Source: Halorussus amylolyticus (GTDB lineage: Archaea > Halobacteriota > Halobacteria > Halobacteriales > Haladaptataceae). From it: a stretch of DNA of 64,000 bases. The notes beneath the pieces were generated by a model. The model was given only the letters and a program-made list of their open reading frames with translations, had not been told where the DNA came from and did not search any database. This document shows positions 1 to 64,000 of this stretch, piece after piece; position 1 is the stretch's first letter; each line of letters starts with the position of its first letter. A program made the position numbers and the translations under genes. The stretch covers positions 294,917 to 358,916 of the forward strand of contig NZ_ML974130.1 in NCBI RefSeq assembly GCF_004143485.2, read 5' to 3'.

Positions 1-1308
1 CGCCATCTGCATCGTCTTCGCCATCACGTCGGCGTGGTAGTGCAGTCCCTGATACCCCAGCACGGTGCCGTCGTCGGCGTCCACGACCAACTTCGCGAGT
101 CCCTCCGGGACCGCCTTGGTCTTGAAGACGCCGTCGTTCCGCGCCTCGCGCTCGACCGCGACGTATTCGCGGTTCTCGGCCGCCACCGCGCTTTCCGAGA
201 CGCCGACGCGGGCGAAGGGGTAGACGCCCACGCCCGAGAAGACCACGTGGTGGTGGACGTTGCGGTACGGTTCGACCTCCCCGCCGTCGCGGTGCGCGAC
301 GATGTTGTCCGCCGCGAGGAACCCCTGCTCTTTGGCGACGTGGAGGATGGGTTCGTGGCCGTTCGCGTCACCGACCACGAACACCCGGTCGTCTGAACTC
401 GCCTGCATCGTGTCGGCGACCCACCCGGATTCGGGTTCGAGAGGTGTGTTCTCCAGTCCGAGAGTGTCCACCGCCGGACGGCGACCCGTGAACAGGAACA
501 GTTCGTCGGCCTCTATCGCACTCGCTTCCGTCCCATCGTCGCCATCCTCGCGCTCGACGTGGAGGCGAACCCCGCCGTCGTCGGTCGATTCCACAGACTG
601 CTCGGAGGCGTTGGTCACCACCTCGACGCCGAACTCCTCGCGGTAGAGGTCGAGCAGAGTCTCGCCGAACGGGTCGTCGGCCTCGTCGAGCGGGTAGTCG
701 TCGTGTTCGATGACGGTGATGTCCATCCCGGCGGCCTCGGTGAGATACGGCACCAGTTCGAGACCGACGTAGCCGAAACCCATCACGACGCCCGAATCGG
801 GGAACTCGGTCGCGTCGAGCACGTCCGCGCTGGTCGTGTAGTCCACGTCTTCGAGACCCTCCAAGTCGGGGACGTTGACGGTCGAACCCGTGGCGACGAC
901 GACGTAGTCGGCTTCGATTTCCCGGTCGCCGACCGCGACCGTGCGGTCGTCCACGAACCGAGCGGTCTCGCGGATAAATTCGACGTTCTCGCGCTCGGCG
1001 AGTCCGTGGACCGCGGCCCGGCGGTGTTTGGCGAAGTTCTGGACGTGTTCCTCTTTGGTCTCCACGACCGCGTCCAAATCGACCTCGGGCGTCCCTTCGG
1101 TCCGGTCGTCGTGGCGCACCTGAAATCGGTGTTCGGCCGCCGACAGCACCTCCTTCGAAGGCATGCACCCCCGGAGGATGCAGAGGCCGCCGCCGGGGTC
1201 GCCGTCGTCTGCGAGGACGAGGTCAACGTCGGGTTCGTCGGCCAATCGCTGTGCGACCGCGACTCCGGCGCTTCCGTAGGCTCCGATGACGACGACGCGA
1301 GTGGTCAT
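1..1308 (-). CDS. Dihydrolipoamide-dehydrogenase-like pyridine nucleotide-disulfide oxidoreductase (C-terminus cut by window edge)
   Basis: Class I flavoprotein disulfide reductase: NAD(P)H and FAD shuttle electrons to a redox-active cysteine pair. Starting from the ATG at 1308, the N-terminus has an FAD-binding Rossmann motif (GAYGSAG, residues 9-15) and then the active-site signature GGLCILRGCMPSK with Cys43 and Cys48, the four-residue spacing of lipoamide dehydrogenases and mercuric reductases. A second nucleotide-binding motif (GFGYVGLEL) lies near residue 177, and a TGRRP/GDA-type FAD motif follows. 436 codons are visible; the dimerisation domain with the His-Glu active-site pair lies beyond the left edge. 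No oxo-acid dehydrogenase genes adjoin it, so the physiological substrate (lipoamide, mycothiol-like thiol or metal) is open. Confidence 0.85.
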   Translation of the reverse strand, partial: MTTRVVVIGAYGSAGVAVAQRLADEPDVDLVLADDGDPGGGLCILRGCMPSKEVLSAAEHRFQVRHDDRTEGTPEVDLDAVVETKEEHVQNFAKHRRAAVHGLAERENVEFIRETARFVDDRTVAVGDREIEADYVVVATGSTVNVPDLEGLEDVDYTTSADVLDATEFPDSGVVMGFGYVGLELVPYLTEAAGMDITVIEHDDYPLDEADDPFGETLLDLYREEFGVEVVTNASEQSVESTDDGGVRLHVEREDGDDGTEASAIEADELFLFTGRRPAVDTLGLENTPLEPESGWVADTMQASSDDRVFVVGDANGHEPILHVAKEQGFLAADNIVAHRDGGEVEPYRNVHHHVVFSGVGVYPFARVGVSESAVAAENREYVAVEREARNDGVFKTKAVPEGLAKLVVDADDGTVLGYQGLHYHADVMAKTMQMA

Positions 1309-1404
1309 ACGTCGTGTCTCGACGGCCGATACATTAGAAGTTCGCCCGCGGCACGCGCGGCCGCGACCGAAGCGACTCGGAACCCGAAGAACGCTCGACT
1401 CGGC

Positions 1405-2685
1405 TCACCGGCGTCGGGCGAGAAGCGCGCCCGCGACGGCCGCGCCGACCGCGACGGCCGCGGTCCCCGGCGTGAAGCCGGGGACCGCTCCGTCGCTCTC
1501 GCCGGGAGTCGTCCTCTCTCTGGGAGTCGTTTCTTCGTCAGGCGTCGTCTCCTCGGAGTCGTCGGTCGTCCCCAGTTCGGTCGTGGTTTCCGGTGCGGCC
1601 GCAGTTTCCGATTCGGTCGTCGTCGCCGTCTCGGTCGTCGTCTCTGGCGCGGGCGGCGCGTCCGACGACATCGAAATCGTGCGCTCGGAGAAGCGGTTCA
1701 CCGCGACCAGCACGTCGGCGGTGGTCTCGCCGCCCTCGGCCACCAGAAACCGCGAGCGCTCGCTTCCGAGTGCGCTCTCCAGTTGGGTCACGGCCGCGGC
1801 CTCGACGGCCTCCTCGCCGTCCACCGCGACCCGGAGGTTTCCGGTGGTGTTCAGGACGCGCTCGGAGACGTGCGCGATGACGACCGTTCCCTCCGGAATC
1901 GTTCGATTCACCTCAATTTCGACCGCGCCTTGCGTCGTTCGGTTCGCCGAGAGCGTCGTCTCGTCGTCGTAGCTGACGGTGTCGGCGACCACCTCGCCGT
2001 CCTCGCTCGCGATGTGGACCTCGGCCTTCGCGGCTCCCGTGGCGACGAGGCGCTCCTGTTCACGGTCGATGTCGGTTTTGCCATCGGGGTACGCCCGGAA
2101 GACGAGTCGGCCGCCATCGCCGAGTCGGGCGGTCACGTCGCCCTCGTCGTTGACTGTGACGCTCCCTTCGCCGACGACGAGCAGGGTTCCCGGCGTGCCG
2201 TTCGCGGTCCTCACGGACGCTCGCGAGTCGGTCTCGGACGTCGCGTTCGCACCGTCCGGAAGGGCCGCGACGACGTACGACGACTCGTTCGGTTCGACCA
2301 CGAAGATTCCGCGGTCGTTGTCGTGGGCGGTCAGCGCGGTTCCGTTCTCGGTCTCGACGTGTGCCTCGGTTTCGGACCGGGCTTCGAGACTGAGTGCGGC
2401 CCCTTCGATGGCCGTCACGCCCGAGAGCGCCCCGCCGACGTCCACGCCGCCGCCCTCGGTGACGCTCTGCTGGGACTCGATTCGGACGGAATCGAGCATC
2501 GTCTCGCCGCCGACCGCGTAGTCTGTCACGGCGCGCTCGTCGGCCGCGAACGAGACGTGGGTTCCGGCGTACCCTTCGCCGGACGCTCCCGCCGCGGTCG
2601 AGGTGGTGTCGGTCCCGCCGACCGCGACCGGGGCGACGCTCGCGACCGCGACGAGGACCAGTAGGGCGGTCGCTGCGCGTTCCAT
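1405..2685 (-). CDS. PGF-CTERM surface glycoprotein-like protein, unknown function
   Basis: Secreted cell-surface protein of 426 residues. It starts with a Sec-type signal peptide (hydrophobic residues about 6-23) and ends with a Thr/Glu-rich spacer (about residues 350-400), the tripartite PGF-CTERM signal (PGFTPG, a hydrophobic helix and a terminal RRR). By family knowledge this tail is processed by archaeosortase A and the protein becomes lipid-anchored. The body contains many predicted N-x-S/T sequons and no domain I recognise. The codons for the PGF motif form a perfect 10-bp hairpin at 1462-1486. It lies between the flavoprotein and the KDG kinase gene, all on the minus strand but with gaps of about 100 bp, so there is no clear operon. 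Confidence 0.8.
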   Translation of the reverse strand: MERAATALLVLVAVASVAPVAVGGTDTTSTAAGASGEGYAGTHVSFAADERAVTDYAVGGETMLDSVRIESQQSVTEGGGVDVGGALSGVTAIEGAALSLEARSETEAHVETENGTALTAHDNDRGIFVVEPNESSYVVAALPDGANATSETDSRASVRTANGTPGTLLVVGEGSVTVNDEGDVTARLGDGGRLVFRAYPDGKTDIDREQERLVATGAAKAEVHIASEDGEVVADTVSYDDETTLSANRTTQGAVEIEVNRTIPEGTVVIAHVSERVLNTTGNLRVAVDGEEAVEAAAVTQLESALGSERSRFLVAEGGETTADVLVAVNRFSERTISMSSDAPPAPETTTETATTTESETAAAPETTTELGTTDDSEETTPDEETTPRERTTPGESDGAVPGFTPGTAAVAVGAAVAGALLARRR

Positions 2686-2802
2686 TACGTCGTCGCTGAG
2701 CGGGTACTCGAGTATACGCTTTCTGGCCTCCTCCTAGCGGCGTGAGAGGACACCGGCGGCGTCTTCGTCTCGGATTCCGGACCCGAAACGTCGCTTCCGC
2801 TC

Positions 2803-3756
2803 TCAACGCGAGATTTCGCCGCCCTTCTCCGCCAACACGGTCTCGACCTCGTCGCGCGTCACGACCGCCACGTCGCCCGGAATCGTCCGCTTGAGCGCCG
2901 CGGTCGCCGACCCGTACTCCAGCGCGGTGGGCACGTCGTCGCCCGCGAGTCGGCGCGCGAGGAACGCCCCGACGAAGGCGTCGCCCGTCCCGATTGGGTC
3001 GAGGGTGTCGGTCTCGAAGGCCCCCTGTTCGTGAACCTCGCCCTCGTGGCGCGCGAGCGCGCCCTCGTCGCCGCGGGTCACGACGACCGTCTCAAAGTCG
3101 AACTCCTCGGTTAGTCCGTCCGCAATCTCCTTGGGGTCGCCCTCGCGCGCCAGCACCTCGCGGGCGTCGCGCGCGGCGGTCACGAGCACGTCCACGTCGG
3201 GAAACAGGCCTTCGAGCGTCTCGCGGGCGGAGTCGGGACTCCAGAGCTTCGACCGGTAGTTCACGTCGAACGCGGTGGTCGTCCCGGCGTCGGACGCGGC
3301 GGCGAGCAGGTCCGCCGTCGTCGCTTCCAGCGTCTCCGAGAGCGCGGGCGTGATGCCGCTCGTGTAGAAGTACTCCGCGTCCCGGACCCGGGGAACCGGG
3401 AGTTCCGCGAACTCGGCGGTCGTGACCGCCGCGCCCTCGCGGTCGTAGATGACGTTCGTGCCCCGGGGCTTGCCGCCGTGTTCGAGGTAGTAGGTGCCCT
3501 GTCGGCCCTCGTCGCTCCAGACCACGTCGGTCTCGACGCCGTGCTGGCGGAGTCCCGCGACGACTCGCCGCCCGAGCGGCGAGTCGGGGAGTTTCGAAGT
3601 CCACGTCGCGTCCGCGCCGAGTCGCGCGGCCGCGACCGCGACGTTGCTCTCCGCGCCCGCCGCCCGAAATTCGAGGTCGGTGGCGGTTTCGAGGCGCTCG
3701 CCGTGGGGCGGCGAGAGCCGAAGCATCGTCTCTCCGAACGTGACGAGGTCGGTCAT
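2803..3756 (-). CDS. kdgK: 2-keto-3-deoxygluconate kinase, PfkB family
   Basis: Phosphorylates 2-keto-3-deoxygluconate (or the galactonate epimer) with ATP in the semiphosphorylative Entner-Doudoroff route used by haloarchaea. It is a PfkB-family sugar kinase of 317 residues: it opens with [12 protein letters not shown], has the [15 protein letters not shown] substrate-binding region near residue 35, and carries the PfkB signature 2 (DPIGTGDAF, residues 253-261) with the catalytic base Asp259. I chose the ATG at 3756 because a TATA-like AAATTATG lies about 27 nt upstream on the minus strand; an in-frame start at 3783 would overlap that promoter. Assignment to KDG rather than another sugar rests on the closeness to haloarchaeal KdgK proteins. 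Confidence 0.85.
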
Positions 3757-3954
3757 ACGTCGGCCATCGCCCCCGCGTGCCATAATTTACTCGGTCGGCG
3801 ATACGTTCTCGGAGAAGCACCGAGACCGCCCGAACTGATTCGCGCCGTTCTCTTTGACCTGCAGCAGGGTTCGATTGCCGGGACTCCGGACTGCGTGCAG
3901 AAGTTGCCCCTGTCAGGCGACCTAAACGACCGCGCCCCGTTGTCCCCGACGAAC

Positions 3955-5262
3955 ATGACCGACTCCGACCCCGAACCCGACGCTCGCGGATTCAACACCG
4001 AGAGCGTCCACGCCGGACAGGACCCCGACTCCGCGACCGGGTCGCGCGCGCCGCCAATCTACCAGACCACCTCGTACGTCTTCGACGACGCCGAACACGC
4101 CGCGTCGCTGTTCGCGCTCGAAGAACCGGGCAACATCTACAGCCGAATCATGAACCCGACGAACGCGACGTTGGAGGAGCGACTCGCCACCCTCGAAGGC
4201 GGCGTCGCGGGACTCGCCACCGCGAGCGGGATGGGCGCGCTCAATCTCGCAACGTTCGTGCTCGCCGAGCGGGGCGACAACGTCGTCACGGCGTCGTCGC
4301 TCTACGGCGGCACCTACACCTACTTCACCCACACCGCGCCCCGGCGGGGCGTCGATGCGAAGTTCGTGGACACGCTCGACTACGACGCCTACGACGAGGC
4401 CATCGACGACGACACCGCGTTCGTCCACCTCGAAACCGTGGGCAACCCCGCGCTCGTGACCCCGGATATAGAGCGAATTGCCGACATCGCCCACGACCAC
4501 GACGTGCCGCTGGTGGTAGACAACACCTTCGCGACGCCGTACCTCTGCAACCCCATCGAACACGGCGCGGACATCGTCTGGCACTCGACCACCAAGTGGA
4601 TTCACGGGAGCGGTTCGACCGTCGGCGGCGCGCTCATCGACGGCGGCACCTTCCCGTGGGAGGAGGGCGACTTCCCCGAAATCGCGGCGGAGAACCCCGC
4701 GTACCACGGCGTGAACTTCCGCGAGCGGTTCGGCGACGCCGCGTTCGCCTACGCCGCCCGCGCTCGCGGACTCCGCGACCTCGGGAATCAGCAGTCGCCG
4801 TTCGACGCGTGGGTCACTCTCCAGAAACTGGAGTCGCTACCCCTGCGCATGGCGAAGCACTGCGAGAACGCGCTGGCGGTCGCGGAGTACCTCGAAAATC
4901 ACGACGAGGTGGCGTGGGTCGCCTACCCCGGACTGGAGAGCCACGAGACCCACGACAACGCGAGCGAGTACCTCGACGGGGGCTACGGCGGGATGATAAC
5001 GTTCGGGCTGGAGGGCGGCTACGAGGCCGGGCGCTCGGTCACCGAGGAGACCGAGTTGGCGAGCCTGCTCGCCAACGTCGGCGACGCCAAGACGCTCATC
5101 ATCCACCCGGCGAGCACGACCCACCAGCAACTCACCGAGGAGGAGCAGTTGGCCAGCGGAACCACCCCGGACCTCGTTCGTCTCTCGGTCGGCATCGAAG
5201 ACCTCGACGACATCGTCGCGGACCTCGACCAAGCCATCGAAGCGGCGAGCGAGAGCGCGTAG
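3955..5262 (+). CDS. metY: O-acetylhomoserine aminocarboxypropyltransferase (sulfhydrylase)
   Basis: PLP enzyme of the Cys/Met metabolism family that makes homocysteine from O-acetylhomoserine and sulfide. At 435 residues it has the usual length. The protein shows the substrate-phosphate region YSRIMNPTNATLEERLATLEGG, the cofactor Asp in VVDNTFATPYL and the Schiff-base lysine in HSTTKWIHGSG (Lys214), followed by the C-terminal HPASTTHQQL motif typical of sulfhydrylases. The open frame extends much further upstream, but the ATG at 3955 matches the family N-terminus (GFNTESVHAGQ) and a TATA-like CCTAAACG lies about 30 nt before it. The usual partner metX is not in the window. Confidence 0.9.
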   Translation: MTDSDPEPDARGFNTESVHAGQDPDSATGSRAPPIYQTTSYVFDDAEHAASLFALEEPGNIYSRIMNPTNATLEERLATLEGGVAGLATASGMGALNLATFVLAERGDNVVTASSLYGGTYTYFTHTAPRRGVDAKFVDTLDYDAYDEAIDDDTAFVHLETVGNPALVTPDIERIADIAHDHDVPLVVDNTFATPYLCNPIEHGADIVWHSTTKWIHGSGSTVGGALIDGGTFPWEEGDFPEIAAENPAYHGVNFRERFGDAAFAYAARARGLRDLGNQQSPFDAWVTLQKLESLPLRMAKHCENALAVAEYLENHDEVAWVAYPGLESHETHDNASEYLDGGYGGMITFGLEGGYEAGRSVTEETELASLLANVGDAKTLIIHPASTTHQQLTEEEQLASGTTPDLVRLSVGIEDLDDIVADLDQAIEAASESA

Positions 5263-5331
5263 AACCGAGGGTTCCGCTTCGGCGTCCGCGAGCCACAAGG
5301 CTTTCACCGCGCACGTTTCGAGCACCCACGT

Positions 5332-5898
5332 ATGCGACGACTCACTGCCGCGATAGCGTTGGCGCTGCTCGTATCGCTCGCCGGATGCTCGGGGTTCGCT
5401 GGCGGCGCGCTCAGCGATGGCACCACCGGCGAGGACGGCGGCGTGACCGGTGAGGACGACGGCGCGACCGGCGAGGACGGTGCCTCCGTCGTCTCGGCGG
5501 CCAACTCGACGCCGGACGCGACGGGTGTCGAACACACCCTCCGCGTCGAGGTGAACGAATCGACCGCCGGGAGCGAGTGGGAGTCGCTGTCCGCGACCTA
5601 CCTGCGCGAGGAGTTCACCGTGGACGGAGCGAAGCACGGCGCGGTCGCGCTCGGCGTCGATACGGACGGCGACGGCGAGGTCGAGCAGGAGTTCAACGAG
5701 ACGCACGTCAGCGGCGTCAACAACAACGAGTACTCGTTCACCGTGGGACTCGACACGGGGTACATGCTCGAAGACGGCGACGCGGTCGTCGTGGCGTATC
5801 CCGCAGTTGACAACCCCGCCGAATCGGGCGAGTACGACGTTTCCGTGACGCTCAACGACGACCAAACGGCGAACGGAACGCTCGCCGTCGAGGAGTAG
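5332..5898 (+). CDS. Secreted lipoprotein, unknown function
   Basis: A 188-residue exported lipoprotein. The N-terminus has Arg-Arg, a hydrophobic stretch and a lipobox (SLAGC, Cys about residue 19), then a Gly/Asp/Thr-rich linker with the repeat TGEDGG/TGEDDG. The remaining domain is acidic, with beta-strand-like segments and Asp-rich turns (VDTDGDGEVEQEFNETHVSG). I recognise no family. It is a single gene between metY and the convergent mutL, whose stop codons are 26 bp apart. Confidence 0.7.
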   Translation: MRRLTAAIALALLVSLAGCSGFAGGALSDGTTGEDGGVTGEDDGATGEDGASVVSAANSTPDATGVEHTLRVEVNESTAGSEWESLSATYLREEFTVDGAKHGAVALGVDTDGDGEVEQEFNETHVSGVNNNEYSFTVGLDTGYMLEDGDAVVVAYPAVDNPAESGEYDVSVTLNDDQTANGTLAVEE

Positions 5899-5924
5899 CC
5901 CGCCGTCCGGAGACCGTCTCGGAC

Positions 5925-8036
5925 TTATTCTTCCGAACGCCGTCCCCCGTGTCCCGGATAGTCGCGCTCGAACCGGTCTTCGATTTCCTCGCGCGCGAAC
6001 TCGATTATCACCGGACGGCCGTGCGGGCAGGCGTAGGGGTTCTCACAATTGTCGAGCGCCGCCAGCAGGTCCACGACCGACCCCTCGCGGAGCGAGGTGT
6101 TGCCCGTAATCGAGGGATAACAGGCGAGGTCCGCGAGCAGGTCGTCGGCCACGGCCTCGACCGTTTCGCCCCGGTCGTCGGCGTCGGTCGAGACGAACTC
6201 GCTCAGGGCGTCCCGAAGGAGTTCGGGGTCGAGCGTGGCGTCGAGGACGGTGGGCGCGGTTCGGACGACGACCTCCCGGTCGCCGACCAGTTCGCCGCGG
6301 AAGCCGAGCGTCTCCAGCGCCTCCCGGTACTCGTCGAACACCGCGGCCTCGCCCGCGGTGAGTTCGAGTTCGACCGGCTGCGCCAGCATCTGGGTGGTCG
6401 AATCCTCGGCGAACTCCCGAGCGAGGCGCTCGTAGTTGACTCGCTCGTCGGCGGCGTGCTGGTCTACCAACACGAGTCCGTCGGGCGTCTCGGCGACGAC
6501 GTAGGTGTCGTGGAGTTGGCCCATAATTCGCATCCGGGGGAGGCTATCGAACTCGGGTGCGTGCGTCGGGTCGCCAGCCAGCGTCTCGGCTTCGGTCGGA
6601 GCCGCGAACTTCCGGGTCGAATCGGTCGGCGCGTCGTCGGTCGCTTCGGCGTTCGCGGCGGTCGTCTGGGTGTTCGCGGTCGTTTCCGTGTCCGTATTCA
6701 CTCCTGCGTTCGTGCTCGTCCCTGCGTGCGCATCCGGACTCGTCCCTGCGTCCCCACCTGCCTCTGCTCGCGCGCTCGCTCCCGTCCGGGAGCGAGCGCG
6801 CGAGCCTTCCGGTTTCGTACTCGCCGTCCCACGCGCATCGTCCGAGTCGCCCGTTTCGGTCGGCGGGTCGGAATCGCCCTTCCCGTCGAGCGTCGATTGC
6901 TCTCGGTCGGCGCTGTCCGCGCCGACCGCCAGTTCGGCCTGCTCACCCTCGCTCGCGTCCGCTCGCTCGCGCTCGGGTTCGACGCGCGCCTCGTCGGGCG
7001 CGCTCGCGCCGCGCGGCGCGGACGACCGAATCAGGCCGTGGTCGAGCAGGGCCGACTCCACCGCGCGCTCGACCGCGTCGCGGACTGCCGACTCGTGCTC
7101 CCACCGACACTCCATTTTTCTCGGGTGAACGTTGACATCGACTTCGCCCGGCGGAACGTCTACGAACAGCACCGCGAAGGGGTAGCGCTCGGTCGAGAGC
7201 TGGCCGCCGTAGGCCGCGAGAATCGCGTCCCGGACCGCGCCGTCGCTGACGTACCGGCCGTTGACGTACGTCGAGACGTACTCGCGGGTGCTCCGGGTCG
7301 TCTCGGGGTCGCTGACGTAACCGGAGACTTCGACCGACTCGGCCCCTCCTTCGACCGCTATCATCGAAGTTGCGACCTCCCGGCCGTACACCGACAGCAC
7401 GGCCGAGGGGAGGTCGCCTCGACCCTCGGTAGCGAACACCTCGCGGTCGCCGTGGGTCAGCGACACCGCCACGTCGGGGTTCGCGAGCGCGTACCGCGTG
7501 ACGACCGTGTTGACGTGCGAGAACTCGGTGGTCGTCGTCTTGAGGTACTTCCGGCGCGCGGGGGTGTTGTAGAACAGGTCCGAGACTTCGACCGCGGTGC
7601 CCTCCGGACACCCCGCGGGTCCGACCGACTCCACCTCGCCGCCCTCCATCCGGAGTTCGGTGCCGGTCTCGCCGGCCCGCGGTTTCGTGGTGATGGTCAC
7701 GCGAGAGACCGCGCCGATGGTGTGGAGCGCCTCGCCGCGGAAGCCGAGGGTGTCCACGCCCGCGTCGAGGTCGTCGGCGTCTCGAATCTTGCTCGTGGTG
7801 TGCTGGCGGACCGCGGCCCGGACCGCGGACTCGGTCATCCCGACGCCGTCGTCGCTCACGACGATTCGGTCGGTGCCGCCCGCCTCGACCGTCACGTCGA
7901 TTCGACTGGCGTCGGCGTCGAGGCTGTTCTCGACCAGTTCCTTGACCGCCGACGCGGGGCGCTCTACGACCTCCCCGGCCGCGATTTTGCGAATTGTGGC
8001 ATCGTCGAGTCGGGTGATTCGGGTGGTGTCAGTCAT
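5925..8036 (-). CDS. mutL: DNA mismatch repair protein MutL
   Basis: MutL couples MutS mismatch recognition to strand incision. The 703-residue protein has the GHKL ATPase motifs near the N-terminus (ELVENSLDA, DDGVGM, GFRGEAL), a transducer domain, and a long disordered linker of about residues 375-500 rich in Ala, Thr, Glu and Asp. The C-terminal domain carries the endonuclease metal motif DQHAADERVNYE starting at Asp525 and a CPHGRP motif, so it belongs to the nicking type of MutL. The ATG at 8036 starts MTDTTRITRLDD, the conserved family N-terminus; the open frame upstream is not coding. A perfect 19-bp hairpin sits in the linker codons (6766-6805). mutS is 4 kb away, in the same orientation but separated by unrelated genes. 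Confidence 0.95.
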   Translation of the reverse strand: MTDTTRITRLDDATIRKIAAGEVVERPASAVKELVENSLDADASRIDVTVEAGGTDRIVVSDDGVGMTESAVRAAVRQHTTSKIRDADDLDAGVDTLGFRGEALHTIGAVSRVTITTKPRAGETGTELRMEGGEVESVGPAGCPEGTAVEVSDLFYNTPARRKYLKTTTTEFSHVNTVVTRYALANPDVAVSLTHGDREVFATEGRGDLPSAVLSVYGREVATSMIAVEGGAESVEVSGYVSDPETTRSTREYVSTYVNGRYVSDGAVRDAILAAYGGQLSTERYPFAVLFVDVPPGEVDVNVHPRKMECRWEHESAVRDAVERAVESALLDHGLIRSSAPRGASAPDEARVEPERERADASEGEQAELAVGADSADREQSTLDGKGDSDPPTETGDSDDARGTASTKPEGSRARSRTGASARAEAGGDAGTSPDAHAGTSTNAGVNTDTETTANTQTTAANAEATDDAPTDSTRKFAAPTEAETLAGDPTHAPEFDSLPRMRIMGQLHDTYVVAETPDGLVLVDQHAADERVNYERLAREFAEDSTTQMLAQPVELELTAGEAAVFDEYREALETLGFRGELVGDREVVVRTAPTVLDATLDPELLRDALSEFVSTDADDRGETVEAVADDLLADLACYPSITGNTSLREGSVVDLLAALDNCENPYACPHGRPVIIEFAREEIEDRFERDYPGHGGRRSEE

Positions 8037-8160
8037 CGGTATCCTCACGCGAACGTCGCTGGCGACTACGACGAACGGGGTGGGTTTCAATCCACTGCTG
8101 TCCGGCGTCGTCGAACGGGACGCGGGTGTCCGCCACATACATTTCACTATATATTGATTG

Positions 8161-8175
8161 TATAAAATTTTATTA
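8161..8175 (+). promoter_or_regulatory. TATA box of the phospholipase-C-like gene
   Basis: TATAAAATTTTATTA lies in the most AT-rich stretch of the window (about 8140-8197). Its centre is close to 28 nt before the ATG at 8198, as expected for a leaderless haloarchaeal transcript. The local base composition contrasts sharply with the flanking mutL gene. Confidence 0.6.
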
Positions 8176-8197
8176 CTTTCTGTAAAAATTAGAAAAT

Positions 8198-9481
8198 ATG
8201 GTGCGAGACCATTCAAACCGTAGCAAAGACGCATCGAACGTCGGCCGTCGAACCGTCCTGAAAGCGACTTCCGGTGCGCTCGTCGGCGTCGGTCTGTCCG
8301 GCCTCGCGGGTACCAGCGCCGCGAACGGGCAGAGCGAGAACAGAGTCGAGGGCGAGGTCCCCTATCCCGACCACAGCAAACTGCTCGTGGACGACTCGCT
8401 CACGTCGCTCACGCCCCAGTACGACCTGCTGACGCTCGACGAGGACCGCCTGCTCGAACTGGTCGAGCAGGCGAAGATGGACGAGTCCGCCGAACGCGAG
8501 GCCCGCGACACGCTCAAGGACCTCTGGCGGAAGTACGACGTTCGGAAGGTCCGCGATGGGAAGGACTTCGTCTTCACGCTCGCCGACGACGGACCGCAGG
8601 CGCTCGCCAGTAGCGATGACGCCGACCAGTTCTCGAACGCGGGCGAGGCGGTCGCCGTGGGATTCGCCGAAGAGAACGGCGGGAAGGACGAAATCGACGC
8701 CCAGTGGTACGGTTCGACTCACGAAGCGATGACTGAAGACGTACTCGACAGCCACTTCGACCTCTACAGCTACGAGGTTGACGACATCGTCGGTCACTCG
8801 CCGGACCCGGACGTGGACCCGTGTAACGGCTGTGGACAGCTCGTGGAGTCGGCGGACTGGCCAAACTGGGTCAAAGATAAAATCAAAGAGGGTCTCAACG
8901 CGTTCGCCCATTACTTCGGTCACTACTACGACCCGAACTCCTACACCGTCAACCTCGGATACAACACGACGATAGAGTTCGATGGTCTCGGGGGTGCACC
9001 GTGGTTCTGCGCCTACGAGATGGGCAAAGCCGAGGACGAGTCTTACTCGGACCGGCGCGAACACCTCGGACGCGCAATCCATTACGTCCAAGACGTTTCG
9101 GTGCCGCTTCACGCCGGTATGGGTCTCGAACAGATGAACTTCGACATCCACTGTGACTCCGATGGGTGCGGCGTCATCGACCCCTACTTCGACCTCCACT
9201 CCGGCTACGAAGAGTGGGTCAAGAACAACTTCACGTCGGGCGAGAACTTCCTCGACGACTGCACGATGGTATCCTACAACAACGACCCCTTCGACTGCGT
9301 TTCCCAAGTCGCGGACGAGGCCAACAGCTACTCGTACGAGGTGTTCCACCGTGTGAAAGAAAACGGCACCGACATCGACAGTTGGGACTCGTCGGACTAC
9401 AACGACATCGTCGAAGCCAGCGCGAACTCCCTGACCTACGGCTACTCCTACACCCACGCGCTCATCGAACAACTCTACTGA
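8198..9481 (+). CDS. Tat-exported zinc-dependent phospholipase C / P1-nuclease-like metalloenzyme
   Basis: Secreted protein of 427 residues. The N-terminus has a twin-arginine signal (GRRTVLK, then a hydrophobic stretch ending about residue 43). The body matches the zinc metallophospholipase C fold: His175 in STHEAMT, His242 in FGHYYDPNSY, then HYVQDVSVPLHAG with His295, Asp299 and His305, and HSGYEEWV with His334 and Glu338. The 4, 6 and 4 residue spacings of these ligands are those of the three-zinc site of Bacillus cereus phosphatidylcholine-hydrolysing PLC (His118, Asp122, His128, His142, Glu146). Extra Cys residues (CNGCG; CDSDGCG) may form disulfides. A phosphodiesterase acting on lipid head groups or nucleic acid outside the cell is the likely role; the substrate is unknown. 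It has its own promoter and is inserted beside mutL. Confidence 0.75.
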   Translation: MVRDHSNRSKDASNVGRRTVLKATSGALVGVGLSGLAGTSAANGQSENRVEGEVPYPDHSKLLVDDSLTSLTPQYDLLTLDEDRLLELVEQAKMDESAEREARDTLKDLWRKYDVRKVRDGKDFVFTLADDGPQALASSDDADQFSNAGEAVAVGFAEENGGKDEIDAQWYGSTHEAMTEDVLDSHFDLYSYEVDDIVGHSPDPDVDPCNGCGQLVESADWPNWVKDKIKEGLNAFAHYFGHYYDPNSYTVNLGYNTTIEFDGLGGAPWFCAYEMGKAEDESYSDRREHLGRAIHYVQDVSVPLHAGMGLEQMNFDIHCDSDGCGVIDPYFDLHSGYEEWVKNNFTSGENFLDDCTMVSYNNDPFDCVSQVADEANSYSYEVFHRVKENGTDIDSWDSSDYNDIVEASANSLTYGYSYTHALIEQLY

Positions 9482-9547
9482 ATCCGCGACGGCGAGCGAC
9501 TTCTCTCCGATTTTTGGTCCCGCCGAAAACAATCACTGCAATCACTA

Positions 9548-10546
9548 TCAGTCGTTTCGCACCCGAAGCGTCGTCGCGTAGTAATTTCCGCCGTACTCGT
9601 AGTGACGACGCCACGCACGCGAGGCCCCCGACTCGTCGGGCGGCGACGCATCCTCGATACCGAGTCGCTCGATGAGTCGCTCGAACGACTCGGAAATCGG
9701 GTCGCGCTCGGCGTACGTGCCGCCGCTGGTCTCCTCGAGGATGTCCCGAACGTCCGGGCTCGCGTCGTCGAACGTAGCGTCGATGTGGTCGATGAGAATC
9801 TCGCGTAACTCCGACTCGGACTCGGCCACCTGCTCGGTTTCGTGGACGTAACGCCTCGTCTCGACGCTCCCCTTCTCGGCGTGTGCGCGCAACGTCTGCT
9901 TCTCGCTCAGGAACTCGGTGTCGGGTTCGACCTGCACGTACTCGAAGGGCGGGTCGGGAACGAGGTCGCTGTCGTCCGGGTCCATCGGCTCGAAGTAGAC
10001 CACGCCGCGCTCGCCCTGTGACGCGGCCGAGCGGTCGTCGTCGTTCACTATCGCTCTGATTGCGTCTTGGGCGGCCCATTCCACGACGTCGGCGTCGAGG
10101 TCGGACAGTCCTTCGTCCGGATTTTCGACCGGGTCGGCGTCCGACGGGGGTTCGTCCGTCGGTTCGAACCAGAACTCCCACCGGTCGAGCGACACGTCCT
10201 CGACGTCGGTCACCCGGACGCGATAGTACGCTCCGTCGTGTTCGACGTAGGCCGGTGTCGGCTCGGTGTCGGAGTCGTAGGGACCGATGGGCTGTGCTTC
10301 GGTCGCGAGCGTTCCCGAATCGAGTAGTTCGGCGGTCAGCGCATCGAGGTGATACCGGACGTGCAATCCTCCCCGTCTCGGTTCCCACGCGAACAGGTCG
10401 GTGAGCGTGGTGCCGCCCGCCGGACTGCTCAACAGCGAGTAGCGCGCGCCGCCGTCGGCAAGAATCGAACATCCCGGAAGCAGCGCGGTGAGGCCGACGC
10501 CAGCGAACCGAAGGGTCGTTCGACGCGAGAGTGGAGGGACCATCAT
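9548..10546 (-). CDS. Tat lipoprotein, unknown function
   Basis: A 332-residue exported lipoprotein: SRRTTLRFAG twin-arginine motif, short hydrophobic core and lipobox with Cys near residue 26 (LLPGC). The mature part is very acidic and I recognise no domain. The start has two adjacent ATG codons (10546 and 10543); a TATA-like TTTATAC about 26 nt upstream on the minus strand supports a leaderless start there. It is convergent with the phospholipase-C-like gene (66 bp between stops, containing a short T-run). Confidence 0.7.
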   Translation of the reverse strand: MMVPPLSRRTTLRFAGVGLTALLPGCSILADGGARYSLLSSPAGGTTLTDLFAWEPRRGGLHVRYHLDALTAELLDSGTLATEAQPIGPYDSDTEPTPAYVEHDGAYYRVRVTDVEDVSLDRWEFWFEPTDEPPSDADPVENPDEGLSDLDADVVEWAAQDAIRAIVNDDDRSAASQGERGVVYFEPMDPDDSDLVPDPPFEYVQVEPDTEFLSEKQTLRAHAEKGSVETRRYVHETEQVAESESELREILIDHIDATFDDASPDVRDILEETSGGTYAERDPISESFERLIERLGIEDASPPDESGASRAWRRHYEYGGNYYATTLRVRND

Positions 10547-10725
10547 CAGAAAATACTCTCGTAACGCCGTATAAATTTGTTCTTCGCTCGGACGGATAAT
10601 TTCGCGCGGAAGGTATCGTTATGGTCGTGGCCGAGTCATCCGCAGGTGATGGGATTCCAATCGCTCCGGTTCGCGAACCGAGACCGGCCGAGACCGACCG
10701 CCGAGACGCCCGAGGTGAGTCGCCG

Positions 10726-11760
10726 ATGACCGACCCCGACCGTCCGCACTCAGACCGGACCCGCCCGCGTTCGGCGCGCGCGTTCCGCGAACGCTATCCC
10801 GAATCCGAAATCGAACTCGCGTACGCGGGCATCGACACGTTTCTGAAAGCCGACAAGCGCGCGGTCGAGGACCTCGCGGACTTCGACGCGGGCGTGCTGG
10901 GCGTCCCCTACGACGGCGCGGTGAGCAACCGACCGGGCGCGAGGTACGGTCCCGGCGCGATTCGGCGGGCGAGCGCGTGGTGGGCGTACCTCTCGGGGTA
11001 CAAGGGCGGTCTGACCAACATGCAGACGGGTCGGCAGGTCGATTTCGGAAATCTCGCGCTCGCCGACTGCGGGGACGCCCCCGTGTTTCCGATGGACCGC
11101 GAGAAGACCGCCGAGAGCATCACGGCCCACGTCGCCACCATCGCCGAGCAGGCGTTTCCGGTCGTCCTCGGCGGCGACCACTACTGCACCTTCCCGGCGT
11201 TTCGGGGGTTCGCGGAAGCCACCGACCACGACACCGTGGGGTTCGTCCAAATCGACGCCCACACCGACACCGTCGCCGAGAGCGCTATTTTCGGCGACCA
11301 CTTCCACGGGTCGAGCACGAACCTCATCGCCGAATCGCCCCACACCGACTTCGAACACGTCAGCCAAGTCGGCATCCGGGGGTACGAGTCGCCCGACTTC
11401 TTCGAGTTCGCCGACGAGTCGGGACTGAATCTGTTCACCGCTCGCGACGTTCGCGACCGGGGTATCGCCGAGGTCGTTACCGATGCCGTCGATGCCGCCG
11501 CGGAAGACGCCGACGCGGTGTACGTCACCTTCGACATCGACGCCGTGGACCCGAGCGTCGCGCCCGGAACCGGAACCCCCGAACCCGGCGGTCTCTCGGC
11601 CGACCAGGCGCTCGAAACGATGGAAATTCTCGGCGGTCACGACGCGGTCGGCGCGGCCGACCTGATGGAGGTCGCGCCGCGCTACGACCCCACCGAGGGG
11701 ACCGGGCGACTCGGCGCGTACCTGCTCGTCACGCTCCTCGAACGCCAGTTCGCCGAGTGA
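10726..11760 (+). CDS. speB: Agmatinase / ureohydrolase family
   Basis: Binuclear manganese ureohydrolase of 344 residues, most likely releasing urea and putrescine from agmatine. The three metal signatures are present: GGDHYCTFPAF, QIDAHTDT and TFDIDAVDPSVAPGTGTPEPGG-type C-terminal motif. The start at 10726 is preceded by a purine-rich GAGGTGAG ribosome-binding site 7 nt upstream; the in-frame frame extends to 10621 without family similarity. Arginase and formiminoglutamase share the fold, but the short family-type N-terminus and the archaeal context favour agmatinase. Downstream is a degraded reading frame and then mutS in the opposite orientation. Confidence 0.85.
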   Translation: MTDPDRPHSDRTRPRSARAFRERYPESEIELAYAGIDTFLKADKRAVEDLADFDAGVLGVPYDGAVSNRPGARYGPGAIRRASAWWAYLSGYKGGLTNMQTGRQVDFGNLALADCGDAPVFPMDREKTAESITAHVATIAEQAFPVVLGGDHYCTFPAFRGFAEATDHDTVGFVQIDAHTDTVAESAIFGDHFHGSSTNLIAESPHTDFEHVSQVGIRGYESPDFFEFADESGLNLFTARDVRDRGIAEVVTDAVDAAAEDADAVYVTFDIDAVDPSVAPGTGTPEPGGLSADQALETMEILGGHDAVGAADLMEVAPRYDPTEGTGRLGAYLLVTLLERQFAE

Positions 11761-11788
11761 GGGGCTTCGATTCGCATCCTCTGAGTGA

Positions 11789-11983
11789 CGCTCGCGGTCG
11801 GTCGTCGCCCGCGGTACGGTCGCGCTGGTCGAGGACGCCGCGCGAAAGCGCGGCGTCCTCGAACGGTTCATGGCGAAGTTCGCGCCTCACCTGACCGTCG
11901 GCGAGGATTACGAGGAGATGTCCGAGGAGTCAATCGACCGGACCGCGGTGTACCGACTCGACGCGGTCGAAGAATCGGATTGA
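11789..11983 (+). pseudogene. C-terminal remnant of a pyridoxamine-phosphate-oxidase-like flavin-binding protein
   Basis: Reading the frame that ends at the TGA 11981-11983 gives 64 residues including SVVARGTVALVEDAARKRG, then FMAKFAP and RTAVYRLDAVEE. These match the C-terminal half of small flavin-nucleotide-binding proteins of the pyridoxamine 5'-phosphate oxidase superfamily. There is an in-frame stop at 11786-11788 and no start codon or N-terminal half upstream, so this is a truncated relic left between the agmatinase gene and mutS. A perfect 15-bp hairpin with a GAAA loop (11829-11862) lies inside it. Confidence 0.55.
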
Positions 11984-12019
11984 TTCCGAGCCTCACCGGG
12001 ACCGCACTCTCCTCCTCGG

Positions 12020-12057
12020 CGAGCGATTGCGGGCGACTCGTCGCCCGCAATCGCTCG
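12020..12057. repeat. Perfect 17-bp hairpin between the remnant and mutS
   Basis: The arms CGAGCGATTGCGGGCGA and its exact complement are separated by a CTCG loop. It ends 20 bp beyond the mutS stop codon (minus strand), so it could act in 3'-end formation for mutS, although there is no T-run. The sequence is unlike the other long hairpins in the window. Confidence 0.6.
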
Positions 12058-12077
12058 GTCGTCTACTGCCGGAACGC

Positions 12078-14780
12078 TCACTCGTCCAATCGCTCCTGCC
12101 ACGCCTGCACCTGATTCATGAGTTCGACGGGCGAGGTGCCGGTCAGGTCGGTGTCCCTGAGTTCGTCCAACACGGCTTCGGTTTCGGGGTCGAGCGAATT
12201 CGCGTCGTCCAAGTCGTCGGCTTCGGCGTCGTCCTCGGCTCCGTCGCTCGCACGTCCGAACTGCCCCGATTCGAGGTCGAAGACGACCTGCTGAGTCCCG
12301 CCTTCACTGCCACGTTCGCCGTGGCCACCTCGAACGTCGATGGCCTTGTCCTCCCGAAGCCTTCGAAGCACGTCGCGCGAGCGTTCGACCACCGGTTGGG
12401 GAACCCCCGCCAAGTCCGCGACGTGAACCCCGTACGAGCGGTCGGTGGGACCGTCCTCGACGGTTCGGAGGAACGTCACGTCGCCGTCCGATTCGTCCGC
12501 CGAGACGTGGACGTTTCGGACGCCCGGAAGTCTGTCGGCGAGACCCGTGAGTTCGTGGTAGTGAGTCGCGAACAGGGTCTTCGCCTCGATTTCGTTGGCG
12601 ATGTACTCGGTCGCGGCCCACGCGATGGAGATGCCGTCATAGGTCGCGGTGCCACGGCCCACCTCGTCGAGAATCACGAGCGACTCGTCGGTGGCGGAGT
12701 GGAGAATGTTGCTGAGTTCCTGCATCTCGACCATGAACGTCGAGCGCCCCTGTGCGAGTTCGTCGAGCGCGCCGACACGCGTGTAGATGCCGTCCACGAC
12801 GCCGATTTCGGCGTCGCTCGCGGGGACGAAGCTCCCGACTTGGGCGAGCAGGGTGATGAGCGCGGCCTGTCGCATGTACGTCGATTTCCCGGACATGTTC
12901 GGCCCCGTGACGACCAGAAACTGCCGGTCGTCGTCCATCCGGAGGTCGTTGGGCACGAACTCGGTGGTTCGCTCGACCACGGGGTGTCTGCCCGCCTCGA
13001 TTCGCACGTCGCCCGATTCGGAGAGGTCGGGACGGACCCAGTCGTTCTCGACGGCGTGGACCGCGAGCGAGGCGAGCGCGTCGAGTTCCGCGAGGGTGCG
13101 GCCGACCGACTGGAGGAGGTCGGCGTGGCCCGCGACGGTCTCGCGCAACTCCGAGAACAGTTCGTATTCGAGGTCGCCCCGGCGCTCTTCGAGTCTGAGG
13201 ATTTCGCGCTCGCGTTCGGCGAGTTCGTCGGTGGTGTACCGCTCGGAGTTTTTCAGGCTCTTGATGCGGTCGTAGCTCTCGGGCACCTTTCCGGTGTCGG
13301 ACTTCCCGACCTGAATGTAGTAGCCGTCGGTCTTGTTGCGGTCCACTTGGAGGTGGGCGATACCGTGTTCGCGCTTCTCGCGGTCGGGGAGCGTTTCGAG
13401 CCATGATTTGGCCTCGTCGTGACTCTCGATGAGGCCGTCGAGTTCGTCGTCGTGACCCCGTCGGAACAGGCCGCCCTCGGTCACGGTTCCCGGCGGGTCG
13501 GCGACGATGGCGTCGAGGTCCTCGAGGAGCGCGGCCGCGCGCTCGCGGTCGGGCCGACCCGCGATGTCCGAGAGGGGCGAACTCGACAGCGCGGGGTCGG
13601 CGGCGATTGCGTCGGCGACCTCCGGCAGGAGTTCGAGCGTCTCGCGGACCCGGAGGAGGTCGCGGGCGTCCGCGCTCCCGTGGGCCGCCTTGCTCGCGAG
13701 TCGTTCGAGGTCGTAGGCCGAACTCAGCGTCTCGCGGACGCCCTCGCGAGCGAGGGCGGAGTCGGCGAACGCGGCGACCGCGTCCCCGCGCTCGCGGAGG
13801 GTTTCGAGGTCTCGACGCGGGCGCTGGAGCCACTCCTTCAGGAGTCGCTTGCCGGGACTCGTCGCGGTGTGGTCGATGGTCGCGAACAGCGACCCCTCGC
13901 GGTCGCCCTGCATCGTCTCGGCGAGTTCGAGGTTGCGCTGGGTCGTGGCGTCGAGTTCGACGTGGTCGTCGCCCCGGTATCGCCGGAGGCGAGTCATCGA
14001 GGATTTGACCCCGGTGCCGGTCTCCTCGACGTAGGAGAGAAGCGCCCCCGCCGCCCGGATTTCGGGCTTCTCGTCCGCCTCCAATCCGAGGCTGTCGAGG
14101 GTCTCGCCCCCGAACTGCTGTTTCGTCGTGTGGGTCGCCCGGCCCGGCGCGAACGCGTCGGCGCGGTGGATGGAGAGCGTCGCGTCGGTGCGCTCGCGGA
14201 GTCGGTCGAGGAAGGCGTCGTCGTTCCGGAGTTCGGGACCCGGGAGGACCTCGGCGGGCGCGAACCGGTAGAGTTCGGTGAACGCGCGGTTCGCGGCGTC
14301 TTCGGGGTCGGCCCCCGACGCGGTCGTGACGAGGAATCGCCCGGTCGTCACGTCGGCGAACGCGAGCCCGTACTCGTCGTCGGCGACCCGGACGATGGCG
14401 CAGAGATACTGGGCGTCGGCGTCGGTGGTTTCGAGCAGGGTTCCGGGCGTCACGACTCGCGTAATCTCGCGGGCGTGGCCGTCGGCGGTCTCGTGCTGGT
14501 CGGCGATTGCCACCCGGTAGCCCCGCTCGACGAGTCCCTTGAGGTGGGGCGTGAGTTTGTCCACCGGGACGCCCGCCATCGCGTAGTTCGAGCCGTGAGA
14601 CGACTTCTGAGAGACGTTCAAATCGAGGATGTCGGCGACCTCCTCGGCGTCGTCGCCGAAGAACTCGTAGAAGTCGCCGACCTGCATCACGAGGTAGTCG
14701 GCGTCGGTCTCGGCCTTGAGCGAGAGGAACTCCCCGACGATGCCGCCGACGGCGGCGTCAGAATCGGGCACGGGGACCAC
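12078..14780 (-). CDS. mutS: DNA mismatch repair protein MutS
   Basis: Mismatch-recognition ATPase of 900 residues, full length for MutS1. The mismatch-binding motif MQVGDFYEFF (Phe-x-Glu) is near residue 40. The ATPase has Walker A GPNMSGKST near residues 626-634, the Walker B/signature region DEVGRGTATYDG and the FATHYHELT helix. The C-terminus has a disordered acidic stretch and then a small helical tail (about residues 860-900). The likely start is the GTG at 14780; the ATG at 14808 is in a different frame. Together with mutL it makes a complete MutS-MutL pair, here separated by 4 kb. Confidence 0.95.
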   Translation of the reverse strand: MVPVPDSDAAVGGIVGEFLSLKAETDADYLVMQVGDFYEFFGDDAEEVADILDLNVSQKSSHGSNYAMAGVPVDKLTPHLKGLVERGYRVAIADQHETADGHAREITRVVTPGTLLETTDADAQYLCAIVRVADDEYGLAFADVTTGRFLVTTASGADPEDAANRAFTELYRFAPAEVLPGPELRNDDAFLDRLRERTDATLSIHRADAFAPGRATHTTKQQFGGETLDSLGLEADEKPEIRAAGALLSYVEETGTGVKSSMTRLRRYRGDDHVELDATTQRNLELAETMQGDREGSLFATIDHTATSPGKRLLKEWLQRPRRDLETLRERGDAVAAFADSALAREGVRETLSSAYDLERLASKAAHGSADARDLLRVRETLELLPEVADAIAADPALSSSPLSDIAGRPDRERAAALLEDLDAIVADPPGTVTEGGLFRRGHDDELDGLIESHDEAKSWLETLPDREKREHGIAHLQVDRNKTDGYYIQVGKSDTGKVPESYDRIKSLKNSERYTTDELAEREREILRLEERRGDLEYELFSELRETVAGHADLLQSVGRTLAELDALASLAVHAVENDWVRPDLSESGDVRIEAGRHPVVERTTEFVPNDLRMDDDRQFLVVTGPNMSGKSTYMRQAALITLLAQVGSFVPASDAEIGVVDGIYTRVGALDELAQGRSTFMVEMQELSNILHSATDESLVILDEVGRGTATYDGISIAWAATEYIANEIEAKTLFATHYHELTGLADRLPGVRNVHVSADESDGDVTFLRTVEDGPTDRSYGVHVADLAGVPQPVVERSRDVLRRLREDKAIDVRGGHGERGSEGGTQQVVFDLESGQFGRASDGAEDDAEADDLDDANSLDPETEAVLDELRDTDLTGTSPVELMNQVQAWQERLDE

Positions 14781-14878
14781 CTCCGGGGCGAGGATGTCGC
14801 GCGGTCATAGTCGAATCGGAGGCGCGAGCGCGACTAAAACGATGCGGGTTCGACGTGGCGTTGTCCGGGTTCGACGCG

Positions 14879-14914
14879 GTCCGGGCGCGGTCGCTCACGC
14901 GACCGCGCCCGGAC
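14879..14914. repeat. Perfect 16-bp hairpin between mutS and trpB
   Basis: GTCCGGGCGCGGTCGC and its exact complement flank a TCAC loop. It lies in the divergent region between mutS (minus) and trpB (plus), about 100 bp upstream of mutS. No T-run follows. It could be a regulatory or passive structure; nothing in the sequence decides. Confidence 0.6.
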
Positions 14915-15010
14915 GGCGTTCGGCGTTCCGCCGACGGTTTCTCGACTGAAAAATGTCGAGCGACGACCCCGAGGAGAAATCGAGAGCGACGCTCCGAGAT
15001 TGCTCGAACA

Positions 15011-15018
15011 TTTATATG
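15011..15018 (+). promoter_or_regulatory. TATA box of trpB
   Basis: TTTATATG lies 26 nt (centre) before the ATG at 15040. This spacing places transcription start at the start codon and decides between this ATG and an in-frame one at 14953. Confidence 0.65.
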
Positions 15019-15039
15019 CGAGCGCGGGAATCGAAACCT

Positions 15040-16206
15040 ATGCCGGACGGCAACGACTCACAATTCGGCGATTTCGGCGGGCGTCACGTGCCCGAACCGC
15101 TCGAAGAACCCCTCGAACAGCTCGCACAGGCGTTCGACGCGATTCACGACACCGACGACTTTCGGGGCAGATTCCGGAGTCTCCTCCGGGATTTCGCGGG
15201 ACGACCCACGCCGGTCTTCCGCGCCGAGCGACTCTCGGCGGAGTTCGGCGCGCAGATTTACCTCAAACGCGAGGACCTGCTCCACGGCGGCGCGCACAAA
15301 ATCAACAACTGCCTCGGTCAGGCCCTGCTCGCCGAGGAGGCCGGAAAGACCCGCCTCATCGCGGAGACGGGCGCGGGCCAGCACGGAGTCGCCACCGCGA
15401 TGGTCGGCGCGCTGTTGGACCTCGACACCGAGATTTACATGGGCCAAAAGGACGCCGACCGCCAGCAGATGAACGTCTTCCGGATGCGACTCATGGGCGC
15501 GGAGGTCAACGAAGTCACTCGGGGCGGGTCGGGACTCGCCGACGCGGTGGACGCCGCACTCGAAGACTTCGCCGCGAATATGGACGACACCCACTACCTC
15601 GTGGGGTCGGCGGTCGGCCCGGACCCCTTCCCGCGGATGGTCCGGGAGTTCCAGTCGGTCATCGGACGGGAGGCTCGCGACCAGATTCGCGAGCAGGCCG
15701 GGCAACTGCCCGACGCCGCCGTCGCGTGCGTCGGCGGCGGGTCGAACGCCATCGGCCTGTTTCACGCCTTCCGCGACGACGACGTGAAATTCTACGGCGC
15801 GGAGGGCGGCGGCGAAGGCGAGGGGTCCGGTAAACACGCCGCGCCCCTCTCGGACGGCGAGGAGGGTGTGATGCACGGCATGAAGACCCGGACGCTCGAT
15901 GAGGACACCGAAGTTCACTCTGTGTCGGCGGGACTGGACTACCCCGCGGTCGGCCCGGAACACGCGATGTTCCGAGCGGTCGGTCGGTGCGACTACCGGG
16001 CGGTCGAAGACGACGCCGCGCTCGACGCGTTCCGAACCCTCTCGGAGACCGAGGGCATCATTCCGGCGCTCGAATCGAGCCACGCGGTCGCGCTCGCGAA
16101 GGAAATCGCGGCCGACATGGACGAAGACGACGTGATTCTCGTGAATCTGAGCGGCCGGGGCGACAAGGACATGGCGCAGGCCGCCGAGATGTTCGACCTC
16201 TCCTGA
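15040..16206 (+). CDS. trpB: Tryptophan synthase beta chain
   Basis: PLP enzyme that condenses indole with serine to tryptophan. The 388 residues fit a TrpB1-type subunit: FGDFGGRHVPE at the N-terminus, the Schiff-base lysine in GGAHKINN (Lys87), ETGAGQHGVATA, the phosphate-binding CVGGGSNAIG and the EGGG...GKHAAPL region. The ATG at 15040 is chosen from the TATA box 26 nt upstream. Neither trpA nor trpC lies beside it, so this is either a separately located chain or a second copy. Confidence 0.92.
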   Translation: MPDGNDSQFGDFGGRHVPEPLEEPLEQLAQAFDAIHDTDDFRGRFRSLLRDFAGRPTPVFRAERLSAEFGAQIYLKREDLLHGGAHKINNCLGQALLAEEAGKTRLIAETGAGQHGVATAMVGALLDLDTEIYMGQKDADRQQMNVFRMRLMGAEVNEVTRGGSGLADAVDAALEDFAANMDDTHYLVGSAVGPDPFPRMVREFQSVIGREARDQIREQAGQLPDAAVACVGGGSNAIGLFHAFRDDDVKFYGAEGGGEGEGSGKHAAPLSDGEEGVMHGMKTRTLDEDTEVHSVSAGLDYPAVGPEHAMFRAVGRCDYRAVEDDAALDAFRTLSETEGIIPALESSHAVALAKEIAADMDEDDVILVNLSGRGDKDMAQAAEMFDLS

Positions 16207-16239
16207 GGGGTCGAATCGCACTAAGGAGTCGAATCGCGG

Positions 16240-16734
16240 TCAGAACTCGTCGAGCGCGACGTTCTCGCCCTGATACGACCCGTCGTAGGTGCCGTCGTGG
16301 TCGGCCTCAGCGAGCACGATTTGGGCGATTCGCGCGCCCGTCTCGATTTCGATGTCGTGGTGAACTTCGAGCAGGCCTTCGCCTTTCCCCTCGTAGCCCG
16401 CGTCCCAAACTGCGGTGTTCAGCATGCAGGAGTTCCGGAGGAGCGACGACCGCGGGTAGATGTAGCCGACGTGTCCCTCGGGAATCCGGACGGTCTCGGC
16501 GTACTGGACGACGTAGCCGCCGGGCGTGAGGTAGTAGGCTTCGGGCGCGTCGTCGGCGACCTGCCGGGTTTCGAGTTCCTGTCTCTCGCCGATTTCTTTG
16601 CCGTCGCACGCGATGCGTCCGGGTTCGCGTTGCTCGTACACGCCCGCGAGCGTGAGGTCTACGCCGTTGGGCTGGATTTGTTCGTCGGTCGTTTCCCCGA
16701 TGTGTTCGGCCACGAAAGAGCCGCTTTTGAACAT
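16240..16734 (-). CDS. dcd: dCTP deaminase / dUTPase family nucleotide-cleaning enzyme
   Basis: Trimeric enzyme that keeps dUTP out of DNA and supplies dUMP. The 164-residue protein has the family features IQPNGVDLTL, YIYPRSSLLRNS and AVWDAGYEGKGEGLLEV with a Glu at the deaminase catalytic position. Sequence alone does not decide between dCTP deaminase, dUTPase or a bifunctional enzyme. The start MFKSGSFVAEH at 16734 is supported by a TATA-like GATATAC about 29 nt upstream; an earlier in-frame ATG (16821) would put the promoter inside the gene. It is convergent with trpB, with 33 bp between stops. Confidence 0.85.
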   Translation of the reverse strand: MFKSGSFVAEHIGETTDEQIQPNGVDLTLAGVYEQREPGRIACDGKEIGERQELETRQVADDAPEAYYLTPGGYVVQYAETVRIPEGHVGYIYPRSSLLRNSCMLNTAVWDAGYEGKGEGLLEVHHDIEIETGARIAQIVLAEADHDGTYDGSYQGENVALDEF

Positions 16735-16868
16735 GTAGGTGGCGTCCGGCGCGGGACGTATATCGGTGCCGAACTCCGGTGGTCCGTGAGAGTCGTCCCC
16801 GGTTCGCGTAAGAATTGCCACCGGGCGCGTAGATTTACAATGGTCGTTATGAACAGAAACACGCGGGA

Positions 16869-16874
16869 TTTATA
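16869..16874 (+). promoter_or_regulatory. TATA box of the aconitase gene
   Basis: TTTATA in an AT-rich patch lies about 30 nt before the ATG at 16902, consistent with a transcript with a very short or no leader. Confidence 0.6.
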
Positions 16875-16901
16875 CCCGAGGAGGGGCGATATTCGTGTGT
16901 T

Positions 16902-18878
16902 ATGGGACAAACGCTAACGGAGAAAATACTCGAAGACCACCTCGTCGAAGGTGAACTCGAAACCGGCGAGGAAATCGGAATCGAGATCGACCAGGTCCTC
17001 ACGCAGGACACGACGGGAACGCTCGTCTGGCTTCAGTTCGAAGCCCTCGACCTCGACGACGTACAGACCGAACTCGCGGCGCAGTACTGCGACCACCAGA
17101 CCTACCAGTTCGACTTCAAGAACACCGACGACCACCGCTTCCTGCGGTCGGCCGCCGGTACGTTCGGCGCGCACTTCTCCCGGCCCGGCAACGGTATCTG
17201 CCACAACGTCCACAAGGAGAACTTCGCCGCGCCCGGCAAGACGATGCTCGGCTCGGACTCCCACACGCCGACCCCCGGTGGACTGGGCGAACTCGCGATT
17301 GGCTCGGGCGGTCTCGACGTGGCGGTCGCCATGGGCGGCGGCCCCTACTACATCGAGATGCCCGAAGTCGTCAACGTCCGACTCGAAGGCGAACTCCCCG
17401 ACTGGGCGACCGCCAAGGACGTCATCCTCGAACTCCTCCGACGCCTCTCGGTGAAGGGCGGCGTCGGCAAGGTGCTCGAATACACCGGTCCGGGCGTCGA
17501 GACGCTCACCGTGCCCGAGCGCACGACCATCACCAACATGGGGACCGAACTCGGCGCGACCACGTCCATCTTCCCGACCGACGAGGAGACCGAGGACTAC
17601 CTCTCGCGGCTCGGCCGCGAGGACGAGTACGTCGAAATCGGCCCGGACGAGGACGCCGAGTACGCCGACGAAATCGTCGTGGACCTCTCGGACCTCGAAC
17701 CGCTCATCGCACAGCCGTCGATGCCCGACAACGTCGTCCCGGTCAGCGAAGTCGCGGGCACTGAGGTCGACCAGTGCATCATCGGCTCCTGCACCAACGG
17801 CGCGTACGAGGACATCCTCCCGGCCGCGAAGATGCTCGAAGGCCGCGAAATCAACAAGACGACCGACCTCATCGTCGCGCCCGGTAGCAAGCAGGCGTCC
17901 GAACTCCTCGCCCGCGAGGGCTGGGTCGCCGAGATGATGGCGGCTGGCGTCAACTTCTCGGAGGCCACGTGCGGTGCCTGCATCGGCATCGGTCACGTTC
18001 CGGCCAGCGACTCCGTCTCGCTCCGGACGTTCAACCGCAATTTCGAGGGTCGCTCCGGCATCGAGGACGACTCTGTCTACCTCTGCTCGCCGGAAGTCGC
18101 GACCGCGGCCGCCCTCAAGGGCGAAATCGTGGACCCGCGCGACCTCGCCGACGAACTCGGCGACCTCGAAGCGCCCGGTCTGGAGATGCCCGAGAAGTAC
18201 GACGGGAGCAAGGCCGACCTCATCAGCCCCGACGAGGCACCCGACGACGGTCTCATCAAGGGACCGAACATCGGCGACGTGCCGCTGAAGGACGAACTCG
18301 ACTCCCATCTCGCGGGGCCGACCCTGCTGAAGATGGAAGACAACATCACGACCGACCACATCATCCCTGCCACGCAGGACATCCTGATGTACCGGTCGAA
18401 CATCCCGAAGCTCTCGGAGTTCACGCTCTCGCGCGTGGACGACGAGTTCGCCCAGCGCGCGCTCGACGCCGACGGCGGCTTCCTCGTCGCTGGCGAGAAC
18501 TACGGACAGGGTAGTTCGCGCGAACACGCCGCGCTGTGCCCGATGTACCTCGGTGTGGAGGGCGTCCTCGCACAGAGTTTCGCCCGCATCCACAAGGCGA
18601 ACCTCTTCAACTTCGGTCTCATCCCGCTCGAAATCGACGAGGAGACCTACGAGAAGATAGACGAAGGCGACGACGTCGAAATCGTGGACGACGTGGCCGA
18701 AGCGGTCCGCTCCGGTCAGGAAGAGTTCACGGTGCGCGTCAACGACGACTGGGAGGCGACGGCCCACCTCGACGCCTCCGCGCGCGAACGCGAGATTCTG
18801 GCGGACGGCGGCAAGCTTTCGCACACGAAAAAGCAGGCCGAGTCCGGCGGCGACTCGCCCGCGCCCGCGGACGACTGA
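16902..18878 (+). CDS. acn: Aconitate hydratase
   Basis: Iron-sulfur enzyme of the TCA cycle that interconverts citrate and isocitrate. The 658-residue single chain has the 4Fe-4S ligands Cys297 (IGSCTNG), Cys357 and Cys360 (CGACIGIGH), an early GSDSHTPTPGG loop and the C-terminal swivel domain with NYGQGSSREHAAL. The length fits the compact archaeal/bacterial aconitase type rather than the ~900-residue AcnA. A T-rich tract (18891-18905) directly after the stop codon probably terminates transcription. Confidence 0.93.
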   Translation: MGQTLTEKILEDHLVEGELETGEEIGIEIDQVLTQDTTGTLVWLQFEALDLDDVQTELAAQYCDHQTYQFDFKNTDDHRFLRSAAGTFGAHFSRPGNGICHNVHKENFAAPGKTMLGSDSHTPTPGGLGELAIGSGGLDVAVAMGGGPYYIEMPEVVNVRLEGELPDWATAKDVILELLRRLSVKGGVGKVLEYTGPGVETLTVPERTTITNMGTELGATTSIFPTDEETEDYLSRLGREDEYVEIGPDEDAEYADEIVVDLSDLEPLIAQPSMPDNVVPVSEVAGTEVDQCIIGSCTNGAYEDILPAAKMLEGREINKTTDLIVAPGSKQASELLAREGWVAEMMAAGVNFSEATCGACIGIGHVPASDSVSLRTFNRNFEGRSGIEDDSVYLCSPEVATAAALKGEIVDPRDLADELGDLEAPGLEMPEKYDGSKADLISPDEAPDDGLIKGPNIGDVPLKDELDSHLAGPTLLKMEDNITTDHIIPATQDILMYRSNIPKLSEFTLSRVDDEFAQRALDADGGFLVAGENYGQGSSREHAALCPMYLGVEGVLAQSFARIHKANLFNFGLIPLEIDEETYEKIDEGDDVEIVDDVAEAVRSGQEEFTVRVNDDWEATAHLDASAREREILADGGKLSHTKKQAESGGDSPAPADD

Positions 18879-18890
18879 AGTTACGAATCC

Positions 18891-18905
18891 GTTTTCTTTC
18901 TTTTT
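18891..18905 (+). terminator. T-rich terminator after acn
   Basis: GTTTTCTTTCTTTTT begins 13 bp after the aconitase stop. Archaeal termination commonly needs only such oligo-T tracts. Confidence 0.55.
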
Positions 18906-19237
18906 CGCGCCCCACAGCAACTGCTGAAGCACTGGTACGTCCGCGCTCGAAACTCGGAATCGAATCGCGGCGTGTCAGAGCTTGTAACGGCTGATTTGCT
19001 CACTCGGCGAAACTTTTATTACCTCTGCGAGCGAATTATTACCTAAGGATAACTGATGGAATAAAACCGATGGCTTTTTCTAACAGTTTCGCATAGCTTT
19101 TGCTCCGGTGTTCGAACACCGGAGTTCGGGCGTTCACACGACGACGCCGAACCACCACGACCAGCGACGCGTAGCGAGAGCGACCGACGAATCGCCGGAG
19201 CATCGCCACGAGAATCACGGACTCACAACACTCTCAC
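18906..19237. other. Intergenic region between acn and the Nudix-like gene, with a 22-bp perfect palindrome
   Basis: I see no coding potential here. The first half is AT-rich for this genome and includes ACTTTTATTACC and GAATTATTACC, two similar blocks 29 nt apart near 19010-19045. At 19103-19124 there is a loopless 11+11-bp palindrome (CTCCGGTGTTC and its complement), a candidate operator or a fold-back of the repeated type seen elsewhere. The Nudix-like gene has no clear TATA box close to its ATG. Confidence 0.45.
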
Positions 19238-19765
19238 ATGACAAACGAAACCACACCGGACGCCGACGCCGTACCGACGCTTTCCAACCCCGAAACCTTG
19301 CGCGGCCGCGAGGCGGTCGAGTTCCGCGAGGAGACGACCGTCCACGACGACCGGGACCACTGTGCGGTCGGCATCGAAGGGAGGGCCGTGGTCGGGGTCA
19401 CGAACGACGACGCTGTTCTCGTACTCGTACACGAGGAGATGGACCACGCGATGCTCCCGAACGGCAAAGTTGAATCCGGCGACGACTGGGCCGCAGTCGG
19501 CCGTCAGAGAGTCGAACATCTCACGGACCTGCCGGTCGAAATCGACGGTCCGGCGCGCGTGCGGAACGTCGAGCACGTCGTCGAAGGTGACGACGAACCC
19601 CACACGACGAGCTATCAGGTCGTCTTTCGCGCGTCGCCCGCCGCCGATATCGACCGCGTGACCGACGGTTGTGACTGGCACGCCGAGTGGTGCGACGAAC
19701 TCCCCGAGGTAGTGGCCGACATGGAGCGACCCGAAGCCGACGACATTCGACTGTTCGTGGAGTAA
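19238..19765 (+). CDS. Nudix-fold protein with a degenerate Nudix box
   Basis: The 175-residue acidic protein has the layout of a small Nudix protein: a beta-strand (VVGVTNDDAVLVLVHE), then MLPNGKVESGDDW and a helix AAVGRQRVEHLTDL where the Nudix box GX5EX7REUXEEXGU should be. Several metal-binding Glu positions of the box are replaced (Asp or Gln and His), so hydrolase activity is doubtful. It may be a binding protein or a diverged hydrolase. The gene is isolated between structured intergenic regions. Confidence 0.5.
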   Translation: MTNETTPDADAVPTLSNPETLRGREAVEFREETTVHDDRDHCAVGIEGRAVVGVTNDDAVLVLVHEEMDHAMLPNGKVESGDDWAAVGRQRVEHLTDLPVEIDGPARVRNVEHVVEGDDEPHTTSYQVVFRASPAADIDRVTDGCDWHAEWCDELPEVVADMERPEADDIRLFVE

Positions 19766-19840
19766 CACGAACTTCTGAGGAACATCTTCCGCAATCTCCA
19801 CTTTCCACGGATGAACTAGGTATTCTACCGCGACGAGCGC

Positions 19841-20091
19841 CGGAAGACGTAGTCTTCCGAGTCTGCGTTCGCTTTGCGAACGCAGACGAAGCGAGGAGCG
19901 GACCAAGGAACCTCCGAGGGCGCAGAGAGGCGACTTCGCCGCCTCTCTTGCAACCGAGGAGGTGACGCAGTGTCGTCGGGAGTGGCGCGACCGACTGCTC
20001 GGAGGACGCGGTTTGTCCTCCGGCGTTTTTCATCAACGTTTTGCCAGCGAAGGAGGTCAGAAGCTGGAGGCTTCTGACCTCCTGAGTGCAG
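19841..20091. repeat. Cluster of five hairpins, including one double-hairpin module
   Basis: Five consecutive inverted repeats occupy about 240 bp. They are CGGAAGAC/GTCTTCCG (19841-19859), GTCTGCGTTCGC and complement (19861-19887), a GAGAGGC/GCCTCTC pair near 19925-19948, CGGAGGAC/GTCCTCCG (20000-20022) and AGGAGGTCAGAAGC with complement (20051-20083). The last sits inside an imperfect outer stem pairing the GTTTTGC near 20037 with GCAAAAG near 20090. The first two hairpins form the same double module found inside the R2 repeats at 23.2 and 49.3 kb. No convincing gene is present. This may be a structured RNA or an assembly of small hairpin elements. Confidence 0.55.
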
Positions 20092-20230
20092 CAAAAGGTT
20101 GTGGGGGAGAGTTCGGGAGCTTGCACCTCCGGCCGGAAAGTGCGCTTTCTTCTATCCAACACGAGCACTAAAAAATTATGGGTTCTTCTCGGGCATGACA
20201 CTCATAAGGGTCGGGCGCAAACCCCCGGCA

Positions 20231-20734
20231 GTGACAACAACTGGCGTGGGGGACGGCGACGAAGTCCGGATTCGTCAGGCGGTGCAGGCCGACCTGCTGG
20301 CGGTGTTGCGCATCGAGCGGGCGTCGTTCCCCCAACCGTGGCCGTTCTCGGCGTTCGAGCGCTACCTCGGCGAACCCGGCTTTCTGGTGGCGGTCGAGGA
20401 TTCGGGTCGCGACGATTCGGACGCCGAGAGCGTCGTGGGCTACGTCGTCGCCGACCTCGTTCCGAACCACGGCCGAGCGTTCGGTCACATCAAAGACATC
20501 GCGGTCCACCCCGACCGTCGGGGCGAGGGCGTCGGCCGAACCCTGCTCGGTCGCGCGCTCGCGGTCCTCGGCACTCGCGGCGCCCGGAGCGTGAAACTCG
20601 AAGTCCGGGCGAGCAACGACCCCGCGATTTCGCTCTACGAGGAGTTCGGCTTCGAGTTCCTCCGGACCCTCCCGCGGTACTACGACGACGGCGAGGACGC
20701 GCTGATTCTGGTGGTGGATTTGAACGACTCGTAA
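20231..20734 (+). CDS. rimI: Ribosomal-protein-alanine N-acetyltransferase (RimI type GNAT)
   Basis: N-terminal acetyltransferase of the GNAT fold; archaeal members acetylate many protein N-termini. The 167-residue protein has the RimI-like N-terminus (ADLLAVLRIERASFPQPWP), the strand HIKDIAVHPDRRGEGVGRTLL with the acetyl-CoA loop RRGEGVG, and the C-terminal LEVRASNDPAISLYEEFGF. I chose the GTG at 20231 because a TATA-like CATAAGG lies about 26 nt upstream and the resulting N-terminus fits the family; an ATG at 20195 is possible. Confidence 0.88.
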   Translation: MTTTGVGDGDEVRIRQAVQADLLAVLRIERASFPQPWPFSAFERYLGEPGFLVAVEDSGRDDSDAESVVGYVVADLVPNHGRAFGHIKDIAVHPDRRGEGVGRTLLGRALAVLGTRGARSVKLEVRASNDPAISLYEEFGFEFLRTLPRYYDDGEDALILVVDLNDS

Positions 20735-20815
20735 TTTGCACCCCGTCGGAAAACGCGGCCCGCGAACCGAACGCCGAGCGTGGCGTTTTTCGGTCCCTGC
20801 GACCTATTGGCGAGC

Positions 20816-21292
20816 ATGGGATACGCCTGCCCGGTCTGCGAGACGCCCCAGTCCGACGCCGAACACCTCGCCAATCACCTCGCGTTCACCGCGATGCTCG
20901 GCGACGACGACCACGAGGCGTGGCTCGACGAACACGCGCCCGGGTGGAGCGACGAGGGCGAGCGCGAACTCGCCGAGCGCGTCGAGGAGTACGCCGAGGA
21001 GGTCGGCTTCCCGCAGGTGTTCGACGACACGACGCCCCACAGCCACGACCACGGCGAATCGCGCGGCGGGGCGCTCTTCGAGGACGAACTCGAACGGGCG
21101 AACACGCACGGCCGAGGGTCGATGGCCGGAGGCGCGAGCGGCGGCGATGTGGGCGCGCTCGACGCTGACGCCCAGCGGATTCTCCGAGAAGCACAGGAGA
21201 TGACCGAGCAGATGCTGGACGAGGGGGCGGACGGGAGCGAAGCGGATTCCGAGACCGAAGGCGACGACCGGACCGAGGACGAAACCGAGTAG
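20816..21292 (+). CDS. Small zinc-finger haloarchaeal protein (DUF5810-like)
   Basis: 158 residues. The N-terminus MGYACPVCETPQSDAEHLANH has Cys5, Cys8, His17 and His21 spaced as a C2H2-like zinc site. Downstream is a helical part and an acidic disordered tail after about residue 125. From memory it resembles the haloarchaeal DUF5810 family, which is commonly next to the following DUF5809-like gene. The function is unknown. The two genes are 24 bp apart and probably cotranscribed. Confidence 0.7.
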   Translation: MGYACPVCETPQSDAEHLANHLAFTAMLGDDDHEAWLDEHAPGWSDEGERELAERVEEYAEEVGFPQVFDDTTPHSHDHGESRGGALFEDELERANTHGRGSMAGGASGGDVGALDADAQRILREAQEMTEQMLDEGADGSEADSETEGDDRTEDETE

Positions 21293-21316
21293 TCCCCGGC
21301 GTCCGAACCGCCAGAT

Positions 21317-21727
21317 ATGGAGACTCACGGACTGCTCGCGCCCGAGACCGAGACCGACGCCCGACGCCAGTACGAGACCGTCGGCCCGGCGGCCCAGACG
21401 GTCGTGAAAGAGACCGCGAAGGCGATGGCGTTCGACCGCGAGGAGTACGACGAGCGCGTGACCGCCGACGTGGTCGAGACCGCGCGCGACGCGCTGTTCG
21501 CATCGCTTCTCGAAGTTCGGACCGCGAGCAGAGCGGAGTACGACGAGTGGCTGGCCGACCGCGACCGCGAGGTAATCGAGCGCGGCAACGAGAACGTCTC
21601 TCGGGTCGCGTGGCACGACGCGCTCGGCGAGACGGTGGTCGCGGCGACCTACGAGACCGAGACCGAGGCCGCGATAGGAACGCTCCGGCGGCAGGCGTTC
21701 GGAAGCGTGTACCGGGACCTGTTATAG
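21317..21727 (+). CDS. Small haloarchaeal protein (DUF5809-like)
   Basis: 136-residue soluble, mostly helical protein starting METHGLLAPETETDARRQYETVG. It follows the zinc-finger gene by 24 bp, and the pair appears to be a conserved haloarchaeal unit, resembling DUF5809 from memory. No catalytic motif is apparent. Its stop codon overlaps the stop of the convergent DtxR-family gene by 6 bp. Confidence 0.7.
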   Translation: METHGLLAPETETDARRQYETVGPAAQTVVKETAKAMAFDREEYDERVTADVVETARDALFASLLEVRTASRAEYDEWLADRDREVIERGNENVSRVAWHDALGETVVAATYETETEAAIGTLRRQAFGSVYRDLL

Positions 21728-22180
21728 CTCAGCGTCCCCGAGCGTCTCGCGAACGTCGTCGCTGCACGCGCTGTACTCGTCGTGGGACGCGCTACACTTT
21801 CCGTTGCAGGGGTGATTGATGACTTCCTTGAGTCGGTGGATGGCGTCATCCGAAAGCGCCTGTCCGAACGCCCGCGGGTCGTCGGCGAACTCGGTCACGT
21901 CGAGTTCGAGGTCGTCTTCGAGGAAGTTCTCGGCCACGCAGCGCCGCCACAGGAACTCCCGAGCGGTCGCCTCGCCCTCGTCGGTCAGCGAGACGCCCTC
22001 GTACTTCTCGTAGTCGGCGAGTCCGCGGTCTTCCAGGGTCGCGAGCATCTCGGTGACGCTCGCGGCGCTCACGCCGACCGCGTCGGCGACCTCGCCGGTC
22101 TTGGCCCGGCGACCCGCGTTCGCGGTGAGGAGGTGGACGGTACCGAGATACCGGCCCACGCTCTCTGTGACCTCGCTCAT
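21722..22180 (-). CDS. DtxR/MntR-family metal-dependent transcriptional regulator
   Basis: 152-residue repressor. The N-terminal winged helix-turn-helix (residues about 5-65, with TGEVADAVGVSAASVTEML as recognition unit) is followed by the DtxR dimerisation and metal-binding domain (LWRRCVAENFLEDDLELD). The C-terminus has a Cys/His cluster (NHPCNGKCSASHDEYSAC). There is no SH3-like third domain, as in MntR and the short haloarchaeal regulators. It probably senses Fe(II) or Mn(II); no transporter target adjoins it. Confidence 0.85.
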   Translation of the reverse strand: MSEVTESVGRYLGTVHLLTANAGRRAKTGEVADAVGVSAASVTEMLATLEDRGLADYEKYEGVSLTDEGEATAREFLWRRCVAENFLEDDLELDVTEFADDPRAFGQALSDDAIHRLKEVINHPCNGKCSASHDEYSACSDDVRETLGDAEL

Positions 22181-22216
22181 TTCGTGCGAACGATGGGCGG
22201 GGACGATAATAAGGCT

Positions 22217-22254
22217 GTTCCCGCGCTCGCGGCCTCGGCCGCGAGCGCGGGAAC
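22217..22254. repeat. Perfect 18-bp hairpin upstream of the DtxR-family gene
   Basis: GTTCCCGCGCTCGCGGCC and its exact complement are separated by two bases. It lies between the DtxR-family start (22180) and the engB stop (22276), both on the minus strand, so it may end engB transcription or act in the regulator's promoter region. Confidence 0.6.
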
Positions 22255-22275
22255 TTCGAAGTTACGAGCAGGATT

Positions 22276-22896
22276 TCACGAGAAGAACTTGAACAGGTCG
22301 TCGCGCTTCTGGTCGTGGAGGTGGGTCTTGATTGCCTCGTTCAGCGCGTCGATGGACTCGCGCTTGGCCGAAATCGGCGCGACGGTGTCGCGCCACTGCT
22401 TCCACGGCGGGTGGAGACCGAGCCTGTCACAGAGTTCGTCGAGGCGCTCGTCCTCGTCGTCCACCTTGTCCATCTTGTTGACCGCGACCACGACCGGAAT
22501 TCCGAGGTCCCGGAGGAAGTAGAACATCTCCACGTCGTACGGAATCTCGTCCTCGCCCGAGTGGCGGTCGATGATGTCCACCGCGCTCTTGCCGTCCACG
22601 ACGAGCACGCCCACCAGAATCTCGTCGGCGTGGTCTTCGAGATACCGGACGATGTCGGTCTTTATTCGCTCGCGCTGGTCTTCGGGCACGCCCGACATGA
22701 ATCCGAATCCGGGCAGGTCGGTCAGCACGAAGTCCTCGCTCGCCCAGTCGTAGTGGTTCGGCGAGCGGGTCACCCCCGGCTTGCCTCCGGTGTCGAAGTT
22801 GTGACCGGTGAGTTCGCGCATCAGGGTGGACTTGCCGACGTTCGACCGCCCGACGAAGACCACTTCCGCCCCGCGGTTCGGCCGACTCTCGAACAT
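22276..22896 (-). CDS. engB: GTP-binding protein EngB
   Basis: TRAFAC-class GTPase of 206 residues. The G motifs are in order: G1 GRSNVGKST (residues 16-24), G3 DLPGFGF, G4 NKMD and G5 SAK. The [13 protein letters not shown] segment is the EngB/YihA-type switch I. Bacterial homologues assist large-subunit ribosome assembly; the archaeal role is inferred. Confidence 0.9.
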
Positions 22897-23410
22897 ACCC
22901 GCCTTTCGCGGCGGCGGGGTTTAAGAATTGCAGTCTGGGTCGCTCCGAGGTGTCGGGCGAATCGCGCGGTGCTGAGAGTTCGGAACGTCCCCGTCCGGTC
23001 GCTTCGAATCGTGATGACGGTCGAATCTGCGAGGGAGGAAAGTACCGGTCTACTGGCGTCGAACGCCAGAACCACAGCAGAGAATATCTCGAAAGCCCCC
23101 GCCCGGTCGCGGTCGCTCGCCGACATATTCGGCGCAAACCACGCGCCGAATAGGGGTCGCCGAGACGACCAAGACGAGCGCCGGGAGACAACCCTCGTCT
23201 TCCGAAGTCACGTTCGCTTTGCTCACGTGACCGCGACCGGACGGCCCCTTTCAGTCCACCCGTGGTGGGTGACTGTTTGCCGAAACCGCCTCAGATGTTC
23301 GGTCTACCGAACCGCCTCGGCCGTTTAGTCGAGCGAAACCACCCGCAAGCGAATCCCCGAGAGCGCTCGGATCTCACAAGACATTTCACGATTCGAACTA
23401 CTCTCCGCGC
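22897..23410. other. Intergenic region holding repeat R2 copy 1
   Basis: 514 bp without a gene. 22920-23080 has weak hairpins such as ACTGGCGTCGAACGCCAG (near 23052-23070). 23081-23262 is the R2 element. 23262-23280 contains a CACCC/GGGTG inverted repeat. The rest up to the small membrane gene at 23411 shows nothing distinct. Confidence 0.5.
23081..23262. repeat. Dispersed structured repeat R2, copy 1, with double-hairpin module in its distal part
   Basis: It shares ordered blocks with 49211-49388: TCGAAAGCCCCCG, GTCGCGGTCGCT, CCGACATAT, GACGACCAAGA and CGGCCCCTTTCA. A stem TATTCGGCGC/GCGCCGAATA (23126-23152) corresponds to TATCCGCGC/GCGCGGATA in the other copy, changed on both arms. The double hairpin (23182-23231; CGGGAGAC/GTCTTCCG then GTCACGT/ACGTGAC) is inserted after the GACGACCAAGA block here, but inside the first stem loop in copy 2. 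Confidence 0.65.
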
Positions 23411-23593
23411 ATGGAACTTTCGGGACCGCTGATTCGAATCCTCCTCATGGAGGCGGTGTTCGCGGTTCCGGTCGGCGTTTACGTCCATCAGGACGCCGAG
23501 AAGCGCGGCAAGTCGCGTCCGCTGGCGTGGGGCGTCGGCTTCGGTCTGCTCGCGCTCCCCGGCCTGTTGTTCTACATGGCGCTTCGAGACTGA
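23411..23593 (+). CDS. Small two-helix membrane protein
   Basis: 60 residues with hydrophobic helices at about 7-25 and 38-57 and a charged loop (HQDAEKRGKSRP) between them. It has no recognisable family. It ends 39 bp before the DUF389 gene, whose own TATA box lies in that gap. Confidence 0.6.
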   Translation: MELSGPLIRILLMEAVFAVPVGVYVHQDAEKRGKSRPLAWGVGFGLLALPGLLFYMALRD

Positions 23594-23601
23594 ACCGGAC
23601 A

Positions 23602-23609
23602 TATTTATC
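23602..23609 (+). promoter_or_regulatory. TATA box of the first DUF389 gene
   Basis: TATTTATC is centred 27 nt before the ATG at 23633, giving a leaderless transcript independent of the small gene upstream. Confidence 0.6.
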
Positions 23610-23632
23610 GCGGCCGTTCCTTTCCCGAGTGT

Positions 23633-24925
23633 ATGCGGCTCGTACAGGTCTCGATACCCGCCGGAAAGCGCGAAACAATCGTCCGCATCCTCGACGACGA
23701 AGGTATCGACTACATGCTGACCGACGAGACCAGCGGCCGGGAGTACACCGACATCGCGTACGTTCCGCTGCCGAACGGCGCGGTCCAGCCGGTGCTCGAC
23801 AGACTCGACGACGCCGGACTCGGCGACGACGCCCACGCCGTCATCATCGACGCCGAGACCGACACCTCGCGGCGCTTCGAGAAACTCGAAAAGCGCTACG
23901 CCGAGGAAAACGGCGACACCGACCGCATCTCGCGCGAGGAGATTCGAACCATCACGCGCGACATGGCACCGGAGTTCCCCATCTTCGTGGCTATGGTGGT
24001 CATCAGCGCGCTCGTCGCGACTGCGGGCCTCCTGCTCGACTCCCCGGCGGTCGTGGTGGGGTCGATGGTCATCGCGCCGCTCATCGGTCCCGCGATGGAG
24101 ACCAGCGTCGGCACCGTGCTCGGCGACCGCGAACTGTTCCGCGAAGGACTCAAACTCCAGACGTTCGGTCTGGTCCTCACTATCGTCGTCGCCACGCTGT
24201 TCGCGCTCGTGGGGCGGTTCGGCCTGTTGGTCCCGCCGGGGGTCGACGTGACGAGTATCTCTCAGATAAGCGGACGGCTCTCGCCGGATTTGCTCTCGCT
24301 GGTGGTCGCACTCGGCGCTGGCGCGGCGGGCGCGATAAGCATCGGGTCCGGCGTCTCGGTCACGCTGGTCGGCGTGATGATTGCGGCGGCGCTCGTTCCG
24401 CCCGCCGCTGCGGCGGGTATCTCGCTCGCGTGGGGCCACCCGATAGCCGCGATTAGTTCGACCGTCCTCGTTCTCGTCAACGTCCTCTCCATCAACTTCG
24501 CGGGGTTGGCGGTCCTCTGGTACATGGACTACCGGCCGAAAAACTGGTTCAAGCAGGACGAAACTCGGAGCGTCCTGCTGAAGCGCGTGGGCGCGCTCCT
24601 CGTCGGCATCGCGGTCCTCTCCGTGTTCCTCGGGGGCGTCACCGTCTCCACCATGCAGTCGGCCAGCTTTCAGGAGGACACCCAACAGGAGATACGCGGC
24701 GTCCTCGCCGAAACGCCGGAGGCGACACTACTCGATGTCGCGTTCGAAACCGCCGGAACCCCGCCGTTCGTCGAGTCCGAGCGCGTCGTCGTCACGGTCG
24801 GTCGCCCGTCGGGACGGGAGTACCCCGGTCTCGCCGACCGAATCAGCGCCCGGATAAACGACGGCGAACGGGGGCCGGTCGAGGTGGAAGTCCGGTACGT
24901 CGACATCGACACCGCCGAAGGGTGA
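23633..24925 (+). CDS. DUF389 (TIGR00341-type) integral membrane protein, paralogue 1
   Basis: 430 residues. An ACT-like N-terminal soluble domain (MRLVQVSIPAGKRETIVRILDDEG, to about residue 100) precedes a membrane domain of about six helices with the conserved LLLDSPAVVVGSMVIAPL and GVMIAAALVPPAAAAG motifs, then a C-terminal soluble domain. The family has no assigned transport substrate. A second paralogue lies 1.5 kb downstream, with a SIMPL lipoprotein and a SHOCT protein between. Confidence 0.85.
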   Translation: MRLVQVSIPAGKRETIVRILDDEGIDYMLTDETSGREYTDIAYVPLPNGAVQPVLDRLDDAGLGDDAHAVIIDAETDTSRRFEKLEKRYAEENGDTDRISREEIRTITRDMAPEFPIFVAMVVISALVATAGLLLDSPAVVVGSMVIAPLIGPAMETSVGTVLGDRELFREGLKLQTFGLVLTIVVATLFALVGRFGLLVPPGVDVTSISQISGRLSPDLLSLVVALGAGAAGAISIGSGVSVTLVGVMIAAALVPPAAAAGISLAWGHPIAAISSTVLVLVNVLSINFAGLAVLWYMDYRPKNWFKQDETRSVLLKRVGALLVGIAVLSVFLGGVTVSTMQSASFQEDTQQEIRGVLAETPEATLLDVAFETAGTPPFVESERVVVTVGRPSGREYPGLADRISARINDGERGPVEVEVRYVDIDTAEG

Positions 24926-24985
24926 GTCAAATCGGTATTTCAGTCAACGCGAGCTATTTCCCCCCGGTCGTCGTATCGACTGTCG

Positions 24986-25750
24986 ATGCACAGAAACGTT
25001 CTTGCCACCGTGGGGGTCGCGCTCCTGCTCGTGACGGCGGGGTGTGCGGGGAGTCTCGACACCGGAGCCAGCGCGAACGCACAGCAGACGGCCGACGGCG
25101 ACCGGACGAGCGACGGCGGCCAGAGCATCGGCGTCTCGGCGTCCGGACAGGCCGAAGCCGAACCCGACCAAGCTATCGTTCGAGTCGCGGTCGTCGCGAC
25201 CGACGACGACGCGAACGCGGTCCGCGAACGCTTGGCGGAGAACGCCTCGCGAATGCAGGACGCGCTCGCCGACCTCGGAATCTCCGACGACCAGATTCGG
25301 ACCGCGGCGTACAACATCGGCGAGCAGCGCGACGACCGCCGGACGACGACAGGCGACCCGCCCGAGGGATTCGAGGGCGTCCACGCGTTCGAGATAACGC
25401 TCTCGGACGCCGACAGAGCGGGCACGGTCATCGACGCGGCGGTGTCGAACGGCGCCGACCGGGTCGATAGCGTCGAACTCACCCTCTCGGAGGACCGCCG
25501 CCAGGAAGTCCGGGCCGACGCGCTTCGGGACGCGATGGACAACGCCCGAGCCAACGCCGACGTCATCGCCGAGAGCGCGAACCTCACCGTCACTGGGGTT
25601 CACACTGTCTCGACCGACGACGTGCGATTCGCGTCCGTTCGGGCCGAGGCGTTCGAAGCTGACGCGGCCGACGGCGCGGCGACGAACATCGAATCCGGAC
25701 CGGTGACGGTGTCGGCGCAGGTCCAGGTCACCTACAACGCGACCGGATAG
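24986..25750 (+). CDS. SIMPL-domain (DUF541) lipoprotein
   Basis: 254 residues: signal peptide with lipobox VTAGC (Cys about residue 19), a Gln/Asp/Ser linker, then a SIMPL domain starting ISVSASGQAEAEPDQAIVRV-like (IGVSASGQAEAEPDQ) and with YNIGEQRDD and YEVT-like AFEITLSD strands. SIMPL proteins form ring oligomers in bacterial envelopes; the archaeal role is unknown. It lies 60 bp downstream of the DUF389 gene and may be cotranscribed. Confidence 0.85.
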   Translation: MHRNVLATVGVALLLVTAGCAGSLDTGASANAQQTADGDRTSDGGQSIGVSASGQAEAEPDQAIVRVAVVATDDDANAVRERLAENASRMQDALADLGISDDQIRTAAYNIGEQRDDRRTTTGDPPEGFEGVHAFEITLSDADRAGTVIDAAVSNGADRVDSVELTLSEDRRQEVRADALRDAMDNARANADVIAESANLTVTGVHTVSTDDVRFASVRAEAFEADAADGAATNIESGPVTVSAQVQVTYNATG

Positions 25751-25821
25751 CCAGCCAGATACTATCATTTCAGAGCACATTCATCGTAACTGATTTTACT
25801 GGCGGTTCGGAACGTCGTCGC

Positions 25822-26316
25822 ATGAGCGGTCCTCGAACGTCGAAGTCGAGCCTTCGTCCGTGGCACGCGCGAGTCGAGCACTACACGCCCGGCGGTCCGG
25901 TCGGCAGGCTCCTGCTCGCGACGGCGGCCGTGTCTGTCGGCGGCTCGGCGCTGTTCTTCGCGGTCGTGAGCGTGGTCAGCGCCGTCGCCTTCTGGCCGGT
26001 ACTCGCGACCCTCGCGTCGGGAATCGGTCTCGGCGCTGTCGGTCTCGCCCTGGTCGTCCTCTGGCCGGTGTACCTCTCGCTCATCGGCAACGTCGAGTCG
26101 GCGAGCGAGTACCCCGAGACGGCTTCGGTCGCGTCGCTGTCGGACGAGGACGCGGTGTCCGTCCTCAAACGCCGGTACGCCGCGGGCGATATCTCCGAAT
26201 CCGAGTTCGAACGGCAGGTAGACGACCTGCTGGGTGTCGAGGGAGTCCTCGACTCGCACCGCGAATCGACCGGTCGAGAGCGCGGGAACGCCGTTCGAGA
26301 CACCGAGCGAAACTGA
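25822..26316 (+). CDS. Membrane protein with C-terminal SHOCT domain
   Basis: 164 residues with two hydrophobic helices (about 28-53 and 59-88). The C-terminal segment DEDAVSVLKRRYAAGDISES matches the short SHOCT helix pair, often an oligomerisation or tethering module. It lies between two DUF389 genes on the same strand. Function unknown. Confidence 0.8.
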   Translation: MSGPRTSKSSLRPWHARVEHYTPGGPVGRLLLATAAVSVGGSALFFAVVSVVSAVAFWPVLATLASGIGLGAVGLALVVLWPVYLSLIGNVESASEYPETASVASLSDEDAVSVLKRRYAAGDISESEFERQVDDLLGVEGVLDSHRESTGRERGNAVRDTERN

Positions 26317-26468
26317 CTCGACGGACGGAGTCCCCTCAACGACTCCCGACGTGGTCGCACTGACGGGAGTTCCCTTCACCGGGTGATTTTCTTCCATCGG
26401 AATTTCGTCGCCACAGACCGCCTCACAACGGCCTGAACGTTTTTTGGCGGGTGTCACGTGCTACGTTC

Positions 26469-27845
26469 GTGCGCGTAGTTCACGTTCTCATCCCCGACGA
26501 CCACCGCGCCTCCGCCCTCGACGCTCTCGACGAGCGCGAGGTGGAGTACGTCGTTCTCGAAGACGGCGACGAGTCGATTCTGGTGGAGTTCCCGATTCCG
26601 ACCGACGCGACCGGCGACGTGTTCGACGCGCTTCACGACGCTGGCGTTCCCGAGGACGCCTATCGGGTGGTCTCGACGGGCGAAACCGCCACCACCGGCA
26701 CGATGGACGACCTGATGGACAGGTACGCCACGAACTACGACCCGCTCTCGGTCGCGGAACTCAAATCCAAGTCCCGAGATTTGAGCCGCGACCCGCTCTC
26801 GTTCGTGGGTCTCGTGGTCCTGAGCGCCATCATCGCCGCGGGGGGACTCCTGCTCGATTCGCCCGCCATCATCGTCGGCGCGATGGTCATCGCCCCGCTG
26901 GTCGGGCCGGTACTGACCGCGAGCGCCGGGATTATCACGGGCGACGAGGGAATGTTCGCCGACAGCGTTCGCCTCCAGGTCGTGGGACTCCTCGCGGCGG
27001 TCGTCGGTGCCGGACTGTTCGCGTTCGCCGCGCGAACGTTGGCGTTCGCTCCGCCGGTTCTCGACGTGACCTCCGTCGAGGTCATCGTCTCGCGGGCCGC
27101 GCCCAACTTCCTCACGATTGCGGTCGGAATCACCGCCGGAGTCGCCGCGGCGTTCGGCCTGACGACGAAGGGACCGACCTCGCTCATCGGCGTGATGATA
27201 GCCGCCGCCCTGGTTCCGGGCGCGTCGGCGACGGGAATCGCGCTCGTGTGGGGCGAGTTTCTGATTGCGGCCGGGGCGTTCACCGTGCTGGCGGTCACGG
27301 TTCTCGGCATCAACTTCGCGGTGTTTTTCACGCTCACGACGCTCGGCTATCGGACGAATCTCGGCGCAGTCGTCCCGTCGGTCGAAAGGACGGTTCGAAC
27401 CGGCGCACTCGTGGTCGTCGCCGTCCTTCTCGTCGTCGCCAGCGGCGTCCTCGTCTACGCGACGTTTTACCACTTCGAGTACGAGTACGAGACCAAGCAA
27501 GCGGCGCAGGACGTGCTCTCACAATCGGAGTACGCCGACCTCAACGTCAGCACCGTCCGGGTCGGGTACGGACTTCCGGCGACGGTGTTCGACACGAAGC
27601 CGGCGGTCACGATTGGAGTCAGTCGCCCCCCGGGGTCGGAGTACCCGGAGCTTTCGACCTCGCTCCGCGACGAAATCGTGAACCGGACCGGCCAATCGAC
27701 CGCGGTTCGGGTGCAGTTCACCGACGTGCAGACCGCGAGGGAGCTATCCGACCCCCCGACCGTCGCCACGAAAATCGGGTCGGAAGTCGGTTACGAGGCG
27801 TCTCGGTCGCGCTCGCGGTCGTCGAAAGGGAGTTCGATTTCGTAG
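26469..27845 (+). CDS. DUF389 (TIGR00341-type) integral membrane protein, paralogue 2
   Basis: 458 residues with the same plan as the gene at 23633: N-terminal soluble domain (VRVVHVLIPDDHR), LLLDSPAIIVGAMVIAPLVGP and GVMIAAALVPGASATG in the membrane domain, and a C-terminal soluble domain. The GTG at 26469 aligns with the start of paralogue 1; the frame stays open 18 bp further upstream. The last 18 codons (Ser/Arg-rich tail) overlap the 3' end of the convergent NOG1-type GTPase gene by 55 bp. Confidence 0.82.
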   Translation: MRVVHVLIPDDHRASALDALDEREVEYVVLEDGDESILVEFPIPTDATGDVFDALHDAGVPEDAYRVVSTGETATTGTMDDLMDRYATNYDPLSVAELKSKSRDLSRDPLSFVGLVVLSAIIAAGGLLLDSPAIIVGAMVIAPLVGPVLTASAGIITGDEGMFADSVRLQVVGLLAAVVGAGLFAFAARTLAFAPPVLDVTSVEVIVSRAAPNFLTIAVGITAGVAAAFGLTTKGPTSLIGVMIAAALVPGASATGIALVWGEFLIAAGAFTVLAVTVLGINFAVFFTLTTLGYRTNLGAVVPSVERTVRTGALVVVAVLLVVASGVLVYATFYHFEYEYETKQAAQDVLSQSEYADLNVSTVRVGYGLPATVFDTKPAVTIGVSRPPGSEYPELSTSLRDEIVNRTGQSTAVRVQFTDVQTARELSDPPTVATKIGSEVGYEASRSRSRSSKGSSIS

Positions 27846-28822
27846 CCGGTCGCTTCGACCGCCTCGTCGAGGACCCCATCGACGTTCTCGTCGTTCTCGA
27901 TGCTCATGTAGGCGTCGGCGTCTACGTCGGTCGAGAGGTCCGACTTGTTGCAGACCGTGAGGACGGTCACGTCCTCGAACTGCGCGGAAAGCGCGTCCCG
28001 GAGTTCGAGTTGGGCGTCGAGCGGGTAGCCGCAGTAGCCGCTCGCGTCCACCACGAACACGATGGCGTCGGCGAGGTGGGTGAGCGCCGAGACCGCCTGG
28101 TTCTCGATGTCGTTGCGCTCGTCGGCCGGGCGGTCGAGCAGGCCGGGAGTGTCCACGATTTGGTAGCGGATGTGGTCGCGCTCGAAGTGGCCGACACGGA
28201 CGCCCTTGGTCGTGAAGGGGTACTCCGCGATTTCGTTCCGGGCGTTCGTGACCTCGTTGACGAACGACGACTTGCCGACGTTGGGGTAGCCCGCGACCAC
28301 GATGGTCGGCTCGTCGGGGTCGATGTCCGGGAGGTCTCGGAGGTCGTTCCGCGCCTTCCCGACGCGCAGGAGGTCGTCTTCGACCTCCTCCACGATGTCG
28401 GCGAGTCGAGCGAACCCCTGCTTGCGGACCTTTCGGTCGTAATCGAGGTCGCCTGTGAGCTTCCCCTGATACTCCCGGCCGATTTCGTGGGTCTTTCGGC
28501 TGGCCCACTGAATCTCCGAGAGGCTCTTTCGCAGTTCGTCGACACCGCCGGACCCTTGGTCCGGCGAGCCATCCGAGCGCGGCTCGGAGACATCTACGAT
28601 TGCATCCGCGAGTTCGTAGTAGAAGGGGTCCACGTCCCGGAAGTCGGGCCACTCAGTCGCGATGTTGCCCAAATTGTCGCTCAGGATGTTGGAGGCGGTC
28701 TGGAGCATCGACTGCTGGGCCTGCGTGCCGCTCTTGGCCCGGCCCGCCCTCGCGGCCCGCGAGAACGCCTTGTCGATGAGTTCCTCCGACGTGGGCGTCG
28801 TCGGGAGGGATTCGAAAATCAT
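27791..28822 (-). CDS. NOG1-type GTPase (ribosome biogenesis)
   Basis: 343 residues. An N-terminal helical NOG1 domain (about 1-150) precedes an OBG/NOG-type G domain: G1 GYPNVGKSS, G2 region YPFTTKGVRVGHF, G3 DTPGLLDRP and G4 NKSD. Eukaryotic Nog1 acts in 60S subunit assembly; the archaeal role is inferred. The ATG at 28822 is backed by TTTTAAG about 25 nt upstream. Its 3' end overlaps the second DUF389 gene. Confidence 0.88.
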   Translation of the reverse strand: MIFESLPTTPTSEELIDKAFSRAARAGRAKSGTQAQQSMLQTASNILSDNLGNIATEWPDFRDVDPFYYELADAIVDVSEPRSDGSPDQGSGGVDELRKSLSEIQWASRKTHEIGREYQGKLTGDLDYDRKVRKQGFARLADIVEEVEDDLLRVGKARNDLRDLPDIDPDEPTIVVAGYPNVGKSSFVNEVTNARNEIAEYPFTTKGVRVGHFERDHIRYQIVDTPGLLDRPADERNDIENQAVSALTHLADAIVFVVDASGYCGYPLDAQLELRDALSAQFEDVTVLTVCNKSDLSTDVDADAYMSIENDENVDGVLDEAVEATGYEIELPFDDRERDRDAS

Positions 28823-28868
28823 GGACGTACGTAGCTCTCGCGGGCTTAAAAGCGCGTCCATACTGATG

Positions 28869-28915
28869 CGACGACCGACCGCCGCGCGCCGACTGCGCGC
28901 GGCGGTCGGTCGTCG
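28869..28915. repeat. Perfect 21-bp hairpin after a small membrane gene
   Basis: The arms (28869-28889 and 28895-28915) are exact complements around a CGACT loop. The hairpin abuts the stop codon (28916-28918) of the minus-strand small membrane gene and precedes the NOG1-type gene's promoter. It is the longest perfect stem in the window. Confidence 0.65.
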
Positions 28916-29104
28916 CTACTCGTCGGCCTGTTCTGCGGCCATCTTCAGTATTCGGGGCGTGACCACGACTTCGAGAACGGCGAGTCCCAGCACTATCCAC
29001 CGAATCGTGCCCTCGAGGAAGGTGAACGCGACCACCACGAGAATGGCGGCGCTACTCAGACCGAGTCCGTACCGGAGAGACGGATTTTCGAACGGGGAGT
29101 CCAT
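28916..29104 (-). CDS. Small two-helix membrane protein
   Basis: 62 residues with hydrophobic helices at about 13-31 and 35-53. I chose the ATG at 29104 because AATTAAAC lies about 27 nt upstream; a GTG at 29122 would sit too near that box. No family is recognised. Confidence 0.55.
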   Translation of the reverse strand: MDSPFENPSLRYGLGLSSAAILVVVAFTFLEGTIRWIVLGLAVLEVVVTPRILKMAAEQADE

Positions 29105-29226
29105 GCGGGAGAGTCCGACCACGACAGTTTAATTGTTGTCATATTCGCCCGAGTTGTTCGACTTCAGCGCTGAATATGAGTCGATAGAAATCGACACCGT
29201 TCGTGTTGTTCTATCGAATATCAAAG

Positions 29227-29235
29227 ATTAATTAC
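29227..29235 (+). promoter_or_regulatory. TATA box of the four-helix membrane protein gene
   Basis: ATTAATTAC is centred about 27 nt before the ATG at 29258, in an AT-rich patch starting near 29130. Confidence 0.55.
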
Positions 29236-29257
29236 TCCGCTAATCGCACGCTCTCGT

Positions 29258-29971
29258 ATGGCGCGACGACGGGGGCCCAGAGCGAGAACGTACCGCGGAG
29301 ACGACCCGCGCTCTGACCGACGGTCGGATTCGACGCGAAGCGGCCCTGAACCACGACAGGATGCTGTAGACCGTTTCGAGCGAATGTTGGACATTCAGGT
29401 GTCCACACTCGACGGAATCGACGACAAAGCCGCTCGCCTCATCAGCTTCGTCGGCGTTCTTCTGGGTGTGATTGCGACTGCTGCACGAATCGTCCCACGG
29501 ATGGCCAACGGTGGCTCGGATTTCATCGACGGCGGGTCAATCGCCGGTGCCATCGCCCTCCTTATCGGTGTGTTCGGTCTCCTCCTGTCGCTCGTCTACG
29601 CCACTATCGCATACTTGAGCACGGAGTTCGACTACGGACTCGACGCGAACATCGCGGACGCGTTAGCGAGAGAAGACGAGGTTCGAGAACAGACGTATCG
29701 AACCGTCGTCCTCCGCGCCTACGCCGATTCGATTCGGGAGAACAAGCCCGTTATCGATACGAACGCCCGCCGATTTCGCTACGCCCTCGCAGCACTCGTC
29801 GGTGCCTTGTTCGCACTGATGTTCTCGGTCGCCTACTATCTGATTCCGTTGCCTGACACTGTCGAACTGCTGTTGTTGTTCTTCGGCGCAATCGTCGTCG
29901 GCTCGCTCTGCCTTTATATTCGCGACGAAGCATATTTAAGTACAGACGAAGAAAACGCCACCACGGAGTAG
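29258..29971 (+). CDS. Four-helix membrane protein, Pycsar/SLATT-effector-like layout
   Basis: 237 residues: a basic N-terminal tail (1-35), a short amphipathic part (AVDRFERMLDIQVSTLDGID), paired membrane helices at about 58-80 and 94-118, a cytosolic helical region, and a second pair at about 172-194 and 199-221. The order of helix pair, linker with Asn/Asp and further helix resembles membrane effectors of nucleotide-signalled defence systems (PycTM, SLATT), but no cyclase gene adjoins it. The similarity is a layout judgement only. Base composition is slightly more AT-rich than the neighbours. A 56-residue gene follows after one base. Confidence 0.6.
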   Translation: MARRRGPRARTYRGDDPRSDRRSDSTRSGPEPRQDAVDRFERMLDIQVSTLDGIDDKAARLISFVGVLLGVIATAARIVPRMANGGSDFIDGGSIAGAIALLIGVFGLLLSLVYATIAYLSTEFDYGLDANIADALAREDEVREQTYRTVVLRAYADSIRENKPVIDTNARRFRYALAALVGALFALMFSVAYYLIPLPDTVELLLLFFGAIVVGSLCLYIRDEAYLSTDEENATTE

Positions 29972-29972
29972 T

Positions 29973-30143
29973 ATGAGCCAACGAATCAGGAAGACGGACG
30001 ACGACGATTCGGACCTCAGCGTCACCGAGCAGCGAGTCCGCGACCTGCTCGGGGATGCGAGCTCGTACATCGAAGACGGGGAAGTTCGACCGATGCGGGA
30101 ACGGTTGAGCAAAAGTGGCGGCGACGAGGACGGTTCTAACTGA
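29973..30143 (+). CDS. 56-residue acidic protein directly downstream of the membrane protein
   Basis: The ATG is one base after the upstream stop codon, so the two genes are translationally close. The peptide begins MSQRIRKTDDDDSDLSVTEQ and has a predicted helix VTEQRVRDLLGDASSYI followed by RPMRERLSKSGG. It is highly charged and has no membrane segment. It could be a partner or antidote-like regulator of the membrane protein; no family is recognised. Confidence 0.6.
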   Translation: MSQRIRKTDDDDSDLSVTEQRVRDLLGDASSYIEDGEVRPMRERLSKSGGDEDGSN

Positions 30144-30195
30144 TTTTCGACGCGTCGTTCCCTCTGTTGCAGTACCGCGGTAGTGGAGGAGCGTA

Positions 30196-30483
30196 ATGAC
30201 CGATTCAGATACCGACCTCCGCGAACTCGTGGCCGACCTCCACGCCCACCTCGAAGCGACCGCCGAACTCCCGGTCGAGGCGTCGGCGAGCAGGTGGCTC
30301 GGCGAGGCCGAAGCGGTCTGTGAGGACGCGGTCGGGCCGGACGTTCCCGAAGCCGTCGTCGAAAAACGCGTCGAACAGGTCAGGATGCTCCTCTCGAACG
30401 TCGAGACGACCGGAAGCGACCGAGCCGACGACCACGTTTCGGCGGCGCGCGAACTCGCCGCCGAAATCGAGTCGCGACTCTAG
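30196..30483 (+). CDS. Small helical haloarchaeal protein, unknown function
   Basis: 95-residue acidic protein, predicted mostly helical (DLRELVADLHAHLEATAELP...). A GGAGG ribosome-binding site lies 6 nt before the ATG. Its 3' end overlaps the convergent copper-storage-like gene by 4 bp. No motif is recognised. Confidence 0.6.
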   Translation: MTDSDTDLRELVADLHAHLEATAELPVEASASRWLGEAEAVCEDAVGPDVPEAVVEKRVEQVRMLLSNVETTGSDRADDHVSAARELAAEIESRL

Positions 30484-30821
30484 GACGCCATCTGGCGGCA
30501 CGTCTCGGCGCACTCCCGGAGCACGTCGGCACACACCTGACAGTGTTCGTGGTCGTGCTGGTCGCACTCGTCGGCGCACTCCTCGCAGGCGTCCGCGCAG
30601 GTCGCCGCGAGGTCGTCGCTGTACGCCGAGTTCCGGACCATGAACCGGGCGTGCATGTTGGCGATGTCGGCCACGTCCCGGCAGAGTCGGATGCACCGGG
30701 CCATGTCCTCGTCCTCGTCGAGACACTCGTCGGCGCACCACTCGCACGCCTGGGTGGCTTCGAAGCAGTTGTCGATGCACTCGTCCATCAGGTCGCTCAC
30801 GTCGAGTTGCTGTAGCGCCAT
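30480..30821 (-). CDS. Four-helix-bundle copper-storage protein (Csp/DUF326-like)
   Basis: 113 residues with about 13 Cys spaced along helices (ECIDNCFEATQACEWCADEC; CADACEECADECDQHDHEHC), the pattern of cytosolic Csp proteins that line a four-helix bundle with Cys thiolates for Cu(I). There is no signal peptide, so it should be cytosolic. The CopZ-like chaperone gene lies 154 bp away, divergently transcribed, which suggests a shared copper role. Confidence 0.85.
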   Translation of the reverse strand: MALQQLDVSDLMDECIDNCFEATQACEWCADECLDEDEDMARCIRLCRDVADIANMHARFMVRNSAYSDDLAATCADACEECADECDQHDHEHCQVCADVLRECAETCRQMAS

Positions 30822-30974
30822 CGCACAGGACGTACGACGGCCTCGTTCACGTCGTTTGAGGCTAGCGTTCCGAGACGAACGGTCTCCGAGACTTCAGTTT
30901 CCAAGGCACGACCCGAAATCACCCTCGACGCGCGAGGGGAAACCACGAAAAGGCACGAGACCTAAGAGGGAGAC

Positions 30975-31172
30975 ATGACGCGACAGATTACCGTCGAAGG
31001 CATGAGCTGTGGCGGCTGTGAGGAGACAGTCGAGAACGCGCTCCGGGACGTTCCGGGCGTGACCGACGCCGAAGCCGACAACGAGACCGACACCGTGACC
31101 ATCGAGGGCGACGCCCCCGACGCCGACCTCGTGGCCGCTGTCGAGGACGCGGGCTATCAGGCGACGGCCTGA
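30975..31172 (+). CDS. Heavy-metal-associated copper chaperone (CopZ-like)
   Basis: 65-residue HMA-domain protein. The metal-binding motif GMSCGGCEETVENAL has Cys12 and Cys15, and the fold's C-terminal strand and helix follow (LVAAVEDAGYQA). It delivers Cu(I) to ATPases or regulators. It is divergent from the Csp-like gene. No P-type ATPase is present in the window. Confidence 0.9.
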   Translation: MTRQITVEGMSCGGCEETVENALRDVPGVTDAEADNETDTVTIEGDAPDADLVAAVEDAGYQATA

Positions 31173-31195
31173 TTGGCGTCCAATTTTCGGACTTT

Positions 31196-31237
31196 CGCGC
31201 TCGCACGCCGGTCGCGAGCGACCGGCGTGCGAGCGCG
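31196..31237. repeat. Perfect 20-bp hairpin between the copper chaperone and oxidase genes
   Basis: CGCGCTCGCACGCCGGTCGC and its exact complement surround a GA spacer. It lies in the 105-bp gap between two convergent genes and could end transcription of either, though it lacks a T-run. Confidence 0.6.
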
Positions 31238-31277
31238 TTAGGCGACGTTCGGGTGCGCGACAGCGCGTTCGGTCGTC

Positions 31278-32435
31278 TCACGCCACGTTCCGCTCTTCCA
31301 GCAGGTCGCCGTCCTCGAAGCGGTCGCTCCCGAGCGACGAGATATCGACCAGCGACGCCTCGCCGTCGAAAATCAGCTCCGTGACGATTCGGCCCGTGGC
31401 GGGCGCGTGCTGGAAGCCGTGGCCCGAGAAGCCGATGTTGTTGACGAGCCCCGGAACCGTTTCCTCCAGAATCGGGTGGTGGTCGGGCGTGACCGCGTAC
31501 AGTCCGGCCCACCCGCGCTTGATTCGCGAGTCGGGGCCGAAGTAGCCCGCGCAGTCGGCGGCGCGTTCGATGGCTTCGACCGCCCAATCAAGGTCCTGCT
31601 TCTCACTGAACGCGTCCGGGTCGGCGTCGGGGTCCGGACCGTCGAAGTGACCGCCGACCAGCGCCGCGCCCTCGCGTTCGGGTCGGAAGTGCGTCCCGGT
31701 GTCGAGGTCGATTGTCAAGGGCACGTTCTCGGGAACCGGCGTCTCGGGGTCCACGACGAGCATCTGCCTGCGCTTGGGCGCGACCGGGAGAGTCACTCCG
31801 GCCATCTCGGCGACCTTGCCCGCCCACGGCCCGGCGGCGTTGACGACGTAGTCGGTCTCCTCGCGCTCGCCGTCCGCGGTCAGTCCGGTCACCCGCCCCT
31901 CCCCGTCGCCCTCGCGATGGATGTCGGTCACGGGGGTCTTGGTTCGGACCTCGACGCCCGCCTCGTGGGCCGCGGTGGCGAACCCCTGTAGCGCGAGGTG
32001 GGGGTCGGCGAAGCCGTCGGTCGGCGAGTAGGTCGCGGCCACGAACTTCTCGGCGTGGAGTTCCGGGCAGTGTTCGGTGGCTTCCTCGGGGTCGAGAAGC
32101 CTGCTGGGCACGCCGCGGTCGTTCTGCATCGCGACGTTGTCCTCGAACTGGGCGGCAGTCGCGTGGTCGCGGGCCAGAAACAGGTAGCCCGCCCGCCGGT
32201 ACGCGATGTCGGTGTCGAAATCCTCTTCGAACGTGTCCCAGACCTCCATGCTGGCGAGCGAGAGTTCGACGTTGACCGGCGTCGAGAACTGGGCTCGGAT
32301 GCCGCCCGCCGACCGCTCGGTGCTTCCGCTGCCGAGCGACCCGCGCTCGTACAGCGTCACGTCGGCCCCGCGCTCGGCGAGGTAGTAGGCGCTCGCGAGT
32401 CCGATGATGCCGCCACCCACGACAGAGACTTGCAT
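31278..32435 (-). CDS. DAO-family FAD-dependent oxidoreductase (sarcosine oxidase/D-amino-acid dehydrogenase-like)
   Basis: 385 residues. The N-terminal FAD-binding motif VVGGGIIGLASAYYLAERGADV is followed by ERGSLGSGSTERSAGG, the covalent-type or tight FAD contact of the DAO superfamily, and the C-terminal GFSGHGFQHAPATG loop. The family oxidises secondary amines or D-amino acids; the exact substrate is not determinable. The frame stays open upstream of 32435 through a poly-C tract, but MQVSVVGGG is clearly the start. Confidence 0.85.
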   Translation of the reverse strand: MQVSVVGGGIIGLASAYYLAERGADVTLYERGSLGSGSTERSAGGIRAQFSTPVNVELSLASMEVWDTFEEDFDTDIAYRRAGYLFLARDHATAAQFEDNVAMQNDRGVPSRLLDPEEATEHCPELHAEKFVAATYSPTDGFADPHLALQGFATAAHEAGVEVRTKTPVTDIHREGDGEGRVTGLTADGEREETDYVVNAAGPWAGKVAEMAGVTLPVAPKRRQMLVVDPETPVPENVPLTIDLDTGTHFRPEREGAALVGGHFDGPDPDADPDAFSEKQDLDWAVEAIERAADCAGYFGPDSRIKRGWAGLYAVTPDHHPILEETVPGLVNNIGFSGHGFQHAPATGRIVTELIFDGEASLVDISSLGSDRFEDGDLLEERNVA

Positions 32436-32885
32436 GGGTGTCTTTCGGGGGGGTCGCGTGTTAACCGTTACTTTGTCGGCCGATTGGACGGCGGATTCGT
32501 CGCAGAAGTGCCACGTTCGCTTTCGGACAGTCGCCCGCCAACCGGGTCGGGGCCCGCCCCACCACCGCCCGCCCCCCCGCGGAACCACGGACGCCCCCCC
32601 CCCCTCCCCCCCCCCCCCCTCCCCCCCCCCCCCCCCCCCCCCCGCCCCCCCCCCCCCCCCCCCCCCCCCGACCCGGTGGAATTCGTCGGCACGACCCCGG
32701 CCGAAACGTCCGGGTCCGGGGAAAGCCGCCGTTACCGCGGCGTAGGGTCGTCGTACTCTCTGAGTCGAATCGTTCGGCTTTTCGAACGGTTCTGAACGGA
32801 CGACTGGGTTATGCGCCCGACTCCGCAAACGTCCGATAGCGAACTCGCCGACGACGCGTGCGTCGTCGGCGAAACCCAGCTCAAA
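32436..32885. other. Intergenic region between oxidase and otsA, with a poly-C tract
   Basis: 450 bp without a gene. Its centre is the low-complexity tract at 32594-32669; the flanking 30 bp on each side are also C-rich. No promoter motif for otsA stands out. The open frames across the tract (poly-Pro, poly-Gly) are artefacts. Confidence 0.6.
32594..32669. repeat. 76-nt near-homopolymer C tract
   Basis: Seventy-three of 76 bases are C, interrupted at 32605 (T), 32620 (T) and 32644 (G); the longest pure run is 25 C. The minus strand is therefore a G tract able to form quadruplexes. A run this long is unusual and could be a sequencing or assembly artefact. Confidence 0.9.
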
Positions 32886-34487
32886 ATGACTTCGAACACG
32901 ACAGGGGCGACAGCCGAATCCGCCGCCGAGACCGTCGCCGCGGTCTGTGAGGGCCGCGAACTCGTCGTCGTCTCGAACCGCGAACCGTACAGCCACCGCC
33001 GCGAGGACGGCGACGTCGTGGTGGACCGCCCGGCGGGCGGTCTCACCGCGGCGCTCGACCCCGTGATGCAGGCCGTCGAGGGAACGTGGGTCGCGTGGGG
33101 CGACGGCGACGCCGACCGCGAAGCGGTCGATTCGGACGGCACCGTGACGGTCCCGCCCGAGGACCCCTCCTACGACCTCCGCCGGGTGTGGCTCGAAGAC
33201 TCACAGGTCGAGGGCTACTACGCCGGGTACAGCAATCAGGTCCTCTGGCCGATATGCCACCTCGACACCGCGAAGATGCGCCCGAAGGAGTCGTTCTGGC
33301 GGGCGTACCGCGAGACGAACGCCGACTTCGCCGACGCGATACTCGACGCGACCGGGAGCGACCGACGCGGGACCGCGGCCGACGGCCGCGGTCCCGCAGA
33401 CCGGCGCGACACGGACGACCGGAACGGCACTACCGACGGCCCGGTAATCTGGTTTCAGGATTACCACCTCGCGCTCGCGCCCCGGCGCGTGCGCGAGGAA
33501 CGCCCGGAGGCGTTCCTCGCGCACTTCTGGCACATCCCGTGGCCGTCGTGGGACGCGTTTCACGCCTGCCCGCAGTACGAGAGCCTGCTCGACGGCCTGC
33601 TGGCGAACGACCTGCTCGGCTTTCACACCGACGGGTACTGCCGGAACTTCCTCGACTCGGTCGAGGCCGCGACCGACGCCCGCGTGGACCGCGCGAGCAG
33701 GAGCGTCGAATATCGCGGCAATCGGACGTTCGTCCGGGTGCTCCCCCTCGGCATCGACGCCGCCCGACAGGCCGAACTCGCCGATAGCGAGGCGGCCGAC
33801 GACTTCTGGGAAGCGTTCTGCGTGGAGTACGACATCGACCCCGACACCAGATTCGCGCTCGGCGTCGAGCGCCTCGACTACACCAAGGGCATCGAGCAGC
33901 GCCTCGACGCGCTCGAACGCTTCTGGGCCGACAATCCGGAACGGCGCGGGACGTTCACCTACGTCCAGAAGAGCATCGAGAGCCGGAGCGACATCCCGGA
34001 GTATCAGGCGCTTCAGAAACGCGTCGCCGATGCCATCGAGCGAGTCAACGACCGCTTCGGGACCGACCACTGGACGCCGGTGGTGTCGCTGACCGAACAC
34101 CTCCCCAAGCCGGGTCTCGCCGCGCTCTACCGGGAGGCCGACCTCGCGCTGGTCACGCCGGTCCGCGACGGCATGAACCTCGTCGCCAAGGAGTACGTCG
34201 CGGCTCAGACCCGCGACCCCGGCGTGCTGGTCCTGAGCGAACTCGTCGGCGCGGCCGACCAACTCGGCGACGAGTCGGTGCTGGTCCACCCCCACGACAC
34301 CGCGGGGACCGCCGACGCCATCGCCGAGGCGCTCTCGCTGTCGGCGACCGAGCGCCACCGACGGATGACCGACCTCCAGCGCGCGGTCCACGCCGAGGAC
34401 GTGTACGCGTGGCTCGAATCGACCTTCGAAACCGCGGCCGCAATCGAGCGCGGCCAGAGTGTCACCCGTGCTGGACCCGAGCGATGA
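32886..34487 (+). CDS. otsA: Trehalose-6-phosphate synthase
   Basis: GT20 glycosyltransferase that makes trehalose-6-phosphate from a nucleotide-activated glucose and glucose-6-phosphate, an osmoprotectant route in haloarchaea. 533 residues with the N-terminal VVVSNREPYSHR, the acceptor region VIWFQDYHLALAP, the LGVERLDYTKGI loop and EHLPKPGLAALYREADLALVTPVRDGMN. A ~28-residue low-complexity insert (from about residue 157, encoding SDRRGTAADGRGPADRR) sits before VIWFQ and is built around a perfect 14-bp hairpin (33367-33397). The stop codon overlaps the otsB start (ATGA). Confidence 0.93.
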   Translation: MTSNTTGATAESAAETVAAVCEGRELVVVSNREPYSHRREDGDVVVDRPAGGLTAALDPVMQAVEGTWVAWGDGDADREAVDSDGTVTVPPEDPSYDLRRVWLEDSQVEGYYAGYSNQVLWPICHLDTAKMRPKESFWRAYRETNADFADAILDATGSDRRGTAADGRGPADRRDTDDRNGTTDGPVIWFQDYHLALAPRRVREERPEAFLAHFWHIPWPSWDAFHACPQYESLLDGLLANDLLGFHTDGYCRNFLDSVEAATDARVDRASRSVEYRGNRTFVRVLPLGIDAARQAELADSEAADDFWEAFCVEYDIDPDTRFALGVERLDYTKGIEQRLDALERFWADNPERRGTFTYVQKSIESRSDIPEYQALQKRVADAIERVNDRFGTDHWTPVVSLTEHLPKPGLAALYREADLALVTPVRDGMNLVAKEYVAAQTRDPGVLVLSELVGAADQLGDESVLVHPHDTAGTADAIAEALSLSATERHRRMTDLQRAVHAEDVYAWLESTFETAAAIERGQSVTRAGPER

Positions 34488-35401
34488 ACGGGAACGAGTC
34501 GGCCGCGACCCGAGACCCGTCCGCACCCCGAGAATCGCCCGAGAACCGACGTTCGAACGCCGACGCGGCGGCCCCGCCGCCGATACGCGACCACCTCCAC
34601 GTGCTGGTCGAGGCGCTACTCGCTCACGACGGCCTGCTGGTCGCGCTCGACTTCGACGGGACGCTCGCCGCCATCGAACGCAGGCCCGACGAGGCGACCC
34701 TGCCCGACGCGACCCGCGAGGTGGTCGAATCGCTCGCCGCCGCCCCCGACGCGGAAGTCGCGGTCGTCAGCGGCCGGGCGCTCGGCGACGTGCGCGAGCG
34801 CGTGGCGGTGCCCGACGCGTCCTACGCGGGCAATCACGGTCTCGAACTTCGGACCGACGACGAGTACGTCGTCCACCCGAAAGCGCGGGCGGTCGAGGAC
34901 ACCATCGGAATTCTCTGCGACGGCCTCTCCCGACGACTGGCCGGTGTCGATGGCGTCATCGTCGAGAACAAGGGGGTCACCGCGACGGTCCACTACCGAC
35001 TCGTCGCCGACGGGGACGTGCCCGCGGTCGAACGTGCGGTCGAGACGCTCGCGGCGGACCACGACGAGGTCCGCCTGACGACCGGCAAGGACGTGCTCGA
35101 ACTCCGGCCCGCGGTCGAGTGGGACAAGGGCGAAGCGGTCCGATGGCTCGCCGACGAACTCGTCCCCGAGGACGAACGCTGGCTCCCCGTCTACGTCGGC
35201 GACGACACCACCGACGAGGCGGCGTTCGGCGTCCTCGACGACGGCGGGCTCGGTGTCAAGGTCGGCGACGACCCCGCGACCGACGCGCCCTTCCGGGTCG
35301 CCGACCCGGAGGCCGTTCGGGCCGTGTTGTCGTGGCTCGACGCCTACGGGCTGACGTTTCTCCGGACTCCGCCGAGCGAGGTGCCGGTCGGCACCGCGTG
35401 A
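34484..35401 (+). CDS. otsB: Trehalose-6-phosphate phosphatase
   Basis: HAD-family phosphatase that dephosphorylates trehalose-6-phosphate. 305 residues: a disordered N-terminus (about 1-35), then motif I DFDGTLAAIERRP, the VVSGR motif, NHGLEL and the metal loop YVGDDTTDEAAF. The ATG lies inside the ATGA overlap with otsA, so the two genes are translationally coupled and form the complete OtsA-OtsB pathway. Confidence 0.93.
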   Translation: MNGNESAATRDPSAPRESPENRRSNADAAAPPPIRDHLHVLVEALLAHDGLLVALDFDGTLAAIERRPDEATLPDATREVVESLAAAPDAEVAVVSGRALGDVRERVAVPDASYAGNHGLELRTDDEYVVHPKARAVEDTIGILCDGLSRRLAGVDGVIVENKGVTATVHYRLVADGDVPAVERAVETLAADHDEVRLTTGKDVLELRPAVEWDKGEAVRWLADELVPEDERWLPVYVGDDTTDEAAFGVLDDGGLGVKVGDDPATDAPFRVADPEAVRAVLSWLDAYGLTFLRTPPSEVPVGTA

Positions 35402-35540
35402 GACTCTGCCGGTCTGTATCGCGTGAGGCCCCGCCGGTCGCCCCCGCGTAACGCCGCGTTGAACCCCCGCGAGCACGGGCGAACTGTCTGAACGGTCGGC
35501 TCAGTTTATCCGCCGAATCGGTCAATCTTTGCGGAGAACC

Positions 35541-36173
35541 ATGGCGACTGACGATTCCGACGACGAGACCCGCGAGGACCGAACCGCACCGAGCGACCCG
35601 GACACCCCCGAAAGGCCGACCGACTGGACGTACCGAAACGGCGGCCGCGACGACGGCACTCGCAGAGGGACGCGCGGTGAGACGGCCCAGCAGTCGATGG
35701 CCAGACTCTCGGAGCGCCCGTCGTTCGGTCGTCGGTACGGGTCGAACGACTACGCAGGGGGACAGCAGGCCGGGCGACGGTACGGCTCCAAACCGCCGAC
35801 TCGGACGGCCGAAACCCGAACGAGTGCGAATCGGCCGTCCGAGCGACCGCCGGGGCAACCGAAGCGTTCCGGCGGACGCGACCCGTCCGTCGAGGAGCGG
35901 ACCGCCGACTCCTCGCCGCCGAAGCGGACCCAGCCGATGCGGGAGCCGTCGGAACCCCGCGACGAGCCCGAGACGAGCGACGAATCCGAAACGAGCGATG
36001 ACCAGCAACCCCCGCTGTACGGCGGGACGTTCGAAGGGAGTTCGAGTCGGCGGCGCGCGAGCGAGCGCGAACGCGCCCAGCGCGAGTACGAGCGACGGAC
36101 GGACCGACAGTGGGACCGTCAGCGCGACCTCCAGCGCGACAAGAGCGGTCAGGGGTTCCGCCGGGGTCGGTAA
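35541..36173 (+). CDS. Arginine- and serine-rich disordered protein, unknown function
   Basis: 210 residues of low complexity rich in Arg, Ser, Pro, Glu and Asp, with RRYGS repeated twice (GRRYGSNDY, GRRYGSKPP) and a basic C-terminus (RREYERRTDRQWDRQ-like). No folded domain is evident. A start at the ATG 35541 has an upstream GGAG. It is likely a real gene by codon use but might bind nucleic acid only in a speculative sense. It lies 140 bp after otsB. Confidence 0.5.
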   Translation: MATDDSDDETREDRTAPSDPDTPERPTDWTYRNGGRDDGTRRGTRGETAQQSMARLSERPSFGRRYGSNDYAGGQQAGRRYGSKPPTRTAETRTSANRPSERPPGQPKRSGGRDPSVEERTADSSPPKRTQPMREPSEPRDEPETSDESETSDDQQPPLYGGTFEGSSSRRRASERERAQREYERRTDRQWDRQRDLQRDKSGQGFRRGR

Positions 36174-36265
36174 TCGCCCCGTCGCCTCGTCACCGAGTCA
36201 CCGAATTGCGAGTCGCCGAGTCGCCCGCGACAGCGGGGGACGCCGCGGCGGCAGACGGACTGCGG

Positions 36266-38221
36266 TCAGTCGTCGGTCGCGTCGGTTCTGGCCGTCCGGC
36301 GAGTCGCGCGCTCGATGAACTCCTCGGGGAGTTCGTCTATCTCTCCGGCCTGGACGCCCCAGAGGTGGGCGTAGAGACCGTCCTCGCCGAGGAGGTCGTC
36401 GTGGGTGCCTCGCTCGACGATTTGGCCGCCTTCGAGGACGACAATTTGGTCGGCGTCCTTGATGGTCGAGAGGCGGTGGGCGATGGCGAACGTGGTCCGG
36501 TCGGCGGTGAGGTCGTCGAGGCTCCGCTGGATGAGCATCTCGGTCTCGGTGTCCACGTCGCTGGTCGCCTCGTCGAGGACGAGGATGTCGGGGTCCTTGA
36601 GGACCGCCCGCGCGATGGAGATGCGCTGGCGCTGACCGCCCGAGAGTTTCACGCCGCGCTCACCGACCTCGGTGTCGTAGCCCTCCGGCAGATTCTCGAT
36701 GAAGTCGTGGGCCTCCGCCGCCTTCGCGGCTTCCACGATTTCGTCGTGGTCGGCGTCGAACGCGCCGTACGCGATGTTCTCGGCGACCGTGCCGTAGAAC
36801 ATGAACGTGTCCTGGCTGACGTAGCCGATGGACTGACGCAGACTCGGCAGGCTCACGTCCCGGAGGTCGGTGCCGTCGATGCGAATCGCGCCCTCGTTCA
36901 CGTCGTACATCCGCAACAGGAGCTTGAGGACGGTGGACTTGCCCGCGCCGGTGGGACCGACCAGTGCGAGCGTGTCGCCGCCTTCGACTTCGAAACTGAT
37001 GTCGTCCACGATGGTCTCCTCCTCGTCGTAGCCGAAGGTCACGTCGTCGTAGACGACTTCGCCGTCATCGACCATCAGTTCCTCGGCGTCGGGGTCCTCG
37101 GTGATTCGGCTCGGTTCGTCCATCAGTCCGAAGATGCGGGCGCTGGACGCGTACGCGCGCTGGTACATGTTGATGATGGACCCGAACTGCGCCATCGGCC
37201 AGATGAACCGCTGGGTCAGCAGGATGAACGTGACGAACTCGCCGCGGCTGAGGTCGCCGGTGAAAACCCACGGCGCTTCGCCGTTGAACACCCACAGGCC
37301 GCCGACGATGAACGTCAGCGCGAACCCGAGACCCGAGAGTATCTGGAGCGACGGGAAGAACTTGATTCGCGTGATAATCGCACCCCAGTTCGCGCCGAAG
37401 TACTCGTTCGACACGTCCTCGACGCGGTCGGACTCGTAGGACTCGGTGTTGCTCGTCTTGATGACCTGAATCCCGCCGAGGTTGTTCTCCAGCCGGGAGT
37501 TCACCTTGCCGACCGTCGAGCGAACGTCGGCGTACTTCGGCTGAATAATCTGGATGAATTTGTACGTGAAGAGGGCGATGAGCGGCACCGGGACCAACGA
37601 GACGAACGCGAGCTGCCAGTTGATAGAGAAGAGGACCGCGGCGATGGCGGCCACCATCACGCCGAGTCGGAACCCGGAGTTCATCCCGTCGTTGAGGAAC
37701 CGTTCGAGGCGGTTCACGTCGTTCGAGAGGATGGACATCATCTCGCCGGTCTGCTTGTCGGCGAAGAAGTTCATGTTCAGCCGCTGCATCTTGTCGTAGG
37801 TGTCGGTCCGGACCGAGTGCTGGATGTTCTGGGCGAACGAGTTCCAGCCCCAGTTTCGCGCCCAGTGGAACGCCGCGCCGAAGCCGAACGCTGCACCGAT
37901 AATCCCGACCGAGAACCAGAACTGGTCGGTCGTTCCGGCGGGGACGAACTGGGCCGCCGTACCTGCGCCGAGGAGCGGTATCTGACCCGCGAGCGCCACC
38001 GCGTACGCGACTCCCTCCCCCTCGGCGAAGAGCGCGTCGATGGCGACACCGAGGATGATGGGCGGCAACAGATTCAACACCCGCGCGAAGATGCTCGCCA
38101 CGATACCGGTGACGAACGCGAATTTGTTCTCGGACCCGTATTCGAGGAACAGCCGCTTCATCGGATTCTCGGCGTTCTCCCGTTGTTCCTCGAACGGGTC
38201 GTCTTCGTCAGTGATATCCAT
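36266..38221 (-). CDS. ABC exporter, fused permease and ATPase
   Basis: 651 residues. An exporter-type membrane domain with six helices (about residues 35-330) includes a longer extracellular loop (QFVPAGTTDQFW). The nucleotide-binding domain has Walker A GPTGAGKST, Q-loop YVSQDTFMF, signature LSGGQRQR, Walker B ILVLDEATSDVD and H-loop AHRLS. It is a half-transporter that should homodimerise and export lipids, drugs or other hydrophobic compounds; the substrate is unknown. The ATG at 38221 is used rather than the TTG six bases upstream. Confidence 0.92.
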   Translation of the reverse strand: MDITDEDDPFEEQRENAENPMKRLFLEYGSENKFAFVTGIVASIFARVLNLLPPIILGVAIDALFAEGEGVAYAVALAGQIPLLGAGTAAQFVPAGTTDQFWFSVGIIGAAFGFGAAFHWARNWGWNSFAQNIQHSVRTDTYDKMQRLNMNFFADKQTGEMMSILSNDVNRLERFLNDGMNSGFRLGVMVAAIAAVLFSINWQLAFVSLVPVPLIALFTYKFIQIIQPKYADVRSTVGKVNSRLENNLGGIQVIKTSNTESYESDRVEDVSNEYFGANWGAIITRIKFFPSLQILSGLGFALTFIVGGLWVFNGEAPWVFTGDLSRGEFVTFILLTQRFIWPMAQFGSIINMYQRAYASSARIFGLMDEPSRITEDPDAEELMVDDGEVVYDDVTFGYDEEETIVDDISFEVEGGDTLALVGPTGAGKSTVLKLLLRMYDVNEGAIRIDGTDLRDVSLPSLRQSIGYVSQDTFMFYGTVAENIAYGAFDADHDEIVEAAKAAEAHDFIENLPEGYDTEVGERGVKLSGGQRQRISIARAVLKDPDILVLDEATSDVDTETEMLIQRSLDDLTADRTTFAIAHRLSTIKDADQIVVLEGGQIVERGTHDDLLGEDGLYAHLWGVQAGEIDELPEEFIERATRRTARTDATDD

Positions 38222-38367
38222 TATCAATCTGAAAAAGGTCAGCTCTTGAAAGTCTTTCCTTCGAATCGAAATACTTTCGCCGATATCCGTCCATAGGGGT
38301 TCGAAACTGAAGGAGACGACGCTCTTAGCAGTGTTGTTGATTCGCTAACAAGGAACACGAAATTTAC

Positions 38368-38637
38368 TCACAGCGTTCGACTCTCGATTTCGGGGTCCAC
38401 CTCCGCCGCCGCCAAGTCCTGTCGAATCCGGTCGCGGAGCGGGTCCGGGACCGTGTTTCGACCGACCGGAACCGCGACCTCGCCGTCGCCTTTCACCTTC
38501 CAGTAGACGACGCACTCGCTCGGCGCGTAGTACTCGATGCTGTAGTGGTCGCCGCCGCCTTGATAGTGGATGCGGGCCGCGAACCCCTCGGCCTGCCAGC
38601 CGTCCTGCTCGGCGAGCGCCTCCACGTGTTCGTCCAT
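38368..38637 (-). CDS. Small conserved haloarchaeal protein, unknown function
   Basis: 89 residues with alternating strands (GFAARIHYQGGGDHYSIEYY) and a C-terminal helix; no cysteines form a motif. It resembles small haloarchaeal proteins of unknown function. The gene ends with TTT/ATT-rich DNA and lies 90 bp before tRNA-Val on the other strand. Confidence 0.65.
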   Translation of the reverse strand: MDEHVEALAEQDGWQAEGFAARIHYQGGGDHYSIEYYAPSECVVYWKVKGDGEVAVPVGRNTVPDPLRDRIRQDLAAAEVDPEIESRTL

Positions 38638-38728
38638 GCGAGAACGGTCGCGGGCGGGTGTGGTAGTGGTTACGAAAGGCGGATGAGAAAGTAACAGTTA
38701 TTTCCGGCGAGACGCTTGGTTCGGACAC

Positions 38729-38802
38729 GGGTTCGTGGTCTAGTTGGTTATGACGCGGCCTTTACAAGGCCGAAGTCGGTGGTTCGAATCCGCCCGAACC
38801 CA
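38729..38802 (+). tRNA. tRNA-Val (anticodon TAC)
   Basis: 74 nt. Acceptor stem GGGTTCG pairs with CGAACCC, discriminator A. The anticodon arm is CGGCC TTTACAA GGCCG, with TAC at the anticodon. The T-arm GGTGG TTCGAAT CCGCC is normal. No CCA is encoded. Its 3' end is duplicated 150 bp downstream. Confidence 0.93.
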
Positions 38803-38954
38803 CTGAATTTTCCGCGAGTACGTCGGCGAGCAGTTTATCTGCTCGCCATTTCACGAGCGGTAATCGAGGCTCGTGAGGGCGGATTCGAACCCTGCCAGTC
38901 GCGCGCAACGGAGTGAGCACGTCTGGCCCCGGTTCGAATCCGCCCGAACCCACT
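38803..38954. repeat. tRNA-Val-derived module: hairpins, inverted T-arm and duplicated tRNA 3' end
   Basis: The order after the tRNA is: hairpin GGCGAGCAG/CTGCTCGCC (38825-38847), hairpin TCACGAGC/GCTCGTGA (38851-38876), inverted T-arm GGGCGGATTCGAACC (38877-38891), a linker bounded by CCAG and CTGG, and a 24-bp exact copy of the tRNA 3' end (38931-38954; source 38781-38804). The inverted arm and the copied arm form a perfect 15-bp stem. A matching arrangement follows tRNA-Arg(GCG). Confidence 0.75.
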
Positions 38955-39208
38955 TTTGACGGTGCAACGCGACGAGCGACGCGAATTCTCGCGTCGCTCG
39001 TCTTCCGAGCCCCGATTTACGAATTGGAGATACGGAGGGGATAGGACGGAAAGCCGTGAAATGGCGACAGAATGCTTCGGAAAGGTTCCGAATCCGATTC
39101 ACTTGACCATTCTAATTCGATTCTCCTCGATATTCGTCCATAAATCCGATTATTTGCTGGACCTACTTCCAAAGTCTTATCCGTGTAACGGCCATTCGTC
39201 TATTCGCA
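38955..39208 (+). other. Intergenic region upstream of cspA
   Basis: 254 bp, AT-rich from about 39100. CTTATCC at 39174-39181 is the likely TATA-type element, about 30 nt before the cspA start. I see no other gene. Confidence 0.45.
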
Positions 39209-39403
39209 ATGGCAGAAGGAAACGTTGACTTCTTCAACGACACTGGCGGCTACGGTTTCATCTCGACGGACGACGCGGACGACGACGTATTCTTCCACAT
39301 GGAGGACGTTGGCGGCCCCGACCTCGAAGAGGGAACGGAAATCGAATTCGATATCGAACAGGCCCCCAAGGGCCCCCGCGCGACTAACGTCACGCGACTT
39401 TAA
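39209..39403 (+). CDS. cspA: Cold shock domain protein
   Basis: 64-residue OB-fold protein. RNP1-like GGYGFISTDD and RNP2-like DVFFHMED are present, with Tyr/Phe at nucleic-acid-stacking positions. Acts as an RNA chaperone. It is very acidic, as usual in haloarchaea. A hairpin with T-run follows the stop. Confidence 0.92.
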   Translation: MAEGNVDFFNDTGGYGFISTDDADDDVFFHMEDVGGPDLEEGTEIEFDIEQAPKGPRATNVTRL

Positions 39404-39415
39404 ACTGCGCGCAAC

Positions 39416-39444
39416 CCGCCTGACGGCGGAATGAACGCGTTTTT
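39416..39444 (+). terminator. Hairpin plus T-run after cspA
   Basis: CCGCC-TGAC-GGCGG hairpin (39416-39429) is followed by a five-T run at 39440-39444, 13 bp past the stop codon. It resembles an intrinsic terminator. Confidence 0.6.
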
Positions 39445-39647
39445 ACGGACACTACTTCCCGGCGAGCGACCGCGCCGCATCCGAGCGGCTCGGTGTTCGC
39501 GAGCGAGAGCTATCTCGCCGTGAAATTTGCTCCTATCGGTACCGTCTGTTGAGAGGCGACACAGATTCAACTGAAGAGATTGGCCGCACGCTGAGGACTT
39601 GCGTGTTTCACAATCGTTAAGCCCGCGAGTCGAGTACCTCCGTGTGA

Positions 39648-39720
39648 GGGCGGCTAGTTCAGCGGACAGAACGTTTGGTTCCGGACCAAAAGGTCGTGGG
39701 TTCAAATCCCATGCCGCCCG
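39648..39720 (+). tRNA. tRNA-Arg (anticodon CCG)
   Basis: 73 nt. Acceptor GGGCGGC pairs with GCCGCCC, discriminator G. Anticodon arm TTTGG TTCCGGA CCAAA gives CCG, reading CGG. T-arm GTGGG TTCAAAT CCCAT. A T5 run (39722-39726) directly follows. No module like those of the other two tRNAs is present. Confidence 0.92.
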
Positions 39721-39760
39721 CTTTTTGTCGCGAGTACGGTTTCAGAGCGAAAACAGTCGC

Positions 39761-40336
39761 TTACCCGAGGAGATAGTCCAACACGGGGTATCTCTCGACG
39801 AGCGGAACGCCGCCAACTTCGTACTGTTCGACGTACTGGTCGAGACCGAGGATGCGACCCGCGCCGAACGCCGCGACCGCGAGGAACACGAGCATGTACG
39901 CGAAGTCGCCGTTGATGAAGCCGTGGGCCATGTCCCAGTTGCCGAAGTAGAACATGAGCATCATGAGCGCGCCGAAGAACGCCGCGAGGCGAACGACTGC
40001 GCCGACGAGCAGGCCGAGGCCGATGAACAATTCGCCCCACGGGACCGCGACGTTCGCGAACTCCACGAACCACGCGGTCTGGCCCATCCACGCGAACACT
40101 TCTGCGAGGGGGTTGCCGTTCGTCGCCGCGACGTTGGTGAGATAGCCCCCAGCGCTGAACGGTTCGGGACCGACGATTTTCGTGAATCCGGAGTATGCGA
40201 AGGCCCACCCCATCATGAGGCGAAGCGCGAGGACGAACCACGCGCTCAGACTGTGAGCGCGGGTGCGGACGGTGTAACCGCCGATGGTGCTTTCGAACGA
40301 GTTCGGTGTGGTAGTCGCAGTTGGTTGTGTCGTCAT
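39761..40336 (-). CDS. DoxX/DoxD-family membrane protein
   Basis: 191 residues with about four helices (33-52, 90-112, 115-137, 140-160) and the DoxX signature LRLMMGWAFAYSGFTKI. Family members include a subunit of thiosulfate:quinone oxidoreductase; others are of unknown function. Start at the ATG 40336 rather than 40342; a TATA-like TTATAGG lies about 32 nt upstream in an AT-rich region. Confidence 0.85.
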   Translation of the reverse strand: MTTQPTATTTPNSFESTIGGYTVRTRAHSLSAWFVLALRLMMGWAFAYSGFTKIVGPEPFSAGGYLTNVAATNGNPLAEVFAWMGQTAWFVEFANVAVPWGELFIGLGLLVGAVVRLAAFFGALMMLMFYFGNWDMAHGFINGDFAYMLVFLAVAAFGAGRILGLDQYVEQYEVGGVPLVERYPVLDYLLG

Positions 40337-40617
40337 TGGCAAAACTTCCTACTTCTTTAGAGGACCTATAACTATATTAAGTTATTGAGATAGAGTATAG
40401 CACGCCAATCTATAACTTATACAGATAATATCTCGGTCGAATTATCGGGCGCCCGCCGTCTCTCCGCCGTCGTGTCACTCGATACCGCATCTCGAAAATT
40501 GATTTACGGACGACATGAATACAGAACTGACGCTGACGATTCGCCCTCCAACCGATTTCGAACCGTCCGACGCACAACCCACAACTTTCAAATCCGCAAC
40601 TTTCGTTCCGAAATACA
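40337..40617. other. AT-rich divergent promoter region between doxX and the MATE gene
   Basis: 281 bp. 40355-40450 contains many TATA-like blocks (CTATAACTATATT, CTATAACTTATAC), including the doxX promoter on the minus strand. No coding region is convincing. The MATE gene has no clear TATA near its start, so it may have a leader. Confidence 0.5.
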
Positions 40618-42069
40618 ATGGACCCCGCAACCTCGAACGACTCGATAACCGAAGGCGGGTTAGTCCGACCGATGTTCCGGTTGGCGTGGCCCATCGTGGT
40701 CATTCAGCTCCTCCAAGTCACGTACAACATCGCGGACACGTTCTGGCTCGGGCGGCTGTCTGCCGACGCGGTCGGTGCGATTAGCCTCGCGTTCCCGCTC
40801 ATCTTCCTCCTCATCTCCATCGCGGGCGGGTTCACCACCGCCGGGAGCATCCTGGTCGCCCAGTACACCGGCGCGGAGAGCGAAGGCTCCGCCGGAAAGG
40901 TCGCGGGCCAGATTCTGATGTTCGTCACGATTCTGGCGCTCCTCCTGAGCGCAATCGGCTACGTCGCCACCGAGCCGATGCTCGCGGCGCTCCCGAGCCA
41001 GGGCCAGACCACCGCCCAGATAATTCCGCTCGCCGCCGACTACATGGAGGTGTTCTTCCTCGGACTCCCGTTCCTGTTCGGCTTCTTCGTGTTCTCGTCG
41101 CTGATGCGGGGCTACGGCAACACCCGGACGCCGATGCGCGTGATGCTCGTGAGCGTCGCGCTCAACGTCGTCCTCGACCCGTTCCTCATCTTCGGGTGGG
41201 GTCCGTTCCCGGCGATGGGAATCGAGGGCGCGGCGCTGGCGACCATCTTCTCGCGAGGGGTCGCCAGTTTGCTCGGATTCTACATCTTGTTCGTCGCGCG
41301 CGCCGGTCCGGACGTACAGGTCGGCTACCTCGTCCCCGACTTCAGCTACATCTGGGACATCGTCCGCATCGGCGTCCCCTCGACGCTCGAACAGTCGATG
41401 AGCGCGCTCGCCATGATAACGCTGACCGCGATGGTCGTCCAGTTCGCGCCGCCGGTCGTCTCGGCGTACGGACTGGGCAACCGACTCGCGTCGCTCGTCT
41501 TCCTCCCGGCGATGGGTCTCGGCCGAGCGACGAACACGATGGTCGGCCAGAACCTCGGCGCGCAAAAGTCCGACCGGGCCGAGCGTGCGGTGTGGATTGC
41601 CACCAAGGTCGGCGCGAGCGTGATGGTCGGAGTCGCAGTTATCGCCGCTCTGTTCCCCGAACCAATCGTCGCGGTGTTCATGGCGACCGGCACCGACGCC
41701 GCGGCCCAGACGGTCGAGTACGGCGCGGAGTACCTCCGCATCCGGTCGGTCGAGTTCGGCTTCATGGCAGTCCTCCAGGTGATGCTCGGCGCGTACCGCG
41801 GCGCGGGCAACACCAAGACCGCGATGATGTTCTCGATGGTCGCACTCTGGCTCGGCCGCGTTCCGACGGTGTACTACCTCGCGTTCGTCGCCGACTGGGG
41901 ACCGACCGGCATCTGGGTCGGGATGGCGCTCGGCAACGTCCTCGGCGCAATCGCGGCCGCGCTCTGGTTCACCCGAGGGACGTGGAAGGAGACCGTCATC
42001 GACGAGGAACCGGAGGTCGAACCGACCGCCGGGTCGCCCGACGCTTCAGGAACTTCCGAGAGCAAATAA
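40618..42069 (+). CDS. MATE family efflux transporter
   Basis: 483-residue exporter with twelve predicted helices arranged as two six-helix bundles. Each half starts with the typical motif (LAWPIVVIQLLQVTYNIADTFWLG; VPSTLEQSMSALAM) and has MRGYGNTRTPM and LGAYRGAGNTKTAM. Exports cationic compounds using a Na+ or H+ gradient; substrate unknown. Confidence 0.92.
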   Translation: MDPATSNDSITEGGLVRPMFRLAWPIVVIQLLQVTYNIADTFWLGRLSADAVGAISLAFPLIFLLISIAGGFTTAGSILVAQYTGAESEGSAGKVAGQILMFVTILALLLSAIGYVATEPMLAALPSQGQTTAQIIPLAADYMEVFFLGLPFLFGFFVFSSLMRGYGNTRTPMRVMLVSVALNVVLDPFLIFGWGPFPAMGIEGAALATIFSRGVASLLGFYILFVARAGPDVQVGYLVPDFSYIWDIVRIGVPSTLEQSMSALAMITLTAMVVQFAPPVVSAYGLGNRLASLVFLPAMGLGRATNTMVGQNLGAQKSDRAERAVWIATKVGASVMVGVAVIAALFPEPIVAVFMATGTDAAAQTVEYGAEYLRIRSVEFGFMAVLQVMLGAYRGAGNTKTAMMFSMVALWLGRVPTVYYLAFVADWGPTGIWVGMALGNVLGAIAAALWFTRGTWKETVIDEEPEVEPTAGSPDASGTSESK

Positions 42070-42081
42070 CCGTCACACCAC

Positions 42082-43062
42082 CTACAGCGCCACGTCCGTC
42101 CCGATTCCCTTCTCCTCGGCCTCCTCGAAGACGTATCCCGCTGTCGCGGCGTCGAGTACCGCGGTCCCGACGCTCTCGACCACGATGATTTCGTCCTCAC
42201 CTTCCCGACCCGCCCGGCCCTCGAACACGTCCGAGAGCGGGGCGAAATCGTCGGCGTCGAGCCCTGCCTCCAGCGCGTCCCCGATTTCCGCGACCTCTTC
42301 GGGCACGTCGGCGAAAATCCCGCTGGCGCGCTCGAACGTCTCGGTGTCGAGTTCGCGCATCTCCGCGGCGTAGGCCCCGACCGCCACCACGAGCGTTCCG
42401 GTATCGAGTGCTGTGCCGGGGAACACCGGACTGGTCGCGGTCGTCGCGGTCACGACGACGCTCGCGCCCGAGACGGCGTCCTCGGACGACTCGACGGCTT
42501 CCACCGGTACGCCGAGCTCCGCCCGGAGGTCGTCGGCGCACTCGTATTTCGAATCGCTCGGCGAGAATACTCGGACCGATTCGAGGCCGGTCGCGGCCGC
42601 GATTGCGCGCGCTTGCCAGCGCGCCTGCGTGCCCGCGCCGAGGATTCCGAGCGTGACCGCCTCCGGGTCCGCTGCGAGTTCGGCGGCCGCGAGGCCGCCG
42701 ATACACCCCGTTCGAGCGCTGGTGACTCTGGTCCCCGCCATGTAGGCCGCGGGAAGGCCCGTGTCGGCCTCTGTCAGCGCGATTTGGGCGTTGACGGTCG
42801 GCAGGCCGCGCTCGGCGTTGCCCTCGTGGACGCTCGCCAACTTCGTCGCGTAGTGGGCCAAACCGTGGAGGTACGCGGGCATCACCAGACCGGTCCCCTT
42901 CGGGTCGGAACTCCCGAATCCCGCACCGACCGGGAAGTGCGGGCGTTCCGGACGCTCGACTTCGCCCCGGCCCTGTTTGACGAACGCGTCGCGGACGACC
43001 GGCAGAAGGTCGTCGAGCGAGAGACAGTCGGCCACTTCGCCGTCGGAGAGGATGCGAACCAT
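42082..43062 (-). CDS. Ornithine cyclodeaminase / archaeal alanine dehydrogenase family
   Basis: 326 residues. The mu-crystallin-like fold is indicated by LVMPAYL, KLASVHEGNAERGLPTVNA and the NAD-binding LGILGAGTQARWQARAIA. Members convert ornithine to proline or act as alanine dehydrogenases; the sequence does not separate these. It is convergent with the MATE gene, 12 bp between stops. Confidence 0.88.
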   Translation of the reverse strand: MVRILSDGEVADCLSLDDLLPVVRDAFVKQGRGEVERPERPHFPVGAGFGSSDPKGTGLVMPAYLHGLAHYATKLASVHEGNAERGLPTVNAQIALTEADTGLPAAYMAGTRVTSARTGCIGGLAAAELAADPEAVTLGILGAGTQARWQARAIAAATGLESVRVFSPSDSKYECADDLRAELGVPVEAVESSEDAVSGASVVVTATTATSPVFPGTALDTGTLVVAVGAYAAEMRELDTETFERASGIFADVPEEVAEIGDALEAGLDADDFAPLSDVFEGRAGREGEDEIIVVESVGTAVLDAATAGYVFEEAEEKGIGTDVAL

Positions 43063-43136
43063 ATCGGCGGTTCGCGGGCCGGGTCGTTAGGGTTTCGGCT
43101 CCCGGAAGTCCGAATCCCGAAGCGACGACTTCGGCG

Positions 43137-43451
43137 CTACAGCGCCTCGTCGTTCTCGCTTCCCTCGGTGTTCGGTCCACGGTCGGAGTAGCCTTGCCGA
43201 CCCACCGCCTCGCTACTCACCCGGTTCAGGATGGTCTGTTTCACCTCGTCGGCCGACTCGAACTCCTCGTCGCCGCCGGTCACGAGTACCTCTCGGAACG
43301 ATTCGGACCCGCCCGACATCTCGACTTCGTGGTCGCCGTATCGGTCGAGGAGTTCGTCGGCCGAGACGGGATACTCCTCGCTCTGGAGTTCGTCTTCGAG
43401 GTCGCCGAGTTCGAGACCAAGTTCGCGGCTGTCGTCGCCGGATTCACTCAT
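43137..43451 (-). CDS. Small acidic haloarchaeal protein (DUF5789-like)
   Basis: 104 residues: an acidic N-terminus MSESGDDSRELGLELGDLED, a strand-rich middle and EVKQTILNRVSSEAVGRQGYSDRG near the C-terminus. From memory it resembles DUF5789. No function known. Start ATG at 43451. Confidence 0.65.
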   Translation of the reverse strand: MSESGDDSRELGLELGDLEDELQSEEYPVSADELLDRYGDHEVEMSGGSESFREVLVTGGDEEFESADEVKQTILNRVSSEAVGRQGYSDRGPNTEGSENDEAL

Positions 43452-43550
43452 GGACCGAGGTACGCCACGAATCCGAATAAGGCCGGTGGCCCCTACCGAA
43501 TCTGGACCGAATCCGGGGGCTACAAGTCCGCGCTCGCCTTTTCGGAGAGC

Positions 43551-44288
43551 ATGGACCTCTTCGACGCGACGTGGACCGACGCCGACGCCGCGGCGACGGA
43601 CCTCGCGATTCTGCCGGTCGGGAGCACCGAACAGCACGGTCCCCACGCACCGCTCGGAACTGACGCGCTGACTGCCGAGGCGGTCGCGGAGGCGGGTGCA
43701 GAGTCACACACTGGCGAAGTGGTCGTCGCGCCCGCGATTCCAATCGGAGTCGCCGAGGAACACCGCCAGTTCACCGGAACGCTGTGGGTCAGCGACGAGA
43801 CGTTTCGGAGCTACGTCCGCGAGACGGTCCAGAGCCTCGCGTCCCACGGCTGGGACCGGGTGGTCATCGTCAACGGCCACGGCGGGAACGTCGCGGCGCT
43901 CCGGGAAGTCGCGGGCACCATCACCCGCCACGACGACGCCTACGCCGTCCCGTTCACGTGGTTCGAAGCGGTGGGCGAACACGCAGACGACATGGGTCAC
44001 GGCGGGCCGCTCGAAACCGCGCTCCTCCGGGCCGTCGCGCCCGAATTAGTGAGAGAGGGCCGAATCGAGGAGGCACGCGAGGGAGCCAGCGAGGGATGGG
44101 GCGAGTGGGTTAGCCACGCGAATCTCGCGTTCGACTCGGCGGAGTTCACCGAGAACGGCGTCGTCGGCGACCCCGAAGAGGGCGACGCCGACCGGGGCGA
44201 GCGACTGCTCGAACTCGCGGGTGCGGCGCTGGCGAAACTCCTCGCCACGGTCGAGGAGCGCGACGTGAGCAGGCCGCCGCACAAGTGA
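43551..44288 (+). CDS. Creatininase-family amidohydrolase (ArfB-like candidate)
   Basis: 245 residues. Metal ligands of the creatininase fold are visible in LPVGSTEQHGPHAPLGTDA, VIVNGHGGN and DMGHGGPLETALL. In archaea a member of this family (ArfB) deformylates a riboflavin/F420 precursor, a plausible role, but creatininase itself and other amidases share the fold. The frame is open further upstream but the family starts at this ATG. It is followed by the R1 repeat. Confidence 0.82.
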   Translation: MDLFDATWTDADAAATDLAILPVGSTEQHGPHAPLGTDALTAEAVAEAGAESHTGEVVVAPAIPIGVAEEHRQFTGTLWVSDETFRSYVRETVQSLASHGWDRVVIVNGHGGNVAALREVAGTITRHDDAYAVPFTWFEAVGEHADDMGHGGPLETALLRAVAPELVREGRIEEAREGASEGWGEWVSHANLAFDSAEFTENGVVGDPEEGDADRGERLLELAGAALAKLLATVEERDVSRPPHK

Positions 44289-44329
44289 GTCGTCCGGGGT
44301 TTGTTCCCAACATTTTCACTCTCGGCGGT

Positions 44330-44495
44330 CGGCGCGCGCTGGCGCGCCCTCGTGGCGCGCCAAATCGTGCGAGGGATGAGTATCGCAGGGAAGGAGCGAC
44401 CGAAGGGAGCGACTGACTGAGAAACGCAGTCGGTTGGGGAGGCGTGAGGCCTGCGGTCGCGGTGCTGTGCGGTCTTCATAGGTGACGTGCGAGCA
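44330..44495 (-). repeat. Dispersed structured repeat R1, copy A
   Basis: It shares the core CGGTTGGGGAGG, GGCCTGCGGTCGCGG, GCTGTGCGGTC and CATAGGT with copies at 49461, 52428 and 54335. The distal hairpin here is TGGCGCGCC/GGCGCGCCA with a CTCGT loop (44340-44362). The end GACGTGCGAGCAG is shared only with copy B and runs directly into the tandem array. Confidence 0.75.
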
Positions 44496-44700
44496 GGACG
44501 CTTTGTTGACGAAATAAGTGAGTGAGGACGCCTTGTTGACGAAATAAGTGAATGAGGACGCCTTGTTGACGAAATAAGTGAATGAGGACGCCTTGTTGAC
44601 GAAATAAGTGAGTGAGGGCGCTTTGTTGACGATACAACCGAGTGAGGACGCCTCATTACGATACAACAGGGTACGGACACCTCATTACGATACGAGCGAG
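44491..44700. repeat. Seven tandem 30-bp repeats next to R1 copy A
   Basis: Units begin at 44491, 44521, 44551, 44581, 44611, 44641 and 44671. The middle ones are near identical (AGTGAGGACG / CCTTGTTGAC / GAAATAAGTG blocks); the last two have drifted. Direct contact between units excludes CRISPR spacers. Read on the minus strand it would give a ten-residue periodic peptide, but no start signal supports translation. Confidence 0.85.
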
Positions 44701-44819
44701 AACGCCCGACTGACAGCGAGAACGAGACGAACCCGCCACCAATCGAGAGAACGCGAGCAAGACGCTCCGGTAGCACGAGAACCGCCGTCAAATCCGACCG
44801 TCTCAATCAAACCCCGGCC

Positions 44820-45284
44820 TCACGCTTCGGCTGCTTCGGCCTCCTCTTCGTCCTCATCTTCGTCGCCCTCGTCTGCTTCCGCTTGTTCATCTTCGGAGTG
44901 CAGTTCCTCCAGCGCGTTCTTCAGGCCCGGAATCGTGCTCGTCAGGTCACCCACCTGCTCTTTCGCGTCGGCCACGTCCTCGACGGCTCCTTCGATGCGC
45001 TCGATTTCGTCCTGAAGGTCCTCGGCGTCGTCGAAGGCGTCGGCGCGCTCGCCCATCGTGTACCACTTCTTGGCGTCTCGGAGGTGGTCCTCGGCGTCGC
45101 CGGTGTCGAGCGCCGACCGGAGCGCGTTGAGCGCGCCGAGGGTGTTGTCGGCGTCCACGCTCCAGATGTCGTCGGCGTCGGGGAGCGCGGCCGCGGCGTC
45201 CGCGAGACTCGATTCGACATCGTCCCGAACTTCGGTGGCCGCCTCGCCGAACAGTTCGTCCTCGTCGAGTGTCGATTGGCTCAT
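44820..45284 (-). CDS. Acidic haloarchaeal protein (DUF5790-like)
   Basis: 154 residues, mainly helical: MSQSTLDEDELFGEAATEVR at the N-terminus, then DLRDAKKWYTMGERADAF-like helix and a highly acidic tail (EDEQAEADEGDEDEDE). It resembles DUF5790 from memory. The repeated acidic tail is coded by simple-sequence DNA. Function unknown. Confidence 0.65.
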   Translation of the reverse strand: MSQSTLDEDELFGEAATEVRDDVESSLADAAAALPDADDIWSVDADNTLGALNALRSALDTGDAEDHLRDAKKWYTMGERADAFDDAEDLQDEIERIEGAVEDVADAKEQVGDLTSTIPGLKNALEELHSEDEQAEADEGDEDEDEEEAEAAEA

Positions 45285-45466
45285 ACGTTCGGTTTCGACC
45301 CCATTCCTTTTAAAACCACGCCCGAAACCGAAAGTGAAACCACCGGACGCATCGCGGTCGAGTCGAGCGAAATCGAAACCAACGACCCGCGCCGAGAAAA
45401 ATCGCATCCGGCATCACCTTTGAACGAACACAAATCCTTATGCCCGATGAGCGGGACGTGAACGCT

Positions 45467-45850
45467 ATGGACGACATTTTCGTCGGACGACTCATGTCTT
45501 CGCCGGTTCGAACGGTCACGCCCGACACGCCCGCGCACGTGGCTGCAGAGACGATGCTCGACCACGACATCGGTTCGGTGGTCGTCGTCGAGGAGGGCCG
45601 ACTCGAAGGCATCCTCACCGCGACCGACTTCGTTCACGTCGCGGCCGAGCAGCGGTGGGCCGCCGACGCGACGGTCGCGACGTACATGACGACCGACGTG
45701 GTGACGACGACGGCGAACGACTCCATCGCCGACGTCGCCGACGTGATGCTCGAACGCGGCTTCCAGCACGTCCCGGTCGTGGACGCCGACGACAACGTCG
45801 TGGGGATGCTCTCGGCGACCGACCTCACCGCGTACCTCTCGGAGATGTAA
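45467..45850 (+). CDS. Tandem CBS-domain protein
   Basis: 127 residues forming one Bateman module: CBS1 (VGRLMSSPVRTVTPDTPAHVAAETM...GILTATDFVH) and CBS2 (VATYMTTDVVTTTANDSIADVADVM...GMLSATDLTAYL). It should bind adenine nucleotides or similar ligands and has no attached effector domain, so it probably regulates another protein. The ATG at 45467 fits a TATA-like element (AATCCTTA) about 30 nt upstream. Confidence 0.88.
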   Translation: MDDIFVGRLMSSPVRTVTPDTPAHVAAETMLDHDIGSVVVVEEGRLEGILTATDFVHVAAEQRWAADATVATYMTTDVVTTTANDSIADVADVMLERGFQHVPVVDADDNVVGMLSATDLTAYLSEM

Positions 45851-45889
45851 GCGGCGAGCGAAGGACGCGAAGCGGGCGGCCTCGCCGCG

Positions 45890-46240
45890 TTACTCTTCGA
45901 CCGACTCGATTTTCATCAGGGGGTAGCCATCCTCCATCTCCATCCGCGTGTGGACTTCGACGCCCTCGTGTTCGACCGCGATTTCGACCTCCATGAACCG
46001 ACCGGTGAGTTCGGTGTAGCTCCCGGCGGACGCGTCGTCGATTTCGGCGTCGAGTTTCTCGGTCAGAATCTCGACTCGCACGTCCTCGCAGAACGGCTGA
46101 TTCTCGATGGACTCCTCGATTGCGGTTTCGAGGCTCGCCGCGCTCTCGGGACTGACGGGCGTGCCAGCGAACTGGTGGTAGAGCGCGCCGAACTTGATTC
46201 CCGCCTCGAAACAGGCGGCGTCTCGGTCGGTGGGGTTCAT
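45890..46240 (-). CDS. mptD: Dihydroneopterin aldolase, archaeal MptD type
   Basis: 116-residue protein of the DUF372/MptD family: NPTDRDAACFEAGIKFGALYHQFAGTPVSPES-like N-terminus and MEMEDGYPLMKIESVEE end. It makes 6-hydroxymethyl-dihydropterin in archaeal pterin and folate-type cofactor synthesis. Start MNPTDRD at 46240. The creatininase-family gene lies 2 kb away and could act in the related flavin/deazaflavin branch. Confidence 0.85.
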   Translation of the reverse strand: MNPTDRDAACFEAGIKFGALYHQFAGTPVSPESAASLETAIEESIENQPFCEDVRVEILTEKLDAEIDDASAGSYTELTGRFMEVEIAVEHEGVEVHTRMEMEDGYPLMKIESVEE

Positions 46241-46346
46241 ACTCGCCACGACGACTTCGGGGAAATAAGTGACTGTGCTTTCGCCTCGAACGCTCCGCGC
46301 CGAGACGACACGGAATACCTATCCGTCTCGGATACCTTCTTGGCGT

Positions 46347-46955
46347 ATGGACTATGGAGCAAGCCTCGACCGCGCGATGGACAAGGTCCCGGATTTCGAG
46401 GGCCACGACGAGCGATTCAGCTACCCCGACGCGACCGCCCAGAAGGACGGCGCGTTCACCCGACTCACGAACCTGAGCGACATCGCCGACGCGCTCGGCC
46501 GGGACACCGAACACATCCACAGCGCGCTCCAGCGCGAACTCGGTACGAACGGCAAACTGGAGGACGGACGCGCCCGATACAACGGGACGTTCACCGGTGC
46601 GGACTTCGACGCCGCGCTCGAAAGCTACGTCGAGGAGTTCGTCCTCTGTTCGGAGTGCGGTCTGCCCGACACCCGACTCGTCCGCGAGAACCGGAATCTG
46701 ATGCTCCGGTGTGACGCCTGCGGTGCGTTCCGTCCCGTCACCAAGCGTTCGACCACCTCGAAGAATCAGAACCGCGAGGCGGTCGAGGAGGGTGCCACCT
46801 ACGAGGTCAAGATTACGGGCACCGGCCGCAAAGGCGACGGCGTGGCCGAGAAGGGCAAGTACACCATCTTCGTCCCCGGCGCACAGGAGGGCGACGTGGT
46901 GCAGATTTACATCAAGAACATCAGCGGGAACCTCGCGTTCGCGCGACTCGCCTGA
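46347..46955 (+). CDS. eif2b: Translation initiation factor aIF2 subunit beta with C-terminal TRAM domain
   Basis: 202 residues. The N-terminal aIF2-beta part (about 1-130) includes the Cys4 zinc ribbon CSECGLPDTRLV...CDACGAFRPV and contacts initiator tRNA/aIF2-gamma. After a linker a TRAM beta-barrel follows (YEVKITGTGRKGDGVAEKGK...VQIYIKNISGNLAFARL), an RNA-binding module found fused to this factor in haloarchaea. The ATG at 46347 matches the family start. Confidence 0.9.
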   Translation: MDYGASLDRAMDKVPDFEGHDERFSYPDATAQKDGAFTRLTNLSDIADALGRDTEHIHSALQRELGTNGKLEDGRARYNGTFTGADFDAALESYVEEFVLCSECGLPDTRLVRENRNLMLRCDACGAFRPVTKRSTTSKNQNREAVEEGATYEVKITGTGRKGDGVAEKGKYTIFVPGAQEGDVVQIYIKNISGNLAFARLA

Positions 46956-47013
46956 GTCCGCGCTTTCTCTCTCGTCTCTTCTCTCTCGTCTTTCGTCTCT
47001 CATCTCCGCTCCG

Positions 47014-47241
47014 CTACTCGGTCAGCGGTAGCACGACGCCGAACACCAGCGGGAACAGCAGGATGCCGAGCGTGCCGAAAACCTCCATCTCGAAGAACAG
47101 CGTGTGCTCCCACGCCGGAAGCGAGAGGTGCATCGCCGACGCGGCGAGTTCGCCGCCCGCGCCGACCGCGAGTACCGCCAGACTCATCAGGAATCCCATT
47201 TTCGCCCACCGTTCGTAATTTACGGCTCCGTATCGACCCAT
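47014..47241 (-). CDS. Small two-helix membrane protein
   Basis: 75 residues with hydrophobic segments at about 16-35 and 48-72. It lies divergent to another small membrane protein gene with 90 bp between them. No family is recognised. Confidence 0.6.
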   Translation of the reverse strand: MGRYGAVNYERWAKMGFLMSLAVLAVGAGGELAASAMHLSLPAWEHTLFFEMEVFGTLGILLFPLVFGVVLPLTE

Positions 47242-47331
47242 ACCGCCGTGGTCCGTTTCGGCACCCGAAAAGTGTTCCTACATCTGACCCACGCGAAAGG
47301 ACCATATGACGCGAACTCCTTCGCGGAACTG

Positions 47332-47577
47332 ATGAACGAAGCGTTACTCGACCTCGGAGCCGAACTCCTCGCGACACTGCTGTACGTCGCGGGAACGCTC
47401 GCACTTTCCGCGCTCGGTGTCGCCGCAGAGTACAACGGCCTCCAGCAGTTGCTCGGGGGGGACCAACTCCTCGCGGCGTGGTACGCCTACGTCGGCGTCG
47501 TCGCGCTCGCGTTCGGCGCGACCCTCCTGCGCGAGAAGGTGCTACCGCGTCTCGCGGGCCGCGACCAGTCGGCGTGA
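47332..47577 (+). CDS. Small two-helix membrane protein
   Basis: 81 residues with hydrophobic helices at about 9-30 and 47-64. The ATG at 47332 has a TATA-like CATATG centred about 27 nt upstream, which is why I prefer it to the longer open frame. No family is recognised. Confidence 0.55.
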   Translation: MNEALLDLGAELLATLLYVAGTLALSALGVAAEYNGLQQLLGGDQLLAAWYAYVGVVALAFGATLLREKVLPRLAGRDQSA

Positions 47578-47697
47578 TAGTGATTGCTGTGATTATTGTC
47601 AGCACCTCCGGAATTTTCGGGGTATCGAGGGGGTGAACCCGCCGATATGTGACTATCTGGTGGGAAAGAGTCACAGCACTCACTATGAATCGCACCT

Positions 47698-47707
47698 TAC
47701 TTATCGC
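47698..47707 (+). promoter_or_regulatory. TATA box of the azf-like gene
   Basis: TTACTTATCG is centred about 27 nt before the ATG at 47730, consistent with a leaderless transcript. Confidence 0.6.
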
Positions 47708-47729
47708 CCCCATCCGTCCCTCCGCTTGA

Positions 47730-48479
47730 ATGGACGACCCAGTCCTGCTGACGGGCGCGGAGGGCCGCGTCGGGCAGGCCATCCTCTCGGACCTCTCCGA
47801 CGAATACGAGTGGCGACTGCTCGACCGCGACCCGCCGACTCGCGACACTTCCCACGAGTTCGTCGTCGCCGACATCACCGACGAGGAGGCCGTCCGCGAA
47901 GCGGTCGAGGGCGTGAGCGCGATTATCCACCTCGCGGGCGACCCCCGGCCGGAGGCCCCGTGGAACAGCGTCTTGGCCAACAACATCGACGGCACCCAGA
48001 AGCTCCTGGCGGCCGCCGCCGACGAGGGCGTCGAGAAGTTCGCGTTCGCCTCCTCGAATCACGCGGTCGGAGCCTACGAGACCGACGAGCGCACGCCCGA
48101 CCTCTATCGCCCCCACGACGACTTCCGACTCGACGGCACCGAACTCCCGCGACCGAGCAACCTCTACGGCGTGAGCAAGGCCAGCGGCGAAGTCCTCGGG
48201 CGGTACTACCACGACCACCACGACCTGAGCGTGGTCTGTGTCCGCATCGGAAACCTCACCAAGGGCCACCCGCCGCGCGACTACGAGCGCGGACAGGCGA
48301 TGTGGCTCTCGCATCGGGACTGTGCCCACCTGTTCGACAGATGCCTGCAGGCCGACTACGACTTCGAAATCGTCTACGGCATCTCGGACAATGACCGGAA
48401 GTACTACTCCATCGAGCGCGCGAAGGAAGTACTGGGGTACGACCCCGAAGACAACTCCGCGGAATTTTCCGACGAGTAA
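47730..48479 (+). CDS. azf: NAD-dependent glucose-6-phosphate dehydrogenase (Azf type), extended SDR family
   Basis: 249-residue extended short-chain dehydrogenase. NAD-binding motif GAEGRVG (residues 9-15), active-site region FASSNHAVGAYE, and YGVSK with the catalytic Tyr and Lys. The sequence closely resembles the haloarchaeal zwischenferment that oxidises glucose-6-phosphate to start the archaeal oxidative pentose phosphate route. Uronate dehydrogenases share this fold, so substrate assignment is from similarity as I recall it. Same pathway area as kdgK. Confidence 0.8.
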   Translation: MDDPVLLTGAEGRVGQAILSDLSDEYEWRLLDRDPPTRDTSHEFVVADITDEEAVREAVEGVSAIIHLAGDPRPEAPWNSVLANNIDGTQKLLAAAADEGVEKFAFASSNHAVGAYETDERTPDLYRPHDDFRLDGTELPRPSNLYGVSKASGEVLGRYYHDHHDLSVVCVRIGNLTKGHPPRDYERGQAMWLSHRDCAHLFDRCLQADYDFEIVYGISDNDRKYYSIERAKEVLGYDPEDNSAEFSDE

Positions 48480-48494
48480 CTCCGACTCCCCGCC

Positions 48495-49112
48495 TCACTC
48501 GAACAGTCCGTCCACGTCCTCCTCGCGGTGGCGTCGCTTCTCGACGTGCTGGCGGAGTCGCTGGAAGATAATCCCGCGATTCGGCGCATCCCGAGCGAAG
48601 TCCATCACGAAGGTCACGAACTCGCTGGACGCCCGTCCCGAATCGAGGTCGGCGCGGGCGTACTCGGCGGCCCGTTCGATGACTTCCTCGTCGTAGCCGT
48701 ACTCTTCCGCGATAATTTCGGCCGCGATTGCGGCCGCGTCGAACCGGAGGTCTTCGGGCATCACGGCCCGCCCCTCGTGGGTCAGTTTCGGCGGCGCGGC
48801 GCGCTCGACGTGTTCCGGGTCGGCCGCGACCGCCCGGAGGTACGCCCGGACCTCGCCGACGTTCACCTCGCGGTAGTCGGCCGGGAGGTCGGCGAGGTAC
48901 CCCGCGGCGCTCTCGGCCAGTCCCCGGACGCCCTCCCAGTTCGCGCCGTGGGCATGGTGGACCACCGCCGTGAACTGGATGAGACCGTGGAGGAATCGCT
49001 CGTCGTCGGTTCCGGGGTCGAGGTCGAGCCAGAACGCCTCCCACGCGTCGTGGGCCGCGTGGAACTCCCCGGCGTTGTAGACCGCGATTCCCGCCCGGAG
49101 ATGGTGTTTCAT
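48495..49112 (-). CDS. DUF309 family protein
   Basis: 205 residues. The DUF309 helical core is near the N-terminus: GIAVYNAGEFHAAHDAWEAFW with the conserved Glu/His/Trp cluster, then LIQFTAVVHHAHGANW. The family has no known activity. A C-terminal helical half (about 110-205) is an extension. It is convergent with azf, 15 bp between stops. Confidence 0.82.
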   Translation of the reverse strand: MKHHLRAGIAVYNAGEFHAAHDAWEAFWLDLDPGTDDERFLHGLIQFTAVVHHAHGANWEGVRGLAESAAGYLADLPADYREVNVGEVRAYLRAVAADPEHVERAAPPKLTHEGRAVMPEDLRFDAAAIAAEIIAEEYGYDEEVIERAAEYARADLDSGRASSEFVTFVMDFARDAPNRGIIFQRLRQHVEKRRHREEDVDGLFE

Positions 49113-49210
49113 GGGGGAATCTTTGGTTTCTGTGTGGAAGATTCTTCGGGACTCGTTTTCTTGGCGGGGAACTCGTTCTGAACAGCAAACTGCTTCGACA
49201 GCGATGCAGT

Positions 49211-49388
49211 CTTCGAAAGCCCCCGGACGCTCGCGGTCGCTGACCGACATATCCGCGCTCTCCGCACCGGAAGACAAACCGCGTCTTCCGAGGTCACGCT
49301 CACTTCGCTCGCGTGACCACCACCCGCGCGGATAGAGGTCGGTCAGACGACCAAGATGAACGCGAGCGCCCGGCCCCTTTCATTCCCG
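49211..49388. repeat. Dispersed structured repeat R2, copy 2, with the double hairpin inside its main loop
   Basis: It matches copy 1 (23081-23262) in the ordered blocks TCGAAAGCCCCCG, TCGCGGTCGCT, CCGACATAT, AGACGACCAAGA and CGGCCCCTTTCA. The main stem TATCCGCGC/GCGCGGATA (49250-49258 and 49326-49334) encloses the double hairpin (49268-49318; CGGAAGAC/GTCTTCCG and GGTCACGC/GCGTGACC). Confidence 0.65.
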
Positions 49389-49460
49389 CCCCGCGGATTG
49401 GTCCACCGGCTGTTGCTCGGTGGACTGTTTCACCGGCTGATTTCGCAACGAGCCATCCAC

Positions 49461-49612
49461 CCGGCGCGCGCTGGCGCTCCCTCGTGGAGCGCCATCAGTC
49501 GCGCGAGGGATGACTGAGTGACGCGCCGGAGGCGCGAACGAGGGAATCGGTTGGGGAGGGTGTGGCCTGCGGTCGCGGTGCTGTGCGGTCCTCATAGGTG
49601 ACGTGCGAGCAG
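49461..49612 (-). repeat. Dispersed structured repeat R1, copy B
   Basis: Same core as copy A. The distal hairpin is TGGCGCTCC/GGAGCGCCA with the same CTCGT loop (49472-49494): two bases differ from copy A on one arm and the matching two on the other. The proximal end runs into a tandem array, as in copy A. Confidence 0.75.
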
Positions 49613-49722
49613 AGCACTACGGAAAAACAGCACATCCGGTACGAGCAGAGCACTCCGGAGAAACAGCACCCAGTACGAGCAGGACACTCCGAAGCAACAA
49701 CATCCGACGCGAGCGACAGACC
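49606..49722. repeat. Tandem 34-36-bp repeats next to R1 copy B
   Basis: Units start with CGAGC at 49606, 49642, 49676 and 49710 (lengths 36, 34, 34 and a partial). Each holds GCAGAGCACT or a variant and an ACAGCAC block. The array begins in the last bases of R1, as at 44491. Confidence 0.7.
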
Positions 49723-49809
49723 AGCGTCACCGGAACACCGTCACACCCCGACGCGTTCTCCTCGCGCGCAGACGGACAGCCTCAAGTCCTCCCCGGCGCG
49801 ACTCCAATC

Positions 49810-50721
49810 ATGTCCCGCTACCGCGACGCCGCCCTGTTCTCCGCGCTGGCGCTGCTTTGGGGCGGCGGTTTCACGGCCATTGAGGTGGGTCTCGAAACGC
49901 TCGACCCGCTGCTGTTCGCGGCCTACCGCTTCGACCTGGGCGCGGCGGTCACGCTCCTCGCGCTGGCCGCGCTGAATCGGCTCTCGCTCCCCTCGGACCG
50001 GTCCGGCGTCCTCGGTATCGTCGCGGCTGGCACGCTCCTGGTCTTCGGCAACGTCTTCTTCCTGTTCTTCGGGCAGGTCTACACCTCCGGCTCAGTCGCC
50101 GCGGTCGTCTACAGCCTGAACCCGGTCATGACGGCCGTCTTCGCCGCGCTCTTGCTCGATACGGCTGGACTGGACTTCCGGAGTATCGTCGGCGTCGGCC
50201 TCGGCCTGCTCGGCGTCGGCATGGTCGCGCGCCCGAACCCCGCGAATCCGGGAGCCGACGCGGTGGGTGCGCTGTTGGTCTTCTGTGCGGTTCTGGCCGT
50301 CTCCTCGGGCAGCGTCCTCGTCCGGCGCTTCGACGGCGACATCGACAGCCTCTCGCTGACCGGCTGGTCGATGGCGCTCGGAGCGGTCCTGCTCCACGGC
50401 GCGAGCCTGATAGCTGGCGAATCCGTCGTGCCCCCGACCGCGGTGCCGTCGCTGGCCGCCATCGCGTACCTCGGAATCGGTGGGAGCGCCCTCGCCTACG
50501 GCATCTACTTCACCCTGCTGGAGCGGACCGGCCCGTTCGCGGTCAACCTCGTCAACTACGCCATCCCGCCGGTGGCCGCGGTGGTCGGCTGGTGGTACCT
50601 CGACGAGCGCCTGTCCGCGCTGTCGCTTCTGGGCTTCGTCGCCATCCTCGCGGGATTCCTCCTCGTGAACCGTCACGCGGTGCGGCGCGAACTGGCCAAG
50701 GTCCGCGGCGCGCCGTGGTGA
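49810..50721 (+). CDS. EamA/DMT family transporter
   Basis: 303 residues with ten predicted helices as two EamA repeats of about 145 residues. Motifs include LLWGGGFTAIEVGLE at the N-terminus and YAIPPVAAVVGWWYLDE in the second repeat. Likely an exporter of small metabolites; substrate unknown. The ATG at 49810 fits the family; the upstream open frame is within the repeats. Confidence 0.88.
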   Translation: MSRYRDAALFSALALLWGGGFTAIEVGLETLDPLLFAAYRFDLGAAVTLLALAALNRLSLPSDRSGVLGIVAAGTLLVFGNVFFLFFGQVYTSGSVAAVVYSLNPVMTAVFAALLLDTAGLDFRSIVGVGLGLLGVGMVARPNPANPGADAVGALLVFCAVLAVSSGSVLVRRFDGDIDSLSLTGWSMALGAVLLHGASLIAGESVVPPTAVPSLAAIAYLGIGGSALAYGIYFTLLERTGPFAVNLVNYAIPPVAAVVGWWYLDERLSALSLLGFVAILAGFLLVNRHAVRRELAKVRGAPW

Positions 50722-50740
50722 ATCGGGGCGTGTGACTCGT

Positions 50741-51157
50741 CTGCTCAAATCTCCGTAGTTGGAGTTTCCGCGACGCAGTGTTGCGAGAATCACAGAGAAT
50801 TCTCGCGGAGTTGCGTCGCGTAGAAACGTCCTGACGGAGATTTGAACTGGTCGAGACGGTCCGGGCGTGTGGCGCTTCGCGCCATTCCGGGCGTGCGACT
50901 CGCCTGCTCAAATCTCCGTAGTGGCGCATAAGCGGCGCAGTCGTGTGAGAGGCATAAAAGCCTCTCACGGAGTAGCGCCGCAAAATGTAGCGTCCTGACG
51001 GAGATTTGAACTGGCCCAGATGTTCCTGCTCACTTCGTTGCGCGGGCGTGCATCTGGTCTGCTCAAATCTCCGTAGATAGAGTTTCCGCGACGCGGACTC
51101 CTCGCTTCGCTCGTCGTCGTTGCGTCGCGTAGAAACGTCCTGACGGAGATTTGAACT
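50741..51157 (-). repeat. Three tRNA-Arg-derived hairpin modules
   Basis: Three modules at 50741-50848, 50904-51012 and 51059-51157 each start with CTGCTCAAATCTCCGTAG and end with CGTCCTGACGGAGATTTGAA, the latter being the complement of the tRNA-Arg 3' end (in the third it is part of the tRNA itself, 51136-51157). Interior stems are GTTTC..CGCGACGC/GCGTCGCG..GAAAC in modules 1 and 3, but GCGGCGC/GCGCCGC plus GTGAGAGGC/GCCTCTCAC in module 2. Linkers between modules also fold (CCAGATG/CATCTGG at 51016-51057; TGGCGC/GCGCCA near 50870-50884). No protein gene is present here. Confidence 0.75.
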
Positions 51158-51208
51158 CCGGTCACAGGCTCCGCAAGCCCATAGGATGGTCCACTACCCT
51201 ACCAGGAC
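51136..51208 (-). tRNA. tRNA-Arg (anticodon GCG)
   Basis: 73 nt. Acceptor GTCCTGG pairs with TCAGGAC (last pair G-T), discriminator G. Anticodon arm TGGGC TTGCGGA GCCTG gives GCG, with two wobble pairs at its base. T-arm CGGAG TTCAAAT CTCCG is perfect. No CCA is encoded. The 3' end is repeated twice downstream on the minus strand. Confidence 0.88.
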
Positions 51209-51341
51209 TCAATCATTCCTTGGCCGGTTCTACTAATAGGGGTTACGGTCTGTGTTTCGAGTGGCAGGGGACCACACGATAACTCAAACACCCATTTTTC
51301 CATCCATGAAACCTATGAAACAGGGGGCCGTTACGTCGAGT

Positions 51342-51812
51342 ATGAACCGACGCGAACTCCTGACGCGAACCGGCGCGCTCCTCGGAGCGGCCTCGCTCGG
51401 CGGCTGTCTCGGCCAGTACCCGAATCCCGGAACGGGCGATCAGACGACCGACGACTCGCCAACGCTCGCCGACGAGTCGTTCGAGGTGACGGACTCAGAA
51501 TGCGGACAGGGGTCGAACGAGGCCACCGTTTCCTTCGAGGACGAGTCGGTGGTCGTCACCGGCACCATTACGGGGTCAGACGCCTGCCAGACAGGAACGC
51601 TCGCCGACACGAGCTACGACCCTGACGAAGGAATCCTCGACGTAACCGTCGCCACCGAGGAGCGAGAGGACACCGAGGTGTGCGCCGAGTGCATTACCGA
51701 CATCGACTACGAAGCCACGTTCGAATTCGCGGGTGGGCTTCCCGACGAAGTGAGCGTGACTCACGACTCGATGGGCGAGTCGGAGACGGTCGTCACCGAG
51801 AAGCGCGAGTAG
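51342..51812 (+). CDS. Tat lipoprotein, unknown function
   Basis: 156 residues. MNRRELLTRTGALLGAASLGG ends in a lipobox Cys (about residue 22). The mature part is acidic with four Cys in two pairs (DSECGQ, SDACQT, EVCAEC), probably disulfides. No domain is recognised. The ATG 51342 is chosen because the Tat motif starts there; the frame is open further upstream. Confidence 0.7.
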   Translation: MNRRELLTRTGALLGAASLGGCLGQYPNPGTGDQTTDDSPTLADESFEVTDSECGQGSNEATVSFEDESVVVTGTITGSDACQTGTLADTSYDPDEGILDVTVATEEREDTEVCAECITDIDYEATFEFAGGLPDEVSVTHDSMGESETVVTEKRE

Positions 51813-51821
51813 TCCGACAAC

Positions 51822-52325
51822 TCACTTCAGCTCGATTTTCCGGACAAAGTCGAGATTCTTGAGGTCGTTCAGCACGTCGCCCGGGATGTCGTCGTCGGTC
51901 ACCAGATACAGTCGCGGGTCGTCGGTGAACTCCGGGTCCTCGCTTATCGTCTGGCGAATCGAGATGCCGCTGTCGGCGAGCAAGCCGGTCACGGTCGCCA
52001 CGATGCCCGACTCGTCGGCGTCGGTCACCTCGACCGTGAGGACGGTCAAGTCGAGGACGGGCGCGAGGTCCATCAGGCTCGGAATCGAGGAGATGTTCTG
52101 GAAGATGCGCCGGAGCTGTTCGTCGTCGAGGATGGCCTTCGTCGTCGAGTCTACGACCCGGCGGTCCACGTCGATTTCGCGGGCGATTTGGGTGTTCGGA
52201 ATCTCGATGCTCCCGGAGACGACCCGCCCCTCGTCGCTGACCGAGAACCCGCGTTCGAGGAGGAGTCGGATTACCGCTTGTTGGGAGGGACTCCCCTCGA
52301 ACTTCCGCATAATTTCGTCGAACAT
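51822..52325 (-). CDS. ACT-domain regulator of amino acid metabolism
   Basis: 167 residues. An N-terminal winged-helix-like part (SPSQQAVIRLLLERGFSV... IPNTQIAREIDVDRRVVDSTTKAI) is followed by an ACT domain (LTVLTVEVTDADESGIVATV). It resembles the COG2150 group of amino-acid-metabolism regulators. The nearby hisB, hisA and serB genes agree with an amino-acid role. Confidence 0.82.
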   Translation of the reverse strand: MFDEIMRKFEGSPSQQAVIRLLLERGFSVSDEGRVVSGSIEIPNTQIAREIDVDRRVVDSTTKAILDDEQLRRIFQNISSIPSLMDLAPVLDLTVLTVEVTDADESGIVATVTGLLADSGISIRQTISEDPEFTDDPRLYLVTDDDIPGDVLNDLKNLDFVRKIELK

Positions 52326-52604
52326 TTTGAAAATAGTGTGTTGGGAAGGGGCTTAGTGGTGTTGTTGTGATTTTCGGCTCTCCATTCACATCGGTTCGAG
52401 TGTTATCGGAAGATGGAAAGAGATAGCTACTCCCGGTACCTATGAAGACCGCACAGCACCGCCCCCGCAGGCCACGCCCTCCCCAACCGACTGCGCGTCT
52501 CACTCCCTCCGGTCGTTGCGATGCTCATCCCTCGCACGCATGGGCGCTGGCCCAAACCACGGGCCAGCGCCAGCGCGCGCCGGAATGGAAAATCAAGTGA
52601 CGCG
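52326..52604. other. Intergenic region with R1 copy C between the ACT regulator and hisB
   Basis: 279 bp. 52428-52583 is R1 copy C. The first 100 bp contain the regulator's minus-strand promoter area but no clear TATA box. Nothing else is seen. Confidence 0.5.
52428..52583 (+). repeat. Dispersed structured repeat R1, copy C
   Basis: Plus-strand orientation (CTACTCCCGGTACCTATGAAG start). The distal hairpin is GGCGCTGGCCC/GGGCCAGCGCC (52543-52571), 11 bp, with an AAACCAC loop, unlike the stems of copies A and B. The proximal end ACCTAT lacks a tandem array. Confidence 0.75.
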
Positions 52605-53192
52605 CTACAACTGCCCTTTCGTACTCGCCACGTCGCCCCGCCTATCGTCAATCCTCGTCGCGTCGTCCAGCGCCCGCGCCACGCTCTTGAACAGCGCCTC
52701 GATTTCGTGGTGGGCGTTCTCGCCTTCGACGCCGACGTGGAGCGTCAGGCCCGCGTTCATCGCCAGCGACCGGAAGAAGTGTCCGGCCATGTGGCTCGTC
52801 ATCTCGCCCACGCTGTCCTGGGAAAATTCGCCGTCGAACTCGAACAGCGGGCGTCCGCTCACGTCCACGACGACCGAGGCGACCGCTTCGTCCAGCGGAA
52901 CCTTCCGGTCCGCGAAGCGCACGATTCCGCGCTTATCGCCGAGCGCGTTCTCGAAGGCTTGGCCGAGCGCGATTGCCACGTCTTCGACCGTGTGGTGGTC
53001 GTCGATTTCGAGGTCGCCGTCGCATCGCACCGTCAGGTCGAACAGGCCGTGCTTGGCGAAGCTTTCGAGCATGTGGTCGAAGAACCCTACGCCCGTCTCG
53101 ACGGTGGCGTCGCCGTCGCCGTCCACGTCGAGCGTGACCTCGATGTCGGTCTCGGCCGTCTCGCGCGTCACCGCGGCGGTTCGGTCGCTCAT
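52605..53192 (-). CDS. hisB: Imidazoleglycerol-phosphate dehydratase
   Basis: Histidine biosynthesis enzyme converting IGP to imidazole-acetol phosphate. 195 residues with the metal-binding repeats [18 protein letters not shown] and [14 protein letters not shown]-like [14 protein letters not shown], and the second-half [20 protein letters not shown] and [12 protein letters not shown]. Start [12 protein letters not shown] at 53192. hisA lies 314 bp upstream in the same direction. Confidence 0.95.
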
Positions 53193-53260
53193 GTGCGAGC
53201 GTTGGCCCGGAGATACAAGGCCGTTGTCCTCCGTCATGTGACGCGCGTCTGACAGGGGTT

Positions 53261-53268
53261 TTTATATC
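53261..53268 (+). promoter_or_regulatory. TATA box of the small membrane gene between hisB and hisA
   Basis: TTTATATC is centred about 28 nt before the ATG at 53292. It argues the small opposite-strand gene is real. Confidence 0.55.
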
Positions 53269-53291
53269 AATTCGTTGTACGACTGCTCGGC

Positions 53292-53510
53292 ATGAGAAAA
53301 CGTGATGCGCTGAGTGCACTCGCACTGCTGACGGGAGGACTGCTCGCGCTACCGGGAGAGAGCGCGGTCGTCGCCGCGCCGATGCTGGCGGCCTGCGGTT
53401 ACCTGCTCGCGGGACCGAAAAAGCGGCCGACTCGCGGGGGTATCGCCGCGAAGTTCGAGTCGCTCCGGAAACTCGGGGCGCTCCGGGCGCTCGGTGCGCG
53501 CTCGCGCTAA
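53292..53510 (+). CDS. Small membrane protein between hisA and hisB on the opposite strand
   Basis: 72 residues with hydrophobic segments at about 8-20 and 24-40, then a basic C-terminus (GPKKRPTRGG...RALGARSR). It overlaps the 3' end of hisA by 4 bp in convergent orientation and is divergent from hisB. Its own TATA box supports expression. No family is recognised. Confidence 0.6.
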   Translation: MRKRDALSALALLTGGLLALPGESAVVAAPMLAACGYLLAGPKKRPTRGGIAAKFESLRKLGALRALGARSR

Positions 53511-54229
53511 ACCGACTTGGCTTCTTCGAGCGTGAACTCGCCCTCGTAGAGCGCGGTCCCGACGACGACCGCGCTCGCGCCCGCCTCGCGGAGCGCGCGC
53601 ACGTCGTCGAGCGTGGCGACCCCACCGGAAGCGATGACCGGGATATCGACCGCCTCGACCACCGCCTTGACGGGGTCGGTCTGGACGCCTTCGAGTCGGC
53701 CCTCTACGTCCACGTCGGTGAACAGAATCGCGCCCGCGCCCAGTTCCTCGTAGCGTCCGGCGGCCTCGGCGGGGTCGAGTCCCGTGCCCTCGGTCCACCC
53801 CGAGACGACGACTTCGCCGTCCTTCGCGTCGAGGCTGACCGTCACCGATTCGGGGTACTCCGCGGATATCTCGGCGACGATGTCGGGGTTCTCGATTGCG
53901 GCAGTTCCCAAAATCACGCGGTCCACGCCGCGAGAGAGCAGGCCGATGGCGTCCTCGGCCGTTCGAATCCCGCCGCCTAACTGCACGTCCACGTCCACCG
54001 TGTCGAGAATCGCGTCCACCGCCTCGGCGTTCTTGCGCTCGCCCTCGAACGCGCCGTCTAAGTCCACGAGATGGAGCGTCTCCGCGCCCCGCTTGACCCA
54101 CTGCTCGGCCGCCGCCACGGGGTCGCCGTACGTCTTCTCGGTGCCGCGCTCGCCTTGAACCAACTGAACGACTTCGCCGTCCTGCATGTCCACGGCGGGA
54201 ATCACCTCGAACTCGGGGAATGCGGTCAT
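53507..54229 (-). CDS. hisA: ProFAR isomerase
   Basis: TIM-barrel enzyme of histidine biosynthesis (phosphoribosylformimino-AICAR-P isomerase). 240 residues with VIPAVDMQDGEVVQLVQG at the start, the phosphate motif GGGIRTAEDA and SGGVATLDDV at the end. Catalytic Asp is in PAVD. Together with hisB it gives two histidine genes on the minus strand. Confidence 0.94.
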   Translation of the reverse strand: MTAFPEFEVIPAVDMQDGEVVQLVQGERGTEKTYGDPVAAAEQWVKRGAETLHLVDLDGAFEGERKNAEAVDAILDTVDVDVQLGGGIRTAEDAIGLLSRGVDRVILGTAAIENPDIVAEISAEYPESVTVSLDAKDGEVVVSGWTEGTGLDPAEAAGRYEELGAGAILFTDVDVEGRLEGVQTDPVKAVVEAVDIPVIASGGVATLDDVRALREAGASAVVVGTALYEGEFTLEEAKSV

Positions 54230-54605
54230 GGGTGGGTGTTGGTAGACCGGGAGTTAAGGGTTCGTGCTTTCGTTTCGAATCGTAATTTCGTCTTTTCGTG
54301 TCGAATCGTGACGCTCGTACTGCGACGAAGCTAGCTACTCCCAGTACCTACGCAGACCGCACAGCATCGCAATGCAATGCGATACGACGCATTGCATTGC
54401 GACCGCACACCACGCCCTTCCCAACCGATTGCGGCTCTCGTCGCTCCTTTCAGTGGTCCGTGCGGTCCTCGTCCCTCGCGCAGTCGCACCCGACGGGTGC
54501 GACTGCGCGTGCGGGGCCGCGGCGAAGATGCGCGAAGTGAGTTACTCCCGCGCAACGTCCGCACCTTTCGGTCGTTTCAAGCCCCCGGCCCGAGAACCGA
54601 CGTGC
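54230..54605. other. Intergenic region between hisA and serB with R1 copy D
   Basis: 376 bp. 54335-54512 is R1 copy D. The remaining sequence before it includes short T-rich blocks (CGTCTTTTCGTG); a promoter for serB is not obvious. Confidence 0.5.
54335..54512 (+). repeat. Dispersed structured repeat R1, copy D, with an extra hairpin
   Basis: Plus-strand orientation. The core is more diverged. The distal hairpin is GCGCAGTCGCACCC/GGGTGCGACTGCGC (54478-54508, 14 bp). An extra perfect 15-bp stem TCGCAATGCAATGCG with complement (54367-54402, ATACGA loop) replaces the corresponding region of the other copies. Confidence 0.7.
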
Positions 54606-55244
54606 ATGACGCTCGTCGCGTTCGACTTCGACGGCACGCTCTCGGACTCGGAGATGACGGTCCTCCTCGGCGACAAGAAGGACGTTGCGGACCAGATGGC
54701 CGACATCACCGAGCGAGCGATGAACGACGAAATCAGCTACGCCAAGAGCCTCCGCGACCGGGCCGCCCTGCTTGAGGGCTTGCCCGTCTCCGAAGCCGAG
54801 GCCGCCTTCGGCGAGGTGGTGCTTCGGCCCGACGCCGGAACCGTGATTCGGGAACTCAACGATGCTGGTGTGACCACCGCGATTCTAACGGGTGGGTTCG
54901 AGCGCGGGGTCGAGGCCGCCCTCGAAAAGGAAGGCGTCTCGGTCGATGTCATCGTCGCGAATCGGCTTCCGGTCGCGGACGGCCATCTCACCGGCGAGGT
55001 CGAAGGGCCGCTCATCGAGGGGACGAAAGACGACGCGCTCGAACGCCTCGCGGGCGAGCGCGAGATTCCCATCAGTCGAACTATCGCGGTCGGGGACGGC
55101 GCGAACGACCTCCCGATGCTCGAAGTCGCGGGTCTCGCCGTCGGATTCGTGCCCAAGCCAGCGGTTCGCCCGGCGTGCGACGAGGTCGTCGCCACGATGG
55201 AGCGACTCCGCGACCTCCTCGACGAGGAGGGGCTGTTCGACTGA
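54606..55244 (+). CDS. serB: Phosphoserine phosphatase-like HAD hydrolase
   Basis: 212 residues. HAD motif I DFDGTLSDSE at residues 7-16, motif II ILTGGFERG, motif III Lys and motif IV GDGANDLPMLEVAG. The cap and length fit SerB, which makes serine from phosphoserine; other substrates are possible. The ATG 54606 is the family start. Confidence 0.85.
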   Translation: MTLVAFDFDGTLSDSEMTVLLGDKKDVADQMADITERAMNDEISYAKSLRDRAALLEGLPVSEAEAAFGEVVLRPDAGTVIRELNDAGVTTAILTGGFERGVEAALEKEGVSVDVIVANRLPVADGHLTGEVEGPLIEGTKDDALERLAGEREIPISRTIAVGDGANDLPMLEVAGLAVGFVPKPAVRPACDEVVATMERLRDLLDEEGLFD

Positions 55245-55337
55245 CTGTTTGGCGAATATCGACGCCTCAGCGTGCGAGACACTGTTTCTCGGCACCCTTA
55301 TCTCCTCGCCGAGCCTATAGATGTGCGGTGAATTAGA

Positions 55338-55790
55338 ATGACTCGATACGACCCCTTCGAGGAGATGGACCGCATGCTCGACCAGTTCCGGACCCGAATG
55401 TGGAACGCCGACCGACCGTTCGGCGGTCTCGACGTACCCGCTCGCGGGCGCTCGGACATCAGCATGGACCTCGACAAGCGCGACGACGAGTACGTCTTCG
55501 TCGCCGACCTGCCGGGGTTCGAGACCGACGAAATCGACCTCACGTTCGACAACGGTACGCTCGTCCTCGCGGCCGAACACGAACTCGACGACGAGACGGG
55601 CGACGAGATGACCGACGACGCGGCCCAGTTCCACCGCTCGCGCCGCGTGGCCGAGCGCGTGACCCTCCCCGCCGAAGTCGTGGCCGACGAAATCACGGCG
55701 TCCTACCGCAACGGCGTGCTGGAAGTCCATCTGCCGCTCTTGGAGGCGGAAGACGAGGACGACGAGACGAAAATCAGCATCGAGGACTGA
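55338..55790 (+). CDS. Hsp20/alpha-crystallin family chaperone
   Basis: 150 residues. An N-terminal region with Arg/Met/Phe-rich DEMDRMLDQFRTRMW-like helix precedes the alpha-crystallin domain (ISMDLDKRDDEYVFVADLPG to about residue 140), with AEHEL and RVTLPAEVVADEITASYRNGVLEVHLPL. It holds unfolding proteins. Preceded 20-30 nt upstream by a TATA-like CCTATAG. Confidence 0.9.
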   Translation: MTRYDPFEEMDRMLDQFRTRMWNADRPFGGLDVPARGRSDISMDLDKRDDEYVFVADLPGFETDEIDLTFDNGTLVLAAEHELDDETGDEMTDDAAQFHRSRRVAERVTLPAEVVADEITASYRNGVLEVHLPLLEAEDEDDETKISIED

Positions 55791-55823
55791 GCCGTTTTTT
55801 GGGAGGGCAGGTCGCGATTCGAC

Positions 55824-56210
55824 TCAGTTGACGGGCGCTCGCGCGCGTTGCAGACACTCGTCGGCGAACGCGGAGAACTGCGTCCCCGATTCGCTCGAAA
55901 TGGCGACTGCGACGCCGTTCACCTCGTCTACCGGAAGGAGCAGGACGTGCATCCCCTCGTAGTAGGTCAGATTCGCCCGGGGTTCGCCGACTTTCGAGTT
56001 GAGGTGTTCGACTTCGTACAGGCTTCTGTGGACGGTCCGGAGGAGGTCGAAGTATTCTTCGACTTCACCGGTGGAGAACACACGCTCGATTTCGGGCCGC
56101 TGGTACAGCACCGAAAAGTCGTCCATGTCGTAGACGCTGACCGCGTACAGCGACTCGCCGACCCGGTCGCGGACGAATTTCAGGACTCGGTTTCCGCACG
56201 GAGGGTACAT
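55824..56210 (-). CDS. Conserved haloarchaeal protein, unknown function
   Basis: 128 residues starting MYPPCGNRVLKFVRDRVGE, with mixed alpha-beta segments (SLYAVSVYDMDDFSVLYQRP, MHVLLLPVDEVNGVAVAIS) and no cysteine cluster. The start at 56210 fits a TATA-like TTTTTATGG about 26 nt upstream on the minus strand; starts at 56234 or further upstream would overlap that box. It resembles small haloarchaeal proteins of no known role. Confidence 0.65.
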   Translation of the reverse strand: MYPPCGNRVLKFVRDRVGESLYAVSVYDMDDFSVLYQRPEIERVFSTGEVEEYFDLLRTVHRSLYEVEHLNSKVGEPRANLTYYEGMHVLLLPVDEVNGVAVAISSESGTQFSAFADECLQRARAPVN

Positions 56211-56455
56211 ACACCACCAATCCCCGTCAACCATAAAAACCTCTCGGCCGCGCAACAGTATCGGCCGAACTTCAGTTTTTGCGGCTTCGTCTCTCGGTTC
56301 GCTCGGCTCTGTGACTCTCCACTGTCAGTCGTTCGCCGCGATGGTCTCGGTGACGCGCCCAGGGTCCGGTGGCACGCCTCCGGTCAGCGACCCTGCACGT
56401 ATCTCTCTGCCCGTCAGCAAGTACACTTTTCCCGGCGCGCTCCGACGATACGACA

Positions 56456-57514
56456 GTGACCGGAGCGCCCACGACCGGAGGGACCACGACCACAGTCGCC
56501 GTCGTCGGCGCGGGCGTCGCCGGACTCGGGGCCGCCTACGCGCTCCGGGACGCCGACGCTGACGTAACTGTCTTCGAGCGCCGCGAGTCGGTCGGCGGTC
56601 GCGCGGCGACCCGCCGACGGGACGAGTGCGTCTACGACGTGGGCGCGAACTACCTCAAGAGCGACAGCGAGCGCGTCTCCCGACTCGTCCGCGAGGAACT
56701 GGCCGACGGTCTCGCCGAGGTCGAGGGAGCGGTCTGGACGTTCGACGCCGAAGGGGAAATATCGCCGGGCCGCGACGACGACGCACCCAAGTGGACCTAC
56801 CGCGAGGGCGTGGCCGCGCTCGGTGAGCGCCTCCGGGACGCGGGCGGTGCCACGGTCCGACTCGGAACCGAGGTCACGGGTCTCTCTCGGGAGGACGAGG
56901 ACTGGCGTATCGAGACCGCGGATACCACGCCTGAGACTGCGGACGCCGTGGTTCTCACCCCGCCTGCGCCCGCGACCGCGGGCTTGCTCGACCGCGCGAG
57001 GTGGGACGACTCGCGGCGCGAAGCCCTCCGAGACGAGATTTCGAGCGTCTCGTATCGCACGATTCTCACGGTCGCGCTCCGATACGACCGGCCGATAGAC
57101 CGGCCCTTCTACGCGCTGGTGAACACCGATAAGGCCCACGACCTCGGGTGGGTCGCCCGCGAGGAGTGCAAGCCAGGCCACGTCCCCGACGGCGAGAGCC
57201 TGCTCGTCGTCCAGCCCTCGCCCGAGTGGTCGGCCGCGCGGCACGACGACGCCGACGACGAAATCGCCGAAGCCGCCGCCGACCGCACCGCCGACCTGCT
57301 CGACGACCACGCGCTCCGGTCGTTCGACTGGGCCGACGTGGTTCGGTGGCAGAACGCGCTCCCGGACTCGGGGGCCGACCGCGGCGCGCTCGCGCGCGCC
57401 GCGGACGCCGACCTCTTCTTCGCGGGCGACTGGGTCGCCGGTGAGGGTCGGCTTCACGCCGCGCTCGAAAGCGGTCTGGAGGCGGGCGAGCGAGTCGCCG
57501 ACTCGCTCACGTAG
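56456..57514 (+). CDS. Amine-oxidase-like FAD-dependent oxidoreductase (renalase-type)
   Basis: 352 residues. N-terminal FAD motif VVGAGVAGLGAAYALRDADADV and ERRESVGGRAATRRRD fit the renalase/amine-oxidase group; the C-terminal FAGDWVAGEGRLHAALESG closes the FAD site. Substrate unknown. The GTG 56456 gives the usual short family N-terminus; upstream frame is open but unrelated. Confidence 0.82.
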   Translation: MTGAPTTGGTTTTVAVVGAGVAGLGAAYALRDADADVTVFERRESVGGRAATRRRDECVYDVGANYLKSDSERVSRLVREELADGLAEVEGAVWTFDAEGEISPGRDDDAPKWTYREGVAALGERLRDAGGATVRLGTEVTGLSREDEDWRIETADTTPETADAVVLTPPAPATAGLLDRARWDDSRREALRDEISSVSYRTILTVALRYDRPIDRPFYALVNTDKAHDLGWVAREECKPGHVPDGESLLVVQPSPEWSAARHDDADDEIAEAAADRTADLLDDHALRSFDWADVVRWQNALPDSGADRGALARAADADLFFAGDWVAGEGRLHAALESGLEAGERVADSLT

Positions 57515-57521
57515 GCGACGG

Positions 57522-58652
57522 CTACGCCTCCTCCGGCGGCGGTCGCTCGCCGAGCGTCACCCGGACTCGCTGGCGCTCGCCGTCGCGCAGGATTCGCATT
57601 CTCACCGTATCTCCGGGGCGTTTTTGGGTGAGGACGCTCGCGAGGTCCTCCTGCGAGGCGATTCGCTGGCCGTCCACTCGGAGAATCACGTCGCCGCCGA
57701 CCGGGATTTCGAAATCGTCGATTCGCTTGCTGTCGTCGCTCCCGCGAAGCGTCCCCGCCACGGGCGACCCCGGAACCACGTCGTTCACCAGCACGCCGCG
57801 ATTGACGCCGAGGTCGTTGGCGTCGGCGACGGTCGGCGTCACGTCTGTCGAGGTGATGCCGAGGTACGAGTGGGTGTACGACCCGTTCTGAATCAGCGCG
57901 GGGACGACCCGTTTGAGCCGACTCGCCGGGACCGCGAACCCGGTGTTCTCCCCGCCCGCCGCGCTCGCGGTGTTGACGCCGACGACCGCGCCCGCGCAGT
58001 TCACGAGCGGCCCGCCGCTGTTGCCGGGATTGATGGCCGCGGTCGTCTGGATGGTGTTCGGAATCGTGAACCGCGGTCCCTCCGCGGCGACCGCGGGCAT
58101 CGACCGATTCGTTCCGCTCACGATGCCGTCGGTGATGGTTCCCTGAAGCCCGAGCGGGCTTCCGAACGCCGCGACTCGCTGGCCGGGTTCGGGTTCGCTC
58201 GCGTTCACCCCGAGCGGGTCGGCGTAGTCGGGTGCGTTCCCGACTCGGAGGACCGCGAGGTCGCTGTAGGCGTCGGTGCCGACGACTTCGGCGGTCCGCC
58301 ACTGGCCGCGGTCGAACTGGACTTCGACCTCCGAGGCGTTGCCGACGACGTGCTGATTCGTAACGACGTGCCCTGACTCGTCGTAGACGAATCCCGACCC
58401 GAGTCCGCTCGCGTTCTGGCCGCTGACCCGCACGGTGACGACCGACTCTATCGTCTCGTCGTACAGCGATTCGAAGTCGCACGCGATTTGGGTCTGGACG
58501 CTGGCGTGCGTGACGCGCAGTTCTCCGTCCGAGTCGTCGAGCGCGTTCGACTCTCCGAGTGAGGGCGCAGGCGCTCCAGCGCCTGCGCCCGCGCTCGCCG
58601 GTCCCACCCCGAGAAGCGCGAGTGCGAGAAGTACGGCGAATGGTTCGCGCAT
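57522..58652 (-). CDS. HtrA/DegP-type serine protease with PDZ domain
   Basis: 376 residues. Signal peptide at the start (MREPFAVLLALALLGV), then a trypsin-like domain with His in VTNQHVVG, Asp in YSDLAVL and Ser in NPGNSGGPL, and a C-terminal PDZ domain (YLGITSTDVTPTVADANDLGVNRGVLVND). An exported quality-control protease. A perfect 12-bp hairpin (58563-58590) lies in the Ala/Gly-rich leader junction. It starts at ATG 58652 and is convergent with the FAD oxidoreductase. Confidence 0.88.
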   Translation of the reverse strand: MREPFAVLLALALLGVGPASAGAGAGAPAPSLGESNALDDSDGELRVTHASVQTQIACDFESLYDETIESVVTVRVSGQNASGLGSGFVYDESGHVVTNQHVVGNASEVEVQFDRGQWRTAEVVGTDAYSDLAVLRVGNAPDYADPLGVNASEPEPGQRVAAFGSPLGLQGTITDGIVSGTNRSMPAVAAEGPRFTIPNTIQTTAAINPGNSGGPLVNCAGAVVGVNTASAAGGENTGFAVPASRLKRVVPALIQNGSYTHSYLGITSTDVTPTVADANDLGVNRGVLVNDVVPGSPVAGTLRGSDDSKRIDDFEIPVGGDVILRVDGQRIASQEDLASVLTQKRPGDTVRMRILRDGERQRVRVTLGERPPPEEA

Positions 58653-58820
58653 GCGACCCGGAAACGGCACCGTCCGCAAAGAAAGTCGTGGCCTCCTTCC
58701 AATCTCTGCGGTTCGTAATCCGGGTCGTCCGTAGTCCGGGTCGTCCGTAGTCCGGGTCGTCTCGTTCCTGCCGAACTTCGAGACGGGTGTTTTTTGTGAC
58801 AGACGCGCAACGCCGGAGAT

Positions 58821-59102
58821 ATGTCCGAACCAAGCGTCTTGGAATCACTCCCCGACCGCGCGATGGCGGAGTCCGAAGTCGAGCGCCTCGGCGCGAGCGA
58901 GTCGGTCGCGTGGACCGACTCGCTCGCGCTCGGGTCGAACGCGAAGGCCGGTACCGTCGGGTCGTGGATACTCGAAGCCGACGGCACGGCTCACGTCCTC
59001 TTCTACGGGATGGACGGTTGGGTGTCGAAGGGGTCGTTCGACACCGACGGACTCGACGCAGACGAAAAGCGCGAGCGCGCCGAGGAACTGCTCGGGATGT
59101 AG
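58821..59102 (+). CDS. Small conserved haloarchaeal protein, unknown function
   Basis: 93 residues, alpha-beta: SVLESLPDRAMAESEVERLG then WILEADGTAHVLFYGMDG and a C-terminal helix (DADEKRERAEELLGM). No motif is recognised. It lies between the HtrA gene and the giant secreted protein. Confidence 0.6.
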   Translation: MSEPSVLESLPDRAMAESEVERLGASESVAWTDSLALGSNAKAGTVGSWILEADGTAHVLFYGMDGWVSKGSFDTDGLDADEKRERAEELLGM

Positions 59103-59259
59103 CGAGACGCGTTCCGGGCGGTCAGCGGACGCCCGGAATTCTCCAATACCGGGTCGTCGACCGCGTTATGGCGTCCGTATTCGCACTGGTAATTTAGATT
59201 ACGGTTACTGCGACCTGCGAATAACAATGTGTGGAACTAGTGACTAGTTCGGCGTAGGG

Positions 59260-62200
59260 ATGATACCAATCGAAGACGGACCGGCGCGACGAAAGGCTAT
59301 CGCGGTGCTTCTCGCTTGCATCGTCGTGACCAGTGTCCTTTTTACGGGAGTGGGGTTCGCTGAACCGACGGGAGTTTCAGACGGTGAAACCGACGTAGTC
59401 GATGCACAGAACGGTAGTCAGGACGACGAGGGGTCGATGACGCCCACGGGGTTGGTCGACCTCGAAAATAGCTCGACAAAGGTGACGGGTGCAGAATCCG
59501 GCGAGCAGTCGGGATGGTCGGTAACCAACGCTGGCGACGTGAACGGCGACGGCATCGACGATGTCGTCGTCACCGCGCCGTTCAACGACGGAGCCGGAAA
59601 CGATTCCGGTGCGGTGTATCTGTTCTACGGTCCCGTCGATACGGACGACCTCGATGTCAGCGAGGCCGACGCGACACTCGTCGGCGAGGACGCTGGCGAC
59701 TGGGCTGGCTTCTCCGTCGCGACGGGCGACCTGAACGGGGACGACCGGTCCGAACTCGTCGTCGGGGCACCACGCGCCGGGGATTCGGGCGCGGTCTACG
59801 TGTTCGAGGACGGGCGCTCGCTCTCCGGAACGGTCTCGCTCGCCGACGCCGACGCGAAAGCGACGGGCGAAGCCGAGGGCGACCGTGCAGGGTGGTCGGT
59901 CGCGGCCCGCAACGTCTCGAACGCCAGCGAACCGGGTCTCGTCGTCGGCGCTCCGACGGACGAACGGAGCCCTGACAACGGGTCCGCGTACCTCCTCTCG
60001 CTGGAGTCAGCCGAGAGCCAAGCCGACCTCTCGGGGGCGGACGCGAAGCTCGTCGGCGAGGAGAACGGCGACCTCGCTGGCTGGTCGGTCGATTGGACCG
60101 GTGACGCGCAGGCGGTCGTCGGTGCCAGATGGCACGACGGCCCGGCCGGAAACGACTCCGGGGCCGCGTACCTCGTCTCGGAGGACGTTCGCGGCGAGTC
60201 GAGTCTCGCCGACGCCGACGTGAAGTTCGTCGGTTCGAACGCCGGTGACAACGCCGGGTTCTCCGTGAGTGGCGTGGGCGATGTCAACGGTGACGACCGC
60301 GCCGAGGTTGCCATCGGCGCGCCGCTCAACGACGACCGCGGGCCGAACGCTGGCACCGGCTACATCGCGTTCGAGTCCGACTCGCTCTCGGGCGTCGTCG
60401 ACCTCGCGGACGTTGGCGGGCGTGTTCAAGGCGAATCGGCCGGGGACCGATTGGGATGGTCGGTCGGGAGTGCTGGCGACATAGACGCCGACGGCTACGC
60501 CGACCTCCTCATCGGTGCGCCGAATCACGACCAGCGCGGTGCTGCCTACTTACTCTACGGGAGTTCGACGGCGGGTCAACTGAAGGTGGCGAAGCTTCAG
60601 GGCGAAGGCTCCGGCGGCATGGTCGGCGCGTCCGTCGCGGGTGTCGGTGACACGAACGGCGACGGGACGGACGACGTTCTCGTCGGCGCGCCCGGCGAGG
60701 GCGAGTCGGCCGCTGGCGCGGCATACCTGCTCACCGGCACGTCCGGAGGGCTGGAACAGGAGGCCGACCGGCAGTCTGCAGGCGGTGTGCTCGAAGAAAT
60801 CGAACAGACGCTCGACCGGCAGTCCGAAGGCGGCCTCCTCGAAGCAGTCGAACAGGTACTCGACCGGCAACTGATTGCCGACGAGGACGAGTCCGAGAGC
60901 GAACGCTCCGACGGACGAACGGGCGATGTGGAGCAAGGTGTCGAGGACGAACAAGGCGTCGAGGACGAACAAGGCGTCGAGGACGAACAAGGCGTTGAGG
61001 ACGAACAAGGCGTCGAGAACGACGCTCAGGTGGATGAGTCGGAGCAAAACGGCGAAGCGGATGCTGGGGAAGACGAACCGTCGAGCGACGAAAGCCGAGC
61101 GGGCGCGAACGAGCAGGTCACCGAGGAGGTGTTCGACGGCCCGGAGGGAGACCAGAACTCCGACCGGCAGAGCGACGGCGAGGGCAGTTCCGAATCGGAC
61201 GCCGATGTCGGCGAGAACGACGCGAGCAGTGACGAGCGGCGCGACGACGGGCAAGCGAATAGCCCGACCGAGAACGACGACTCGGCGGCCGACGAATCGT
61301 TCCAGGACGACGAACCGGACGGCGGTGACGCCTCGTCGGACGACGCGAGCGACGGACAAGCGAGCAATCCGTCAGAAAACGACGAGTCGGTGGCCGACGA
61401 CGGCGAGCGAGACGGGAGCAATGCGGACGACAGCGAGGTAGACGACGGTACTCCGGACGAGAGTGGAGACGAAAGTGAGTCGGACGAAGGCGAGGACCGC
61501 GGCCAAGACGAGGCGAGCGATGGCGAGAGCGACGGAGGTGAAAGCAGTTCGGACGAGAGTAACGAAGACGAGAGCAATTCGGACGGAAGTGGTGAAGACG
61601 GGACTAACGACCGCAATCAAGACGAGAACACCGAGGAAGATAACCAAGACGAGAGAACTGGCGGGGAGGAAGACGAAAACAGCGACGAGACCGGGGACGA
61701 CAACGACGGAGACGAGCGCAACGAAGGCGAGGGCGACGGAGACGAAAGTGACGAGGACGACCGAGACGGAGATGAGAGTGACGAGAACGACCAAGACGAA
61801 GACGACCGCAATGAGGACGACGAGAACAACGACCGAGACGAAAACGAGAGTGACGAAGGTGAGGACGACCAAGACGACCGAACGGACACGGGAAGTGACG
61901 AACAGGAACAACAGCAGGGCGTCTTCATCTTCCAGAATCAGTGTCAAAGCCAGGAAAACGGCGACCAACACCAGGAACAGAATCAGGGGATAACCGGGGA
62001 CCAGACGCAACAGCAGTCGGGCGATTCGGCAGTCGTGCAGTCCCAATCCCAGAGCATCTACGTCGAGCAGAATCAGTGCCAGCAGCAGGGCGACGGCACC
62101 GACAACGACCAGACGCAGATGCAGTTCCTGAACATCGTCTTCGTCCAAGACGAGAGTCAAATCGAAGACGGCGAAGACGACGCGCAAAGTCAGGACCAAT

Positions 62201-64000
62201 TCATCGACTCCGACCAATCGTCTTCGCAGAATCAGGAGGACGATTCCCAACGGCAGACCCAGACGCAGGTGTTCACCGTCTTCTTCATGCAGGACGAGGA
62301 CCAGTCGGCTGGCAACGACTCGAACCGACAGTCTCAGGAACAGCGTATTGAGATTGACCAGAACGGCGACCAGACCCAAGGGAACGGGACGAACCAGACT
62401 CAGACCCAGTACCAACGGACCAACGTCGTCTACATGGGACAGGAACAGGTCCAGGACGACCAGGCCCAGTCTCAGAACCAATCGGTCGATGCCGAGCAGT
62501 ATCAGAACCAAGAGCAGGACGAGAACGGGAGTCAGAACCAGACCCAAGCGGAGAACGTCACGATAGCGCAGAATCAAACGCAGGGCCAGCAGAACGCCTC
62601 CGCGAACCAGACGCAGAATCAGTCGGTGGCCGTCAATCAGAGCCAGAATCAGTCTCAGGGCGGCGAGGAGTTCAATCAGACTCAGAATCAGAGCCAGCGC
62701 GTCGAAGCCGAGCAGAACGCCACCCAGAGCGGCGGTGAGAACCAGACCCAATCTCAGAACCAGACGATTAGCTCGAACCAGAGCCAGTCCCAGAACCAGA
62801 CGCTCGAAAACGATTCGGCCGACCAGCGCGTTTCGGTCGATGCGAACCAGTCGCAGGTGCAGAACCAGACCGGCGACAACAACACCCAGTCGCTGAATCA
62901 GACCGGTTCGGTGTCGGCGAACCAGACCCAGAATCAGTCGCGGAACACGTCCGGGACGACGGCGGACCCGAGCGAAGCGGCGTCGGCATCCTCGACGGAG
63001 ACCGAGGCGGGTGAGGCTTCGGACGAAGACGCCGAGACGGACGAGTCCGTGGACGAGGACTCCGAAGCGGACGAACCGACGACCGTCGAGGAGACGCAAT
63101 CGACGGACACCGAGACGGACGAATCCGAACGCGACTCGACGACTTCGGACTCCGAGGATGCCGAGTCGTCGAACGACGAGACGGACGACAGTGACGACTC
63201 GCCGGACGAGAACGCGGAGGAACAAGACCGGTCCAGAGAAGATACGGAAGAAGGAGGGACATCCAGCGAGAACGCGGAGAAGAGCGAATCGACGACCGGG
63301 GAAGACGACACCGAGGAGGATTCGACGACGAGCGACGACGAGGACCGTAGCGCCGACGGACCCGGCGACGAGACTGACGAACAATCGTCGTCGAGTGACG
63401 GTGAAAACGAGGACGAACCGGCAAGCGACGGCGGAGACGACGACCCCGAGGAGACCGAAGAGACGGACGGCGAAGAACCGCCGTCGGATGAGAACGCCGA
63501 GGAGGACGAATCGGAAACGAATGAACCGACCGAGTCGGAGGAAAATGACGGTGACGACGCGGAAGCAAACGACAACGACGAGGAAGCGGACGAGGACAAC
63601 GAGGAAGAAAGCGATAACGAAGCAGGGGAAGAAAACGCCGACAACGACGGAAACGAGTCGTCGGCCGATGAAGGCGAGTCCGAATCGGACGCCGAGACGG
63701 ATGACTCAGATGCCGACGAAAGCAACGCCGAGAACGAGGGGACGGACGGAGACGAGTCGAACGACGAGACCACGGAAGACGACCAGTCGGACGAGAGCGA
63801 AGCCGAGGGGGACGATACGTCGGGTGAGGACGCCGAGGCGGGCGAAGAAGACCAATCCGACGAAAGCGAGAACGAGGGCGACTCGCCGTCCGAGGAGAAC
63901 GACGAAAGCGAGAGTAGTGACGGAGACAGCGAGGAGACGGAGACCGGCGAAGACGCCGAACCGTCCGACGAAGGAACGGGGAACGAATCAGACGCCATCG
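59260..64000 (+). CDS. Giant secreted FG-GAP propeller protein with acidic and N/Q-rich glycosylation region (C-terminus beyond window)
   Basis: At least 1,580 residues without a stop to the window edge. Residues about 1-36 carry basic residues and a hydrophobic helix (signal or anchor). Then seven FG-GAP-like repeats of about 55-65 residues (to about residue 490), with Ca-binding loops such as DVNGDGIDD and GDVNGDDRAE and the conserved GAP motif, giving a seven-bladed propeller as in integrin alpha. Two repeats of about 17 residues (EADRQSAGGVLEEIEQ) follow, then a tandem GVEDEQ repeat (60940-61016) and a long Asp/Glu/Ser/Asn-rich stretch. From about 61910 a Gln/Asn-rich region with alternating NQTQ/NQSQ carries more than twenty N-x-S/T sequons. 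From about 62950 the sequence is again extremely acidic. It is likely an extracellular, heavily glycosylated adhesin or halomucin-like protein. The start is the ATG 59260. Confidence 0.82.
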   Translation, partial: MIPIEDGPARRKAIAVLLACIVVTSVLFTGVGFAEPTGVSDGETDVVDAQNGSQDDEGSMTPTGLVDLENSSTKVTGAESGEQSGWSVTNAGDVNGDGIDDVVVTAPFNDGAGNDSGAVYLFYGPVDTDDLDVSEADATLVGEDAGDWAGFSVATGDLNGDDRSELVVGAPRAGDSGAVYVFEDGRSLSGTVSLADADAKATGEAEGDRAGWSVAARNVSNASEPGLVVGAPTDERSPDNGSAYLLSLESAESQADLSGADAKLVGEENGDLAGWSVDWTGDAQAVVGARWHDGPAGNDSGAAYLVSEDVRGESSLADADVKFVGSNAGDNAGFSVSGVGDVNGDDRAEVAIGAPLNDDRGPNAGTGYIAFESDSLSGVVDLADVGGRVQGESAGDRLGWSVGSAGDIDADGYADLLIGAPNHDQRGAAYLLYGSSTAGQLKVAKLQGEGSGGMVGASVAGVGDTNGDGTDDVLVGAPGEGESAAGAAYLLTGTSGGLEQEADRQSAGGVLEEIEQTLDRQSEGGLLEAVEQVLDRQLIADEDESESERSDGRTGDVEQGVEDEQGVEDEQGVEDEQGVEDEQGVENDAQVDESEQNGEADAGEDEPSSDESRAGANEQVTEEVFDGPEGDQNSDRQSDGEGSSESDADVGENDASSDERRDDGQANSPTENDDSAADESFQDDEPDGGDASSDDASDGQASNPSENDESVADDGERDGSNADDSEVDDGTPDESGDESESDEGEDRGQDEASDGESDGGESSSDESNEDESNSDGSGEDGTNDRNQDENTEEDNQDERTGGEEDENSDETGDDNDGDERNEGEGDGDESDEDDRDGDESDENDQDEDDRNEDDENNDRDENESDEGEDDQDDRTDTGSDEQEQQQGVFIFQNQCQSQENGDQHQEQNQGITGDQTQQQSGDSAVVQSQSQSIYVEQNQCQQQGDGTDNDQTQMQFLNIVFVQDESQIEDGEDDAQSQDQFIDSDQSSSQNQEDDSQRQTQTQVFTVFFMQDEDQSAGNDSNRQSQEQRIEIDQNGDQTQGNGTNQTQTQYQRTNVVYMGQEQVQDDQAQSQNQSVDAEQYQNQEQDENGSQNQTQAENVTIAQNQTQGQQNASANQTQNQSVAVNQSQNQSQGGEEFNQTQNQSQRVEAEQNATQSGGENQTQSQNQTISSNQSQSQNQTLENDSADQRVSVDANQSQVQNQTGDNNTQSLNQTGSVSANQTQNQSRNTSGTTADPSEAASASSTETEAGEASDEDAETDESVDEDSEADEPTTVEETQSTDTETDESERDSTTSDSEDAESSNDETDDSDDSPDENAEEQDRSREDTEEGGTSSENAEKSESTTGEDDTEEDSTTSDDEDRSADGPGDETDEQSSSSDGENEDEPASDGGDDDPEETEETDGEEPPSDENAEEDESETNEPTESEENDGDDAEANDNDEEADEDNEEESDNEAGEENADNDGNESSADEGESESDAETDDSDADESNAENEGTDGDESNDETTEDDQSDESEAEGDDTSGEDAEAGEEDQSDESENEGDSPSEENDESESSDGDSEETETGEDAEPSDEGTGNESDAI

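Follow-up and report, generated by a model that had tools for sequence, protein, structure and literature searches.

What lies behind the tRNA-Arg(GCG) gene of Halorussus amylolyticus, and is its folding under selection? Within the whole stretch of DNA that was analysed (64,000 nt, here called the window), a sequence-only reading of positions 50741-51157 had described three modules whose interior stems differ in sequence inside identical outer arms, and had proposed either selection for a hairpin or independent insertion of different hairpins into the same frame. Folding of this 417-nt stretch gave -212 kcal/mol, compared with -138±5 kcal/mol for 60 dinucleotide shuffles (z -13.6). This value and the covariation of the interior hairpin described below rule out chance pairing as the source of the stems.

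Organization of the array downstream of tRNA-Arg(GCG)

The stems and arms were confirmed in the window. Modules 1 and 3 share GTTTCCGCGACGC (50764-50776 and 51082-51094), GCGTCGCG (50813-50820 and 51122-51129), and GAAAC (50823-50827 and 51132-51136). Module 2 carries replacement stems, GCGGCGC (50932-50938) with GCGCCGC (50975-50981) and GTGAGAGGC (50945-50953) with GCCTCTCAC (50960-50968). The outer arms TCAAATCTCCGT (from 50745, 50908, and 51063) and ACGGAGATTTGA (from 50834, 50998, and 51143) are identical in all three modules. The ACGGAGATTTGA arms are the T-arm half of the tRNA itself; in module 3 this arm belongs to the tRNA gene (51136-51208). Also overlooked in the earlier reading was a second conserved hairpin, formed by the stretches that separate the modules.

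The three modules are located directly 3' of tRNA-Arg(GCG) (51136..51208; ARAGORN; Rfam RF00005, 48.6 bits). This tRNA is encoded on the minus strand, and the array is therefore read on the minus strand, to which all of the following features belong. The unit, repeated in tandem, has the order tRNA 3' end, H1, T', R1, and T1. H1 is the hairpin formed by the interior stems, T' is an inverted copy of the T-arm half of its own tRNA, R1 is the second conserved hairpin, and T1 is an exact forward copy of the tRNA 3' end. The forward copy corresponds to the 3'-terminal 22 nt of the tRNA, AGTTCAAATCTCCGTCAGGACG, and the first copy (T0, 51136-51157) is inside the tRNA. In total, the array holds three forward copies, three T' copies, two full R1 hairpins, and one degenerate R1.

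In unit 1, H1 (51075..51135), supported by covariation, contains the interior stems of module 3 and the tip GAGCGAAGCGAG. It is followed by T' (ACGGAGATTTGAGC, 51061..51074), assigned by sequence and a permutation test, and by a short-tip form of R1 (51012..51059; R1 model, 53.1 bits). An exact copy of the tRNA 3' end, T1 (50991..51012), opens unit 2, in which H1 (50920..50990) is built from the GCGGCGC and GTGAGAGGC stems with the tip CTTTTATG, and T' (50906..50919) precedes a long-tip form of R1 (50848..50904; 71.1 bits). Another exact copy of the tRNA 3' end (50827..50848) opens unit 3, which consists of H1 with the interior stems of module 1 (50757..50826) and T' (50743..50756) with no forward copy after it. 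The forward copies and the T' copies of units 2 and 3 were assigned by sequence. The array ends in a degenerate half R1 (50693..50741; 18.8 bits, E 0.0056) that runs into the end of the neighbouring gene.

Covariation of the H1 hairpin

Covariation of H1 across Halobacteria was measured by counting pair changes against shuffles and against slid partners. In 23 H1 sequences, 92.2% of the cells of helix 1 were paired and two-sided changes were found in 9 of the 10 pairs; these 23 were taken from 35 sequences after 12 that were near-identical, rearranged, or of another layout had been omitted, a choice that favours structure. The covariation score was 0.516. Shuffled alignments gave 0.177±0.020, with 0 of 500 reaching the score, and slid partners gave no more than 0.137. 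Because the sequences are related to one another and were selected, the change counts are not independent events. RNAalifold recovered the same outer stem of H1 unaided. The pairing of H1 is thus kept by compensatory change across the class, which supports selection for the hairpin. Since the stem letters change and the pairing nevertheless persists, H1 is better read as part of a working folded strand than as random repeats. Independent insertion of different hairpins is also borne out in part, as two types of tip occur on several shared base stems at tRNA-Arg(GCG) within Halorussus.

Structure of the R1 hairpin

A set of 22 R1 spacers was assembled from 20 of 31 true matches and two own-genome tRNA loci, with one false match (L084) excluded. 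The pairs of stem 1 vary as Watson-Crick pairs, with 26 cells changed on both sides and 0 on one side only. In the class set of 86 distinct sequences, 86 cells were changed two-sidedly and 2 one-sidedly, and two-sided changes were seen in 8 of the 12 pairs of the R1 covariance model. Compensatory change above the controls, as expected of a conserved structured RNA, was thus found for both H1 and R1. The mismatch at column 7/67 is unpaired in 85 of 86 sequences, and a CACG/AM internal loop recurs. The tips vary, and the R1 forms range from 42 to 100 nt. Read on the tRNA-sense strand, 91 of 108 R1 hairpins have a GNA triloop, and one has only the opposite form, TNC. The stems are nearly free of G.U pairs (2 of 872 paired cells), below the level of tRNA helices.

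Association of the units with their own tRNAs

The unit layout recurs behind many tRNAs of the same genome, with arms derived from each of them (for example, Met, Asn, and Leu). The covariance model gave 26 R1 matches below E 1e-6 in this genome (G000). Nineteen follow an Rfam-detected tRNA at a distance of no more than 1 kb, one further match is at a tRNA-Pro found by ARAGORN, one is at a contig start with a 3' copy of tRNA-Ser, and five are away from tRNAs. Elsewhere in Halorussus, R1 was at tRNAs in 18 of 20 (G012), 8 of 12 (G003), and 10 of 11 (G009) matches, and one of the remaining two in G012 is also at tRNA-Pro. The tRNAs carrying R1 numbered 14/46, 13/44, 8/47, and 9/46 in the four Halorussus genomes. 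The earlier reading was therefore too narrow, since the arms copy the tRNA T-arm, the unit includes a second hairpin, and the unit recurs at other tRNAs.

Among the class loci examined, which are high-scoring matches and lean towards tRNA-linked R1, R1 was downstream of a same-strand tRNA in 111 of 123 matches, covering 15 amino-acid types. T' matched its own tRNA at a mean of 9.24 of 11 positions, compared with 7.73 after permutation (highest, 7.94), and T1 at 11.3 of 12, compared with 8.87 (highest, 9.14; 300 permutations each). By a simple string measure in 87 of the 111 rows, the others having no usable T-loop match or being duplicates, the forward copies started 1-3 nt before TTC in 79, ended at the annotated tRNA 3' end in 57, and ended one base short of it in 12.

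The 12 exceptions to the downstream position include three arrays displaced by an inserted element (L138/L203 in Halostagnicola, L175/L224, and L182). Each adjoins a tyrosine integrase gene, whose element is located between the tRNA and the array; these integrases belong to the inserted elements and not to the units. At L153 a tRNA-Asn does lie upstream and had been missed by the script. L125-L129 are the five R1 away from tRNAs, and L130 is at a contig start. At L113 (position 1501), the 3' half of a tRNA-Gly is fused with R1, the junction lying within the T-loop, and at L188 (position 882) the unit is flipped behind tRNA-Ser; both are possibly the outcome of rearrangement at T-arm copies. 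In the genome studied here, tRNA-Ser(GGA) runs off the start of contig C9, and contig C15 starts with R1 and a 3' copy of tRNA-Ser; the two contig starts mark a point where the assembly broke within an array.

Presence and absence at orthologous tRNAs

In 14 of 18 Halorussus genomes, tRNA-Arg(GCG) is followed by at least one further forward copy, and in four by none; within the genus, the number of extra copies in the tandem arrays at one tRNA ranges from 0 to 5. Unit lengths are roughly 100-230 nt. Orthologous sites that were picked for differing R1 presence, not at random, were compared among three genomes. Units at Thr(TGT) are present in G012 and absent from G003 and G009, those at Lys(TTT) and Lys(CTT) are present in G009 and absent from G003, those at Tyr and Ser(GGA) are present in G003 and G012 and absent from G009, and those at Thr(CGT) are present in G009 and absent from G003 and G012. 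For tRNA-Asp, one of the two genes in G003 has units and none has them in G009 or G012. The flanks of filled and unfilled sites have diverged, and therefore the breakpoints are inexact and gain and loss are alike possible.

A shorter second module, CCGTCAGGACG - hairpin - CCTGACG - hairpin - CCGTCAGGACG, was also observed on the acceptor end of the same tRNA (L029, L031, L035, L036, and others at Arg-GCG; also L004, at the tRNA-Arg(CCT) of the genome studied here).

Dispersed elements away from tRNAs

A related R1 hairpin is found away from tRNAs in dispersed multi-hairpin elements that are often preceded by a TATA-like sequence. Four intergenic elements of ~245 nt in the genome studied here (L125, L126, L128, and L129, at C1 ~527.5k, C7 ~62.8k, C3 ~55.2k, and C5 ~150.2k, respectively) have the order GTGGGACT..AAAGGGGC, R1-like hairpin, and GGGGCTTTC. 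The L125 element gave a fold z of -2.9 and no Rfam match. The fifth R1 away from tRNAs, L127 (C4:89611-89663), is situated between what appear from their sequence to be ABC-transporter genes. In two genomes of one other genus (G043 and G054; L236-L255), 18 of 21 R1 are not at tRNAs but belong to a dispersed element some 300-400 nt long. By a simple string rule, an upstream TATA-like box was present in 11 of these 18; GGGGCTTT follows downstream, and this end motif is duplicated 54-58 nt further on in six. The element may be a multicopy RNA gene or a mobile element.

Taxonomic distribution

The covariance model detected R1 in 299 of 391 class genomes and 75 of 86 genera; these counts are a lower bound, since few candidates per genome were scored. 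In a phylum sample of 294 genomes, the 41 with R1 were all of the same genus or the same order, and none was found outside the order. An exact R1 pattern searched in 84,980 species gave 26 stretches, all in haloarchaeal records. No R1 was found in the viral contigs of either of two search sets or in plasmids, and the phage search gave only a chance 20-base match; a plasmid or virus origin is weakened by these results. Above the gathering score, Rfam 15 recognized only tRNAs in the window, and the dispersed elements had no match. Membership in a known RNA family was therefore rejected for the units and the dispersed elements. A description of the units was not found in the openly accessible literature searched. 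Judging from these searches, the units appear to be undescribed.

Strand and nature of the acting molecule

In 93 distinct rows (the others having no usable T-loop match or being duplicates), the T' base facing the first T of the T-loop was A 50 times and G 43 times, and in no case C or T. Folding of the sense strand pairs T' and T1 with 73 G.T against 16 A.C pairs, or 30 against 16 without the first-T position, so that the excess comes mostly from one T' position. In H1, the sense strand gives 15 G.T against 8 A.C. The preponderance of G.T over A.C favours a folded sense strand and does not distinguish RNA from single-stranded DNA.

Wobble pairs make up 15 of the 284 paired cells of H1, a share similar to the 4.9% of haloarchaeal tRNA T-stems. 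This share, together with the related R1 in the often TATA-preceded multi-hairpin elements, would point to RNA. On the other hand, the exact direct repeats, the arrays, and the presence and absence at orthologous tRNAs would point to DNA. GNA triloops are very stable in DNA. The near absence of G.U in R1 is weakened as proof of DNA action by the low G.U content of haloarchaeal tRNAs. The strand that acts is probably the tRNA-sense strand in folded form, either as an RNA trailer, which we prefer, or as a folded single-stranded-DNA recombination site; with modest confidence, the acting molecule may be RNA rather than DNA.

Proposed explanation and alternatives

Our tentative preference, held at somewhat less than even confidence, is that the array is a tandem tRNA-anchored unit whose folded sense strand is read through as the 3' trailer RNA of the tRNA. 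The sense strand would be transcribed through from the tRNA, and H1 would fold behind it. T' would pair with the copy T1 or, alternatively, with the tRNA's own T-arm. R1 has conserved mismatches and internal loops and may serve as a knob for a putative protein partner. New units would be gained, and arrays would grow, through insertion or duplication at the 3' end of the tRNA. The direct repeat left behind would run from the T-loop through the final base of the tRNA and so preserve an intact tRNA. The same-strand downstream position of R1, the matching of the arms to their own tRNA, the covariation of H1 and R1, the strand bias, and the dispersed TATA-preceded R1 are consistent with the trailer RNA. 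On the other hand, RNA pairing accounts neither for the retention in T1 of the acceptor strand as far as the final tRNA base nor for the patchy occurrence (8/47 to 14/46 tRNAs), and the scarcity of G.U in the R1 stems also argues against it. Trailers and tRNA-linked small RNAs are likewise located directly behind a tRNA with a sense-strand fold; the units differ in forming tandem arrays with tRNA-end copies and in matching no Rfam family.

A possible, though rather doubtful, reading is that T'-R1-T1 is an attC-like folded single-stranded-DNA site, with H1 as a tiny cassette and the tRNA as the anchor, and that units enter and leave at the T-loop through the action of a recombinase. The core motifs of attC are RYYYAAC (R'') and GTTRRRY (R'). 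By a simple string measure, these were found in only 2 of 111 and 0 of 111 hairpins, respectively, and membership in the integron attC sites was rejected on this basis. Among the systems described in PMC9668308 are archaeal integrons, whose cassette arrays carry attC sites. Like such arrays, the units stand in tandem behind a fixed anchor, and R1 has the features of a one-strand folded site, namely conserved unpaired bases (the 7/67 mismatch), covarying stems, and variable tips. The exact direct repeats, the varying copy number at one tRNA, the filled and unfilled orthologous sites, and the integrase gene beside three displaced arrays also favour a recombination site. Unlike integron arrays, the units have no attC cores and no known link to an IntI, are too short for cassette genes, and have a tRNA as anchor and tRNA-specific arms. 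Furthermore, no recombinase is tied to the units, the plasmids, phages, and viral contigs searched gave none, and the elements that carry an integrase seem to have inserted next to arrays that were already there.

More doubtful is a broader reading, in which a class-wide non-coding tRNA-parasitic element uses the inverted host T-arm copy to address one R1 core to many tRNAs and has its own folded-strand, possibly base-pair-guided insertion system. Hairpins of IS200/IS605 and REP elements are also short non-coding palindromic repeats. The Y1 transposase domain PF01797 was not found in G000, R1 was found at 0 of 6 Y1 loci, and an IS200/IS605 or REP-like origin was rejected. Palindrome-associated elements and small mobile repeats are among those that PMC3119063 describes for Haloquadratum. 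The units resemble all of these as short non-coding repeats with palindromes, in the case of Haloquadratum also as haloarchaeal ones, but differ in being bound to tRNAs.

It is unlikely that the array is a functionless mutational by-product, in which the palindromic T-arm leads to template switching and tandem duplication and hairpins are repaired on their own template. The A-A'-A copy order, the near absence of G.U in R1, the 'type 2' hairpins on the acceptor end of the same tRNA in several species, and the perfect hairpins inserted in the tips at L013 and L030 would fit such an origin. However, the R1 mismatches and internal loop are kept class-wide, and perfecting would erase them; nor would local switching explain why unrelated tRNAs and the dispersed elements have one R1 core in common.

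We know of no T', R1, or H1 in tRNA elements of tyrosine recombinases. Elements integrated by these enzymes at tRNA 3' ends in archaea are among those treated in PMC8371274; the units share with them the direct repeat of the tRNA 3' end, the whole tRNA, and the T-loop region as the likely crossover, and differ in being non-coding, in holding T', R1, and H1, and in being, at roughly 100-230 nt, too short for an internal integrase. That the array is the remnant of ordinary tyrosine-integrase elements, left as attachment-site copies by repeated insertion and loss, is very unlikely: the copies span the T-loop to the 3' end like attachment sites and integrase genes adjoin three displaced arrays, but T', R1, H1, and their conserved structure remain unexplained, the conservation of R1 weakens it, and R1 was in no plasmid, phage, or viral contig searched.

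Significance

Under either the RNA or the DNA reading, a structured element that Rfam and the literature searched do not contain would be tied to a large share of the tRNA genes across an archaeal class. As RNA, it would add an extra layer to archaeal pre-tRNA trailers, in which an arm complementary to the T-arm could compete with tRNA folding. As DNA, it would be a non-coding insertion system acting at a kind of site that archaeal mobile elements favour for integration, and would reveal by what means a single core comes to be directed to many tRNAs.

Follow-up and report, generated by a model that had tools for sequence, protein, structure and literature searches.

Archaeal cell envelopes lack an outer membrane. 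The described systems that come closest to the locus reported here include the curli, extracellular fibres whose subunits share the kernel N-$-Psi-$-Psi-$-Q-x-G-x-x-N (PMC10192328). Archaea also assemble extracellular beta-arch polymers: the sheath protein SH of Methanospirillum hungatei is amyloid-like and carries possible glycosylation sites (PMC10593813). Among haloarchaea, Haloquadratum walsbyi secretes the extracellular protein halomucin (PMC4378361), and the biofilm matrix of Haloferax volcanii is positive for Congo red and ThT, the responsible protein being not established and a candidate only named (PMC4180959). In the literature searched, no paper joins haloarchaea with functional amyloid, nor haloarchaea with FG-GAP.

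Here I describe two neighbouring genes of Halorussus amylolyticus that are undescribed in the literature and family libraries searched. The first, the propeller-Gln gene, lies at the end of the 64,000-nucleotide stretch of DNA that was analysed (the window), and the second encodes a repeat protein. That the one follows the other in every genome carrying the first suggests an unrecognised two-part, sugar-coated surface structure.

A previous sequence-only reading of the window had described a seven-repeat FG-GAP domain, two acidic simple-sequence stretches and an alternating Gln region between them. These observations were all confirmed with small corrections, and the interpretation built on them, a new glycosylated and possibly curlin-like surface protein, is partly supported. 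The start codon opens a single unbroken frame that continues to a normal stop 23 nt past the window end, and therefore only the last seven codons fall outside (Table 1). TIGR04207 (halo_sig_pep) matches the N-terminus weakly, below its cut-off. Pfam PF01839 matches the propeller with E=4.6e-38 (129 bits against a gathering cut-off of 22.1), and seven blade motifs can be recognised by eye, with a GD-x-N/D-type loop in blades 1, 2, 5, 6 and 7 and degenerate versions in blades 3 and 4. The best PDB relatives found by phmmer are integrin alpha chains (integrin alpha-V, 1e-17). Judged from sequence by both score and a count of about seven blades, the domain is an FG-GAP, integrin-alpha-like propeller. 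By eye, no transmembrane segment or PGF-CTERM anchor is seen in the tail, and NCBIfam offered no named family. Divergent from the propeller gene, an HtrA-like protease of the trypsin-PDZ type is encoded on the minus strand (57522-58679), likewise with a signal peptide.

Table 1. Features of the gene pair and its surroundings, in window numbering unless a handle precedes the positions.
Feature	Position	Strand	Basis or remark
Propeller-Gln gene, whole	59260..64000 (stop 64023)	+	1587 aa; mature 163 kDa, pI 4.05
Sec-type signal peptide, ~aa 1-35	59260..59364	+	By eye, from a basic N-terminus, a hydrophobic core and GFA|EP; 7 orthologue N-termini
FG-GAP beta-propeller, seven-bladed, integrin-alpha-like, aa 81-495	59500..60744	+	Pfam, PDB phmmer, blade motifs
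Acidic low-complexity linker, aa 496-875	60745..61884	+	D+E 43%; short EQGVED tandem inside
Alternating-Gln domain, aa 876-1232, 357 aa	61885..62955	+	Q periodicity
Cys895 and Cys940, NQCQ context, conserved pair 45 aa apart	61942..62079	+	Orthologue alignment
Sequon-dense C-terminal part of Gln domain	62383..62955	+	~25 N-X-S/T
Acidic Ser/Thr-rich tail, aa 1233-1587	62956..64000 (to 64023)	+	D+E 46%
Repeat-protein gene, 938 aa, signal peptide by eye	64653-67469 (G000 C1 359569-362385), outside window	+	Downstream of propeller-Gln gene
CAP-domain (YkwD-type) protein	L026:10510-11940 (67593-69023)	+	By eye also L028:12070-13521 (-)
Small, probably secreted protein near pair	L026:12013-12816; L027:8776-9555; L028:8166-8927	+; -; -	VDCxxxxVxLxAPExxxYxVTVxVANI

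The alternation of Gln is real. The domain contains 61 Gln pairs spaced i,i+2, compared with 29 +/- 4 in shuffled sequences, QQ occurs 7 times against 29, and the Gln autocorrelation peaks at lags of 2, 12 and 23-25. Such a pattern is consistent with beta strands. A unit such as NQTQNQSVAVNQSQNQSQ places Q and V on one face and N, S and T on the other, and I infer that if Q and V point inside, the sequon residues would be left outside. The earlier count of more than twenty NQT or NQS triplets was slightly high, the actual number being 19 (11 NQT and 8 NQS), but more than twenty sequons is correct: there are 28 N-X-S/T, against about 7 expected from a full shuffle and 8.3-8.7 when every Q is held fixed. 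The C-terminal half of the domain has 25 sequons; when just the residues adjacent to Q are shuffled, 11.5 are expected there, and none of 2000 shuffles gave more than 18. Direction is also informative, because plain alternation of N, S and T would give N-Q-S/T and S/T-Q-N about equally. The window protein has 19 NQ[S/T] against 9 [S/T]QN, and the seven orthologues together, which are related by descent and so are not seven independent tests, have 97 against 48; the sequon direction is therefore favoured beyond mere N/S/T alternation. Enrichment is likewise seen in all six of the other orthologues, the seven totals being 28, 24, 21, 21, 19, 20 and 16, of which 14-25 fall in the C-terminal half.

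The window genome encodes an oligosaccharyltransferase of the STT3/AglB type (hits of 88 and 29 bits against a cut-off of 24.5). With an export signal recognised by eye, a sequon excess and this enzyme, the prerequisites for N-glycosylation are present, and the protein is predicted to be glycosylated. If it is, the Gln domain would be an unusually dense natural array of N-glycans on a beta scaffold, set on alternate residues of one predicted face. Of the glycosylated surface protein suggested earlier, a secreted, sequon-dense protein is what the sequence supports.

Strong profile matches to the Gln domain were found only in seven haloarchaeal genomes from three families: 3 of the 18 Halorussus genomes (the window genome G000, G012 and G016), Halostella pelagica DL-M4 (G097), Halobacteria archaeon HArc-gm2 (G316) and two more of the latter's genus (G177 and G300). 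It has no match in the plasmid collection. In all seven proteins a signal peptide is followed by the propeller, an acidic linker, the Gln domain and an acidic or Thr-rich tail, and thus the pairing of propeller and N/Q region, on which the sequence-only reading had staked itself, held in every homologue found. Across the seven-way alignment (38-55% identity), the invariant positions are mostly Gln columns, and two Cys in an xQCQ context are spaced 43-45 aa apart in each of the seven. Weak class-wide matches to the profile (E ~1e-4 to 1e-8) were left out of the homologue count; of six inspected, four appear to be readings of non-coding frames and the other two are members of a separate Q/GA-repeat family.

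Other Gln-rich repeat proteins were also seen. Loci L044 and L047 (G159 and G034) encode another haloarchaeal repeat protein, which has no assigned family, with ~24-aa QxQxVSVTQVQxAAxGAAxGA units in which alternating Gln/Val strands are joined by Gly-Ala turns. In further haloarchaeal families, clusters L089, L092 and L093 (G273, G138 and G120) contain two to three adjoining repeat proteins rich in Gln (16-27%), which carry signal peptides and, in some cases, acidic linkers. These clusters suggest a wider superfamily of Gln-repeat matrix proteins.

The second gene of the pair lies outside the window and for that reason escaped the first reading. In all seven genomes, a homologue of the repeat protein is the next co-directional gene after the propeller-Gln gene. 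The gap between the two measures 630 nt in the window genome and, in the genomes outside Halorussus, 127-219 nt; in G012 and G016 a small gene in reverse orientation separates them. The G177 copy of the repeat-protein gene, as read, is frame-disrupted, and that of G300 is broken up among several frames. The protein consists of 23/24-aa units of the form GDDN-x-Q-x3-Q (GDDN-E-Q-E-A-E-Q-E-N-E-Q in the window genome), with turns spaced 23-25 residues apart and, in several species, a super-period of 46-48. No model in Pfam or NCBIfam covers it. Ten repeat proteins each contain exactly one pair of Cys, near the start and 46-50 aa apart, a distance of about two units.

Could such sequences be a neutral expansion of simple repeats without function? 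Low complexity, tandem repeats and a variable repeat number are what that would produce, but Gln columns stay invariant at 38-55% identity, 16-28 sequons are kept in seven of seven proteins and gene order is kept across three families. I reject this explanation, which conservation largely refutes and which is left with almost no probability. Another possibility follows from the partner of the window genome, in which the GDDN-type turn occurs about 30 times and the outward residues are nearly all Glu or Asp: stacked turns and acidic rows might bind Ca/Mg or act as a template for salt or for mineral surfaces, the propeller then being a cell-side receptor. Acidic surfaces are an ordinary haloarchaeal adaptation, however, and in other genera many outward residues are Ser or Thr, and I consider such a cation or mineral array improbable.

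The repeat family is also present in three genomes without a propeller-Gln gene (G286, G211 and G312). G211, from a different haloarchaeal family, encodes a second repeat protein (L088:6995-9634) whose N-terminal part is 73% identical to the partner in the window genome, and this patchy distribution suggests horizontal transfer. Two further genes were seen in the neighbourhood of the pair (Table 1). A CAP-domain protein is linked to it in two Halorussus genomes, and a small protein with no assigned family is found near it in each of the three Halorussus genomes with the pair.

AlphaFold2 modelling of the repeat protein used the Halostella copy (residues 35-420, eight sequences) and gave a nearly all-beta structure (pLDDT 75, pTM 0.69) in which the later strands are 18-21 residues long and the turns 4-6. 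Foldseek found no significant fold match for it in the PDB, and its few non-significant neighbours, CsgA and FapC among them, are for the most part beta-helices or solenoids. The beta model is that of the Halostella copy; the E/Q/A-rich repeats of the copy in the window genome could be helical. The Gln domain of the window protein is predicted at low confidence (pLDDT 51) to have about 12 strands of ~19 aa, spaced 23-24, and this strand length agrees with that of the repeat protein. A fold search with the model returned nothing significant in the PDB and weak matches mostly to antiparallel barrels; given these and the pLDDT, a solenoid topology is not established for the Gln domain. A sequence search of the PDB found no relatives of either the Gln domain or the repeat domain.

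Both proteins have a pI of 4.05 and the flanks of the Gln domain are 43-46% D+E, as would suit a hydrated capsule or mucin-like shield in which acidic repeats and sequons hold water and cations without ordered assembly; halomucin, a secreted haloarchaeal protective protein, is a precedent (PMC4378361). Such a hydrophilic polymer would have no need of near-invariant Gln and regular 23/24-aa turns across divergent orthologues, and the ordered beta structure predicted for the partner also argues against it. I regard the shield as unlikely.

The reading that I favour, with a probability of roughly 45%, is a two-gene extracellular fibre or matrix analogous to curli, in which the propeller protein would be a glycosylated head, cap or nucleator. 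Assembly is a reasonable hypothesis because the constant neighbour of the propeller-Gln gene encodes a second secreted, Gln-striped repeat protein. After Sec export, the repeat protein may stack ~19-residue beta strands joined by GDDN turns, with Gln, Asn and Ala inward, forming amide ladders, and Asp and Glu outward, and so would make the main strand of the fibre. The Gln domain, which has an equal strand-plus-turn length, could associate with this strand, cap it or nucleate it. In the C-terminal half of the domain, outward Asn and Ser/Thr at alternate positions would carry a coat of N-linked glycans, and the propeller, on its long acidic tether, may serve as a head that binds a ligand or a neighbour. 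The account in full detail, in which the Gln-ladder repeat protein forms an extracellular polymer, the propeller protein caps or nucleates it, and the latter's own Gln-striped rod bears N-glycans on its outward face, giving a glycan-coated beta fibre with an integrin-like head and no sequence kinship to curlins, is more doubtful.

What counts for the fibre is that propeller and Gln domain are fused, and the repeat gene comes next, in seven of seven genomes of three families, and that both proteins share signal peptides (by eye), a pI of about 4, Gln striping, a 23-24-aa unit and a single Cys pair near the start (in seven Gln domains and ten repeat proteins). The beta model of the partner, the equal strand length in the Gln domain, the excess of NQ[S/T], the STT3 homologues and the Haloferax matrix (PMC4180959) point in the same direction. 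Counting against it are the low pLDDT of the Gln domain, the lack of significant fold matches, the repeat proteins without a propeller-Gln gene and the possibly helical copy in the window genome, as well as a profile-profile comparison of Gln domain and repeat protein that gave no secure homology (hhalign probability 7%).

The main rival is a rigid glycosylated stalk, that is, a monomeric beta rod holding the propeller off the cell as an adhesin, with the repeat protein an independent and merely co-regulated matrix protein. Long acidic tethers flank the Gln domain, the repeat protein does exist alone, and in Halorussus paralogues that lack a Gln domain the same propeller sits on Thr-rich stalks. 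These paralogues, however, end in a C-terminal hydrophobic segment, whereas the Gln-domain proteins have no visible C-terminal membrane anchor, and constant adjacency, the common Cys pair and the common period argue for joint function. I think a stalk rather unlikely, if less so than the shield. In several haloarchaeal families the pair is a concrete candidate for a structural fibre of the matrix.

Membership of the curlin family, which the sequence-only reading had raised, is rejected for both proteins. Up to E=5, PF07012 matches none of the five proteins compared with it, two of them propeller orthologues and the other three repeat proteins, and it finds nothing in the whole window genome at E<=1, whereas an E. 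coli control and one protein of G016 do match. The full kernel occurs 11 times in the G016 curlin used as control and not once in the Gln domain or in any of five repeat proteins. This G016 protein (L106:1222-2265, minus strand; C5 ~49.7-50.3 kb) scores over the PF07012 cut-off; behind its signal peptide it has NDADVDQDGDDN repeats, with a charged, coiled-coil-like segment at the C-terminus. One archaeal protein with curli-like repeats had been noted earlier (PMC3521004), so the G016 protein has a precedent. A true curlin-repeat protein and the different, GDDN repeat family occur together in one Halorussus genome.

How, then, does the pair compare with known systems? The propeller is like that of integrin alpha in blade count and loop motifs, and alpha-V is its best PDB match, but two blades are degenerate, acidic linkers and a Gln domain are joined to it, and there are no legs or transmembrane helix. 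Halomucin, at 9159 aa (PMC4378361), is about six times as long as the 1587 aa of the window protein in a comparison by length alone, and the earlier comparison with halomucin-like giants is not supported as to size. The sheath protein SH differs in being a single protein that forms hoops and has a cap domain, and the portion of its description used here mentions neither a propeller nor Gln-striped repeats (PMC10593813). Pseudomonas FapC is likewise a repeat-built functional amyloid and a non-significant Foldseek neighbour of the partner model, with which it has no significant match in sequence or fold. Curli (CsgA/CsgB) differ in having two 7-residue motifs where, in the haloarchaeal proteins, a single turn can be recognised every 23/24 aa and the strands are ~19 aa long; a propeller head, sequons and an outer face that is acidic further set the haloarchaeal pair apart. 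The likenesses are secreted Gln/Asn-rich repeats of about 23 aa, the amide ladders expected in the repeat protein, and a major repeat protein whose gene adjoins that of another Gln-striped protein (for curli, see PMC10192328). By analogy, then, and outside the curlin family, the proposed way of working of the haloarchaeal pair resembles that of curli.
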